A program made the position numbers and the translations under genes. The notes under the pieces were generated by a model, which saw only the letters and a program-made list of their open reading frames with translations, was not told where the DNA came from and did not search any database. DNA of 64,000 nt, taken from the NCBI GenBank assembly GCA_038049695.1, contig CP142453.1, positions 115,980,001 through 116,044,000 on the forward strand. Direction: 5' to 3'. Numbering within the stretch: the stretch's first letter is position 1; each line of letters starts with the position of its first letter. Below are positions 1 through 64,000 of this stretch, piece after piece. Source of the stretch: Cinnamomum chago (Eukaryota > Streptophyta > Magnoliopsida > Laurales > Lauraceae).

Positions 1-505
1 CTTCTGTAATCTTGTAGAAAATTGCCTGTCATTCCCATTTACAAGCTTACTTTGGTGAAAAAGGAAAATTTTAATTATATGAAGAAACTGGGAACGGAAA
101 GGAAGATTAAAAGTAACTCTTATGTACCTTTTTTTATTAATTGTTAGCGGAACGATTTTTTAAGAGAAAAACCAGAAACAGAGCAAAGGCAAAAAAGAAA
201 GAGGGCAAGTGTATAAATGTATTATGCCCCACACCCCATGACAACAATTACATAATGACACCCACCTAAGGACAAAATCTAACTCTACCTACTTTAACTG
301 TTATATTCAGGGAAATACCTATTTAAGCCTACTATCTGCTAATTTTTCTAACACTTGATTTTGGCAATATGCCTTATTGCTCCACCTACTAGGTGTATTC
401 TTTAGCGTAAGACTTCTACGGCCTGTTTGGAAGATGGGAAAGGTGGGATTTGTGAATTCTTCATGCTTCTCTACGTTTTGACTTTCTCTGTGGTTTCATG
501 TGAAG

Positions 506-643
506 GCACCAAAAGCCACACGAGCGCCTACTGGAAAATCATCTAGATCACCTGGAGCTGTTTCTCAGCAGTCACCAACCAGTCACTGGGATAGTATCAT
601 CAAGTTCTTCGATTCACTTATGACTCGCTTACGTGAAAATCAT
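506..643 (+). pseudogene. Orphan exon of class XI myosin globular tail
   Basis: The 46 codons read as the linker and start of the dilute-type cargo-binding tail of plant myosin XI. The residues HWDSIIKFFDSLMTRLRENH are the family's conserved helix just before the segment VPSFFIRKL. Myosin XI moves organelles along actin, and this tail binds cargo receptors. The piece has an acceptor-like AG at 504-505 and a donor-like GTGCGT at 644-649, so it looks like one genuine exon rather than a cDNA copy. I could not find the next tail exons, which carry the LFNSLLLRREC block, anywhere downstream. Earlier exons could lie left of the window. I read it as a gene fragment, left by truncation or carried by a transposon. 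A real gene with a very long following intron is less likely. Family assignment is firm; status is inferred. Confidence 0.65.
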
Positions 644-2459
644 GTGCGTTTTTTCATCTTCCTTTGCAGTTGTTACTGGATTGTTGCACAGGGATATCGA
701 TTTGTGCGAGTTTGCATTCAAAGAATCTTCTTGCTGATCTGTGTCCCTCCCTCATAATGCCAGCTAAAATCATTAGTTTATAGTATTTAGTTTGGTTGTT
801 CGGGAAAATATTAATGTATTCATATTTGGCTTGATTAAATAATAAGTAAATTATAGATAACACAGTCATGATAATCAGGGGTATTTATCAGAGTATTGCT
901 TCATCACAAGTATCATTTTCCAATTATTAGCTCCAAAAATTGTTGGGGGTATCATTAAACTTTTTTGTTTTTGTGTTTTATTTAATAAATATAATCGGAA
1001 GATCATAATTGGTTTACCATCCTTTTTTTGTAATTAGAGTTATGTTAGAGTGTTTCTTCTTTACAAAAATTGTTCTCCAATTATCCGGCTTCAGGAAATA
1101 TTGGGTTATTATCAAATTTGAAGTTTTCTAGGATTATTATGCATGTAATTTTAGGATATTTAGAGGGTCAATTTTGTAGGAACTTAAATAAGTTTCTATC
1201 TTGTAGAGGATCTTTTCTTCTTAATCTCAAATCTCTCTATACCATTTCTCTTCATAATCGTCTAATATTTTCAATCTGACACCTAGAGAATTTCGGCTTA
1301 CAACCTTTTCCTATCTGCCATCTTCTTCTGATGATATGATTGACTAAAGTAAAATGTCATATGACATTGTAGTACTATATTGATTTAGTTCATGTCCTGT
1401 TTTTATAAAGATAATTTCTTCATATTTAACTCGGTCATATTAACATGTTTACACTAATGGTTCAATTAAATGTTTACAACGATTCATAGTTGTTGACTTA
1501 AATCTAATGAATTAGCAATCACCAAGATGTTTGCAGCATGGTAGATCCAATATTGGTAACTCGAGTAAGGATAAAAGCCAAGAGAAAGGCGGTGGAACTT
1601 TGATTTTCAAAATGTGTTTGGCGATGGAGATTTTCATTTATTGCTTGATCTCCTCTGTTGACTCTTCACTCACCCCTTAAATCATGCTCCCCTCTCCACC
1701 CCACCCGAGGAAGCAACTCCTCAGAGCTCCTATGAATCAAACAGGAATTAGTGAAATCATCCCAAAACAAATCTGGATCCTGAATTCAAAAAGAGTGCCG
1801 CAATCCAACTTCAGAATCAGAACGTCACTTTTCAAATTTTCCCTCTCCAATCATCTGTCCTCAACTCCCCAGCCCCCACTAATATTGTCATCCCCTATAC
1901 CCATTTGACTATGATCATTAAGATCCTTTCCCAGATGGAACTTATTTCGCAGCAAATAAATCAAAATTAACACAGAAACCCAAATCAAAACAAGGAACCA
2001 TCACAAAGGCTCCTCCGAAATTAAAATTGCATTCCATCTACACTTAACACAATTCATTAGTAAGAATATTCCATCAACTAAAGTACTAATCCGCCCGCCA
2101 CCAAGTAGAAGACGATCTCTCAGATTGTTCATCTTCATATTCTCATCGTCTCCAACTGCCAAGATTCAATCTTTCTACACATCACAGACCAGATAATAAA
2201 GGAATAGCAACAGAATCACCATTGAAGTTGAAGAAACAGAATCCATATATAAATCGCAATCAATAAGAGAAACACAAAGCCAATAACGCGTGATCTTAAA
2301 ATCAATAAATTGACACTGGATTCCGACAAGTATTTTCATAATTTCTTCTGTTGTGAAGAGAAGAGACATTTGGTCGAGTGTTCTTCTACTATACGAATTC
2401 CCAAAACCCTTAAAAAAAATGGACTACAGCAGAGAAGAAGAACCTGCTGTGATGAGATT
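644..2459. other. AT-rich stretch without a recognisable gene
   Basis: I see only short open frames with no family resemblance. The part just below 2460 is probably the 3' UTR of the minus-strand small gene that ends there. None of the remaining myosin tail exons could be recognised here. Confidence 0.5.
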
Positions 2460-2629
2460 CTAATCATCGTCTTTCTTCTTGGGTTTTCGGTACTGTTCTT
2501 CGATGTGTTTGGCCATGAGGAGGGCGGTATTCGAAAGCTTCTTGATGTTGGGGACGTTGTAGTTCTGCGCCACGTATATTCCGGTCAAGGTACCCAGGAT
2601 GAATGAGAAGCTGCTCCTGATTATTCCCA

Positions 2630-2630
<1 letters not shown>
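2460..2630 (-). CDS. STMP1-like short mitochondrial transmembrane protein (56 aa)
   Basis: A complete 57-codon frame runs from ATG (complement of 2628-2630) to TAG (2460-2462). The protein starts MGIIRSSFSFILGT and has a hydrophobic stretch at residues 8-20. This is followed by YVAQNYNVPNIKKL and a lysine- and aspartate-rich tail ending KPKKKDDD. The block G-x-Y-x-A-Q-N-Y-(N/D)-(V/I)-P-N is the signature of animal STMP1 (Mm47/C7orf73), a roughly 47-residue inner-membrane microprotein linked to respiratory complexes. Similar short proteins occur in plants. The N-terminal segment should anchor it in a membrane, with the charged tail exposed. An (AG)n/(AC)n tract, typical of plant leaders, sits directly upstream of the ATG. 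No intron is needed. The exact plant function is not known to me. Confidence 0.82.

Positions 2631-2660
<30 letters not shown>
2631..2660. repeat. (CT)n(GT)n microsatellite in the leader of the STMP1-like gene
   Basis: About seven CT units followed by about eight GT units lie immediately 5' of the minus-strand start codon. In the transcript this reads (AC)n(AG)n. Such tracts are common in plant 5' leaders and core promoters. Confidence 0.8.
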
Positions 2661-2858
2661 TGAAACTGGAAAGAGAGAAGTTCGATTTCTAGGGTTTTTC
2701 TGGTTGTGGTGGTGAAAAGAGTTTCACGTAGAGAGAGCCTGAAAGCTCGGGAAGATTCCGGGTCCTAGATTACTGTTCTAGTTGTGTTTTAGATCGATGA
2801 GTGGTTTTTACAAGTAGGTTCCTGAAGTTTAGACTATTTGTAATTAGCCCCTAATTGA

Positions 2859-3230
2859 CTGAGAAATATTCTTTGAGCAGCCATATGTGGAGTCTGGCTC
2901 TATGGGCCTACTTGGCCCGCCTTTGATCAGTGCAGTGTTTTGATAATCTTATCATCCAATGATCAGAAATCATACCTGATTTTGCACTTTATTGAACCTT
3001 CACTTGCCGTTGCATTGAGTCTTAGAGAAATCTATAGGTAATATGTTATTTGACTTTAAAATTATTAAATCAAGTATTAGGACAATTTGGTTGGAATGAT
3101 TTTGTGGCTCCCTCTAATATGAATAACATTTCCATCAGTACTCCTCCCATTGATAGACATTTATCTAAGTGCGTGCCATGAGCTGGACTTTATATAAGCA
3201 ATGTGTAGTATTCTTGTTGGAGAGTATTCT
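2859..3230. mobile_element. hAT-like MITE, family M1 copy A
   Basis: Most of the stretch aligns by eye, at roughly two thirds identity, with 6840-7189: the GGGCCYACTTGG block, TTGAACCTTCACT, TTTCCATC and the end near ATGTAGT. The ends are weak inverted repeats (GAGAAATATTCT against AGAGAATACTC). The flanks CTAATTGA and CTAATACA could be a worn 8-bp target duplication, as expected of hAT elements. There is no coding capacity. Confidence 0.6.
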
Positions 3231-4900
3231 CTAATACAAAATACTCATCTTGCTTTGTGTCCGGATTTTTAATATTGATTTGCCTTTTTTCAAATTTGTA
3301 TAAAGGTAAGAAAATGTACAATTATTCTTATATTAGTGTATTTTATTTCTATATATTTATGTATACATAAGTTTACCGGTAACTCAAGTATCTAGGTTGA
3401 ATTCTGCTGTCAAAAGCCCAAAATAAACTTGACAAAAATTTCATGTGGGAAAAACCATCCCAAACTTAAAACGGTTTTTTAGGAATTTCAAACTTGGATG
3501 TAATGTTTGGATTTAGATTTATCTCACCCAAGTCCCATAGCGACTTATGCTAACCCATTTCGAGGTTGGAAAACTCCCTAAAGTCTTTTTACTTTCCCAA
3601 GTCATTTCGATTTGATGAAGACCAAGTCAAATAAAGGGAAGAGTCTCATGGTCACCTTATTTTAATAACTTGTTTACATCTATACCATTTGATGGGTAAA
3701 TATGATTTTAACTAATTAATATTTATTTTCAAGTAAGTATGCATGAGGTTTGGAGTAAGCAATTTAAAAATAATAACTTAAATATAATTTAAAAATTATA
3801 TTTGATTATTAACATTTGATATTTAGAATAACAAATTATGTAATATGTAATATCTTTTTTTTTTCATTTTCCTTGTTATAGTGTTTTTCTTGTATTTATA
3901 AATTTATTAATTTTAATTGGCTATCATGAACATATGTAAATAAATGTATGCTTACATTTTAAAAGTATTTGACCTATTTTTTAATATTTTAAAATTATTA
4001 AAAAAAAACAAATAACTCTCTTGAACCACCATGCCGCGTTGACTTTGAGAGTAAGCCCAAGTTACGAGTTTTCCTACCTCAGTCCATTTACAAATTTTTT
4101 TCCCTTCTTCTATATAATTAAAATGACAGAACTAATGTGTGCTAACATAAATCCATCAGTACCTAAGGCCCAATTCAGAAAATCCAAACTGCTCGACTTT
4201 CCAACCTCCTATTTATCTTGGCTGCAGTTCCGGGGCCCACTTTACGCCACTCCATTAATGCAATGGACTGGACAAATCTCAAACTATTCTCACAACTGCC
4301 CTTTTAGGACCCTTTTCTGGAATTAGCTAAAACTCATGGACTTGGACAAATCTCCTTCTGATTTGCGGGGGTCGTTTCAACTTTCATGCGTGGGAAAACT
4401 GATCATGAACTCCTGCTGCAATCTATCTCTTTCTCTCTCTATATGGGGTAACCCATATCGTCTCAAGTGAATGGAATCGAAAAGAGGTATTGTATTCTTG
4501 TTACTTACTTTCGGAATTAGGGTTTTTGATATAATCACTAAACCATGCTGCAGAACCAATTCTTTTCTTATTTTTTGATATAGGGTGTGTTTGGATGCAT
4601 CCAATTTGCCATTGTTTTGAATATTCTATCAGAAATGGTATTTTTATGTGGGTACGTTTGCTTACTTGGTATTTTGAATTCCTAGGAATTCATTGCAGAG
4701 GGGGTTTTCTCGAAAGCGAGAAGTGAAGGTGCTGTTGGTTCCTTGGGAAGTTGCTAGTATTGTAAGTTATTAAATAAGTGTATCTCAAATCAAATCAGAA
4801 ATGGAAAGATTAAACCTGATTGAATTTGGCAGCTGAAGCATGTTCAGGGCCATCTTGTTTAGCTCACAGAAACATAAGTGTTTGTTATAGTGTCACCCAA
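3231..4900. other. AT-rich stretch, nothing supported
   Basis: Mostly AT-rich sequence with no family-like reading frame. A short exon-like piece at 4695-4760 was considered and rejected. The copia element's left LTR should lie near the right end of this stretch, but I cannot recognise its borders. Confidence 0.4.
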
Positions 4901-5289
4901 TTATAACTTTGTCTTTCCCTTAAACCCTTTGTTGCAGGGATCTCCAATCAAACAAGTTTTTTTTTTTTTTTTTTTTATATCAATTATTGATGGCTTAAGT
5001 CTCATTCCCTTCAAGGTTGATGACACTTGCTCTCTAGTTAGTCCTTTAGTCAGTGGATTGGCTAAATTGTCCGTCGATCTTACAAAATTTATGGCAATCA
5101 CTCCATCATTGAGTCATTGCCTCAATAGATTATGCATCAGATGAATGTGTCCGGATTTACCAATATATGTTTTGTTATGTACTTTATATATTGCTGATTT
5201 GTTGTCACTAGGAAGAGGGATGGTTGGAACTCCTTTGTCCGACATGGGAATATCAATCAATAGATTCTTCAGTCATTTTACTTCCTCAC
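4901..5289 (-). pseudogene. Copia RNase H fossil
   Basis: The minus strand gives the usual end of a copia polyprotein, with the block STDNLANPLTKGLTREQV. Before it come a histidine-rich piece and a segment resembling PTIPLPSDNKSAI. In the intact family this domain degrades the RNA strand during reverse transcription. It is broken. Confidence 0.8.
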
Positions 5290-5541
5290 TGTATAGAGTG
5301 ACAAATCGATGATTACAGAACATGGAGGAAAAATAATTCTCAACTGTATTATTTTTGTCCCCTTCCTTTGGAGATCGGGCCCCACTATATAGAGTAATAC
5401 ATGCCTCAATCAAGGCTTCTGAGTTAGGAAATTAGCTAATTACATCAATTACTATTCTAACTTTAGGAAACTAACTAATTACAAGAGAAAATCTAATTAT
5501 AAGAGATTATGTACAGTTGTTACAAGTTGACCCAATCAACA
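5290..5541 (-). mobile_element. Short solo-LTR or TRIM-like insertion in the copia RNase H region
   Basis: On the minus strand the piece runs from TGTTGATTGGGTC to TCTATACA, the TG..CA ends of an LTR. It has a TATA-like CTATATAG inside. The copia coding sequence resumes on both sides. The five flanking bases on the plus strand are CTCAC on the left and TTCAC on the right, a near-match target duplication. At 252 bp it is the size of a TRIM or Tnt1-like LTR. Confidence 0.55.
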
Positions 5542-5938
5542 TTCACGTGAGATGGAATTGAGACACACTTCTTTTTTTTTAGATGGTTTGATATTTGGAT
5601 CAAAAGGAGTGGACACACCATGACTTTCATATATGTCAAACCTTCGAAGCACTCTCTCACTATATTGAGATTGTGATGAAATAATACGTTCGAACTGTCT
5701 ATGGATTTTAATTCCCAAAATCACATTAGCCTCACCAATATTCTTAATGTCAAATTTTGAATATAGGTAACTTTTTGTGTTTTCAACATAATTCAAATCA
5801 TTACCATATATTAACTTATCATCTACATACAAGCATATAATGATGCAGGAGTTATTAACATGTTTGGAATATACAGTTTGTCTGATTTATTGATTCTAAA
5901 TCCATCAGACATCAATACTTGATCCAATTTCTCAATGC
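5542..5938 (-). pseudogene. Copia reverse transcriptase fossil, C-terminal part
   Basis: Minus-strand reading shows the catalytic box as MYVDDKLIYG, followed by the family's KFDIKNIGEANVILGIKI segment and the QSQYSERVL motif. It ends at the target duplication of the RTE LINE (5939-5952). The other part of the same domain continues beyond that LINE at 9302. Fossil. Confidence 0.85.
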
Positions 5939-5952
5939 ATTGTTTCGGTACT

Positions 5953-8900
5953 AGGGCATCCATCGCTTTAAGCGACAAACTGTGGTGGTGCTCAGTTGTA
6001 GTGAAAAGTAGGCAACGGTTCGTGTATTAATCTGGATGAGTGGGGATAAAGACATTAGTCCAGAAGAAGAGGAAGATTTGATTTGCTATTTGGAACATAG
6101 GAACTTTGATAGGCAAGAGCATGGAGTTAGTCAATGAAATACAAATAAAAAGAGTTGATGTGACCTGTCTACTGGAGATAACGTGGAAAGTGATAAAGCT
6201 AAGGATCTCACTAATGGCTACAAACTTTACTACGCATGAAAGAACAATGCCAGAAATAGAATAGGTATAGTAGTAGACTTTTAGTGATTAACTTAATGTT
6301 ACCATTAAAAAAAGCGATTAACTTAATGTTAGAGGAAGACACAATGCATATCATAGTGTCTATGCACCCCAAGCAGGATTAGATGACAATGTTAAGAGAT
6401 AATTTTGGGAGGAGATGGATGGTTTAATATGAGAAATCCCAACTAGTGAAAAGATTTTTATATGAGGGGACTTATGTGGGTATGTAGGAACTGATAGTAG
6501 AGGGTATGAGATAGTGCATGGAGGACAAAAATTTGGAGAAAGGAATGAATTAGGAGACACAATCTTGGAATTTGCATTAGCATTCAACCTTATAATAGCG
6601 AACACCTACTTTAGAAAGAGAGAGAATCATTTAATTACCCATAAAAGTGAAACTATTAGGAGCCGGAAAGACTTTTACTTAGAAAACATGGTTATCTAGC
6701 TTGTAAAGATTGTAAGGTTATTCCTGGAGAGAGTTTGACCACACAACATAGGAATTTTATCTTAGATGTTTGCATTAAAAATAGAAAGAGATATAGTAAA
6801 TAAAATGTGCCCTTAAACAAGGTGGTGGGATTTGAAAGGGGAAACTGTTCTATGGGCAGACTGCAAATGCAGTCAGCACCATGGGGCCCACTTGGGCCCA
6901 CCCTTGATCCATGCATTCCCTTTGATCTCGTCTTCCCATTATCCACATTGAACCTTCACTCATTGCCAGATTGAATCGCAACAAAATCTATTGTTAAAAT
7001 GTCATTAAACTTTTAAGTCTATTAAATCAAAGGCTAGGGTAATCTAGTGGGGCTGATTGTTTTGGCTCCTCATTTTTCATAAGGAGACCTTTCCATCTAC
7101 CCCTCTCATTGATAAAGATGCATCTAAGTAGGCCACTAGCTGAACTGCGTATCAGCAACATGTAGTCTGTTCCGAGGAGACCATTCTCCTTGAAAAGGGA
7201 AAGGGCATCAACATTTAAGGATAAAGTTACCAAGGGTGGAGAATGGGATTTGGAGAGAAAAAACTACGGTAATGTGAAATCAAATGCCTAAGTATATCAG
7301 AACAGTTGCAAAAAAGGTGCTTGGAGAATAAAAAAGGAAAAGACACTATGATAAAGAAACTTGGTGGTAGAGTGGAGAGGTCTAGGAACTTGTTCGAGAG
7401 AAAAGATGTTGTTACGAAGTTTGGCAGGGGACTAGGAATATGGAACATTATGAAATGTATATGAAGGCAGAGAAAGAAGTTATGAAAGTTGTAAGTAATG
7501 CAAAGTCCAAACTCTAAAGCATATGATGACCTATATAAAAAGTTGGAACAAGAGAGATATTTTCAAACTTGCAAAAATGAGGGAGAGGAAAAGTACAAAC
7601 TTATATCATGTTAAATGTATAAAGAGTAAGACCAATTTTTTTTAATGAAGGACAAGGACAATGCTATAAAAGAAAGGTGGATAGAGAATATTTTAGTAGG
7701 TTTTTAAATGAAGATTATATCGAACGAGGGAGTATACCTCATTAGTGAGACATACCCTCTACCACAAAATTAGGGTAGTAGAAGTGAAGAAAGCATTGGC
7801 AAAAATGAAGATAGGAAAGGCTATAGTGCTAGATGGCATTTTGATAGAGGCTTGAAAATGTTTAGGAGAAATTGGATGGATTTTGTTAACTAGGCTCTTC
7901 AATATTATATTAAATACAAAGAAGATGCCGGATGAATGGAGAAACAACATTGTAATACCTACACACACACACACACCCCTATATATATAAGAACAGAAGA
8001 GACATATAAAGTTACACCATCGTGGAATTAAACGTACAAGTCACACTATGAAACTATGGGAGAGAGTAATGGAGAAAAGACTTAGCCAAAAGACGAAGAT
8101 ATCTGAAAATCAATTTGGTTGCATGTTAGGGAGGTCAACTAGGAATTTATTTTCTCACTATGGTAATTAATGGGAAAAAGGCGAGAGGAGGAAAAATCTT
8201 CATATGGCCTTCGTTGATTTAGAGAAAGCCTACAACAAGGTACTTAGAGATTTAATTTGGTGGGTTCTAGATTAAAGGAGGGTTCTAAGAGGTTATATTG
8301 AAATCATTAAAGGCAAGTATGCGGGAGTGGTAACGAGTGTGAAAACTACCCAATGGAGAGACAAGTAAATTTTCAGTGACCATAGGTTTGCATTTGTATT
8401 AGGGATTAGCTTTAATCCATTATCTCTTACAATGGTTATGGACAATTTAGCTACTCATATTCAAGAGAAAGTTCCTCGGTGTTTGTTATTTGTAGTGATA
8501 TAGTGTTCATAGATGAATTAAGAGATGGCACGAATGCAAAACTGGAGAGATGACAGGAGACTTTAGAATCCAAGGGCTTTAAAGTAAGTGGCACTAAGAT
8601 AGAATATATGGATTGCAACTTATGTGGGGATATGCAAATAGCGGAAACTACTATGATAATTGCAGCTCAAGAGATACCATAAAAAGATTCATTCCGATAC
8701 ATTTGCTCGATAATTATAAAGGATGGAGAGATTGAGGAAGATTTTGAACATAAGATAAGAGCGAGATGATTGAAGTAGAGACTTGCTTTTAGAGTGCTTT
8801 GTGATCAGTGTATACCAATAAGATGGAAGGGAATATTTTAAAGGACAACAATTAGTCCAAGCTATAACCTATGGAGTAGAATGTTGGCTAATCAAGAAGC

Positions 8901-9287
8901 AACACATGCACAAAGAGTGTAGCAAATATGATAATGTTGGGATGGATGTATGGTAAAATTAGGAAAGATAGAATAAAAAAAGATTTCTTTTAGGATAAGT
9001 TAGGATCAACATTAATAGTGAATTAGTTATAAGACTAACTCGTTTGAGATGGTTTGAACATGTCAACATAGGCCAAAAACCGGCTCCATTGAAGAAATGT
9101 TTTTCTATGCAGGTTGATGGCCCTTCGAGGAGAAGGGGTGGACCAAAGAGGACATGGATGAAAATAGTAGGATAGATCTAAAGAAGTGTAACCTATGCAA
9201 AGATTTGGCTCAGGATAGATTAGAATGGAGAAACAAAAGTCATGTAGCAGGCCCTTACATAGTTGGAATAAGGCTTTGATGATGATA
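5953..9287 (+). mobile_element. Full-length RTE-clade LINE inserted in the copia element
   Basis: The near-perfect 14-bp target duplication ATTGTTTCGGTRCT flanks it (5939-5952 and 9288-9301, one mismatch). Endonuclease traces include WNIGTL (near 6095) and HGGQKFGERNELGD (near 6520). RT traces include DLEKAYN (near 8220), and a C-terminal block resembles RLRWFEHV (near 9040). The element ends in GATGATGAT, the short-repeat tail typical of plant RTE elements rather than poly(A). Without its internal 350-bp MITE it is about 3 kb, the expected full length. The frame is interrupted by many stops and frameshifts. It is later than the copia element and earlier than the MITE at 6840-7189. Confidence 0.88.
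6840..7189. mobile_element. hAT-like MITE, family M1 copy B, nested in the RTE LINE
   Basis: The LINE frame reads WWDLK up to this point and resumes with LK after it. The flanks are TTGAAAGG (6832-6839) and TTGAAAAG (7190-7197), an 8-bp target duplication with one mismatch. The ends are imperfect inverted repeats (GGAAACTGTTCTATGGGCAG against GGAGAATGGTCTCC). It is related to 2859-3230. There is no coding capacity. Confidence 0.75.
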
Positions 9288-9301
9288 ATTGTTTCGGTGC
9301 T

Positions 9302-9960
9302 TGTTTAGACCATTGATGGATTTTATTACCCTGCACACTTTAAGTTCTTGATATAGTGCCACATAGCCGTTGGGTTTTTCCACTTCTAGATCTCCATTTA
9401 GAAATGCGATTTTTACACCTTTCAAAAAAAAAAAATTTCAAATTTTACATTCATTTGATAAACTATCATAATATGTATGGAAGCTATTGCTATCTCAACT
9501 CTCTGATAGTTGTAATTCTGGTTATTTGGGGATAATTATCAAAGACGTCAACTTCGTCCTTTTGTTCAAACCCCTTAGCAATCAATCAATTTTTTTATTT
9601 TCTATGGACTCATTTAGTCCTAAGCTTCTTTTTGAATATCCATTTACAACCTAATAGTTTAGGTCCCAGGGGAAGGCCTACTAAATCCCAAGTGTGATTT
9701 GCGAAGTATTGATTCTATCTCATTAATTAGAGCTTCTCTCAATGCAGTATCTAGAGATTGCATAGCTTCACTAAATGTGGAGGGATCATTTTTCTAGAAT
9801 ATAAGTGTAAGAGCTAGGACCAAAGTCGGTTTCCTTTCTAGGTCTTTTGCTTCTGCGTGGTTTAATACTATCTATTTTTTTGAGATTATGCAGGCTCTAA
9901 CTCATTAGAAGTTATCTTTGGTTCATTTGACCTAACTTTGTAGGGATATTTTGGTTCAAA
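9302..9960 (-). pseudogene. Copia reverse transcriptase fossil, N-terminal part
   Basis: The minus strand reads VKIAFLNGDLE and, nearer the LINE junction, a segment resembling KVCRVIKSINGLNKH. This matches the canonical copia segment AFLNGDLEEE...KLxKSLYGLKQ. It continues across the RTE LINE at 5542-5938. Fossil. Confidence 0.8.
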
Positions 9961-10853
9961 GAATATGACATCTCAAAACTTTATAATAGTCTTTATCCAA
10001 TCCAAATATGATAAGGAACCTGTATGCTTTCCTATGCTCTGCATAGGCTATAAATACTCTAGCGTTTTTTGTCCTAGCTTAGTTCTCTTAGGACTGGGAT
10101 CGCTACTTGAGCCAAACACCCCCATATTGGGGGCTCTACCTTTCCATAACTCAAATGGAGGGTTATTTTATTTTATTTTATTAAGGGGAATCCTATTAAG
10201 AATAAGGCAAGCTATCAAGAGGGCTTCCTCCCACAAGGTCTTGGGGGAGTCCTTAGCTATTAGGTATTGAGGTTATCATCTTGACTAGTGTTCTATTTTT
10301 CTTTTTTATTATACCATTTTGTTGTGGTGCATAGGGGACTCCTTGGTTTTTACAAGTATCTTCAAATTCCTTAGATAAATATTCTCCTCCTCTATCTGAT
10401 CTAAGCATTTAAAATTTTCTTATTTAATTGATTTTCTACTTCTAATAAATAAATATTAAAATTTTCAAGTGCTTCGGATTTATGTCTTGGGAAATAGACT
10501 TGTGTATACCTAGAATGGTCGTTTATAAATGTTATAAAATAATTTTTCCCTCTATGGTTAAAATATTATTTAATTCACAGATATCATTATGTATTAATTC
10601 TAGAAGTTTTGAACATCTGTCAATGCTCCTGAAAGTTTTTCTAGTGTATTTTGAATACAAATTTTACAGGTTTTAATATCCACGTATTTAGGGATTAATC
10701 CTAAGTTTACGTCTTTTTGGTAATGAATAATCTACATATCCTAATCTAGCATGCCAAACGTCACATGAGACTAGCATGTACACAGAAGAAGCAATATTAT
10801 TATTAATAGAGGTCACATGCAATTTAAATAAACCCTCAGAAATGTAACTCTTT
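9961..10853 (-). pseudogene. Copia integrase and GAG-pre-integrase fossil
   Basis: Minus-strand motifs are RGGEYLSKEFEDTC (near 10380) and VPYAPQQNG (near 10320), the end of the integrase catalytic core. Before these comes the pre-integrase block with KSYISEGLFKLHV and WHARLGYVDYS (10690-10850). A hAT-like element interrupts the region right after position 10861. The open frame that crosses this border is an artefact of two fused elements. Fossil. Confidence 0.82.
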
Positions 10854-11436
10854 CCTACAATCGGGGGCGGACCCACGTATAAGCCAGTGGGTGTGGTCAC
10901 ATCACCCAAATCTAGAAAAAACCCGTAAGGGCTATGGCCATTTGGCCCATGCACCTGTAAGATGAAACCTGTCGCACCACCCTTTCCGACCCCAAACGAA
11001 CAAAAGCCCCACATCTGCAAATCACTTTCTCTATCCCTCTCGTCTCTTCCTTCCCCTCCCGCAGATCCCTCTCGTGACCTCGTCTCTTCCTTCCCATCCC
11101 AATAATGATGCCGTGTTGGCCATCTAAAATGAAGTCTAGCAAAAATCTCTTGACTCCAGAAAATACCAATCTCTTGGCAATTGGTATGCCTTACAGGACA
11201 ATCCCTGAAGAAGAGGGCAATTGCCAACCACCATGACATCCATGGGTTTATTTGTAACATAAAGGTTTCCCTACAGAAACTTCTTGAAATGGGGTTGGAA
11301 GGATTTTGTTGCGATGGAACATAGCAGCATTTTACTTGTTTATTTCTATTGAAGTTTTGGAAATTTGAAAGTTTTTCTTTTGAGACTGGATTCTCCTTTT
11401 AGGCATTAGTGTTTTATTTGAAGGGAAATAATCGGG

Positions 11437-11781
11437 TGAGAATTATTCTCATGGTTCAAACCGTGAGAACTATGGGTGGGGCTCACCTATCACCCAATCC
11501 AAACCTTGCAATGGACAAGGACCCCCTTGATAGTCACACGCCCCAGTGTTTGGCACCAATATGAATGAACTGGATCGTTGGATCGACTATATACCCATAC
11601 GAATGGATTGGGCTTGTCTGCCATGGATGAAGGGCTTATGAGGATGGGATTGGGGCCAAACTTGAATATTCGGGGTGGTCCCATATAGATCTTTCAATCC
11701 CCACAGGTCCCATCCCAAAATGGGACCCCCAGCGGGACCCACAAAAAAGTTCTCACGGTGACTCCGTGTGAACAATTCTCA
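11437..11781. mobile_element. MITE nested in the hAT-like element
   Basis: Terminal inverted repeats of about 34 bp bound it. The left TGAGAATTATTCTCATGG...ACCGTGAGAAC pairs with the right end read inward, TGAGAATTGTTCACACGG...ACCGTGAGAAC. I see no clear target duplication. The interior is non-coding. Confidence 0.65.
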
Positions 11782-12441
11782 TTGGATCAAATGAAATACA
11801 GATGTCTACATGAATTGGATCTTTTATTGTTGAAATATATAGGAAATGCTATTAGAGAAAAGAGTAGAAATTTAAAATTCTGTTGGAGATTTTACATGCA
11901 CTAAAGTGCTTCCTTCTTCACACGACGAGAGAAACAATGTACAAGTTCAAAAATGACACAGTGCTTCGTGTGGAGGGGATAGTAGAATCCTGTTTTTTCA
12001 AGAAACTTTCTCTCATTTGTATCCTTTACTAGATCCAATATGGTCCATCCTTTTTTTCAACAATGTACATTTGGGCTGTTAGATATAATTATATAGATCA
12101 ACCATGGATATTGAGATTCACTGATGTGGGCCATGTAGTCAGTTAAGTCAGTTTAAACATAGCTCTTTTTAATAAACATCCTGCCTAAGGCCTGTTTGTT
12201 TGCAAGACTCTCAGAATTTTTGTTGGGGGTTTTATTAATTCGTTAAATATTGTCACCACATTGTTTTTTAACAAAAAAAAGCTCAATTTCAATGTAGCAT
12301 GGAAACTCAGAATATATTAACTGTATATGCCAAAAATGGCATTTCATAGAACTAGTTTTATGAATTCTCACCATTCAAAAAACACTCAGAATTTTGAGAG
12401 GTAAGCAGTTGTAGTTGCTGTTGGAAGTTTCTCAACCCCCT

Positions 12442-12494
12442 CCCCCCCCCCCCCCCCCCCCACGCCACCTTCCCTTCTCTCTCTCTCTCTCTCT
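12442..12494. repeat. Poly-C tract followed by a (CT)n tract
   Basis: Twenty consecutive C at 12442-12461, then a CT run ending near 12494. Homopolymers of this length are prone to sequencing and assembly error. Confidence 0.9.
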
Positions 12495-12766
12495 AATTTT
12501 TATAACATATTAAAAAAAACTTCAACTGTAGGTTTGATGTAGAATTTTTTTTTTGGGTTAATTCTGTGCCTTGCAATTTGATGTATGAATGTTCATATTT
12601 ATGTGCTTCGTGTTGTTTAATTTGATGGACGTAGTGGTTTGAATATGCGCAGCATAGTAATTTGAACCTATTCTCTTTTGCTATTGTTAATGTGAAAAAA
12701 AAAAAAAAATCTAACAAAAGTTTAGCCCCACCCAAACGAAAATCCTAGCTCCACACTACCTACAAT

Positions 12767-13378
12767 TTCCTTTTTTTCTTAATTACAAATTTATTTGATT
12801 CAAAAACTAATTTGAATCACTTTTGCTCAATATAGAACCAAAGACCAAACTGTTCCAAACCTAGGGCACACAAATCACTTCGGTCAAAGTCAGAATTTGT
12901 TGGATGAGAGGCGAAGCACTACTTTCACCTTACCAATTACCTTTGTGGTGGAGGAGTTATCCATGTAGTATACTTGTCCATCTCCCAGAGTCTCGTAGGA
13001 GACTAATGCACCTCTGTCATGAAAGATGTGTTTGGTCACGCATGTGTCGACCCACCAATCTATTTTGTTGCAAATCATGCTCACCTCTGTCACCACTGCC
13101 ACGAAGTTGTCTTTCTTGTCTTCAGCGACATTAGCCTGACTCTTGTTATCGTTTGCCTTGTTGTGGCCCATAAGCAAAACAAATGATTTATTTTCTTTTG
13201 TTGATATCTTTGTGGGGATTAAGGTTCTGGTTCTGATTATTTCTCCTCTATTTTTTCTTGTTCTAGAGTACATTCTGTTTTGGTTTCTTCCTATCAGATT
13301 TTGTCTCGATCGGTTAGGCTTTCCCGCATGTTCAAAATCCCTACCCTTAGAGTCACAGTCATGAGGTTGTTCTTGCAT
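12767..13378 (-). pseudogene. Copia protease region fossil
   Basis: The minus strand reads WWVDTCVTKHIF, the family's W-x-x-D-(T/S)-G/C-A aspartic-protease site region, then DGQVYYMDNSSTTKVIGK. Before it is a basic, glutamine- and asparagine-rich stretch as found around the gag zinc knuckle. Past the protease the sequence reads LTLTEVICVP, like the family's LTDVLHVP. Fossil. Confidence 0.8.
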
Positions 13379-13467
13379 CTATAGACAGGTATTGGGATCC
13401 TCTCTTGTGTTTTAAGGAGGTCCCATAATCCTTCCAAGACAGTGGAGCTTGTGAATGGTACTGCTCA

Positions 13468-13736
13468 TCACAAATTGTTCGAGTAGGTCCATTCCCTCAA
13501 ATTGGACTTCATGAATTTGAAAATTGCTTGACTTGGACTATCACAAATTAACTCTTCCATTTGGAATTTAAAAACTTTTTCTACGGCATATTTCTTGGAC
13601 CTTAGATATCCTTTACAATACTCCTTTTGCAAGGCCTCCCATAATTTCTTAGACCTCAGATATTCTGTACAATACTCCTTTTGCAAGGCCTCTGATAATT
13701 TCTTGGCAATTTTGATTTTTGCATAAACATCGGATA
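13468..13736 (-). pseudogene. Copia gag fossil, C-terminal part
   Basis: The minus strand shows LWEALQKEYC, the gag motif of the UBN2 type (LWxxLxxxY). Within it a segment of about 60 bp is tandemly repeated (around 13614-13705: ACTCCTTTTGCAAGGCCTC twice). It ends at the left border of the second RTE LINE. Fossil. Confidence 0.7.
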
Positions 13737-15130
13737 ATTATAGTACCTATATATAAGAAAAATGGAGATATACAAAATTGTATCAACTATCGTGGGATTA
13801 AACTTATGAGTCATACTATGCAGCTATGAGATAGAGTAATGAAGCAAAGAGTAATGAAGCAATGACTTAGACAGAAGACCAAGATATCTGAAAATCAATT
13901 CGGTTTTATGCCAGGGAGGTCAACGATGGAAGCTATTTTCTCACCTAGGCAATTAATGGAAAAATATCGAGTGAAGGAAAAATTTGATATGGTCTTCATC
14001 GATCTAGAAAAAGCCTACAACATGGTAAATAGAGATTTAATTTGCTGGGTTTTAAAAAAGAGGAATGTTCTAAGAGGTTATATTGAAATTATTAAAGACA
14101 TGTATGAAGGAGCAGTAACAAGTTTGAGAAGTACTTGTGGAGAGACAGGGGAGTTCCTAGTGACTATAGGTTTGCATTAGGGGTTAGCCCTAAGCTCTTA
14201 TCTCTTTGTACCGATTTATGGATGAGTTAACTACTCATATTCAAGAAGAGGTACCTTGGTGTATGTTATTTGCAAATGATATAGTGTTGGTAGATGAATT
14301 AAGAGATGGTGTGAATGCAAAACTCGAGAGATAACGGGAGGCTTTAGAATCCAAAGGTTTTAAAATAAGTCGTACAAACTACAAAGACGGAATATATGGA
14401 TTGTAACTTCAGTGGGCATATAGAAAGAGCTAAAACTGTTGTGAGAATTGAAGACCATGAGATACCATATAGTGATTCTTTCCGTTATCTTGGCTCTATA
14501 ATTAGTAAGGATGGGGAGATTGGTGAAGATGTCGAATATAGGATAAAAGCAGGATGGTTGAAGTGGAAACTTCCTTTTGGATTGCTTTGTGATCGACAAA
14601 TGCGAACAAAATTGTAGGAAAATTTTCATAGGACAACATTAGACCAGTTATGACCTATGTGTTAGGCCCTTGAGTGTTGCAATTGATGATGGATGCACAC
14701 ACTTTCACTTTGTCATGATCACACACTTGAGCTCTTAAATGTAGACTTGTTGGATCTTGGTTTCTTTCATGCATTCACATGATCTTGAAATGAATTTACT
14801 TCATGCATGTTTTAGAACACAAAACTCTTTTGAAAACCTACTTCTTTGTGAATTACATTTGGAAAATCTTTTTAAAGAATCTAGGTTTAAACCTTGCATA
14901 CATTCATCTCCTTCTAAATCATATTGGTATGCATTGTTTCTTTGAAAAAGAAGTTTTTAAGATTCAAGCTAGCTTTTGGGACTTAAACTTTTGAATCTTT
15001 TTAGGCCTTGGGTGTATCATGCTTTTAACATCTTAGAATTTCTTAAAACATGTTTTTAAGCTTGGTTAAGTGACCCACAAAATTCCACAAAGAAATCCTT
15101 CAAAATGCAAAGATGGAAATTTTGGGGTGT

Positions 15131-15290
15131 CCCGGCAGTGTCGCCGGTCGACCGAGACCTTGGTCTCGGTCGACCGAGACAACTGTCGGTGATTAGACAG
15201 GTTTTGAACCTGAAGCTCCAACGGTCAGAAATTCGACCGTTATGCTTTCTAGGTCGACCGAGACCTTCTAGGTCGACCGAGAAAACTAGC
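15131..15290. repeat. Four-palindrome GGTCGACC cassette in the LTR
   Basis: GGTCGACC occurs at 15146-15153, 15168-15175, 15252-15259 and 15271-15278, giving start-to-start spacings of 22, 84 and 19. The lead-in is GCAGTGTCGCC. The surrounding arms (for example GGTCTCGGTCGACCGAGACC) can form hairpins. The same design appears in a different LTR at 49305-49455. Confidence 0.9.
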
Positions 15291-15939
15291 CGTTGGACTG
15301 TTTTTTGTTATAAAGTCCATTCATTTCCAACCTTTTCAAAGAGTTGAAGCATGAACCTTTGAGACTATTTTGAAGCCAAAAGAAAGGGAAAACGTTGGAA
15401 AGGCTAGAAGCTTATTTGGAAATCAAATGTTAGAGTTTTAAAAAGGTATTCCATACTTTTCATTTTGATTTTCATTTAGTTTGAAATCAATGCATGCTTA
15501 CATGTTTGTATTACCTACTATGCATGATTTCTAGCTTAAAAGAGATGTTTTGCAAACTGAATATCTTCTATGGTAAAATTAATTAGTTTGCATACTCTCA
15601 TGATCTAATCACATATGTTCTTAGTCTTTAACTTTCATACAACTTGTTTATCTCAATTCTTCAAAGTTGTTTGAATCATTAATGTGATTAGTCTTAGCTT
15701 CAATCATCTATTTCCAAGCTTTGTTTTAAAATGCATCAAGCATTCAATTAAGAGCTTCACTTTTGAAATTGATTGAAGTACAACATACATACACTTGTTC
15801 ACACACACTTTAGTTTGTTTTAGTGTATGTTTGTTATTTGAATTGCACTTTCACATTAGCCTATTTAGAGGCAATTCATTTGAGCTAAAATTGTATCTCT
15901 TAGAGTGTTCTTGAAAAGACACCTTCTTAGAGAAAATCC

Positions 15940-16113
15940 AACTTGTAAAGGTTATTGCTTAGCCTTGAAAAGCAACTTGTAAAGGTTATTGCTTAGCCTC
16001 GAAAAGCAACTTGTAAAGGTTATTGCTTAGCCTCGAAAAGCAATTTGTAAAGGTTGTTGTTGAGCCTTAGAAAAACAACATTGTATAGGTTATTGCTTAG
16101 CCTTTGAAAAAGC
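15940..16113 (+). repeat. 34-bp tandem repeat, about five copies, inside the solo LTR
   Basis: The unit AACTTGTAAAGGTTATTGCT followed by TAGCCTYGAAAAGC is repeated three times almost exactly and twice with drift. There are no spacers, so this is a plain tandem repeat. Confidence 0.9.
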
Positions 16114-16793
16114 ATAAATAGTGGAAATCCGGTGGGGTGATTGGATCACAAGCCGGTAGTGGATGTAGGCATTGAGGCCGAACCACTATAAACCTTGGAG
16201 TTGTGGTGTTTGCTTGTGGTGCTTGTTTTCTTAGCTTCCGCATCTTGTCTGGTAAATCATGTTATATGACTAGTTTTCTTTAATTAATCAAAATTGGTTT
16301 TAATTGGTCATTTTTATAGGACACCCTATTCACCCCCCCCTCTAGGGTTAAGATCCCGTGGACTTTCACTATGGAGCAGAATGTTGTGCAATTAAGATGC
16401 AACATATGCATAGAATGAATGCAGTAGAGATGAGAATGTTGAGGTGATGTGTGGTAAAACTAGGAAGGATAAAATTAGAAATGAGCGCTTTGGAGAGCAT
16501 TTATGGATAGTAACAATAGGGGATAAAATTAGAGAAACCTGTTTGAAATGGTTTGGGCATGTCCAATGTAGGCCGGCAACGGCACCAGTAAGGAAAAATC
16601 TGGTTATGAAGGTTGATGGCCCACTAAGGGGAAGGGGTAGGTCAAAGAGGACGTAGATGGAGGTAGTAAAAGTAGATATGAAGAAGTGTAACTTATCTGA
16701 GGATTTGGCTCAAGATGAATTGGAATGGAGACGAATAATTTGTGTAGTTGACCCCAACAAAGTTGGGACAAGGCTTTGATGATGATGATCATA

Positions 16794-17010
16794 TGAAATT
16801 CTCTGAATGGTTCAGAATCTCATTTTCCCGATCAAAATCATTTGATTTTCATTGTGTTTCTGAATTGTTCCAGCGGGTCCATATTCATTTTCGTTGGGGC
16901 AGTCTGTGGACAACCCATATAGAAAATTCATAGCTTTAAGAAGATATTCCATCCTCACCTGCCACTGTTTGACATGTTGCCTTTAAAAATGAAGACCTTG
17001 GGGTTCTCCC
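16794..17010 (-). pseudogene. Copia gag fossil, N-terminal part
   Basis: The minus strand reads QWQVRMEYLLKAMNFLYGL, like the early gag segment (W-x-x-x-M-x-x-x-L) of copia elements. It marks the 5' limit of recognisable copia coding sequence. Fossil. Confidence 0.6.
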
Positions 17011-17752
17011 ATACACCAGATATCTTGAATTTAACTGGCAATTAAATACTAAAATCTGCCTAAACTATTGGTTTCTAGGGAATTGCTAGTATTTTAGATC
17101 AATTAAATGAGTAAATTTCAAAGGCAGATTCCCCCACCCTAAAAAAAAAAAAAAAACCACCTGCAACGTTCTTTTGGAGGTCTTTCCTAGGATATCACGA
17201 CTTCCTAGTTGAGTGGCTTCACTGGTCGTAGACTCGAGCAGGTGTACTTGACTTGAACCCAAGGACCCTTCCAGAAACCTTGTAGCTTGCAAATAGAGAA
17301 TTGGAATGGAAAGGTAGGAAAGAGGAAATATGATCAAGATCTTTTGAGACAAGAAGATGAGAAGATCTGATCGCTTGAGAGAGGGAGAGATTGGGGATCA
17401 GTGGATGATATTCTAAATGACTTCTGCACCTCTTCCAAAAGGGTGCAGAACAGACCTGTTGAAGCAACGTTCTCTTCTTCTTCAGAGGAGCATGGGAGCA
17501 TTACACAACATTCTCCTGCTAGGACTGTGTTTTGTAGGGAACGAGGCTCGCGGACGACTAAGTGTGAGAGTGAAAGAACGAGGAAAAGGAAGTGACCAGG
17601 CCCAAAATCCCATGCACGCATGCCTGGCCTAGCTCGTTGGCATGCTCGCCTTGCCATGCCTCCCCAGCCACCCAATTTTTTTGGAGAAATAGATAGAGAT
17701 TTGGACATGAAATTTTTAGATGGCGATAATGTAGAAAGCCAAAAGAGACCAT

Positions 17753-17824
<72 letters not shown>

Positions 17825-18165
17825 AAGGAGCTGGAAGACACTTGAATAAACGGGTTGTTTATGGTATCTAATCAGGATTTTCATTGGCATGTTGTTTTTG
17901 CGGGAGGATGGATTTTCAAAGTGGCTGAGGATGCTGTGGTAGTCATTGGTGCACAGGAGTATGTCCAGCTGGTCAAGCGTAGGGACATTGCCAAAGATAC
18001 AAGGATGTATTGTTATTATTATTATTATTATTAATATCTCATAAAAAAAACATACATCCAAAATAGTAGTGTAAGTTTGAGCACTTGGCAGATTGAATGA
18101 AAGTATCAGCCCGATCAAGACACCTCCACGTATGCTAGTTAGCACCACCACTAGATCTAAGATTC
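17011..18165. other. Stretch between the copia gag and an LTR remnant
   Basis: This could be the worn leader of the copia element or unrelated sequence. Apart from the GA microsatellite I recognise nothing. A long minus-strand frame here depends on the GA repeat and was rejected. Confidence 0.4.
17759..17823. repeat. (GA)n microsatellite, about 32 units
   Basis: Uninterrupted GA dinucleotides. A short (TTA)n run follows near 18012-18033. Confidence 0.95.
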
Positions 18166-18576
18166 TGCCTAGGATCTAAGCACATCAACCATAAAGGAAG
18201 CAATAAATTTTATTCATTGTGTGAATGAATCTCTGAAAGAGAGAAGATACAAGTATTTATAGATACAAATATTTATCTACTTGACTAAGGGATGTGAATA
18301 AGTTTCTCTCTAACTCTACTACTGAAGTTAACACAATTCATAATTGGGCCAACCTTGTTAGAAATTGGCTCTCAACTTATCTGAATCACGCCAGAATTAC
18401 ACAATTTTGGGCTAGGTGGATATGTAACTGAATGATCCATCAAACGAACCTAATTTCATACAAATCGGAGTTTGTTTGACACCTGAATTGGGATCATCTT
18501 TGAAAGAGACAGAACTCAACTCCAGATTTCTATTTTTAACCATTTACAACCAAGACCCCTATTGTACACTCTAACA
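18166..18576 (-). mobile_element. LTR-like remnant, about 410 bp
   Basis: On the minus strand it starts TGTTAGAGTGTACAATAG and includes CTATAAATACTTGTATC, a good TATA box. About 70 bases later comes AATGAATAAAATTTATTG, a polyadenylation-type signal. It ends near CTAGGCA. This is the layout of a copia-type LTR. I see no matching target duplication and no partner LTR, so it may be a truncated end. Confidence 0.5.
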
Positions 18577-18667
18577 ATAGAAAATCTCCTAACAAATCAA
18601 CTTCTTAAGATAAGTAGGCTCTAGAAATATATAGATGGATGGGCCTACTAGGCTTGGCAATTGTGTG

Positions 18668-18826
18668 CAATGGCGGGCCCATGATTTTCATTTGGGTGAG
18701 GTGGGCAATGGTCAAGTGAATAAGTTAAATAATAAAAATCGAATCTTTTAAGGTCTTACATAAGGGGTTTCTTGAGTCTCACGGGTGCGACTGCACCCAC
18801 GTGCTGACACTTGGATCTGCCCCCTG
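18668..18826. mobile_element. hAT-type MITE (Tip100-like ends)
   Basis: A perfect 8-bp target duplication ATTGTGTG lies at 18660-18667 and 18827-18834. The left end CAATGGCGGGCCCATGATTT and the right end read inward, CAGGGGGCAGATCCAAGTG, are variants of the termini seen on the 10862-12758 element. At 159 bp it is non-coding. Confidence 0.8.
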
Positions 18827-19394
18827 ATTGTGTGCCCTTGTGCATCAAATACTTGATGAAGTCACAAAAGCAGAGGTGTTATATATTTTGGCAAATTGAG
18901 CGTACATTGTCTATCTTGCACATGGATGGCACTTGTGTGTAAGAAATCTTATTAGGTGATATTTTTTAGGAATGAGTAGAATGACTGTTCCAATGTCTAG
19001 CTCATCGAGTTAATGATCACCCAATAATGGGCTTCTTATGTATTAGAAACTCGTGGTCGGATTTTCATTATTTGAGAATGATGTATGGCTGATTTTTTTT
19101 TTCTCTCCTTTTATGTTTGTAATACTTGTCTTATTCAACAGAAAAATAAATCTTGAGAATAATGGTTCGAGGTTTTGTTGTCACTTTGGGAAGTAATGGC
19201 TTCAAATTCAATGCAACTTGTTTTACCACTTAATTCAACACTTTATGTATATTGCAATAGATAAAATAATAAAATGATTTTCTGTTTTCATGTTCATACA
19301 CTACATGTATGATCTAGGCAAATTGAAACGATGAAAGGCTTCTGCCTCATGTTGGCTTTCCTGTTGGCACTAGGAGTGCTTTTTCTTTGAACAG

Positions 19395-19616
19395 TTAGGG
19401 AACCATGCAATATTTGTTTTTTAATTGCCGCCATACTTCATGGATCTAGTGAGGAGAATCCTTCAAAACTGCAATTTAAAGAAATGGCTTATAAAAAAAT
19501 TGGAGAGTACCTAAATCAGACAGCTAATGCCTTTCCTAGCTGTGGGATGGAAGCCATTGCCTTCTGTATTGCCTTTGCTGTGCAGGTGTGGCATCTTTTG
19601 CAAGAAAGAAATGAAG
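19395..19616 (+). CDS. Exon of an unrecognised plus-strand gene (exon A)
   Basis: An open frame runs from just after an acceptor with a pyrimidine tract (CTTTTTCTTTGAACAG, ending 19394) to a strong donor, AAG followed by GTAAGA, at 19617. It includes ENPSKLQFKEMAYKKIGEY, then GMEAIAFCIAFAVQVWHLL, a hydrophobic segment. The exon ends one base into a codon. The exon at 28023 starts with the two bases needed to complete it as Val, so the two join in phase. A second possible acceptor at 19448-19449 would shorten this exon. I do not recognise the protein family. Upstream exons were not found. Confidence 0.5.
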
Positions 19617-20769
19617 GTAAGAATTACCTCGTTGGTTATTTTATCCTACTCAGGTCCAAGATTTCTCCGGTTGAAAAGAAAAAAAAACAGACTGGGGAAG
19701 ATTGATTTAATCTTGGTTGCGGTGGTAGCTTGTCCTCTGAGATGTACAGGGGGGATTTTCATGGGATCTTTTAGAGTTCTATGTCCAAGACTCACATAAC
19801 TAGTTTGTCCATATGAAGATTCGTTTTCATAGTAAGAACCCATAACCTACATTGCACGCATGCACACGCACAGAAAGGAACCCAAAGCCTGGGTTATTAT
19901 AGACGTTTCAGACCAGGAGCCATTGCAAGTTATGTTGGTTGCTGAGCAAGATAGTCTACAAATGATGCTAGGTAAGATTGTTAGGTCTACAAATGATGCT
20001 CGGTAAGATTGGTAGGTTACTCTAAGGGAGTAAATAGCTAGGGTAAACTTAATGGGAGATTCGGGGAACGTATTGAGGAATGATGGAATCAGTATGGTCC
20101 CTATATAGGAGGATTTGGATGTTGCCTAAGTTGGGTTTATCAGTTTATCTTATTTGGGCAATGAAGATGGAGTGTAGTCAGAAAAAAAAAAAAAAATTGA
20201 ATGGTAACAAATTTTATTAATGGAGCTAGAATGGTACAAGAGAACTATACTGAAGCACCCAACACAATCTGTCAAGCAAAGTTAAGTAAAATCATGTTGA
20301 AAGGAATAGCTCGTTTAGGAATTGGAGCAGGCGTGAATGAGGGATGCGAAGGGAAGGAGAGGACTAAGAAACATTCACTTCTAAATTAATTGTATTAAAG
20401 TAATTGGACCATAAAAGGAGATGAATTTTGATAGGGGGACTGGGGAAAGGGTGCATGACTTGTTTGAGATGAAGATCACCATTTCAAATTGTTTGTGGTT
20501 TGGGATCAAATGAAAAGTGCATGCACGTGAAGGATATTTTCTTTTTTATGTGAAGGTGACATTCTAAGGGTATATTATGGATATAATTATGGATTTATTT
20601 ACATCCATGAAACTGATACACTTCTTTGAGTGCAATTAGTGTTGCATATTTGTGGGGATTGGTGGATGACAATTTATATTGTTTTAGCCAGCTATTGATA
20701 TGTTAGGTTATGTCAGTGATTTGAGGAAAATATAATATCAAGGTTAAAGATGCTTTTATGGGTGTGCTA
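19617..20769. other. Proposed intron, first part
   Basis: Non-coding. A roughly 31-bp tandem duplication (GTCTACAAATGATGCTMGGT unit) lies around 19952-20020, and a poly-A run near 20180 may be the tail of a lost retrotransposed copy. Confidence 0.4.
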
Positions 20770-21292
20770 TAGGGGTGGAAAAATCTAACCTGATTTGCTA
20801 ATCCAACCAGAACCCAACCAACATTTGACCAGCATGACCTGCCTCGTAATATATTAAGGATCGGGAGAACCTGACCCGCTTTCAAACGGGTTGGGTTAGG
20901 GTCAACCTGCTTAACCCATTTAAATACATTGGTTTAGGGCCGAGCCGATGGGTAAACCCATTCAATCAAATTTTGGGTCTAATATTTTGGTAATTAGAAT
21001 AGTTCATGTCATGTGGAATGAGCCAAGCTTCTGTTGGGCTTCTTTTGGCCTGTAGCTTTACTGAAATATAGCCTTAAAATATGAAAGGGCTTGGGTTTAG
21101 GCCAGGCTTATATAGGTTGGGTCATGTTAAAGTGATTAAACGCGTTGACGTGCATCGAATGTGGGTTAGGTCAGGTTGACCCACGATGGGTGCGGGTTGA
21201 AGTTACTTGACTCTTTTTAAAAATGGTTTAGATATGGATTGTACTTCAACCCATAGATATTCCTCGTCAATCCGTCCTGTTAGCCACCCCTA
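20770..21292. mobile_element. hAT-type MITE with TAGGGGTGG ends
   Basis: The ends are TAGGGGTGG and CCACCCCTA. The flanks GTGTGCTA (20762-20769) and GTGTGCAA (21293-21300) form an 8-bp target duplication with one mismatch. The interior has repeated GGGTTGGGTTAGGTC-like phrases and no open frame of note. TIR and duplication size fit Ac-like hAT MITEs. Confidence 0.8.
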
Positions 21293-21949
21293 GTGTGCAA
21301 TCCTTAAAAATTCAAGTCATATGATGATGAGTTTTCATGGTGCTTCATTATGATGTATAGTCCCAATGATCCTCTTGAGAGAGAGGGCTTCTAGAGAACT
21401 TTTTGAGGATCTAGATGGAGTTCCACTTTGCACATTTTGGGGTGATCTCAAGAGCATTCATATCTCTCATAAAAACTAAGGGAAAGTTATATAATCTTAA
21501 TTGGGTGGTACTTTTCCAACTTTTGATCAACTAGAATTGATTGATATGCTGGTTGTTGGGGGAAGGGCCAGCTAATAATAATTGAGACAACCAGGTATCT
21601 GCAACTTGGATTATATTTAGTTTCAAAGGAGTGGTAGGCTTACTTAAATCGTTCTGCTTAATCTATTCTTCCTTGTCCCATTTTGCACAAGGCGCTGGTT
21701 ATAAACATTGGGTATTAAGTGGGGCCGTACTGTCTCTGGGTCGGAGAACATGTGGCTTGAACATAGGAGCTTTGTGGGGCTTGTTAGTTCTTGGTGGAGT
21801 TTGATGCAGCATGAATAGGCTTCCAGCTCTTTGAGAAACTCCCACTCCTAAGCAAAAGCTTCGTATCATTTAATTTTTTGGTGTCTTGATGCTGAAAGAA
21901 AATAATTTGGGTTGCTTGATTCATTGATGGAGCGGAGGCATCTTTGACA

Positions 21950-22035
21950 AAAGCTTGTAGCACGGTGGAAGGTGCTCACCATTGCAACCTTGAGGTTGTG
22001 GGTTCATGTTACCAATAAAAAATAGAAATAAAGAT
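21950..22035 (+). repeat. tRNA-derived SINE-like repeat, plus copy
   Basis: The phrase TAGCACGGTGGAAGGTGCTC, followed by CTTGAGGTTGTGGGTTCATG, resembles A-box and B-box promoter segments of a tRNA gene. It is followed by an A-rich end. A second copy lies in the opposite direction at 22280-22375. Confidence 0.5.
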
Positions 22036-22279
22036 AAAGAAAATGAAAAAAAAAAAAAATGAAGAGGAGGTGTCCTAGTGGAAAGAGTCCGTTTTTGTAA
22101 CTATTGAAAAGTGCTGTAATAATTAAAAAAAAAAACACTTTAGGGTATACTATTAATATCTATAATACACAAGCATTCTATTCCTTAACAAGAAAGGGAT
22201 GGAATAATAGCAAATGGAATGAGCCAAAGAAAAAACCTCAGGCATCCTAGGACAAGAAGAAATCTATTTATTTATATGT

Positions 22280-22375
22280 TTCTTTATTTTGACAGGTAAC
22301 ATGACTTGAGCCCTCAACCTCGTGATTGCAACAATGAGAACCTTCCAACCGTGGTACAGACTCTCGTCACGAAAG
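22280..22375 (-). repeat. tRNA-derived SINE-like repeat, minus copy
   Basis: The reverse complement reads ACCACGGTTGGAAGGTTCTC, then GAGGTTGAGGGCTCAAGTCA, matching the plus copy at 21950-22035 through the A-rich 3' end. Together they form an inverted pair about 250 bp apart. Confidence 0.5.
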
Positions 22376-22643
22376 AAGAAATCAATTGGACAATAAAGTC
22401 AACGGGAACATGATTAAAAAACGGAATATAAATATAAAGGCACTTGCCATGAGATAACAAATACAAGAAGGTAGGTCTCAAGAAGCTTATGCATAGAGTA
22501 TTCAAGTACCAAGATGTTACTGAAGTAAAGGCTGCTGAATTAACTTGAGAAATCATACAGATATAATGGGAGTCATAGGCCAAAATTTTGGAGGCTTTGA
22601 ATACCAGTAAATATCAAGAATGTGACATGGCCTTTTCTTTAGT

Positions 22644-23129
22644 TAGGGGGCGTTTGGACTTTGGAAACTCTAAAAATAAGCTCTTATTTTATGATTTAGA
22701 GCTTATTTACACAGTAGAGTGTTTGGTAAACATCTAATGCACTTTCTATTTTCAGAGCTTATTTACAAATTAGAGCTTTTCCCTCTAAAAAAACAAAGGA
22801 GCTTGGGAGGCTGATTTTTTAAGCTAAACGAATGAAAGTGGACAATGCAAAATTTACAAGTATTTTGATGAAAATGGCCTCATAAAATTTTCAAGACGAC
22901 GCATGGGGTGGGTTCTACATTGTAATGTTTAAATGGTGAGCTGGGCCCAATTACCACAATTCCTAAAGGTGGCCCCCACTTACCTCATGAAGTAAGAGCT
23001 TTTTTTATATTTTTTATTTTACCAAACAGAGTAATTATTGTAAATTAGAACTTAAAAACTAGAGCTTTATTTTAGACATTAATCTAATTGACCATTATTA
23101 ATTAGACTAGAGTCTCCAAATGGCCCCTA
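22644..23129. mobile_element. MITE-like element with GGGGGCGTTTGGA ends
   Basis: The left GGGGGCGTTTGGACTTTGG and the right end read inward, AGGGGCCATTTGGAGACT, are imperfect inverted repeats. Internal phrases such as TTAGAGCTTATTTACA are repeated. No target duplication is clear. Non-coding. Confidence 0.55.
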
Positions 23130-23921
23130 GAGTTTCCTCTGGATGCCATCAAGGTTTCTGCCTTTGTTAAGATTTCAGTCTGAGCAATGTGAGCTTGACT
23201 CATGAAGTATGAGATCTTGCTTTGGAGCCCGGTTGGATTGGGGCTGTCTTGAATGCCTTTCTTTATGTCATTTTCTTGCTGGGATACATGAACAAAGCAA
23301 TCCTTTGGTGAGGTATGGCCTGTCGTATTATGTTTGTAATTCCTATGGATTGAGTTACTAGGGGGAACAGAGGCTTCACATTCATATGATTCAAAATTGA
23401 ATGGGATGCGAATAAAGGGGTGGAAAAGCTTAATGGGAGGTCGATAGAAGACATGAGAATTTTATGTTCAAATGATAATATATAAACTCGAAACATGAGG
23501 TGCAACCAGTTCTGCCTGTTGGGAATTGATCTTTTAAGGAGGGTGTTCTCATGGAGAAGGAACAGAAAGTATTCAAAATGCCCAAGTTATATCAATAGGC
23601 AACTAATATAGGAGATGCTTTGGCGATGAAAATGTTTGGATGGAGCAATTGGGAAATCATAATGTCATTGGATTTGAACCTTATAAGTTATAAGTAGTTC
23701 CAAAGGTCTACCTGTTTGGAATATAACCTATATTTAAGACAATTTAACAACCGTAAATGGAAGAGATGCACCCCCTTTAACTACGTATAGCCATGTTCAA
23801 GTAAAAGTATTTATGTTGCTGTGAAGCGAACCTAGAACTTCCAGGATCAGTTTAGCCTATGTTGTATATCCTTGTACTATTATACAATACAACATAGTAA
23901 TGAGAAGATAGTTTTGGAAGG

Positions 23922-23923
<2 letters not shown>

Positions 23924-23964
<41 letters not shown>
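23924..23964. repeat. (TA)n microsatellite, left of a MITE
   Basis: About 20 uninterrupted AT/TA units abut the MITE at 23965. Confidence 0.9.
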
Positions 23965-23966
<2 letters not shown>

Positions 23967-24147
23967 GGAGGTTTCAAGTGCATCCATCCCTCACCATAGG
24001 GTGAGGGACACTTCTATAATTGGGCATTTTCAAGTACAAAAGTTACTTTTCAAGTACATAGGGTGAGGTACACTTCCTTGTCTTCATGTGCAAAAATGGA
24101 AAGTGTCTCTCACCCCTATGGTGAGGGATAGATGCACTTGAAACTTT

Positions 24148-24150
<3 letters not shown>
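23965..24150. mobile_element. MITE of family M2 embedded in TA repeats, copy 1
   Basis: Long inverted repeats bound it. The left GGTTTCAAGTGCATCCATCC, then CTCACCATAGGGTGAG, mirrors the right end read inward, AGTTTCAAGTGCATCTATCC, then CTCACCATAGGGGTGAG. It lies inside a (TA)n tract. A relative at 47288-47460 is also flanked by TA repeats. Non-coding, 186 bp. Confidence 0.8.

Positions 24151-24200
<50 letters not shown>
24151..24200. repeat. (TA)n microsatellite, right of a MITE
   Basis: About 25 TA units continue the tract interrupted by the MITE. Confidence 0.9.
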
Positions 24201-24201
<1 letters not shown>

Positions 24202-24355
24202 CGGAGGGTGTCCTAGCCCTTTGGGCCAGAATAATCCCTACGGCCTAGGGGGAGCCGGGTAAATCCCCTTTGGCCACCGTGTGGTAGTGCGGTTTCGAAC
24301 CCTCAACCTCCGGGTGCAAACTGTGGTCCTACGCCAACTGAACTGCCCCTCGAGG
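24201..24355 (-). repeat. tRNA-derived SINE
   Basis: The reverse complement begins GGGGCAGTTCAGTTGGCGTA (A-box type). About 40 bases on it has GAGGGTTCGAAACCGCAC (B box GGTTCGAAACC). This is the head of a tRNA-related SINE. The body ends at the TA repeat. Confidence 0.65.
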
Positions 24356-24878
24356 TTAAAATGAAAGTTGTTTTGGAAGGATATCGACTCAACTGGTTGT
24401 TCTATGCTATGAGGCTCATGCCTACGATGTGTCAGTAAAGTGCAGTAGATGTGATGGATCAGTATAAATCCCTAAACAACCACGCTACCTTTTTCCTTTC
24501 CCCTTGCTATGAAGCAACCCTAGAACATCCAGGATCAGTGTAGTGTATGTTGCTAATGTTTTTGTACAATTATCCAATATAAAATCTTAAATGAAATAAT
24601 AGTTGGAAGGATATCCACTCAACTGCTTGTTCTCTGTTACAAGGTCCATGCCTATGACTGTCTTATTCTGTTGTTTGTATCATCCATGAACATTATTGCA
24701 ATGCTTTGATACACATTATGAGTGTCAGCACCATGGATACAAATCTGTAGTTCTTTATATGCAGTTTTTGTTTTGATACATTGAGTTTTGATTTTTACAA
24801 TCTAGTTTGCGATTAATCCCATTCCCCATTGGTTGTGGAATCTTATCCTCCTTTTTATGCAATAATGAACATTGTGGG

Positions 24879-25895
24879 CATGGTATAAAATATCGGCCGA
24901 TATGAATTGGTATCGGCCCATACCGGTCCGATATTTTGGTGTGATATCGGTCTCGGTATCGCAAACCAAAATATCGCCAAAATATTGGTCCATCTCAGCT
25001 GATATTTTGAAAATATCAGTTTAACCTATATATCGGCTGATATATCAGTCCATCTCGGTCAAAATATCGGCCAAGATGGAATAATGGTAAAAAAAACCCT
25101 AAATTTTTCACTTTTTTCCTCATTCTTCCCCCACATTCTTCCTCTCCACTCATCTCTTTAGAGAAACCCCTCCTCCTTAGCTCATTTTCTTGCATATTTC
25201 CAACACTATTTCTTGAAGAAATCATTTTATTTTGGTTAGAAAATCAACATACTCCCTTATTTTAACTATTATGTATTCTTTAACAATCCATATCGAATAA
25301 ATGATGATAATGATGATATCGAGTCTGGGCGACACTCCACTTGGAATTAGGTTGTCATACTCATCAATCTCTCTCTCTGTCTCTAGTCTCCCCTAATTTC
25401 AGGTAAACCATAAACCTTTTGATGTCCAAGTGCCTTTTGATTTATTTATCTCACTATCATGTTTCTAATTTTAATATTTTATCTTCATGCTCTTGGATTT
25501 CACAACTTATTTGATGATTGAGTTAGTATTAAATGATACTTGATATGTTATCTTTATTTTCTTATAATTTACACTAATAAATTGATCATGAGCATCAATA
25601 ATGGTTGCACTATATGAAATATTGGAGAAGACAGCGAACTGCGACACGGACATGACTCATAACTTAAGGTGACTGGGATTTTGATTTATTGTTGTTACTA
25701 ATGGAAAAAAAATATATTGTTTTCCAACATTTTCTAATATTCTGAATTTTTTGGATATTTTTACGATTTTTTTTGGATTAAAAAAAATTCACACCACGAC
25801 GACCGTGACGGAACAATATCTGCGACCAATACCGATATCATATCGGTTTTTCGGCCCGGCCAATACTGTGACCGAGACCGAGATTTTAAACCATA
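24879..25895. mobile_element. About 1 kb non-autonomous DNA transposon rich in GATATCGG phrases
   Basis: The ends ATGGTATAAAATATCGG and, read inward, ATGGTTTAAAATCTCGG are inverted repeats. ATTGTGGG flanks both sides (24871-24878 and 25896-25903), an 8- or 9-bp target duplication. Both ends are filled with diverged CCGATATCGG-type palindromes. No transposase is visible. hAT or MULE origin is possible. Confidence 0.7.
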
Positions 25896-26469
25896 ATTGT
25901 GGGAGGGTTTTTTTTTTTTTTTTTCAATTGCATCTATGTTTTTTTTGACATAAGGTCACTTCCTGAGTTGATTCCTCTAGACATGGTTAGTGAGAAGAGA
26001 CCAGTGCATGCAGATCATTCCAGAAATGAGGAGGGAGACAGTGGTTGATTAACTTGACTAAGGGATGTGTAATGGAATGATATTGATGAATTTCTTCCAA
26101 CTTCGCATTAACTTAGGATTAAGTTCGTTGTTCAATTGGATGGTGTTCTGTACCTTATGCTGAGGGCGTGGGTCTGATCCTGTTTACCTTTACCTCTCAA
26201 TCCGGACCTTGTAAATTAGTTGTGTAAGTTTCTGTTAGGTGCAGTCTATACATTTTCTGTTTTATCTAGTTTGATAGCATGTCCCATATGCCAAATAAAT
26301 TGGATTTGAAGCCTTTTGTTATTTAATTTTCGGTGCAACTTTTTTGCGTGAGTGCCTACCAGCACATCAGCTTTTGGAGTTTTGAACTTTGTTGGTCACT
26401 ATTTGGGAACCTGATTCAGTCCATGATTAGGTGTGATGCCAGTGTCAAGGAATCCGGGTCTTTCATACT

Positions 26470-27072
26470 TGGACATTTTGTTTGGGGATTGGACTCTGCT
26501 TTCCTCTCTTACAAGGAAAAATTGTCCGAAAAAATAGTTTTCCACGGACAGTCATGTTGGTACACACCTTTTCCGTGGAAAGGGGAAATTCCCACGTCAG
26601 CAAATTCCATAGATATGGAAACCTCGGAAAAGGATTTTTGCAGAATTTAGAAATTCATATTTGGTGCGAAATTTTTTTCCTTGTTGAATTGGTGCTAATG
26701 TTGTTTGGTGCGGCTGTGGATTCCTTATAGAAAATCAAATTTTCTTGTTTGGAGAAACAAATTTTTGAAGAAAAATAACATAACATGTATATTATTTATT
26801 CAACATCAAATAATAATTTATTTTAAACAATAAAAAATGAAAGAGTTGTAGGGTTTTGGGTTGAAATGGAAAAGAGGGAGAAGTTTTCCGAATAAATCCA
26901 TTTCTCATACCCTGGCTCGATAGGAAACTCATTTCCAACATTAGCAAAGAAAATGCTGACTAGGCTGGAACGCGTTTCCGTGGAATTGTTCCGTACTAAA
27001 CGCCTGAAAAATGGGTTTTCTGCGGAAAACCGTCAACTTTTTTGAGGAAAAGTGTTTCACAAACATGCCATT
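26470..27072. mobile_element. MITE family M3, copy 1
   Basis: The ends are inverted (GGACATTTTGTTTG against GGCATGTTTGTG). The interior phrases TTTCCRTGGAAA, TTTGGTGCGAAA and CGTTTCCGTGGAA recur in the copy at 55405-55903. Non-coding. Confidence 0.55.
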
Positions 27073-28022
27073 AGACTGATCTTGGATAACCAAGCCTTGA
27101 CATCAATAAGAAATTTTGTATTAGTATTTTTGTTAAGAGAGAATATTTAACATGTACTTGCAAAATATACAAAATAAAAGAGTGGGGATAATGTGCGAAC
27201 ATGTGATGGGTACTTATTGTAGTTTATAAGAGCATAGAAAGAACAACAAGAAAATGAAAGGATATGATATTCATTGTAACTACTGGAATATATTTCTTTT
27301 TTACTCATTTTTCATGGTCTGGCAAGCTTAAAGTAAGCCAAGCATGTGGTAACGGGCAACAGACGAGTGCTTTCAGGTACATCTGGACTGAACGTGGAAA
27401 ATGTTTACCTGCAGGTTTTGAGCTCTGATGCCCTGATACGACATAGATACAACATGGACATGCCAAGGATATGATTGGTATATAGATTTTACAGAAAAGT
27501 GTAAAGCATTGGATACAAGGTGATACAATATGTTGCCTATTTTGAAGTATCCAGGTATCATAGCTTTTGAAGTAAATGAGCTATTATTATATTGACAAGA
27601 CTTCTGCCACTGCATTCTGCAACTTAATCTTGTCAATATTGAGTAAAAATACACCAATAAAAACTTGAATAAAGATATGGTGCAATTTTTGGTGATAGAT
27701 TAGGCTAGAATAAGAACTGAGGAGAACTTTGCATTAAGTTTCAGTTGAGTGGGGGAAATGCTGTGATTGGGACTCTGTTGCTCAGTCTCGGATCTCAATC
27801 ACTTGAAAAAGGCCATCTTAAGTTTTCAACTGATATCTTGCTTAATGGGATTTATGATCTACAAACAGAAGCTTTTATGATGTTCAGTTCTGAAGACTTG
27901 CCATCTTGAGCGACATTATTTGATCTCATGCATATTGATGACTCTCAGAACGTGTACATTATATTTGTCTAGACTAAATGACTAATATCTGTTATTATGT
28001 TCTGTCCATTGATTCGGTTCAG

Positions 28023-28243
28023 TGCCTAATGTTGTCAGTGGTGAAAACTTAGACCATCCCGTACAGGTGGATTACTTGATAGAAGGGACGGGTGGCTGCT
28101 GCCATATTGCTTTTTGGGTTTTGAGTCAGGACGTGGATAAATTTCAACAGAAAGCTCAAAATGAGAAGTTCTGCACTTTCTTCCCTGGTAGCAAAGCTGA
28201 AAGAAATGTTCAACAGAGAAAATGGATAATTGTAAATGTTGAG
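28023..28243 (+). CDS. Exon of an unrecognised plus-strand gene (exon B)
   Basis: The exon follows an acceptor AG at 28021-28022 after a T-rich stretch. It ends before a GTGATT donor (28244). It reads PNVVSGENLDHPVQVDYLIE, then GTGGCCHIAFWVL, FCTFFPGSKAERN and KWIIVNVE. This looks like a folded-protein sequence with even composition, unlike the shadows around it. It completes the split codon of exon A (19395-19616) in phase, giving ...QERNE-V-PNVV.... The intron would be 8406 bp and hold several transposons. I do not recognise the family. Further exons should lie to the right; two weak candidates are listed. Confidence 0.5.
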
Positions 28244-28617
28244 GTGATTTATACTATTTTCAACAGATGCATGTATTTCATCTCCCCAGAAGTTGGATGA
28301 GAGTTCCTAATTCTGAGTTTTCCCTAATATCTGTTTATCTAAGTACTTGTTTTACATGTTCATTTGTTGAAAGACATGACACAACTATCAGGGACCCTTT
28401 TTTAGGCCATTTGCAAGGATAACCATCTTTCATAAATGTTCAATGCTCGCTCATTGCTATCATTTTCTTCTCTTGGCAATGGAAATATATCTTAGATGTT
28501 GTGATAATAGGGAAACAATTGCATAGCAAAGGCCCAATGATTTATATCTTAGCTAATTTTTGTTTGTTTGTTTGTTTTTAATGGCATGGAATGTCTGTGG
28601 TATTTTTTCCTGACATG

Positions 28618-28745
28618 AGCTATCCCCCGGGCTCACGCACAACCCCACAACACGTGTACCAGGTAAGCCGGGTGGGACTCGAACACAAGACATGAGGAGC
28701 AAACCATGCCTCATGCCTGTGAGCCATCACCCAGGCGGGTTCTTT
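28618..28745 (-). repeat. tRNA-derived SINE head
   Basis: The reverse complement has CTGGGTGATGGCTCACAGGC (A-box type). About 35 bases later comes TGTGTTCGAGTCCCACC, a near-perfect B box. The spacing fits a tRNA-related SINE promoter. Confidence 0.65.
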
Positions 28746-28965
28746 CATTTTCATTTGAATGCTATGCATTTCTTTCATTTTGTTTGGGGTTTTCTAGGTC
28801 ATCTATAGGATTGTAAATTTTTGACATGGGAGCTGTGAGGTTTCTTTCAGTGAGAAGGAACGTACAGATGAGAATGGCTTCATTCTGGGTGTGGTTCAGC
28901 CTTTAATTACCGCCCTTTTAGGTGTGAAATTTTGATTGCAACTTGCACAACTGGTATTTCAGGAA

Positions 28966-29059
28966 ATCTATATGGTGACCATAGTTAACAAAACACCGAA
29001 TCATCCAAATGAAGTACTTAATTTCAATGTTTCAGTCCCTTGCGAAGACATGAAACTTG
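28966..29059 (+). other. Weak candidate exon after exon B
   Basis: An acceptor ACTGGTATTTCAG precedes an open stretch reading EIYMVTIVNKTPNHPNEV, then LNFNVSVPCEDMKL, with a possible donor GTAAAA. It continues exon B in phase 0. No known family is recognised and the call is weak. Confidence 0.25.
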
Positions 29060-29097
29060 GTAAAATAAGAAAGGAATGTACCCACCGTGGCATAAGC

Positions 29098-29185
29098 TCC
29101 CCATGTCTTGGGTTTAGTGGGCGCCACTTGAGAAATTAGTCTTGTTGGGTTAAAGACCTTAGGGATACCCAAGACATCAAAAAAG
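29098..29185. repeat. Short fold-back repeat, family shared with 48150-48245
   Basis: It contains GAGAAATTAGTCTTGTTGGG and TTAAAGACCTTAGG, matching the second copy closely. Its two ends (ATGTCTTGGG on each strand) are inverted. Non-coding. Confidence 0.6.
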
Positions 29186-29369
29186 AAAGGAATGTAAAAA
29201 ATTCCTGGAGTAACAGGTTCAAATTCACTGCAGCTGGAAAGCATGGATTAAAACGTATAGTTTTGAAACAAGATTCTGAATACTTTTACATTTGAAAAGG
29301 CACTAAAAACTGTTCAGAAACTCAAAGAAATTACGGAATCCTCTTTTTTTTTTTTTTATTGCTTTTACA

Positions 29370-29430
29370 GTGTTGAAGATAAACTAAATGGGAATATCAA
29401 TGCAGGAGAATGGGGTTTCAGTAAATTTCA
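29370..29430 (+). other. Weak candidate exon with a good acceptor
   Basis: The acceptor TTTTATTGCTTTTACAG is strong. One frame after it reads VEDKLNGNINAGEWGFSKFQ before a GTGTTG donor. Its phase does not fit directly onto exon B or the 28966 candidate, so a missing exon or a false call must be assumed. Confidence 0.25.
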
Positions 29431-31008
29431 GGTGTTGGGTTAGGGTTAGCCCAATACAAATGGCCAATTCATGGTAAAAATCTTTCCATAATGGGCCATA
29501 CGAGTTGGTTTTGGCTGAATTTTAAACCAAGACTACCAAGTTAAAAAGGATATGAATGAGATCGGCTAAGATGAAAAAGTAAATAAATAAACCAATTTTT
29601 TTAGCACCTGGCGTTTTTAAGAATGTTTCCCTTGAGCTGGTGATGACAATCAAGTAGACTTTGTTTGGGGTTAAAAAACACTCAGATCAAATAATCTTGG
29701 CCCTAGAGTTTAAAGCCTTATAAGATCAGTGGTTATTTATGAGAATCACATCCCAACATTGAGGTCTCATTTGTTTGCTTGGAATTGAATTCTTAGGAAT
29801 TCTAAGACATGTATTGCTAAAAAGCAACTAAAATTGAAGAAACAAAGAAACAATCTTCCCCTTAAATGGAAAATGAATTAAGGGGGATGAAAATAAATGC
29901 CCAGTCTATTGCCCTAGCAAATCAAATACTAAGAAAGGCAATGGTCCTATTTACAATCTCTACCTTATATCCTTCATCCCTCACTCTTTAATATTCCTTG
30001 TTGGAAAACATTTTCCCATGAATTTCTGAAAACTCAATAAGGAGTGGTTTATTGAATTTGTAGTAGCATTACAGTACTGGTCATGGTATATATAGACTCG
30101 GTTGTGAGTTTTAAATGCATGTTTGCATAAGCATGAACAAAGTGAGCAGTGAAGTGTCTTAAGGTGGAGGGCTTGATGAGATCATAGCTGGAGGTGATTT
30201 GGTATGACCATCGATCATAGTTTTTCCTACAAGATGACCCTTTGGTGATCTTTTCCTTTAACCCTTCACCTTTAGTAGAAGAAGATCATGCGTTAGAAAT
30301 CCTAGGAACTGAATACTGATTAAACAAATAGCCACCTTCAAGTGCTGTATCTCAATTTGTGACAGAATGGCCACCTTCTAGTGGCAGTCATCAAGGTGTA
30401 CTTCAAAGTTCATAACAATTTTTGTACTTTTGAGGTCCAAATACCAATCGGGTATGGGTCCAGTCTGGTAGCCTGATCACCTGAGTAAAATATGTATAAT
30501 CAATGAAATATAATAAAATAATCTGACCCAACTTGGGCCCAGACTGCTTACAGTTACACCTCCACTCACACTCCTTGCCATTGTCCTATTCAAAAGTTTC
30601 TCTAGAAGATTCTTGACCCAATCATCTACTTCATTATCGATATTCCCTCTTGAATTAAAAGCAAGGACCTCATATCTTTATCCCTCTGATTTTAATCCAC
30701 ATTGCAACTTGTGATTAATGATTGGTGTGGAGATTTTTTTTATATCCAACTTTAGAGTGAATATATTCTACTCTTTTATAGCTTAAATCCGGAGTTTTGC
30801 AGTCCTAAGATCTTTAGCCGACTCCAACCTTTCCTTCGCCCTTTAAGACCACTTTATTCTACATTAGAAAACAAATGCATCATTACGAATACTAACTTTG
30901 TCATTAATCATACAACTAACATCCCTTCAATTGTATATAATAAGTTTATCATCATAGAACTTCACGTGTGATTAAATCAAACTTCTCTAGGGTGGATAAA
31001 AATGGAGT

Positions 31009-31042
<34 letters not shown>
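31009..31042. repeat. Poly-G tract
   Basis: Thirty-four consecutive G. The true length is uncertain in any sequencing technology. Confidence 0.95.
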
Positions 31043-31043
<1 letters not shown>

Positions 31044-32476
31044 ACATCTGCACAACTGTCGGCAATCTGCATTGTGGCTCCAATGTGAATATGTGATTAG
31101 TAGCTTAATATATGTTATTAGAGTACATGGTAATGAGCTGGGTGTAATCCGGAAGAAGCAAAAGTAGAAACTAACTAGTTTAAGTTTATTGAGTAAAATT
31201 TTACAAAGAAAACCACACAGCAATTATTGGGTTGAAGTTTATTAGATAAACTGGAAAGATTCGAGTGGAATGAGAATAAAAAGAGAGCACTACTTGAGTG
31301 GTTTCATGCAAGTATTGTGGAGCCAAGTCCACTCCCTATAGGCAATAAAAAGACCAAAAGGAGAAAAATGAAATGCACTGTTTGGGTCTAAACTCCAAAG
31401 GAGAAAATGAGACAAGAGTCTTGAGGTGTAAGGGAAGATGGTGTGGGTCCCATCCACTGGCTTTTGACACACGTGAGTTTGTCCTTTAGGTTCTGGTATG
31501 TATATAATGAGAAAAATATGTGGGAAGGAAGGAATGCGTTGGTTCCACGCCCACATAAAGAAAAATGAAGGGAAACTAACTAAAGGGGGACTTGATATGG
31601 TGGCCAAGCATCTAGAAAAGAGGCAGCAAAAGCTTGTTTGATGTCAAGCCTACCTTTCTCGCACACGCACGTCTCTAGTCCTACCTTTTTTTTTCCACTT
31701 AAAGAGTATGGTTTGCCTTAAAATCATGAATTTATCAACTGTCATTTTTCATTGATGTAATTTGTAGTTTTCATTTAAAATGTTAGGCTATCCTCATATG
31801 GACCATTCAAGTGATGGGTTGGTTGGTCGCCGGCCTCTTGAATGGGCTGTGAACCAAAACACTCAGATGAGATGACCCTGGCCATCTTCACTTAAGATTT
31901 TGCTTTGTCCATTTTTTGCTAATAACTCTTGCTGATTTTTCAACTTCTTAGTTGATGCTTCAGAAGCTTAGATAGGTGTAAGATTAATGCTATATGGACA
32001 TATCATGGTTTAATTTATACATGTACGTAACTTCATCTCTTTTAGACATTGTTTTTCCTTTTGGTTTAGGACATCTGTAACAGATCTAGCACATCTCAAA
32101 GGAATATATGTTTTAGGTTTCTTTCTCTATCATATCAAATACATATATATGGTCATACGTATTGCATAGCTATCAACAAGTAAGTAATTATCGACCTGCA
32201 TCAGCTATTGTCAAGTGCATAGGCTGCTACTATATACTGATAATATATCAGTCTACTTGAACCATAGTTTATGTGTTAATAGGATACATATTAAGATTAA
32301 CCCTCTGCATCATTCTAAATATTTTTAAGTTTTTTTTAATGTGTGAGTTAGAGAATTTACTGCCAACATGCTTGTACAACCCACAAAACCACCATTTTGA
32401 CTTATGAGTGGAACAAAACAAGCTAATATCACCGTCATCTTCTTCTTCCTATGGACCTAATCATATGGTTAGTTGG

Positions 32477-32508
<32 letters not shown>

Positions 32509-35500
32509 GTAACTTTCAAATACATCATTGTCGCATGATCTTGAGATTATATGCATATTGACTTAATATGGCTTTGGCTGGTTAGAAAGAGCTTGAGAAG
32601 CCATCCAAGTAGGGGGTGATTATTGGCAGTTGGCCACCATATCTCACCACTTTAAGGGGGCTAAAAGCTGGCTCATGTCTCATCAAGCATCTTATTTTTG
32701 GGTGGAACCGAATCCCTCACTTCTAGGAGAGGCTTCACCATAACAAAAGCATCCTCCCACCTCCTAATGAAAAGTAGTTTATCATTATACTTTCCATACA
32801 GTCTGTTTCAAGGGGCCTCAAAAGCGTGCATCCACCCAACTTTAAGATTTCGGTCTAAAACATTTGGGTGGAAAAGAAAGATTTACCTCAAAAGGACTTC
32901 TCTGCTTGCGGTGTGGGTCACATGGACCATAAAATAGGAGGGGCCCACCATGGGTAGCCGGCAGACTAAGATTTTTACTATTTCTATTGTTGCAACAAGG
33001 GCCGGGCTGCACTGGCCTGGACCACTAGCTTGTCCAAGAACAGTACTCCATTTAGTTATCACTATCAGGCCCAATTTTCAGCTGGTTGAGGCCTCTGGAC
33101 TTGAAATTATAAGGCCCATCCCATGTACAATGATGAATGGTAAAGTATTTGGCCCATTGCCCAAGATGGGCCGAGCCTCTTAATCAGCCGTTTGGTTGTC
33201 GTAGACAAAAGGCCCAGTGAATATCGTTGTCACAAATATCATTTTGGAAAATTATTATCTCTGAAAGATGTGGGAATATTTTCAAATTTGGTGTTTTTAT
33301 CAGGATACTATTTATGAAATACCATGAAAATAAAATAAGTTTTAATAATTTAAAATGAATAATAAATACAAAACAAATGAAAAAAAAAAAAGAAACAGAG
33401 AGAATTCCTGACTCCCGATCTCGTGCATATTCTATTATCGAATCGCCCCATTTTTCTCTCGATATTTCAAGCTTCATAACATTTTAAAAATACCACAACA
33501 TTATCAGAAGAAGAACACTAATCCAAGTAAGTATTGCCTTTTGCCAAAAAAATAAAAATAAAAGAGTAAGTATTGCCAACAAATGCCAATAGTGGACAAA
33601 ACCATTCACCAATTAGGTCAGAGTAGGCCTGGGCCAGCCCTTGGCCCGCCTAGATTTTGCTTTGTATGATCTCTCTCTCCACTATGGTCACCATTAAAAG
33701 TAAGCAAACATGGCAGGTCCAAGAAAGGGAGTGTTGTATAAGAATGGTAAGGAGAAGTAACTTTTTCTATTCATTTGCTACCTTTAGGCTTCCAAGTGGG
33801 TTGGTTTTGCACCCCTTTCATTGCCATCCAATGCTTTGTATTGCTTGAGAACTTTCCAAAGTTTGAGAACGACTGTTCATTGCCCTTTTAACCTTTAATT
33901 GGATAAGAAAATTCCTCATTGTTCCTTGGCCACATAATCATACATGTCTTTGCCCTTCATCTAACAAATGCTTCTTGTTGGCACAACGTGGTTGGTCAAA
34001 GGCTACAAAACAGGGACTTCATAGCTTTTTGAAGAAGTGAGAAAGATGCATTACCATTGGTATGCAACGGGACCAGGACAATTGCGTGGACACTACACTG
34101 AGATAGCGACTGAAAATGATAGCAGAATTTCATGAAAACAACCACTAGCTTTTGACCCAATTCCATGCCCGCACAACTTATCTTTTTAAGGGTTGGAAGT
34201 TTGGAACGAGTGCTATGGACCTGCTCTCTTCACATCATGATATTATTCTTCCAAAGAACAAGAGGAACTAGTAATTGTATATAAGATTGATTTACAGACA
34301 TTTTAAAATAGGCAACATATTTTGTTAGTATTAAAAATGGGCAACGTATTATGTTATATCATACTTCACTTTTGATGTATAAAATTAATGCCTTTGATGT
34401 ATCTATGATGTGCCTTTGTCCTCTCCATGTTATGGGCATCATAGGTTATAGTAGGCGGCACCTGTAAACATATGAGAGAATAGAGATAGGAATGCACATG
34501 CATGCACTTACGCATGCATGTTAATAAAAATATATGAATCATGAGTCCCACTGAAGCTGGTCGTTAGTTCAAAGGGATGCATTGGATTTGGACGGCTCAA
34601 TATTATGTAGTTTGTGTGTTAAAGTCAACCATTTCATCATCACTATCATCAATATTATCATGACCATTACATCTAATGACATTTGATATCCTCTAGATTT
34701 GATCAAATGTTGTTTACTAGATGTATAGTATAAATTATAAAACTCGATGTTCGCAAGTTATTTTAGGAGGGGTTTGAAAATAAAATATTTGTACACATGT
34801 ATATCCTACTATAAAATGTCAATTTCTTTTTAAAATAAAGACTTTATATTACATTATTTACATGAAGAAAATAAACGATAATGTAAGCTGCACTTTGTGC
34901 CACAGAATGATCTTGAGAATAAGCAAATAGACCTCTGCCTCATATGGATGGACCTCATTTTGCAAAGCCTTGAACTTTATCATGCTTGAGAGAGACTTGT
35001 GCACTCGCTGTGATAGGAATGTTTTTTTTGTAAGAATTCTAAATTATTTTTCTCGAGGAGAATTATAAATTCTTCAAAAGTTGTTATCATCAAATGATAT
35101 GTACATCCATTTACCACAAAAAAAAAAAAATGCTAAGTACATCCTAATATTTGGTAAGTTGAAATTTGAATAATTTAATGGCTAAAAGTGACATTTCAAA
35201 ATGTAGAATTTTTGGAGCAAAAAATCGGACTCCAAACACTCCATAGACCGACGTTGATTTTAAAAATCCCAACATATAACAAATGAAATCTCCTTTAGAA
35301 ATCCCTCCAAACAAACAGGTCCTTAGTGAGTTTTCTTCAAATTTTGTGCATTATCTACTGGATCTAGTTTTCTTCGTATAGAAAGAGAGATGAGTTCGCC
35401 TTGCTTCTGGTTTTGATTGATTGCTTCTACAGTGTGTCCTGTGTCAGTTTTATTTTCTAGAGTTGCCAACCACTTCCATATTACCTTTTCATAGTTGGAT

Positions 35501-35724
35501 GTATGCACTCTGCATTCCCTTTGTAAAGACCCTTTCTTGAGTCCTCATTAACACCTTTCCAATAGCAGACAAAAGTAGGACCCACTCTCTCCTGATTTAA
35601 CCTTGGCCCAGAATCGTGAGGGACGTTTTCTCTTTGGCCCTACTCAATGTGCCAGATACACTGACATTAATTTGATCCACTGTGATAATTGGGAACAATA
35701 TCAACCTAACTAAGTGGCAGACCT
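31043..35724. other. 4.7 kb without a recognisable gene
   Basis: It holds a poly-T run (32480-32508), a CACGTG near 31471 and generic AT-rich sequence. Open frames here are short and unlike any family I know. Confidence 0.4.
32480..32508. repeat. Poly-T tract
   Basis: Twenty-nine T in a row, possibly the reversed poly(A) tail of a retroposed sequence, though no body is recognised to its left. Confidence 0.9.
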
Positions 35725-36480
35725 GTGGGGATGGATATTGTTCAAATAGCTCAAGACTTCTTTAAGTATAATTGCTCCTTGAAAGTTATTAACAAAACCT
35801 TTTTAACTCTTATCCCAAAGAGGATTCGGGCCAATAATGTAAATGACTTTAGACCTATAAATTTATGCAATCTTATCTATAAAATAATCTCTTAAGTCAT
35901 TGCCAATAGGATGAAAGTTATTCTTCCAAACATTATTGGACTGTTCCAAAGTGCTTTTCTCAAGGGTAAATTGATATCTGCCATTTTAAGACTATAAAAA
36001 AAGATAGAAGTCGTGGGGCTTAAATTGGACATGGCAAAAGCTTATGACCATATGGAGTGGGACTTTATTTTGGTAGTGTTGCTTGCTTTTAGAATTAGTA
36101 AAATATTCACTAATTTAATTAAGGAATATGTATTTCTTCAGTTTCCTTTTCTATCCCCTTAAACGGATTCCCCTTCGGAAAAATCGTGTCATCCAAAGGC
36201 TTAAGGCAGGGTGACCCCTTATCTCTATATCTATTTATTCTAGGCGCCAAAGTTTTATCACGAATGTTAATAAAAGCTGAGGAAGAGGGATCCATTCACG
36301 GAGTGAGGATAGCCAGAGAGGCCCCTAGTATATCACATTTGTTAATTGCTGACGGCAGTTTTATCTTTTGTAATGCTAACTTGTATGAGGCTAAGGAAGT
36401 TAAGTAGCTTCTTGAGAATTACTGTGTACTCTTCGGGACAAGTTATAGTGAAATAAAATCTAATGATTGCATTTTTCTTA
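35725..36480 (+). mobile_element. L1-type LINE fragment (reverse transcriptase)
   Basis: The reading includes LTLIPKRIRANNVNDFRPIN, then NRMKVILP and QSAFLKGK, then LDMAKAYDHMEWDF. A second open piece has SSKGLRQGDPLSLYLFI and SHLLIADGSFIF, where the polymerase FADD box is changed to IADG. This is the middle of a plant L1 (Cin4-like) ORF2. Stops and a frameshift break it. The endonuclease at the start and the end of the protein are missing. It differs in clade from the two RTE LINEs near the left end. Confidence 0.85.
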
Positions 36481-38205
36481 ACTCAAAAATATTTTTTTGC
36501 CGATAGCTTGGTAAGTTATCCTCATTTATCACTTGTAATCGTTGCAAATATGTATTTTTAGTGAAAAGAATACAATCATTAGATTTTATTAAAAGAGGCT
36601 CTAAATTTCCCTATGATACACTTTCTTTCTAAGTTGAAGTTAATTTCAGAACCAAAATGGAAAGGGAAGTAGAGGAAGCCAAAAGGACGATCAATTCCTC
36701 TACTATCACACTTGTACGCATAGCTTACCAAGCATGGAAATCGGGTTTGAAAAAATAGCCATGCCAGGGAGAGTCTCTTCAGGAAATGGATTGTAATAAT
36801 TGAAAACAAAGGAGAATGAAAGCGACTTATGATAACAAATGGTAAAGCAGTGAAAATGAGTTGTCAGTCACAGACTCACAGTTATGAGTTATCATTTCAA
36901 GTTCTGTACGAGGCTTCCTCCATCACCCAAAGGTCTAAAACTCTCCTGCTCCACAACACTGAACACTCTCAAATTGAAGAGCCATATTTGATCATTGGGA
37001 TAATATCAATGAAAGATTAGCATGTAGCTAATTTTTAATTTACAGTTTTTGGAAGAGATAATATTGTTGAAAATAAAATCATTTTTAAATAATAAAATAT
37101 AGAAATGAAAGTAAAAGATGCTTAAAACCCTTTTTGTTCTTTGATAGGTAATGTGATCTGCGCCCACAACTTCGGGCCTATTTGTTTGCAAGAATTTTGA
37201 AAATTCTAGTGGTGGGTTTTGTGAAATCCCCAAATATTGTACCCCACCTTGTTTTTACAATAATATTACTTTGGAAATTGAAATTCTGGTAAAGTCTACT
37301 GGCCAAGAAAGAGATTTCACAGTGCTTGTTATGAATGCTCTCACCCTTCAGACTGGGAATTCAAAATCTAGAGAGACAACAACTGTTATCACTGCTAGGA
37401 ATTTCCGATATAGGAAATACTGGTCAAAATTACCTTCAAACAAATGGGCCCCCTCAAGGTCGTAATGCCCAGCCCTGGCAGCACATTCCACCATGCCAGT
37501 GGCTATTTGTCTTCAACCCACATATTTATCCAAATCTCTTATTGTATTTATTATTGAATGATAAGATGACTCAAACCCACAAACCCATGGTTGTGACAAT
37601 TGCCAATTTTGATCAAGCTGTTGTCCATTTATTGCATTTGCTGTGATAATGTCACTACACATTCATTTCATTTTTTTTTTTTTTTATGATGAATTGAATT
37701 TCATCATGATAAAATTGTAATAAGCAATATTCTCAAGGCAATATCACTTTATTATAATATAAGAAATTCACCTTACAAGGTATATTTGCTGTAAGCACCT
37801 AAATGAAAAAGGTACATTTCTTTGTATGTTTTTTCTTTGCCTCTAGTACATTCTCACACACCCAAACACGCATGCTACCCAAAATCTCTATCCAACAGAC
37901 CGGAGATTGATCCATAGTTGTATCTATGTTTTAATGAGAAGTAGTAGTCTGGAAATAAAGAAGAGAAGACACGGCAATGGGACATATGCTTGATATGGAA
38001 ATGGGCATCCCAACACTCCTGCCTTTCTTCTCTTTGTGCTTTTTTAAAAATCAAGACAACCAAACTACACTTTCCCACCCCAATTCATAGTGGCCCTTAT
38101 GGGCACGCTTGTTCAGCTTCCGTGAAACAATCCATGATGGTCCCTTAAATCTCCTTTACTCTCATGAATTAGCACGCATCCAGGTGGGACCCATGTTTTT
38201 CTTGC

Positions 38206-38213
38206 TATAAATA
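38206..38213 (+). promoter_or_regulatory. TATA box of a candidate transcript
   Basis: TATAAATA, preceded by GC-richer sequence. The putative start site lies about 30 bases downstream, near 38240. A spliceable exon and a small open frame follow. Confidence 0.45.
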
Positions 38214-38239
38214 GTAGCGCATTTAGCTGAGAATCAGAA

Positions 38240-38474
38240 TCAGAAAATCAGCAAATGAAGATTTTCATCAGTTTCTTTTATGCTGATATGTGCAAAAAGA
38301 TAAAAGAGGGTTGGCCCCATTTCTCATGGGTTCTCATTTTGAGATGCACATTTCATGTTTACCGGGCAAATGAAGCCCCCAGAAGGCATTTCTTTGCAAA
38401 CAGACATCTCCACAGTGAAATGGAAGGAGCTTGACAGTTTGACATTTGTGATTAAAGTTTGAACTCCTCTACAG
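38240..38474 (+). ncRNA. Candidate first exon of an unannotated transcript
   Basis: It begins about 30 bases after a TATA box and ends at a near-perfect donor, CAG followed by GTGAGT (38475-38480). It encloses one 59-codon frame (38255-38434). A plausible acceptor (TTCATGCAG) lies near 38782. It could be a non-coding RNA, a leader exon or a small-peptide gene. I searched the exon for plant miRNA cores and saw none. Confidence 0.35.
38255..38434 (+). CDS. 59-aa open frame in the candidate exon, function unknown
   Basis: The frame starts MKIFISFFYADMCKKIKEGW and ends HLHSEMEGA. It begins only 42 bases after the TATA box region and is the first ATG of the supposed transcript. A hydrophobic middle (FSWVLIL) is followed by a basic stretch (RRHFFANRH). 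No family is recognised. It may be a chance frame. Confidence 0.25.
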   Translation: MKIFISFFYADMCKKIKEGWPHFSWVLILRCTFHVYRANEAPRRHFFANRHLHSEMEGA

Positions 38475-38499
38475 GTGAGTCAACTTCCTATGGAGTTCT

Positions 38500-38770
38500 C
38501 CATCCGGATCTCAATCTGTAACTTCATTACTTTAAACATTACTAGTGAAGTTGACAGGCTATATGCAGTCCCATATCTATATTAGATCACAGATTTACAT
38601 GTGATTCAAATATAAAATTGAAGATTTTGCCCAACCAAATTTCAATCTGTAACTCATTACTTTTGACATTTACAATGAAAAGCTGACAAGCCATCCAGGT
38701 CGTATCAGTCTAAGATCACAGATTTAGGCGGTGTAATGTCAAATATAACAGTGAAGATTTTGTTGACGGT
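38500..38770. repeat. Diverged tandem duplication, about 130 bp
   Basis: 38500-38632 and 38633-38770 share CTCAATCTGTAACT / TTCAATCTGTAACT, then CATTACTTT, TAGATCACAGATTTA / TAAGATCACAGATTTA and GAAGATTTTG in the same order. Confidence 0.7.
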
Positions 38771-39680
38771 TATATTCATGCAGCTTGGAGATTATGAATT
38801 CAACCCTCCGTACTCCTGAATCATAAATTAGTGCAAGGTTACCGTTCCATTCCGAAGTTTAAAGTACATAGGTAAGTTTTGGTCTTCTTATAAAAAGGCA
38901 AATTGCCCCAACACTTACAATGGATGCAAAATGGATCTAGACGGTAGAAAACCACCAAGGGCTGTTATTGAATATATATATAAGAATTCATAGTCAAACC
39001 ATTGCCGTATAAAAAAATATTAAAGAGGTGAAAGGTGACGGATACGATAAATAGGGGGACAATGTATAAAAGGGATTCCAATTTTCCTACTATTTGAATT
39101 ACCAAGGCAAAGATTGGGTATTTAGTTTGCAATTTATCTTGATTCAATTTCAATTAAGAGATTATTTGAAGGTTACTTTCCAATACTTCAGGATTTGAAG
39201 ACTTTGTATGAATAATCAAACATGAATGTCCAAAAATGACTTATCAAATAGGACCCATTAATGGAAATTGAATGGAAGATAGGAAATGTATATCCGCCAT
39301 CGTCCCATCTATATGGCTACTTCCATCCTTCGCTCTTTCACCTCTCACTTTCTTCAATGATGGGAGGGCTACGAACTCATTGGCATTCAATTCCTACGTA
39401 TTCTATGCAGGTGAACTGGCCCTAAAGTGTATATTGCCTTCAGATTCTCAACCGAATAATGCAACTTTTGTGCTTATGTATTTTCAAAAGAAATGAAGGC
39501 AAATTCTCTAGATAACTTTAGTCTTTTTTCCGCCTCCAATCACTCCACAAGCATGGAACCCCATTTATATTGGCACGACCCTCATATTGCCACAGATCCA
39601 GGTGGACCCCACTGAAAAACAACAATTGGGTGGGAGAGAGCACACCGTGCTTACTTCTCTAATATAAAATAAGAAACAAC

Positions 39681-40071
39681 TAGGGTTGTAAACGGGTCGG
39701 TTCCGGTCTGGGTCCACCATGGACCCAGAACCGAAACAGTTAAGGATAAGGTGGAACCAGATCCAGACCCGAAACCATTTTGGAACCGGTTTTTTTGTCT
39801 TCGGAACCGAAACCAGAACCATATATAGGACAGGTCTAGATCCGAATCTGGATTTAGGTAGACAATGATATTAAAAAAAAAATATGATTTTTAGAAGAGA
39901 TTCTAAAAAATTGAAAAAATATGTCAGACCTCGGATCCACAGGTCCGAACCAAGGTAGAACCAGAACCAAACTCATTTACTTATCGGAGCCTAAATAAGG
40001 ACTCAGACCCGGTTTTTAACGGGTCGGAACCTCCAGGTAATTGGAGAATCAGACACCCATTTAAATCCCTA
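39681..40071. mobile_element. hAT-type MITE with TAGGG ends
   Basis: The ends TAGGGTTGTAAACGGGTC and, read inward, TAGGGATTTAAATGGGTG pair up. The flanks GAAACAAC (39673-39680) and TAAACAAC (40072-40079) form an 8-bp duplication with one mismatch. The interior repeats phrases of the GGAACCGGTTT type. It is similar in design to 20770-21292. Confidence 0.78.
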
Positions 40072-40079
40072 TAAACAAC

Positions 40080-43000
40080 GCATTGATAGAGAAAATGAGA
40101 AGGATCAAATAGGCCATGGTAAGTAGGACCCACATGATCCGACACCTATAAAATCTGAGGAAACTACGGCACTATAATCGTAGGATGACCAATAGCAAAG
40201 ATTTTTGTTGGGGCAATCAACCAGATCAATTCCTCATAAAATAAAGCCTAAAAACCACTCTAATCGGCTGGACAGCCCCTCAACCCCATCAACTCAGATG
40301 GCCAAAGTCACCTTAAAAGCCTCCCACCTAAAGCTATTGTAGAATTTCTTAATCTTAACTTTTCCATCTACAAACTTCCAACACGGAAAAAAATCCATTT
40401 TAAACTACTCAGAAGCACAGACTAGAGGAAAAAAAAAAACTAATAATAATAAAGCACATGGAAGTACAAACATTGATTATAATCATCGCCATTATCGAGG
40501 TTGTTGCAGGATTTAGAATTCCAATTTCGATGAAACTGACATCATTAATAAACAATTGTAGCAATAACACTAGGTAGAAAGAGAAAAGGAACTTATTAAG
40601 GAGTAGATTTAGCTCTAAAATATGATATTAAGCTTTTTGTCTATACTCAGCATGTTCACATGCAATTTTCTATATGTACAAATTCCAATTGTATATACAC
40701 TTCCACTCCCCCTGCAACATGGGGCTAGCATTTCTTTTTCTGTTTCTTATATGAAAAAAGGCGCTTCCAGGCTCTAATAAAAGAAGATTTAAGAATTAAA
40801 TGGTGTAAAGGTCCAACCAAGGGCCAGAAGATAATGGATGGGAGAAGGAAAAATACTTTGCAACACATGCAACCTAACATAGACCATGTGCTTTGATTGA
40901 GGGGTGTCTACAAGCAAACATGAAACAAAGCCGGCCAGGACAACATAAGCTTAGTTTCTGCTAGACAGAGAGAGACACGGCAACCTCTAAATTAATTCAA
41001 GTAATTGGACGTGTCTGAAGGAAAGTAGAAAAACAAATAACTAATTAAAAACCTTTAAGAAAGTCAATAGCCAATTCATTGATATGAGAAACACGTAATT
41101 AAGAACTGAAGTAGTTTAATGCAATAAATTTAGTATTGGGATTGTTAATTGGAGTACAATGAATTGGGTGAATAGTCCAGTCCATCTGCAAACATCCATT
41201 CCAACTTGTGATCCAAGAAAAGCATTTCCATGACCGTTGAGGTCTTTTTTTTTTTTTTTTCTTTGAATGGTACCTTTGAGGTCATGTTCTGATACAGTTA
41301 GTCAAGGGAGAAGGGATGGGGTGTCGTCTTTGGGCTGTTCAATCAAACATGCCAAGTAAAAGGTCTAAGAAAGATCTGGGTGTCAATTTTTCGATGCTCT
41401 TCCATCAGAATGTCTGGTGAAAAAAAAGTAAGAAAAAGACCCAAGAAAGATCTGGGGGTCAATTTTTTGATGCTCTCCCATCATATCTAACTAGACATAC
41501 GCAGAGAACTTGGATGATTAACATTCATTTTCTTCTTGGAAGTGATGGAGAAAAACAGTGACGACAACTCATAACCACATTGGTTGGCCATTAATGTTCA
41601 AGTGTTAGGCAACAAGAAAATGTGGGTAAATACCATGCAGCATCTGTGAAGCAATGTTCATTAAGATATTTCTGTCTTTTATATTGGTTCTTGGAATAAG
41701 CTTCACGATATACAGATGGATATTATCTCTATGATCCTAATAGCAGAATGAGATTTGATACAAATGTAAGTGTGTGAATGAATAGTAGCAGCAATAATGA
41801 ACGTTCATGATATGCGTGGGCTTCATGGACTCTATTTTGTACAAAGTTACTACATACAAATTAAATTGCAGCAATACTGCCAATGAACCTTACGACCTGC
41901 TCATTAGTGCACACTGTTAGAACAATGAGGCTAAAGGTTCTAACCTGTTTCCAACAAAAGCAGCAGTAGTGTGCATTAATTATATCTGAGATGATTACAA
42001 GGGAAACTAAGTGACTGCAGTTTATGGCACTATCTTTCTTTCCAACGGACTCTCAAAAGAATACACCACCATGCAGTGGCATCCTTAAATTGAAAACCTC
42101 ATTCACTCACTTTCTTAATGCACTAACCATCGCACCTGAGGAAGGTGATGGTGAACAAAAACAGCAGCCCAACACAAGAACGTCAAAGCCATGGCTGGCA
42201 CCTTAATGTTAAGATTAAAATGAGAGGGTACTAGGGAATTAAGGTGATAGCATCAGCTAAAAATGACCAAGTGCAGACAAGCAGACTAAATTTCATCAGT
42301 AGAAAAAAAAAAAAAACAATTTACCTCAGAAATTTTTTAACTTTTGGTATTGCAGACGAAAAGACTTAACTAAGACATTGCAAAACTTATTTAAGTTTTT
42401 GCCAGTTTTGAAAGAGAGTTATACTCGGCTGAAGGCTCTGCCTAGCAGCAGGACTCAATTCTTACTTACAAATTGATCTAATTAAAAATGATATATTTTT
42501 TTTCTGGAAGAGAGTTACACTCGGTTCTGCCTGGCTGAAGGCACTTGATTCTTATTTACAGAGTGATCATATTAAAAGTGAAAGTGAAAAAAGGTATTCT
42601 TCGTCTAAGCACTGAACCAGCGTTGTAACTTATATGCATGTGAAAGCTACCAAGTTGAACCTACTGTGATTAACTTTAAAGACGAGTTATGTTACCTTGG
42701 CATGGGAGAACAAGACAAACATGGCTGATACTATACAACTATTTCTATATTTTTTTACTAAGTTCAACCTATACTGCACATGAATGAGTTCATCAAGTAG
42801 GCTTTTCTCCTAATTGTTCATAGTCATTAGGTGTCCCTTAAGAGACAATGCTTGTGTTTCAATTGCCACGATCTCATTAGTTAAACGTTTAATCAGGCAT
42901 ACAGACATCAAATTCATCAACTTACCAATTGAACACGACAACTGGTCATTCAGAGGAAACTGATAGTTATGTCATTGTAAAGAAGAGAGCAGCAATAGGC

Positions 43001-43441
43001 ATACAAAGAAGCATAGCGTCTATCCTAGCAATTCATATCAAGTTTCATCAAATTTAAACAAAAATTTGGCGCACAAAATTCTTCTTTACCTTCTCCCCAT
43101 GTAGTTTTATCACAAGTAGATATTACCCAAAAGCCATAGCCACTTCTCATATTAACATTAACACATCATAACACTGATACCCATGTTCAAAAGAAAGAAT
43201 GAGAATTGTGCTACACACCCCCAATTTCTCAAATGTTTCTACGATGAAATCATATTGAAAAGAGATGTGCTTGGCGGAGGTTTGCCACAGGCAAGACAAT
43301 GCAAAGAAGAAAAGAAACAGTGCCACAAAAGACAATCACACTTTCTGAATAAGTTAAAAAAAGATAGAGATTGTAATAGGTTAAGTGGCACATTCATTGG
43401 AGTAAACGAAACATGCCTGTAAACTGGTAAAATGGTGCCCC
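40080..43441. other. Gene-free stretch downstream of the GRAS gene
   Basis: AT-rich. The last few hundred bases before 43442 should contain the 3' UTR of the minus-strand GRAS gene. No other gene is recognised. Confidence 0.4.
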
Positions 43442-45784
43442 TCAGCACCTCCAAGCTGATACCGAGCAGAGCTCTCCACTCTGCCAGTAGAGATACAGAG
43501 ATGCTTGGCGCTTCTCTACATGAAATCCCCTCCCTTGAAACCTCCTCACCATGTACTCCCCCTGCGTCTCTGTGAAATTACTGAATGATAGAGGTGAAAA
43601 TCCAGCTGAATTAAATAGGGCCCTCCATGGTAGCATCTTTTCACCTGCCTGGTGCCGCCGCCCCAACACGACACTCTCAATCCTCGGCTGGAGAAGGGAC
43701 CTTTCAATCTTGCATACTGCATCAGAATTCACATTGACAGCATCAAGTGAATCAAACAAAACCGAATAGGATTGGAGAGCATGGAGGAAATGTTGGGGGA
43801 AAGGAAAATCACTTCGAACACATCCATGGTCAACTGAAACAACAATTTTTGGGGAGACCTGTTTCACTATACGTAGAAGCAAGGGTATCGGCAAATTGGA
43901 AGACCCAACCGGGAAATTCACAGCAATTGCTTCATTGTCCGAGAGATTAAGTATTGCTGATGCACCTAGTGACATAATTGTTGACCTATCAATGGCATCG
44001 ATATTGATCACATTAAATTGGAATGAGATGTTGAGACCATTTGCAAAGTGGGTGAGGTTTTCCTGAGTTAGACTGAGCTCCAGAGGGTGATGGGATGATG
44101 GGGATGCAAAGGCAGTTATTTTCAGGGTAGGAGTCCCACCAAGCCTCATGGCAAGCTCCTGCATAAAAGAAGCCCATTGTCCACCAATCCCAATATCAAA
44201 ATCTATTATGTGGATTCGATCGAACCCATCAAGAGCTTCCAAGAGCACCTGATTAGAGGTGAAATTCACGAATTGGAGGAAAGGTGAGATTTCAGAGAAG
44301 ACCTTGTATGCATTGATCTTGAAAACAACATCCAGGGGAGAAGCAGAGGAAGCCAGTGTGCTGTTGCAACCGGTAGTGGTGGCAGTTTTGAGAAGCAGCT
44401 GCAGGGCCTCCTTGAAGTAGAAAGCTGCCCTCTGTAGAGGCTTCCCAACATGGGAGAGCTGGTGATTGAGCCGCGCCAATATCTCTCGCGCGTGTCCGAA
44501 ATTCCCACTCTCGACCAGCTCAGCAGCCTTGTAGAGCTGGTCGACCAATGCCTGCTGGGTCGCATTCTCGAGAGAACCCACCACCTTCATCTTCGCCTGC
44601 CTCTTTTGGAGGTGATCGGGAATGAGATGTTCATTGACAAAGCTCTGTGGCGGTGGCCGCTGGAGAAGAAGCTCTTGACCCGAATCGGCGAAAGGGGTTT
44701 TGGGGAACTGGCAACTTGGGTCTATGACCGTGGGGTGGTGGCGCTTGGGCTGGGGTGGAAGAAGGTGCTGCTGCTCCTGTTGGGTATAAGAGAAAGGTAG
44801 CAAGAAAGCTGGGTTTTGATGATGATGATGATGAGGTGGAGGATTGGCTTGTTGCTGGTTTTGGAGATTGAAAAGCTGTGGTTTTTCATCAATCCCTTCA
44901 AACTGTTGCTGTTGCTGCTGCTGATAAAATGCACCCTGGGGTAGGGAAAGAGGGAGAGATAGAGGCAGAGCATTACTAGTAGCAGCAGAAAAGATGGGGT
45001 TCTGAGGAGTATTGTTGTTATTGCCCCCAAAGAAAGGGCTTTTCAGATTGGAAAGAGGATTGCTGCTGTTCAAAGCAAAATCAGTAGCAGCAGTAGAAGC
45101 AGCCAAAGGAGGAGCAATGGAACTCAAATTCACATTCCCCGGCGCTGAAACTCCTCCTTCAAACCCCAAACCCGGCTCGGCAACGCAGTACCCAGGTACC
45201 CCACCCTCAAACTCCGACGGCCCTCCTCCGCCGGTCTGCAACAGCTGCTTCAGAGATGGGTCATCAACGTCGCCCATAAACCACCGGAAGAACGAGTGGT
45301 CATTCCCCGGCGACACCTCCGACGACTCCGACAACATGTTCTCCCACTCCTCCATCCCAAACCCACCACCTCCGCCGCCGCATTTCTCTCCTCCTCCTCC
45401 TCCGGCGCTACTCATCTCCAAGGGGGTCGGAACCGGTTGCAGCTCCGGCGCCCACGCCTCCTTCCTGCCGCCGTCTGTCCCCGCTGCCGCAGCTCCGGCA
45501 GAGCTGTCGTCCTGGGAAGGCGGCCATTGGTGGAGGGGGTTGCCGGAAACCGCTGCCACGCCGGCGGTGTCGGTGGAGCCGCTGCTTCCGCCCAATGAAG
45601 TAGACAGTATCGATGTTGAAGTTTGAGGGCTGGGGCTCCTTCTCTGTTCCAGAACAGAGGTTGGTTCCGTGCTCCCGAAAAGACCCTCCTTTTCCCACTT
45701 CGCTGGTACTAAACCCGAAAAATCGGCCGCTACGTCCAAATCCAAGACCCCCTTCCCCTGCAAGTGAAAGGGCACGACCCTCAT
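43442..45784 (-). CDS. HAM: GRAS transcription factor of the HAIRY MERISTEM / SCL6-22-27 group
   Basis: One intronless 780-codon frame, normal for HAM genes. The variable N-terminus contains the group's EPTSVLEQRRSPSPQTSTS (about residues 40-58). Glycine-rich, polyglutamine and polyhistidine stretches follow. The GRAS domain occupies about 405-780: LRI (QALVDQLYKAAELVESGNFG), VHIID as IHIIDFDIGIGGQW (about 521-534), then the LRII, PFYRE and SAW parts, ending SVSAWRC. HAM proteins keep shoot stem cells undifferentiated and partner WUSCHEL-type factors in the nucleus. The first ATG gives MRVVPFHLQGKGVLDLD, the usual HAM start. The gene carries a miR171 site (44463-44483), so it should be cleaved post-transcriptionally. 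Upstream lie a CT tract and a 25-bp duplication. It looks intact. Confidence 0.97.
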   Translation of the reverse strand: MRVVPFHLQGKGVLDLDVAADFSGLVPAKWEKEGLFGSTEPTSVLEQRRSPSPQTSTSILSTSLGGSSGSTDTAGVAAVSGNPLHQWPPSQDDSSAGAAAAGTDGGRKEAWAPELQPVPTPLEMSSAGGGGGEKCGGGGGGFGMEEWENMLSESSEVSPGNDHSFFRWFMGDVDDPSLKQLLQTGGGGPSEFEGGVPGYCVAEPGLGFEGGVSAPGNVNLSSIAPPLAASTAATDFALNSSNPLSNLKSPFFGGNNNNTPQNPIFSAATSNALPLSLPLSLPQGAFYQQQQQQQFEGIDEKPQLFNLQNQQQANPPPHHHHHQNPAFLLPFSYTQQEQQHLLPPQPKRHHPTVIDPSCQFPKTPFADSGQELLLQRPPPQSFVNEHLIPDHLQKRQAKMKVVGSLENATQQALVDQLYKAAELVESGNFGHAREILARLNHQLSHVGKPLQRAAFYFKEALQLLLKTATTTGCNSTLASSASPLDVVFKINAYKVFSEISPFLQFVNFTSNQVLLEALDGFDRIHIIDFDIGIGGQWASFMQELAMRLGGTPTLKITAFASPSSHHPLELSLTQENLTHFANGLNISFQFNVINIDAIDRSTIMSLGASAILNLSDNEAIAVNFPVGSSNLPIPLLLRIVKQVSPKIVVSVDHGCVRSDFPFPQHFLHALQSYSVLFDSLDAVNVNSDAVCKIERSLLQPRIESVVLGRRHQAGEKMLPWRALFNSAGFSPLSFSNFTETQGEYMVRRFQGRGFHVEKRQASLYLYWQSGELCSVSAWRC
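44463..44483 (-). promoter_or_regulatory. miR171 target site in the GRAS mRNA
   Basis: The plus strand here is TGATTGAGCCGCGCC followed by AATATC, identical over 21 bases to mature miR171a. The mRNA is therefore fully complementary. It encodes ILARLNHQ at about residues 434-441, the position conserved in HAM genes. Cleavage would be between target bases 10 and 11. Confidence 0.95.
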
Positions 45785-46938
45785 CTAAAAACACACAAAC
45801 CCAACAAAACCCAGAGAGCCAGAACAACTCAATATCACAACAAGAGAGAGATTTTCAGTAAATGATTTGAGTAAGAGAGAGACAAAAAAAATCTCCACAG
45901 CAACTTCTATGGGATTTGAGGGGCTGAAAATGTTGGGAGCATGAACCTCAAATGGGCTATTTTTAACTGTAATGACTGCTCCTATTTCTATCTTTCTCTT
46001 CCACTGCTCCTGAGCTGGTTTTCTTCCACTGCTCCTGAGCTGGTTTTCATGGAAGAAGGGGGTGGTTGTATTGAGTTTTTTCTGCTGCTTCTTGTTGTTT
46101 TCTCTTGTGGTTAATGGGACAGGAGTGCGCCCTGTACTGCTGCACTGTAGCCCCTAGCGTGGAATGGATGCGTGCAACATAAAAAAGAAGTAAAGCGCCC
46201 TTTTCTTTCTCTGTACCCTTCCCTCCCTCCCCTCTCTCTCTCTCTCTCTACGCCCTATCTTCTCTTTCGCTCTGCCCCTATTTTGTGTGGTCTTTTTCAG
46301 CAGTAAATGATAAGGTGCGCCGCGAGAGCATGCTGTGTTTGTGCTCCTTATGTTGGAAGAGCCTAAGAGCTAACATGGGATTAGGAACAGGATTTAGAAG
46401 AGCTGTTGAAAGGGAAGGTCAAGATCAGAGGAGATCAATTGTGTACAGCCTAGATAGAGACAACCGAAGGATCTATTAGGCAGAGGCTCAATCTCAGTTT
46501 AAAACAGAGAGAAGAATGACCTCTTATCTTATTGGTAAGAACTGACAATTCTTACCATTCTGGCTGCATGGGATTTCAAACTTGACAGTGTCACCTTCCA
46601 TCACTAGAGGACCGTTTTACTGTCTCATGTGAGACATATTTTCTTTATTAAAAGGCTTTTTTATCTCACCCAAAGTCTACTTATCTCATAAAAATTTTTA
46701 ATAGGGAGAGACATGAGGGATCGGAGAGAGGGAGTCCCAATCAGTCACCCTCTTATATGGACCATCGTTAGAGCACCCACCACCTCAATAGTTTTGAAAA
46801 TCAGTGTGGTGTTTTATCACAAAAATAGCCATCCTGAAGAAAGAATATATGTATTAGCCTACGCAAGAAAAATCTTTGTCTGCCCATCCTACCCAACTCC
46901 TTTTAGAATGAAATTTTAGACAGTCCATCAATGCAGCA
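45785..46938 (-). promoter_or_regulatory. Upstream region of the GRAS gene
   Basis: This should contain the 5' leader and promoter, read leftward. It has a (CT)n tract (about 46225-46249), which reads as (AG)n in the gene's sense and is common in plant core promoters, plus a perfect 25-bp tandem duplication at 45998-46047. No convincing TATA box was seen. Confidence 0.45.
45998..46047. repeat. Perfect 25-bp tandem duplication upstream of the GRAS gene
   Basis: The unit begins CTTCCACTGCTCCTGAGCTG and occurs twice without change, 214-263 bases before the start codon. It is probably in the leader or promoter. Confidence 0.92.
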
Positions 46939-47287
46939 GGACAGGGGCACGGGTGGACCTACATACTTTGATTTGGGGGCAGTGGCCCCCCTTTGGACCC
47001 GGGTATGCTTACAAAATCCACTTGAAAAATCTGGACATGCTTCTAAAACCCACTTGAGAACTTTGGGTTGGACCCAAAACCCAACTGCTATTTTAAAAAT
47101 ATTGAATCTGCTCACAGACCAACTATGTGAAAAAAGGAAAGCCTCAGGCGTGCTCGAGCACCTTATCTCCCTCTCTAGCCATTGGAAGGGACGTGTGATG
47201 AGATGCAGCGTCCCATCTAACACTAGGTGTGCCCCAGTGCACCAGAGGGGGCCATGTCAAAAATATAACTCAAATATATATATATAT
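46939..47287. mobile_element. Remnant with a Tip100-like left end
   Basis: CAGGGGCACGGGTGGACC, followed by GGGGGCAGTGGCCCCC, resembles the left end of the 10862-12758 element. I could not fix the right border or a target duplication. Confidence 0.35.
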
Positions 47288-47460
47288 AGAGAAAAGTTCC
47301 AAGGGCATTCATCATTCACCATAGGTAAGTGCACTTTTCCTTTTTTACACATAAATTTTTCTTTTGTATTTGAAATCTTCCTTTTATATTTAAAAATTTT
47401 TATTTATAAAAACATCCCTCATCCTATGGTGATGGATAGATGCACTTGAACATTCCCTTT
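47288..47460. mobile_element. MITE of family M2 beside TA repeats, copy 2
   Basis: The right end read inward, ATGTTCAAGTGCATCTATCC, then ATCACCATAGGATGAG, and the left end, AAAGTTCCAAGGGCATTCATC, then TTCACCATAGG, match the copy at 23965-24150. Short (TA)n runs lie on both sides. Confidence 0.7.
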
Positions 47461-48149
47461 GTATATATAAGAAAAAAAAACTACATAAAACTTCTTATCA
47501 CATTGAAGGGGTATAGTGGGGTTTTAAAATCTCCAGAGGGGGATGGTCCCCTTTGCCATCATCACATGGGTACCTGTCAAAGTTGATTAATACAAATGTC
47601 ATTCTCTAGTTTCTGTTTCTTTTACAATTTCAGAATTCAGTTGATTTGGGCATTTAAAAGTAGAGTGTGACACTCAAACATGTCGTGGAAAAAGTGGAAT
47701 TACCTACCATTTCGTTTCAATAATTTAAGAATAAAGATTATAAAACACTATTGTAAAAAATAGATGGCAAGACTATTTTTAATCTTATTGCACATTCTCT
47801 GTTTCTCACTTTCATATGTTTGCTTATAAATTATGTATTTGAAAAAGACTTCTGTTAACTTATATCGGAAAAATCTATCATGTTTCTATCAGATAAAAAG
47901 AAGTTTTTGCAAAATTATGGTAGGGTCATATAAGTTAAGCATAAGGCTTTATTTCTAATAACCATGTTCATAAGCTCCATCATAAGTAACAAAATCTTCC
48001 GAGTCCAAATAGTCCAATGTGTGACGAAAGGCCCTTGGTTTCATCTTCCCTCAAGATATTAGTACCTCGCCCGCCCATTTAGGAGCTGATGAAGTGGCAT
48101 AAGGAATGGATTTGCTCCTTAAGGCTTGTGTTCAAAGCTGCCCAGATTT

Positions 48150-48245
48150 ACCCTATTGTGTTCATGTGGGTTTACTGGGCACCACATGAGAAATTAGTCT
48201 TTTTAGATTAAAGACCTTTAATTAGGAATACCCACATCATAAAAT
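48150..48245. repeat. Dispersed fold-back repeat, second copy
   Basis: GAGAAATTAGTCTTTTTAGA and TTAAAGACCTTTAATTAGGA match 29098-29185. The ends (ATGTGGGT on both strands) are inverted. Confidence 0.6.
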
Positions 48246-48368
48246 AAAATGATCTTGGTACCTCAAAATGTAAGTAGGCAGTGTGACACGTGTTGCAGGT
48301 CTCATTCTCTTAACTATTTCTAGATTGAGGTTTCTCTTCTAAGATTTCAAAATCTTTCATGGCTAGGG

Positions 48369-50724
48369 TGTTAGGCTCCGTCCCGAGTTAATCTCGATTA
48401 ACTCTCATTAATGACGCTTACGATTAATTAAGCCGGTTTAGTAATTCGATGAAATCGAATTAGCCTAAATGAGTAAATTAGGCTTAATGAAATGTTAAGT
48501 GAAATTAGGAGTTGATGTACATAGAAATGAAGGTTCAATGAACAAATCAAAGACTTTTGGTATAAATACGGATTTGTACGTATTTTGTCGGATACGGAAA
48601 GTCTTGATACCAGCATGGGTATCTCGACGAATTTCATAAAAGACTTGAAGGGATTTGACGAGAAATGAATCAAGTGGACCTTGATTTGACTTGAAATGAG
48701 ATTAAAGGAAATAAAGGGGGGGGGGGGGTTAAATGCAACTTGGACCCTTATATAATCCAAATGAACTCATTTGAGTTCATTCATCATCTACAGAAACCCT
48801 AGACAACCTCCCTCTCCATCGTTTCTTCTTCTTTCTTCTGTTTCAAGCAAATTGAAGTGAGTGAATTGAAGAGAAGGTTATGCACTACATCTTCTTCATC
48901 TTCTATAGCCCCTTCATCAAGTTCTTTTGGATTTCCAAGGCTTCAAAGTGAGGATTTCCACCTTTGAAGCAAGCTCAACAATAGTGTTGTGCATCAAAGC
49001 TTCATTTAAGGCAAGTTATACATATGTTTATGATTGTTGGAGTGTTTTCAGTGAGTTTAATGGAAAAGAAATGATGGTTCAACTATTATGAGTGATTTAT
49101 GGATTTTGGAACCTTATTTAGGTTATGTAATTAATGTAATGGATTGAATGGATTTAAGTAGGGTTAGATTAATTAGATAATTAGTCTTGAGTTCATTTTG
49201 TTAAGTTTATAATTATATTGTCAATCAGGTTCAAAAAGAAGGGAAAAAGGAATGGGTGAAAAACCCATGCACTGCACTGCAGAACAGAACTTCGGTTCTG
49301 TTTCTGCAGTGTCGCCGGTCAACCGGCCAACAGGGCCTGGTCGACCGGGAACACTGGGTCAGGCCCGAAATGGCCTGACCAAATTACTGTTCACCTATTT
49401 ATTCAATACAATTCCAGGTCGACCGGGCCTTGCCAGGTCGACCCGGACCACTGGGAATTCTTTGAGAAACATAATTTAATCTCCGAATTTCCGGAATTAA
49501 GAGTTTAAGCTTAGAGATTGACCCAATTGTTCATAGTGAGAAAGATTTGGCCAATTGCTCGGACCGCCAGTGAGTTTTAGATTCTACGAAAACTAAAATG
49601 AGTCTTGAGGGAAGTATGACGAGTATTAATGTTATACCTCCATAAGTATTAACTAGGGTTATCCTAATGCATAATCATATACGTAATATCATCTATAGTA
49701 ATCTTTGCATTAATAACCAAAGTTACACTTATGGTTGGTTAGGAGATTACTTAAGACTTAGAATGAGATTAAATTGAATCGTCAACGAGACTGGCACTAC
49801 CTAGTGGTTTCCGAACTCATTATGAAATTGAATTGAATGACATGATAAATGAATGTAATGACTATTCCTACTACAGTAGATGAGAATGGGGTGTTCCGGA
49901 GCCCGTGGTGACACCAGTGATCTCTGATCAAGACACTGGGAGATCCCACCTTATTTGGACCGAAAGGTCATTGACTGAAAAGTTATACACTGAAAAGCCA
50001 TTAATAAAGGTTGAATCTAATGAATAAATGAATATGAATTTCTTCCTTTTGGAAGATTAAATGAATTGAATAGAGTTGAAACCAATACTAGTGTAGTTGT
50101 CATATTATTGTTATTGTTATTGTTATTTATGGTTATTTATGGTTATTATGGATTGTTTAGCACTGTTAAACAATGAATTGTTAGGAAATTGTAAATATGT
50201 TATAAATATATGTGTACCTTGTTGAACCGTCGTATTCACGGTATTACTGATGATATTACAGGCTCAGTTACCCGTGCCGGTCCCTCCGAGACCGTCCCGC
50301 CAGCGCAGGAGGCCCATTCGCTACCTCCAGGAGGTCTAGCTGAATGGACGTAATCAGAGAGCGGGTTCATTGAAGTCTTTTGGAAACTTTTTAGAAGTTA
50401 TTTATATATTCATTTTGGTATGGTAGGTGCTGTATATAATGTCCCCTGCATTGTATTTAAATATGCAGTGGTTGATTAGTAGGATAAATGAAACGATGTA
50501 AATGGACGGTACAATTTTAAAGTAAAGTGTTTAATTCACATTGATACATGGTTGTCAATGTATTTTATTTGTATATTCCGCACAACTGTACATTGACAGG
50601 TATTATGCAAGATCCCTTGTAGATTCGTTTTAACTTCGGTTATTTCGGATCTACGGGAGTAAGTATGAACATCGCGACCCGGGGTTAACCCTAATGACTC
50701 TGATCTCGGGTCTGGGTCGTGACA
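48369..50724 (+). mobile_element. Gypsy-type solo LTR 1 (2.36 kb)
   Basis: The ends are TGTTAGGCTCCGTC and GGGTCGTGACA, typical of Tekay/Del-like gypsy LTRs. The perfect 5-bp duplication TAGGG flanks it (48364-48368 and 50725-50729). There is a TATA box in CCTTATATAATCC (near 48749) and a GGTCGACC palindrome cassette at 49305-49455. A conserved short open piece after an acceptor-like site lies at 50262-50339. No internal region remains, so it is an LTR left by recombination. Confidence 0.85.
49305..49455. repeat. Four-palindrome GGTCGACC cassette in gypsy solo LTR 1
   Basis: GGTCAACC at 49317-49324, then GGTCGACC at 49339-49346, 49417-49424 and 49436-49443. The start-to-start spacings are 22, 78 and 19. 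The lead-in GCAGTGTCGCC is the same as at 15131-15290. Confidence 0.9.
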
Positions 50725-50729
50725 TAGGG

Positions 50730-52053
50730 TTTTACTTTCTAAGTTTTGTCATTTTAAAAATACTGCAGTGTTTTGTTTTGTAGATTGTAGGTATTATTAT
50801 ATACTTAAGGTCTATTTTATGTTTTATTTAACATTAATTTGCATTTTCTTTAAAAGAAATAAGAAGCTCCTGGAGGACTCTAAGTGGGGTCCATCATACG
50901 ATTTTTTTTTTCTTTTAAAGCATGGTTAGGCTAAGGCCACTCTAGTTCCTCCCCTCCCCACCCCTTACCTGTAAGGCGACCATTATCATTTTTCACCACA
51001 TGGAATTCATTATATGTTACGCTGAAAGGATTTTTTACTTTTAATCCCCGATTCCTCTACTTGTGTCAAGGAGGGGTTTGGTTCCTTGATTCCCAATGAG
51101 GTCCATCTAAAAAAAGTTTGTCTTCAAAATTTACTCTTCTATGAGCTATCTCACTCATAAGATTGACTGCAAGATGAAAAACACAGATTAAAACAATCTT
51201 ATACATTACGTGGTGAATCTTACGTTGGAGTCAATTCTTATTAGAGGAAAGCCTATAAACATTATATATATAGAATAAAAACGTTTATTTTGAATCGTTC
51301 AGATTTTTAATAAGTCAACGCCATTTTTGGATTCTTCTCCTTCGTTAGGAATTTTAATTCAACTATCCGGGTCCTTTTGCCTTGCTCATCTACAGCACTG
51401 ACGCATTATTAAGTTCTTCCAGCCATTGATAGGATTTTTTGCAAATCTAAGTAGGTTGGGTAGGTTGAACTGTTCAATGACATCCAGTGCTAATTTGATC
51501 TCTGGATCTAAATGGTGACAAAGAAATACATATATATCTGTATACCATACAACAGTGTATCTTGAGTGATCTTCCTTCATTGTCCCAGAGACTTTGTTCC
51601 ATCCAAAAATTTTAAATGATTTCTCCACCAGGTGGACTGAAACAGTGCACATGACAATGATTAAAGAGTAAATGTCATATGCAATTTTCCAATCCGGACA
51701 TGATTATTCACCATGACGAGTGAGGTATTAGATTTTGATCACACCCTCACTAAGGTGAAGAGTTTGATTAAACAGTATGGATTGTGTCTCTCAGAAATGA
51801 ACTGCACTTTGTAGTGAAAAGAAGAGAAATTACATAGGCTCTTGGAGCCCCAAAATAATATCTCAATGGAGTAGAAAGAGGAGAGCTCAATTATCTGAGA
51901 GTGTGATTGTGTTTCCATTTTCTTTGGTGGGGCATCAACTAAACCTTTAGATCTGCGTGGGTGATCATGTATACTTTTGTTCGATGTCATATAAACATGG
52001 TCTAAAATCTCCACAATCCGACTGTAGGCAACTCTACTCAACTTGCAAGTTCA
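50730..52053. other. Host-like spacer between the two solo LTRs
   Basis: AT-rich. No retroelement internal domain and no gene are recognised. Confidence 0.5.
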
Positions 52054-52058
52054 TCAAG

Positions 52059-54322
52059 TGTTAGGCTCCGTCCCGAGTTAATCACGATTAACTCTAATTA
52101 ATTGAGTTGATGACTAATTAAGCCGGTTTAAATGAACTAATGGTGATTTATCGCCAAATTGATTGGAATTTGCCTAATGTAGGCTTAATAGTAACTGAGT
52201 TATGAAATGAATTGAATGGAAGGGAAAATGAAGCTCAAAGGAGTAAACCAAGGACTTTTTCGGAAATACGGATTTGTACGTATGTTGTCGCATACGGAAA
52301 GTCTTAATATCCGCATGTGTATCTCGACGAGTACGATAATTTTCATATACGACTTGAATTGATTCGACGAGAAATGAATCAAATGGACTTTGATTTGACT
52401 TGAATGAGGATTAAATGAAACTAATGGGCTTAAATGCAATTTGCGAGCTTATATAAGCAAATGAGTTGATTCATTTGACTCAAACCCTAGGCAACAATTC
52501 TTCTTCAGCCGTTTCTTCTTCGTCTTCCATTTTTCATTCGTTTCAAATGTGAATTGAAGTGATGGACTAGAGAGAAGTTGAATTACTTCATCTTCTTCAT
52601 CTTCTTGATCATCTTCTTAGAGTTTTTCTTGGAAATCAAGCTTCAAGTGAAGGAATTTCATCTCCAAGCTAAGTTAATCAAGGGAGAAACTTCATCTAAG
52701 GCAAGTATATGCATTTCTAGCAATTTGAGCTTTTATATAACTTGTATGAACTCAAGGAGTTCAAAAATGGGGTTTTTGTTCAGAGTTTCTGAAGCTCGAA
52801 AATGAGTTTCTGGGCGATTTTCGGCTAGCCGCGAGGCTAACCGCCATAAAAATCCGAAATTGGCGAGCTTCTGGAAAGCTAACCGCCAAATTTTGGTTAA
52901 CCGAAATTGGAATTTCGGCTAACTGCGAGGTGACCGAGATTGGTCAGAAATCCCTGTCAGGAAAATCAGATTCTGGAAAGCTGACCGCAGCTAACCGAAC
53001 TTGGTTCGGCTAGCCGCCAGCCGAATTTCGGCTAACCGCCAGTACGGTTCGGCTAGCCGCTTGCACAATTACGGCTAACCGCCAGGTAGCCGAATTGACC
53101 AGATTATTCGTAGTAAGGAAAATCAGTGAGTTTTGGAATTTTACGAAAACTAAGATCGCTTATGTGGTCATCAATGCTTCTCGTATAGTTAAGTGATATG
53201 TAAAACTCCATAAGTGTTAACTAGGGTTATTCGAATGCATAATCAACTAAGTAATATAATCAAAAGTAATACTTGCATTGATAACCAAAGTTGCACTCAC
53301 TGGTTGGTTAGAGGATTGGATAGAGGCTTACTTTAGAATGAGAATGAGATGGGTACGAATTGTTAAAGGGTCTGGCACTACCTAGTAGTTTCTTAAACTC
53401 CTTATTGAATTGCACTGAATGAATTGATAAATGAAATGACTATTCCTACTGCAGTAGATGAGATTGGGGAGCGTCCGGAGCTCCGTGGGACACCAGTGAT
53501 CTCTGATCAAGACACTGGAAGATCTCACTGCATTGGACCGAAAGGTCAAAGGATTGACGAATCCTAACCAATGCTGAATGTAAGTAATTGAATGAATATG
53601 AAATGAAAAGTCATACAAGGCCATAATAAATATGGAACAGAATGAATTAATATGAATATGAAATGCTTCCTTTTTGGGAAGAACTAAATGGAGTTGAAAC
53701 CAATGCTAGTGTAGTTGCCAGTATTATTGTCATTGTTATGGTATTATTCTGGATTACTTAGAATTGTTTAAGTCAATGTATTGTTAGGAATTGTTAGACA
53801 TATGTATATATCTTGTTGAACCGTCGTGTTCATGGTATTACTGATGATGTTACAGGCTCAGTTACCTGTGCCGGTCCCTCTGAGATCGTCCCACCAACAG
53901 AGGAGGCCCATTCGATATCTCCAGGAGATCTAGCCGAATGGACGTGACCTGAGAGGGGATAACATAGAATCTTTTGGAAACTTTGTATAAATTGTTTTGT
54001 ATAATCATTGTGGTATTGTAGGAATTGTATATGATGTTCCCTGCATTGTATTTCAATATGCAGTGGTTGATTAGTAGGATAAATGAAACGATGTAAATGG
54101 ACTGTACAGTTTTAAAGTAAAGTGTTTAATTCATTTTGTTAAATCATTGTCAATGTCTATTATGGGTATTTCCGCACAACTGTACATTGATAGGTACGTT
54201 TGCAAGATCCCTTGTAGATTCGTTTTAACTTCGGTTAATTCGAGTTTACGGGAGTAAGTCTGATTTCATCGCGACCCGAGAGTTAACCCTAATGACTCTG
54301 ATCTCGGGGCCGGGTCGTGACA
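52059..54322 (+). mobile_element. Gypsy-type solo LTR 2 (2.26 kb), sibling of LTR 1
   Basis: It starts TGTTAGGCTCCGTC and ends GGGTCGTGACA. It has its own perfect 5-bp duplication TCAAG (52054-52058 and 54323-54327). It aligns with LTR 1 along most of its length (for example ACGGATTTGTACGTATKTTG and GTGATCTCTGATCAAGACAC). In place of the GGTCGACC cassette it carries a GGCTAGCC/GGCTAACC array (52810-53100). Overall divergence is considerable, so the two are subfamilies or old insertions. Confidence 0.85.
52810..53100. repeat. GGCTAGCC / GGCTAACC palindrome array in gypsy solo LTR 2
   Basis: GGCTAGCC at 52823, 53008 and 53051; GGCTAACC at 52835, 53030 and 53073; GGTTAACC at 52895; several near-matches between them. 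Most sit in the context CGG...CCGC. Confidence 0.88.
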
Positions 54323-54327
54323 TCAAG

Positions 54328-55404
54328 CCAAACAAGTGTTGCACAATGATGCATAACTCGTGTTATGTCCAAGTTTTTTTAATAGTAATCTCCATTTGAA
54401 GGAACTTCTACATTAGATATGAATATACTAATTATTATAATAAAAGATTTAGAAATATTATTTTTATAAACATAAAAACGAGCACCCTTAAAGTACAAAC
54501 AAATTCGATAATGCATAACCATTACACATGCGAACATACGTAAATGACTACAAATGAAATGACCCCTTAGAACATAGCTAGGGGTGAAATGTCATGTTGG
54601 GTTCATGTTTTGTATTCTGCATTTACCGGATTGATCCATTGGGTTGGCCAGGGACTGGGTTTTGGGTTAATGGGTATTTTGGTCATTATATCGGGGCTTT
54701 CTTAGGACCAAAGATTGCATAGATTATAATTATGATGTAATATATAATCCTATATTAGATCTAAAGAGAGTGGAATAATAACGTGAGTGCATTCTCTTTG
54801 ACTTGGTTGAGGATTGTAACTACTCGCGCTTCCACACGCGCATGCACACGCACAACAAGCTCTATAAGAGGCCCAGGCCTATTTAGATGCAATATATATC
54901 AATGCTTCCAGATATCCTACTCTAACCCTATAATTAGCATGCATCAAAGGGAGCCCCACTGGCCACTAGCTACTTATTCACAAGTTTGAAATCGTTTTTT
55001 GTTTTTTGTTTTTTAGGTAGAATACAAGTTTGAAACTTGCGGTAATTAGCTCATAGCCGGAATTTCGTTTCACACACTTTATCACCTGAGAAACTGTAGT
55101 TATGAATATATGCTACATGTGTACACAGAACTGTCTTTGTTTTTAAGTAGAAAAACACAAAACTGTCTTTAGTATTATTCTCAACGAACTATCTTAGAAT
55201 TCTTTTACGAAAATAGATAAAAAAGGGGGAAAAAAAAAACCGACAACACCACCACCATCATCGTTTACCAAAACCTGGATGGTTAGATTAAGATATGCCG
55301 TCATGACTTTATGATATGGAGCAGATTGGTCGCTGCACCACAAGTAACCCTCTAGTATTTTATTCTCTTTAATATTCACTTCACTTTATTTTATCATGTG
55401 AGTA
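54328..55404. other. Stretch without a recognisable gene
   Basis: AT-rich non-coding sequence. No motif beyond simple runs is supported. Confidence 0.4.
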
Positions 55405-55903
55405 GGACACGTTTGCATAGAAGCAATTTCCATGGAAAGATGAAATTGCCACATCAGTAAATTCTATGGTTTTTAAATATTTTAGAAAATGTTTTACGAG
55501 AAAATTAGAAATTTAAGTTTGGTGCAAAAAGTTTTTTCTCGATGAATTAATGTTAATGCTGTTTTGTACAGCTGCGGATTTCTTCAGTGGAAACTACTGT
55601 TTAGTGAAAATTAATGGGTGTGTGGGTCGGTATGTGGGTGGGGATGAAAGGGGAGGGGGATGAAAGGGGGTGGTTAGGTGGAGTGAGGGTGGGAGTGAGG
55701 AAATGGAAGGTCAGTTTTCCGTGGAAATTGACTTCACATACCCCCCTCCTCATAGGAAGTCTACTTCTATACCTAGGAAGGAAAAACTAACGTGACAAAA
55801 AAGCACTTTCACCGAAAACTGCCGCACCAAACGCATAAAAAATAAGTTTTTTTTGTAGAAAACCACTTTCTTTTCCACGGAAACAGGCTACACAAATGTG
55901 TCC
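55405..55903. mobile_element. MITE family M3, copy 2
   Basis: The left GGACACGTTTGCATAG and the right end read inward, GGACACATTTGTGTAG, are inverted repeats, each followed by a TTTCCRTGGAAA box. The interior follows 26470-27072. The target duplication is unclear. Confidence 0.7.
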
Positions 55904-55953
55904 TTAGTCTTTTACTAAATAAGCCTGGTTTTCAAGGAGATTGAATTGTGTAG

Positions 55954-56120
55954 CAACGTTTGTTGTGGAAAGAGTTTTCCGGCACCTTGCTAGAGGTGTT
56001 TGGTGCAGCGACGAAATGACCCCATTTCTTCCTTCAGTTGTGCTAAGTTCTGTGAAGACAAGGATCCATAGGAAATTGATTCCGTGGACGTTTCCGTTTC
56101 CACGGTGTTTACCAAACTAG
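55954..56120. mobile_element. MITE family M3-related, short copy
   Basis: ACGTTTGTTGTGGAAAG on the left and GTAAACACCGTGGAAACGG, read inward from the right, echo the ends of the neighbouring M3 element, 50 bp away. Confidence 0.5.
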
Positions 56121-57640
56121 GGTATGGGCCATGATCGAGCCCAAATCAGTAAAAATCGATAGTTGAATTTGTCAAATCTATACCATCAATTATTTCAAAC
56201 TAAAATCTTTATTACTTTCTAAGACATCACGATCAACCTCGGTTGGACACGATGGTCGAAGTGGACGATCCAAACCGTCCACTCCGCGGATTCACCTGCA
56301 GTATGATTATTAAAAAATTGGTCCCAACATGTGTGGACAAATAAAATGAAGAACTTATTAAATTAATAAGCCCAAGACAGCAGATTGATTTAAAACATGT
56401 AACGGCCGAATTGGGTGGTTCATACAGTCTGTTTTTTATATTCTCAAAACTGGCATGCATTGTATTTGATTCAACACATGATTCAACACATGTGCATGTA
56501 TGTAGTGGCCATTGAAGTGTAATTACTAAAAGCACCTCCCATTTCTTGCTTGGTTTATCTATCTGTCACTTTCTTATTTGTTTTGGTTGTTGAAACCAAG
56601 ACTATTAGCTTTGGTAATGTTCCAATCAATTGACATGCGGGATCCACAAATCAATGATTACCAGCTAATGTAGCAGTGTAATTCGTACATGCTTCTTTCT
56701 TCAATGTGGGGGATTGTTAGCTATTCAAGGGAAAATGACTGATTTATTTTGGTTAACTTCACCAGAGCATTGCACTCACTGGGGGACCTACATGTTACAA
56801 TGAGGGTGCAGCTTCTAGAAATTCCTTAAATAGCACCTTAAAAGAATTTATTTTAATCTTTAACTTTTTAACGTGATCATTGCCTACACCACCTAAATGA
56901 AAATCTTAGGTCCGTCGTTGATTGCACTTGCACCTAATACTAGTCTTTAACCCATTTGATCAGAATGAAACTTCTACATAAGTGAGGCCTGCACAATGGT
57001 TTGAGTATTGTTACCAGAAGTGTCTTGGCCATGCGCAAAGCCAATATAAATCTCTTATGCATTGATCATTTTCCATGTATCAGTTATATTGATGTGATTT
57101 TATTTTCGGTCTAAAAATTAATATAATAGTTTATATCTTCTCCTGTTGATCCTGGCTTGTGTGAATGATTTGTTGAAAATGTACCAGTGATTGAATGTGT
57201 GAATTGGATAATGGTGGGGTCTCTAGGTACGTCCGGTTGAAAAACTTGTATCAATCAGCTGGTAACATAGTCAGGGCTCAGGTGGGTCAATGTTTAAATC
57301 ATGGTGCCTAAATTTCATATGCGACATGAAATGGACATAATATGGTTAGTGTTGAGTACCTTTCCTACTGTTAAGGTTTCACCACAGCCACCAAATATCA
57401 TGTAAAGAAAGAATAAAACTAAAAATGTTGAGGGTGTTTGGGTAAAATAGGTCCAATTATTAGAATGAGCGGCTCTAATTGAGAGGAAGGGCCTGCGTTT
57501 TCGTGAGGGAGATGGAAAGGGTGGGGACATGTTTAGGTATGTGGTGAATTGTTTAGAAAGCCATGATTTGGATGTGTTGAGTGGTAGCTTAGTTTATCTC
57601 CGTACCCATGTGATTAAAGGAATTATAGAGTGCGACCCAA
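56121..57640. other. Stretch without a recognisable gene
   Basis: Non-coding, AT-rich. Open frames are short and show no family likeness. Confidence 0.4.
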
Positions 57641-57790
57641 CATAACCCCTTCTTTGCTAAGAAGGGGGTGCCTGTTCTTTTCTGCTTGTCCAGGATTTGA
57701 ACCTGGACAGACACCTTTCCTCACATGAGGTTGTGTTACCTCGCCAAAGGTCAACTCTCTTCACTGGAGGGTCCCCCACCTCAGCCAAGG
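57641..57790 (-). repeat. tRNA-derived SINE-like repeat
   Basis: The reverse complement contains CCAGGTTCAAATCCTGG, a perfect T-arm with B box, and an A-box-like GGCGAGGTAACAC upstream. The acceptor arms do not pair, so it is not a working tRNA gene. Confidence 0.5.
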
Positions 57791-57860
57791 TTTACTCCCT
57801 TCACCTGAGGACTTCCTCATGAGATGGCTAGAGGCTGTAATTAACCCCCCTAATCTTGGA

Positions 57861-59380
57861 TACAAAAAATAAAAAATAAAACCCTTCTTTGCTCATTCTC
57901 TCAGTTTTACCTAATGAAAAATGAGCTCTTTGACCATTTTTCAAATATTACACGTGACAAAGTTTATGGAGCCATTGCTATATTAGATACCAGATGAATA
58001 ATTGAATTTTCTAATCCTCAAAAACCTTTTGTCTTTGGCAAGGCCAATTGTCCTACATACTATTTTCAAAAATAAACACAAAAAGAGCTTCTTAGCATGA
58101 AACTGCTTAAAACTAAGCTTATCAATAATGTCAATGGTTTTCATGTGGATGACAATCTACATGCATGGGACCATTTTTATACCTCAAAGTTGTGTTTGAG
58201 GGAAAACAAAACGCGACTTGGTTTTCATCAAGCCACTTAGTAATAAGAATACTTATTACTTGCAATTGCAATCACAACTTAAATGTCTAAGACCTATTAA
58301 ATGAATATCCAACATATCTTATCTTTATCCAAAATGGTATCCATCATAAAGCACCCTTATATTTTATTATCTCTTAATTTAATGCTTCACCTCACCATAT
58401 TTCAATTCACCATACATCCAAATACGCTCGATAATTGGACAAATGCAAGTGTGTGATATAAATAACCTAGATCAATCAAAGCCTCTCATGGTCCACAAAA
58501 GATATATAGGTATGGAAATCCCCATGTGGACTTCAAGCAAAAGGATCATATCTCTTTTTTTCTTCTTTCATGCATATGGTTCTTGTTGTCTTTAGAAAAA
58601 AGTTCGTTTCAGCTTCTTCGTCATCACCATTGTTATTATTATGACTACTACTAATTAAAGAAGGACACTCCTATGTTCTCTCCTCTCCTCACAAGATTTC
58701 CTGCATCCACCAGGTATGCCCAAAAAATAATGCTGTGACTTCACTAGATCGAACACCTTCTTTCTTTCTTTCTTTCTATCTAGAACACCTTTTACTCACT
58801 TCCCTTCAACAAAGATGTCTGCCAAAAACACAGACGGTTTAAAAAGTTGGTAGATGAGTGTTGTGCTGTTACCTAGCGACTAGGACATTAAATCATGGGT
58901 TTGATCCTAACTTACCAACCAAACAAAAGGGAAACTAGAAAAGGGAAAAGAAATGATGAGTCTCTTTGCATGCCTTGTATTAAAAACCCTAAGTTCAACA
59001 CTCTGGTTTATTAGATAGATTTTTCTAAAAACAAACCTTGAAGTTCGCTTCCAATCTTGTCTAGACATTGATCACCTTCAAAAAATCCTAAAGAGCCTCC
59101 TTTACTTTTTTAAAAACTATTTTAAAGAATACTAATCACTTTTTTTTCTCTGCCTCCTACCATTTTAAGCAATTAAAAAAAAACTAAAATGTCTCTTATT
59201 TTAAACCCAAAACGTTGTCATAACTCAAATAACTTAAATGTTATCTAAAATTCCTTTGTGTTAATGATTATACTAGTTCATCTTCAGAAGGAGTTTGATC
59301 TTAACATGCCTTATAGTGATGATGATGCTTAATTAAAGAAATTGGATTAGGACTAATTATAATATATTAAAGTCGAGGGC
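57861..59380. other. Stretch without a recognisable gene
   Basis: Non-coding. A (TTTC)n run lies near 58759-58778, and a B-box-like GGTTTGATCC lies near 58900. Confidence 0.4.
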
Positions 59381-59942
59381 TTTGAATTCAATTTTGACCA
59401 GAATCCTTTCAATTTTGACTTTTTAAAATTGAGCCTTGGTAAATAAAAGCAAGACTAAAATAACATATAAAAGCTAAGAGATTTGAGCACATGACCTTAA
59501 CCTTTCCAATGAAAACTAACATAAACACCATATTGCACAATACTTATATATCCCGTACAACTACCTTTAAATCTGACGTTTTTCATAGAATAGGTGAAAT
59601 CTAAATATTTCCTATAGAACCGTTTTGTACAAAAATGGTGTGATATCGCACGACCCTAGGATATTGCATAGGGCAAAACGTGTTATATCGCACTGTCCTA
59701 GGATATCACACGATTTGATGTGTATGATATCACATCACGCTAGGATATCGTACGAACGGTTTTATGGAAAATACTTAAACTTGGACAGTTAACGGGCGAG
59801 TGTCAGGTCTAAAAATCAGTGTACGAGCAATATCCATACTAATTACATATAATTATTTATATAAAGGAATCTAAAAAGTAGGTACATGGGGAGGGGGACT
59901 CTAACTACATAGTCCGTGCTTAATATGAGTTATTGTGCTAGT
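59381..59942 (+). mobile_element. Helitron-like fragment 1
   Basis: It shares the module TTAAAATTGAGCCTTGGTAAA...ACTAACATAAAC...ATAATTATTTATATAAAGG with 62280-62524. It ends in TTGTGCTAGT, the CTAG-type end of Helitrons, with a worn hairpin before it. A MULE-type MITE (59549-59834) sits inside it. Confidence 0.5.
59549..59834. mobile_element. MULE-type MITE with long inverted ends and GATATCGCACG boxes
   Basis: The inverted ends run about 80 bp. Left GTACAACTACC..AATCTGACG..TATTTCC..GAACCGTTTTGTAC pairs with right-inward GTACACTG..GACCTGACA..TATTTTCC..AACCGTTCGTAC. The centre repeats GATATCRCACG and CCTAGGATAT. It splits the Helitron module found whole at 62280-62524. Confidence 0.7.
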
Positions 59943-60514
59943 CATAATATATTAAAGTCAATCGCTCAATTTTGCTAGATTCCTTCAATATTTTCACATT
60001 TTAAAGGAGCCTCGGTAAAAAAGCTAAAATAAGTAACTTGTGTCATGACCTCTAGCACTTAAAAATAGCTTAATCACTACACCACTCAACACATTTACAT
60101 AAGATTCTATTATAACAATGTCAAAGTAGTTAGATGAAGTGGAGACCCTAGCCAATGGGGCTTACAATTTTTTTGAACATTAACGTCAATTAGGCTTTAT
60201 TTATGATATGTTCATAAACCTAGTTAGATTTTTAGAATGTTGACTCATATTGTTCCTATTTCTTCTTTTGTTTTTCTTATGCTTATGCATTGTTTGTAGT
60301 TGTCATTTACTAACGGTTTACGAATATATTATAAATTATTAATTGTATTTATTTTGTAGTTGGTCATTTACTTACATTTTAATCATATAATTTTTTATTT
60401 TTAATATATGAAAAATTAATTTAAAGTAATTATTATTTTATTCATTTATTTATTTATTTTTCACAAACATTATTGGCTGGCATGCCCGTGCTGGGCACAG
60501 GTAATTGTGCTAGT
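59943..60514 (+). mobile_element. Helitron-like fragment 2
   Basis: It begins with the same ATAATATATTAAAGTC phrase as fragment 1 and has AGCCTCGGTAAAAAAGCTAA. It ends GCCCGTGCTGGGCACAGG, a hairpin, followed by TAATTGTGCTAGT, the classic Helitron 3' end. Confidence 0.6.
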
Positions 60515-61126
60515 ATTATTATCAGGCCAGTCATATAGAGATCAAGAAGTTGTGACCTACAATTAATTGAATTGGACATGGATTGACCTCATAACCCCAT
60601 GCAAATCATCTAGATTATAAATCTAATAAATGATTTTTTTTCTTCTTTTGTGTGATTTGGTAGGTTTTTTAATGTAATATGAATGTATGAGTATTATTTT
60701 CTTGTAAGCACACAATATTAATTCATAAATTAAGGAGGGATACATTGAATAACACTTAAAGATACAAGAGATTTATGATGTTATATGTGTTGGACAGCGT
60801 GGTCTAAAATGGCCTAAGATAGGTTTCAAGTTGGGGGCGTAACCCACTTAATAAAAAAAAAATCTTGTAGTAAAAGAACTTGGATCTGGCCCTTAAGATT
60901 TTTGAACTTAATTTACATATAGGTGCATAAATTAGTGTGATAAGTTATAACAATCTAACCATCATGCTACACATATTAGTGTATTGTATTAAATTAATCA
61001 TAAATACAATATAAAATGAGTGTTCTATGGTCAAGTTCATATTATATATATAAGAAGTGTAATAAGTTTGTTGTGGTCAGACAAAATTATATTTATGCAT
61101 GACTTATGAATGATGGTACAACACTC

Positions 61127-61183
<57 letters not shown>

Positions 61184-61184
61184 T
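61127..61184. repeat. (TA)n(GA)n microsatellite
   Basis: About 20 TA units (with one CA) pass into about 9 GA units. Confidence 0.9.
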
Positions 61185-62279
61185 GACACACATCTTTCCT
61201 TCTTTCTTATATTCATATGAGGGTAACAAATAAATTCAATAATTAATCATTAAAATATTCCTTGAGATATTGGAAGAAGACCAAATAATCAGGTAATTGT
61301 TGTATTTGAGAGTCATCTAAGTGTCAAAATCGAAGTAATTGGCATTTTATTGTTGTATATATACACGCGCATTTACGTCTTACCGGGTGTTTGATTGGAT
61401 TTTGGAATATTTTGATTTTTTAATCGAATAAAATCCAAATTCAATTAAATTTTTTGAAAACAATGAAAATAAGATAATATATTCGAAAATCTGTTAGATC
61501 TTATTTTTTGTACTGGCATATCGGTGGATTTTTCCCCTCACTGATCATATTTTTTTAAAATTATTAAGATTCTGAACTATATTTTATTTGGATGGATATT
61601 ATATCTTCTTTTTTTTTATCATCTCTCTTTATTATATCAGATAATTTTGATGTGGTTTAATTATTCAATTGTTTATAACGATAAGCAATAAAGAATCAGA
61701 TTTTTATCAAGAAGGGATTGCTAAATATTAAGAAAGAAATTTACCAAAATTGCCCAATCAATTTCCTTCTCTTCCTCAATTTAGTGCTAGTTGCCCTAAT
61801 CAATTTTATATTCTTTGATTTTAGGTCCCATTATCAAGCGGTGGGCATCTTATAGAAAACCTGGTTTTGAGATATAGAAATGGAGTTGGGAGAAGTTGTT
61901 GTGGGTCTGTATAATAAGGCACTCCCAAATTATGGAGGGCGTGGTAAAGTTGATGCCAACAACTGGATATAAACATTTTGTAAAATGAATTTGGAACAGA
62001 GACTGCATTAAGGTGAAACCGGAAGGCTGTTGGGCGTGATGATGGAGGATTGGTAGAATAAAACTACCAGTTCAAGATTTGGAGCTGATTATAGAGAAGT
62101 TGTTATACAGTTTGGTAAAGAAAATTCCTAATCAATCCTTATCTGTCTTTTTGGAAAGGAAATCAATTCTTCATTATTTTTTTTTGTTAATTATTAAAAA
62201 AATCTAATAAAAGTTCTTTGCTAAAAACTCCTAAAAAATGAATTTGACTAATTAATTGTTAATTTAATGTTTATAGGTT
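61185..62279. other. Stretch without a recognisable gene
   Basis: Strongly AT-rich. Nothing supported. Confidence 0.4.
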
Positions 62280-62524
62280 AAGAGATGAGTCGTTAAACTT
62301 TTTAAATTGAGCCTTAGTAAAAAGCTAAAGAAATATAAAAGTTTAATAAATATTTGAATTCATAACTTATATCGTTTTAAATAAAACTAACATAACCTAA
62401 CCATCAAACCACACAATTATTATATGTAATTATTTATAAAAAGAACCTAAAAAATAGCTAGATGGAGCGGGGGACCCTTGCCAAATGAGGCATATCCTTG
62501 CTTAGCACGGGATTTTGTGCTAGT
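62280..62524 (+). mobile_element. Helitron-like fragment 3
   Basis: It contains AATTGAGCCTTAGTAAAAAG, ACTAACATAACCTAACCATC, AATTATTTATAAAAAGAACC and ends TAGCACGGGATTTTGTGCTAGT. It carries the uninterrupted form of the module seen in fragment 1. Confidence 0.55.
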
Positions 62525-63300
62525 TATCTAGATTATGGTAGTTTTTTTGGGCATGAAATAAAAGGCAATTTGGTCTTTTAATCATTTGAAATGATTAAAA
62601 AAGCAGTTGAAGATGTTATCAAAAATATATTCCAAGTCAAGGGATCTCTTCACAATTTTTCAAAGGTTAGTTGCCTTTTTTTCATCAAGCTATATCTCAA
62701 GGTGTTTTTTTTTTAATAGAAAAACCCCGTTATTATTATTATTATTATTATGGTAAACAGCCCCTTTATTTAAAGAGAAGATAAAATGATAAAATGTAAA
62801 CACAGCATATAGCCCACGTTTTATGCCCAATTCCCAATTGATAAACACTGCCACTTAAGTAAACATGGCCACTGGAATGGGCTGGCCAACAAGCTTACAT
62901 GCAACATTGCAACCTAAGCTCAGAAGAGCCCTTATGGGAAGGATCCAGGCAATGATATGGACCAAAATGCCAGATACAAATTCTAAACTTTGGTTCCAAG
63001 TTTCTTATTTGGTCTATACTCTATAGGCCCCATTCATATAGATTGCAAAAGAAAAATTCTACTGCCCAAAATCCCAAACTTACCAGTTACCACTTACCAG
63101 GGATAATGGGTCTCCATTGGTGGAGAAATGGAGTAACCAAAAGCCAGTCCTAACTCCTAGACAATGAGCATTTCTCCTTTTTGTTTTGTGGTGAAATATT
63201 AAAGTTACTGCATGGCTTTTGTACCCTGGGCCGCCGTGCATGGTACGGTGCAGTAGTTGGTGGTCCAGATCCACCAATCCTACTTGGACATGACTAGCAG
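62525..63300. other. Spacer before the right-edge LTR
   Basis: It has a (TTA)n run near 62731-62751. No gene is recognised. Confidence 0.4.
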
Positions 63301-63318
63301 TAGAAGAAAAATGGACAG

Positions 63319-64000
63319 TGTGTGGGGGGATTTTTTCTCTAATGGCAATGATTATGCTGATCACGGTAGCAGTACTGGTTCGGACCTCTTGATCTCGGCC
63401 TATACATCTCCATCTCGGCAATATAGCCGGCCAGTACCGAGCTTGAGTTAGCTTCAGTAATGGTACCGGCTACTTGTCTCAATCCTGGCCCGATCGGTCT
63501 CGGCAACAGTGCCAGACCGCTCCTTCATTCCCGACCTCAGCACCACCCACAGTTCAGCCTCGGTCAGCCGAGATGGGACCCTAGTCTAGTTTGGCAGCAA
63601 CCTCCACCTACGTTACGGAACGTACGGTAGGATAAGACTAGTGGTCGTCCTCATCTAGTGGTCACATCCATAATAAGGTGGGATCCGCAATCTCTGACAA
63701 GATGAGATAGACGCCGTAAATATCAGATAGTACGGGGTCGGCGCCATGACCCCTGATAAGACGGGACAACCAGATGGGCCTTCCCCCTTTGGCCCAAGTG
63801 ACGAAGCGTCAACTCTCAACCTCTATATAAAAAGGTATGCATACTCACATAAGGAGGGGGAGGATGAACGAATACACTAACTCAGACATCGGAGTGCCTT
63901 CGGCTGCCTACAGTCAGGAACTCTGACCTTTATCTTTGCTTTTCCTTTCAGATTTCAGGAGGTTGATCTTTTCCCAAATAATCAAATCAAGAGCCTAATC
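63319..64000 (+). mobile_element. Start of an LTR retrotransposon running off the window
   Basis: GC-richer than its surroundings. It has CCTCTATATAAAAAGG (TATA box near 63824), followed by GACATCGGAGTGCCTTCGGC, the usual leader of many plant gypsy LTRs. The repeated CTCGGY phrases before it fit U3. The left border (TGTGGGGGGA) is a guess and no target duplication can be checked. Completeness is unknown. Confidence 0.5.

What the first reader, a model, noticed from the sequence alone, without database searches (positions are those of the whole stretch)
15131..15290. The same four-palindrome cassette sits in two LTRs with different ends
GGTCGACC-type palindromes occur four times in the LTR at 14660-16368 (start spacings 22, 84, 19) and four times in the LTR at 48369-50724 (22, 78, 19). 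Both cassettes start with GCAGTGTCGCC just before the first palindrome. The flanking LTR sequences and terminal motifs do not otherwise look related. Chance cannot easily give equal spacing of four 8-bp palindromes. Inference: a mobile or exchanged module, or a structured leader element under selection (both lie in the transcribed part, after the TATA region).
Basis: partly seen in the sequence, partly recalled or inferred. Interest (0 to 1): 0.72.

Follow-up and report, generated by a model that had tools for sequence, protein, structure and literature searches.

The report
Palindrome module shared by unrelated retrotransposons
A short DNA module made of paired palindromes, present thousands of times in this plant genome and mostly in the promoters of Sirevirus-type jumping genes, also sits inside unrelated Ty3/gypsy-type jumping genes, which suggests that these genomic parasites trade control sequences.

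Summary
Two solo LTRs carry four GGTCRACC palindromes (starts 22/84/19 and 22/78/19 apart) behind an identical GCAGTGTCGCC lead; outside the cassette they do not align.

LTR A is a Sirevirus (Ty1/copia) LTR. LTR B belongs to a Ty3/gypsy family. A third solo LTR, C, is a B relative whose same slot holds a different palindrome array (CGGCTARCCG).

Lead plus first palindrome occurs 6,432 times in this 1.06-Gb plant genome (reversed control 0). Of the first 100 listed places, all on one contig, 90 are Sirevirus LTRs, 4 gypsy-B, 5 another LTR-like family (D, module inverted), 1 ambiguous.

The shared unit is a 49-52 bp nested inverted repeat whose non-palindromic bases also match between families (0 of 300 shuffles for each of four modules tested).

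MYB3R-type MSA sites lie in the cassette region of 66 of 90 Sirevirus copies, 0 of 9 B/D copies.

Best reading: a Sirevirus promoter "RM" array (described in 2010) whose module was copied into gypsy LTRs. Sharing is strongly supported; direction and function as a protein-binding enhancer are inferred.

The parts
14660..16368 (+). LTR A: Sirevirus-type solo LTR, target duplication CTATG at 14655-14659 and 16369-16373
   Evidence: ends and duplication; the paralogous segment without the insert joins at 8869-8873
15135..15297 (+). Cassette A: lead, four palindromes, linker and two MSA-type sites
15135..15185 (+). Module I of A: 51-bp nested inverted repeat GCAGTGT...AACTG holding palindromes 1 and 2
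15146..15153 (.). palindrome 1 (GGTCGACC)
15168..15175 (.). palindrome 2 (GGTCGACC, centre of an 18-bp dyad 15163-15180)
15252..15259 (.). palindrome 3 (GGTCGACC)
15271..15278 (.). palindrome 4 (GGTCGACC)
15217..15227 (+). MSA-type site TCCAACGGTCA in the linker
15287..15297 (-). MSA-type site TCCAACGGCTA
15309..15314 (+). TATA box, 30 bp after the last palindrome
16333..16340 (+). polyC stretch near the LTR end (Sirevirus integrase-signal position)
   Evidence: compared with PMC2829016
48369..50724 (+). LTR B: Ty3/gypsy solo LTR, target duplication TAGGG
   Evidence: family identity from L034
48749..48755 (+). TATA box of B, conserved in C
49035..49530 (+). Variable slot of B (no similarity to the slot of C)
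49306..49443 (+). Cassette B: lead and four GGTCRACC
49306..49356 (+). Module I of B, 51 bp
49274..49312 (+). Preceding hairpin CACTGCAGAACAGAAC-TTCG-GTTCTGTTTCTGCAGTG, which shares the lead with module I
52059..54322 (+). LTR C: solo LTR of the B family, target duplication TCAAG
52722..53107 (+). Variable slot of C
52822..53081 (+). Palindrome array of C: nine CGGYTARCCG (at most 1 mismatch), 5 of 8 spacings 19-22 bp
   Evidence: shuffled mean 0.06, largest 2

Best explanation
The cassette is the repeated-motif (RM) array of Sirevirus promoters in this plant. Its core is a 49-52 bp nested inverted repeat: arms GCAGTGT / ACACTG around two GGTCGACC dyads about two helical turns apart. In Sireviruses two such paired units plus MSA-type AACGG sites sit in the 175 bp before the TATA box. 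I infer that they work as DNA: binding sites for dimeric host factors (palindromes) and MYB3R (MSA) that drive transcription, plausibly in dividing cells. The same module was copied, most likely from Sireviruses, into a variable slot of Ty3/gypsy LTRs of family B and, inverted, into family D. There the slot lies downstream of the TATA box, where an orientation- and position-tolerant enhancer could still work. The transfer step (template switching between co-packaged RNAs, or gene conversion) is inferred. Shown: sharing, geometry, slot turnover, position, MSA enrichment. Not shown: binding, expression, direction of transfer.
For: Genome count 6,432 exact against 0 reversed controls. First 100 listed places: 90 Sirevirus, 4 gypsy-B, 5 D, 1 ambiguous, by both flanks except the last. 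Sirevirus identity: PBS junction in 12 of 19 loci, polyC signal in 18 of 19, PPT AGGGGGAG in 14 of 19, several of the rest being lone LTRs. Gypsy identity of B: Retrotrans_gag, Ty3_capsid and RVP_2 behind a B-family LTR end and PBS. Slot B matches cassette A (0 of 300 shuffles as good) but not slot C (237 of 300 as good). The collinear pairing of the four palindromes is the best of 24. With the searched 19-mer dropped and palindromes masked, four gypsy-B/D modules still match Sirevirus modules (0 of 300 each). D module against Sirevirus L023: 92% over 51 bp. MSA in 66 of 90 Sirevirus regions, 0.1 of 90 expected on shuffling. TATA 164-178 bp after the lead start in 17 of 19 loci. Dyad of palindrome 2 extends to TCYCGGTCGACCGRGA with a T-A to C-G switch.
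Against: In families B and D the slot lies after the TATA box, so a transcribed RNA element is equally possible there; B and D lack MSA sites in the tested region (0 of 9). The three cassettes of the window all fold far better than shuffles as RNA (z -9.1, -6.7, -5.1). In module II the own-dyad of palindrome 4 is poorly kept (0.47, 0.26, 0.32). B's cassette is no CpG island above the rest of its LTR. One of four flank comparisons of A with B is marginal (10 of 200 shuffles as good). Sequence copies are related, so shuffles overstate independence. Only one contig stretch (C1, 0-40 Mb) was classified. Family D's superfamily was not determined.
Confidence: 0.6

Rival explanations
1. Convergence: one host factor selects the same palindromic site in unrelated LTRs, and the families built the arrays independently.
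For: Palindromic CGG-CCG repeats recur in divergent Sireviruses of distant plants (PMC2829016 Table 3). The C array shows gypsy LTRs can hold other palindromes, with similar 19-22 bp spacing.
Against: An 11-bp non-palindromic lead is identical in A and B, and non-palindromic bases outside the searched 19-mer match too. Lead followed by GGNNNNCC gives 6,550 places, 6,432 of them GGTCGACC.
Confidence: 0.15
2. RNA-level function: the arrays form hairpins that act as siRNA/RdDM triggers, packaging or dimerisation signals, or splicing regulators, rather than protein-binding DNA.
For: RNA folding z-scores -9.1, -6.7, -5.1. Outer arms CAGTGT/ACACTG: the unsearched 3' arm ends CACTG or AACTG in 31 of 32 distinct Sirevirus modules. 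In maize, palindrome-rich Sirevirus LTR regions are small-RNA mapping hotspots (PMC5311732, passages). Genomic RNA carries the 3' LTR U3, so even the Sirevirus array is transcribed once (general knowledge).
Against: In Sireviruses the array precedes the TATA box. Stem pairing between sites is weaker than the own dyad of palindrome 2 (0.62-0.91 against 0.88-1.0 over the four innermost pairs) and poor in module II (0.47, 0.24, 0.29 in the innermost three). Palindromes fold whatever their role.
Confidence: 0.3
3. The 50-bp inverted repeat is itself a mobile hairpin (a MITE-like insert) that landed in several LTRs.
For: Terminal inverted arms, both orientations, unrelated hosts.
Against: All but one of the first 100 listed places could be assigned to three LTR contexts; no target duplication was noted at its edges, though none was searched for systematically. 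The larger cassette, not only the 50 bp, is collinear between A and B.
Confidence: 0.05
4. A and B are one LTR family and the cassette is ordinary descent.
For: Both start TGTTAGGC and carry 5-bp target duplications.
Against: Only the cassette aligns: two BLAST matches, 52 and 32 bp, both inside it. A and B carry different 3' ends, and only A has the polyC signal. B is gypsy by gag and protease.
Confidence: 0.02

Closest known systems
Sirevirus repeated motif (RM) boxes, Bousios et al. 2010 (PMC2829016; passages and section 9 read)
   Same: Palindromic CGG-CCG boxes clustered in the upper half of the LTR, CpG-rich, just upstream of a TATA box. The Vitis RM consensus CGGTCGACCG equals the palindrome of A. 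The Citrus RM core CGGCTWRCCG fits the array of C.
   Different: RM-bearing elements there have at least eight copies; here four exact palindromes per LTR. RMs are called Sirevirus-specific there, in a comparison with other Ty1/copia elements; here the module is also in Ty3/gypsy LTRs. No lead, paired-unit geometry or MSA sites appear in the passages I read.
Maize Sirevirus LTR palindromes as small-RNA hotspots (Bousios et al. 2016, recalled and seen only as cited in PMC5311732 and PMC10760457 passages; the paper itself is not held)
   Same: Palindrome arrays in the LTR regulatory region of Sireviruses.
   Different: Different motif (CACCGGACNNNGTCCGGTG). [quoted passage not shown]
Maize palindrome shared by Copia elements and Helitrons (PMC10760457 passages)
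   Same: One palindrome in two transposon superfamilies of one genome.
   Different: Copia and Helitron there; here Copia and Ty3/gypsy, with lead, arms and spacing shared as a block.
MSA element / MYB3R sites (core AACGG; PMC8964727 and PMC10905365 passages; the full consensus YCYAACGGYYA is recalled)
   Same: Perfect consensus matches on both strands close to the TATA box of LTR A, in variable number and orientation.
   Different: Known from host cell-cycle genes. None of the 20 rows shown of 70 papers held both MYB3R and the terms LTR retrotransposon or Sirevirus.

Membership tests
Sirevirus LTR (for LTR A) | Palindromic RM cluster in the upper half of the LTR | tested here: met
   cassette 476-638 of 1709 bp; four copies, fewer than the eight or more reported
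Sirevirus LTR (for LTR A) | CpG island at the RM cluster with TATA box shortly after (average 37 bp) | tested here: met
   CpG o/e 1.30 at 15110-15309 against 0 at 14660-15084 and 15410-15909; TATA 30 bp after the last palindrome
Sirevirus LTR (for LTR A) | PolyC integrase signal about 21 bp from the LTR end | tested here: met
   polyC at 16333-16340, LTR ends at 16368
Sirevirus LTR (for LTR A) | CA/ATTGG-TATCAGAGC junction and multiple AGGGGGAG PPTs | tested here: met
   LTR A is solo; L014, 97% identical to it, has the junction and five PPTs; 12 of 19 and 14 of 19 loci
Sirevirus LTR (for LTR A) | Sirevirus-type reverse transcriptase | tested here: not met
   no RT in 10 ORFs from seven related loci: one zinc knuckle above the curated cut-off, one below it, one PF20167, seven without a match. 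These short elements look gag-only, so this bears on autonomy and leaves the RT phylogeny untested
Ty3/gypsy (for LTR B and C) | gypsy-type gag and protease behind the LTR and PBS | tested here: met
   L034: PF03732, PF19259, PF08284; one B-family element examined
Ty3/gypsy (for LTR B and C) | pol order RT-RNaseH-integrase | not tested
   the stretch fetched ends in the protease; a copia element is nested before gag
Sirevirus RM array (for cassette B) | lies in a Sirevirus LTR upstream of the TATA box | tested here: not met
   gypsy LTR, 557 bp downstream of the TATA box
MSA element | match to YCYAACGGYYA near a transcription start | tested here: met
   two in LTR A, 66 of 90 Sirevirus regions
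MSA element | bound by MYB3R, G2/M expression | not testable with these tools
   needs binding or expression data

The most novel reading that the evidence does not exclude
A portable, orientation-tolerant enhancer module built of helically spaced palindromes is traded between Ty1/copia Sireviruses and Ty3/gypsy elements of one genome and re-slotted on either side of the TATA box. In Sireviruses it is combined with MYB3R (MSA) sites, so these retrotransposons would time their transcription to dividing cells.
Probability: 0.35. Interest if true: 0.82.

Novelty: new variant of a known kind. Interest (0 to 1): 0.63.

Why it matters
LTR promoters evolve fast, and it is open whether families invent regulatory arrays or acquire them. 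Here one non-palindromic-plus-palindromic block is shared across the two plant LTR superfamilies, and one gypsy slot holds several alternative arrays. That makes cross-family exchange of promoter parts directly testable with ordinary genome data. The MSA sites give a concrete, testable guess at when these elements are transcribed: 97-100% identical LTR pairs in 12 of 12 loci compared point to recent activity.

Tried and rejected
One-family descent: rejected by whole-LTR comparisons. Geometry alone as proof: weakened. IMG/VR scans: three patterns gave nothing; a fourth gave five contigs whose GGTCGACC repeats have no similarity to the LTRs and were dropped. Rfam (0 families at gathering score) and tRNA search (0) gave nothing. 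Strict 10.5-bp phasing of all palindromes: A fits (R 0.88), B does not (0.33), C is middling (0.61). Later, four-palindrome Sirevirus cassettes showed middle spacings of 74-77 or 83-87, none at 78-82 (55 distinct: 33 and 22), about one helical turn apart; shared ancestry is not excluded, since upstream flanks join into one cluster at 80%, and it stays a lead. Covariation cannot decide DNA dyad against hairpin cleanly. The 'A outside vs B outside' row was spoiled by N runs and replaced. The gypsy-context count (TTCTGTTTCTGCAGTGTCGCCGGTC) and the CGGCTARCCG pair count did not complete, so whether Sireviruses here also carry C's array is unknown. Rows dropped: L009 and L028 (second palindrome missing) and L012 (near-duplicate); the shuffle test there took four of the six gypsy-B/D modules. 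In one search, L001-L009 and L034-L044 were left out as unrelated, duplicates or not among the 100 places.

The 20 ten-kb loci were my choice from the 100 listed places, leaning to same-strand pairs, so fractions are taken only, which covers all 100. The 100 are the first listed, all on contig C1, and only exact 19-mer matches, so decayed copies are missed.

Full report
What is in the window. The finding's motif and coordinates hold: four GGTCRACC at 15146/15168/15252/15271 and four at 49317/49339/49417/49436, with an exact GCAGTGTCGCC before the first of each. All three LTRs concerned are solo LTRs with perfect 5-bp target duplications: A 14660-16368 (CTATG), B 48369-50724 (TAGGG) and C 52059-54322 (TCAAG). 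A's insertion site is visible as a paralogous segment without the insert (13748-14659 and 16369-16789 match 7982-8873 and 8869-9289). The window is plant DNA: a 780-codon ORF carries a GRAS domain.

A and B are different elements. BLAST of LTR A against LTR B finds two matches, 52 and 32 bp, both inside the cassette. Of four flank comparisons, three are at shuffle level and one is marginal (10 of 200 shuffles as good). A has a CpG-rich cassette in LTR stretches without CpG, a TATA box 30 bp after the last palindrome, and a polyC signal about 28 bp before its end, the layout described for Sireviruses in PMC2829016 (passages and section 9). B and C have no polyC run and their TATA box lies 557 and 372 bp upstream of their arrays.

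C is the natural control. B and C are one family (70-78% identity over the first 600 and last 1160 bp), yet the slot 49035-49530 / 52722-53107 is unalignable. Slot B scores like shuffles against slot C (237 of 300 as good) but matches cassette A better than all 300 shuffles. Slot C holds nine CGGYTARCCG (0.06 expected), with spacings 12, 60, 22, 72, 19, 22, 21, 22, partly a 43-bp tandem.

Genome survey. The window is C3:115980001-116044000 of a 1.06-Gb assembly in 14 contigs. GCAGTGTCGCCGGTCGACC occurs 6,432 times and its reversed control 0 times. Lead plus GGNNNNCC occurs 6,550 times. I fetched the surroundings of all first 100 listed places and assigned them by flanks: 90 Sirevirus, 4 gypsy-B, 5 D, 1 ambiguous, L072. 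In 19 ten-kb Sirevirus loci, 12 have the CAATTGG/CAAGTGG-TATCAGAGC junction, 18 the polyC signal and 14 the AGGGGGAG PPTs; several of the rest are lone LTRs. A TATA box follows 164-178 bp after the lead start in 17 of 19. Ten ORFs from seven of these loci gave no reverse transcriptase; one has a zinc knuckle above the curated cut-off, one below it, one PF20167, so these short elements look non-autonomous and their Sirevirus identity rests on cis motifs.

B is gypsy. A stretch behind a B-family LTR end (L034) has the PBS TGGTATCAGAGC and ORFs with Retrotrans_gag, Ty3_capsid and RVP_2; a copia element is nested in it on the other strand. A 535-bp query from B's 3' part had 2,156 first-look candidates, of which 40 were scored, all at 88% or more. 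Of eight such slots fetched, two carry the lead cassette (L037, L041) and six other content, keeping only about 36-38 bp at the last palindrome. L009/L016 and L011 hold a third variant. So the slot turns over within one gypsy family.

Family D (L010, L012, L013, L048, L066) has a TATA box, a CT-rich leader and then a slot which by eye holds about five palindrome pairs; the lead is on the strand opposite to the TATA box (L010). Its 3' end GGGGCGTTACA is inferred from two copies that diverge there; neither 7-kb stretch behind it showed a PBS. Its superfamily is not determined.

The shared unit. Module I is 49-52 bp: GCAGTGTCGC-CGGTCGACCG-about 12 bases-CGGTCGACCG...ACACTG, a nested inverted repeat. 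D's module matches Sirevirus L023 at 92% over 51 bp. L008 and L032 match B at 88% over 51 bp. Because places were found by the 19-mer, I dropped it: remaining identities average 0.82 within Sireviruses, 0.78 D-Sirevirus, 0.76 B-Sirevirus, 0.68 D-B and 0.88 within B. With palindromes masked as well, four of the six B/D modules were shuffle-tested against Sirevirus modules: best 0.76-0.84 against null maxima 0.69-0.74, 0 of 300 each. The module follows neither superfamily nor LTR relationship.

Geometry. First spacing is 22 in 80 of 90 Sireviruses; in B 23, 23, 22 and 85; in D 20 four times and 22 once. In 69 Sirevirus cassettes with four palindromes the last spacing is 22 (62), 19 (6) or 20 (1) and the middle 74-77 or 83-87. 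Window A (84, 19) belongs to this family; B (78) falls between the two middle classes.

Mechanism. Among 32 distinct modules, palindrome 2 extends to the dyad TCYCGGTCGACCGRGA (pairs kept 0.97, 0.88, 0.97, 1.0, with a T-A to C-G switch). The stem between palindromes 1 and 2 is weaker further in (0.91, 0.88, 0.62, 0.69) and that between 3 and 4 poor (0.47, 0.24, 0.29); palindrome 4's own dyad is poor too (0.47, 0.26, 0.32). This leans to protein-binding DNA sites without excluding hairpins; as RNA the window's three arrays fold with z -9.1, -6.7 and -5.1. Two perfect MSA-type sites lie in LTR A at 15217 and 15287 (window expectation 0.16 for all matches; a third is at 9364). In Sirevirus regions 66 of 90 have one, 54 of 73 distinct cassettes, 0.1 of 90 on mononucleotide shuffling; B 0 of 4, D 0 of 5. 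The core AACGG and its loss-of-function effect are from passages of PMC8964727 and PMC10905365; the full consensus is recalled. I therefore commit to: Sirevirus promoter array, DNA-level enhancer, MYB3R input, module copied to gypsy. Sharing about 0.85, direction about 0.65, DNA-level role about 0.55.

Known or new. RM boxes are known; Vitis CGGTCGACCG and Citrus CGGCTWRCCG are listed in PMC2829016, where 'Sirevirus specific' rests on comparison with other Ty1/copia elements. In maize the Ty3 elements lacked such a peak and a Copia palindrome recurs in Helitrons (PMC10760457 passages). My ten paper searches (listings, several capped at 20 rows) showed no title or abstract start reporting such sharing between Sireviruses and gypsy LTRs or MSA sites in LTRs; I read only the passages named. 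Hence: new variant of a known kind.

Noticed in passing
49008-50261 (LTR B) and 52698-53855 (LTR C): Conserved GC-AG intron-like signals: AAG|GCAAG after the CT-rich leader and TTACAG|GCTCAG near the 3' part, so the palindrome slot would lie in a leader intron. LTR family D has the same AAG|GCAAG before its slot (L010, 1150 in element orientation).
   Followed up: partly
7982-9289 and 13748-16789: A segment duplicated at about 73-76% identity; the second copy is split by solo LTR A, giving an empty site for its insertion. The nature of the segment is unknown.
   Followed up: partly
15939-16110: 34-bp tandem repeat, five copies, in the 3' half of LTR A; matching blocks recur in the related Sirevirus LTRs.
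   Followed up: no
L014 (3068-4345, - strand): A 426-codon ORF with PF20167 (putative plant transposon protein) inside a short Sirevirus with 99.6% identical LTRs; no reverse transcriptase was found in the four ORFs tested.
   Followed up: no
C1:32566803-32582322 and C1:37707917-37718299: Lead matches at exactly 5,167-bp and 5,182-bp steps on one strand: head-to-tail LTR-element arrays sharing LTRs.
   Followed up: no
L034 1652-5539 (- strand): A Ty1/copia element with gag, integrase and split RVT_2 nested in a gypsy-B element between PBS and gag.
   Followed up: no
43442-45784 (- strand): GRAS-domain gene with a 780-codon open frame; it holds a lone GGTCGACC at 44539.
   Followed up: no
5539-5886 and 12893-13378 (- strand): Fragments of copia pol: RVT_2 and Pol_BBD.
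   Followed up: no
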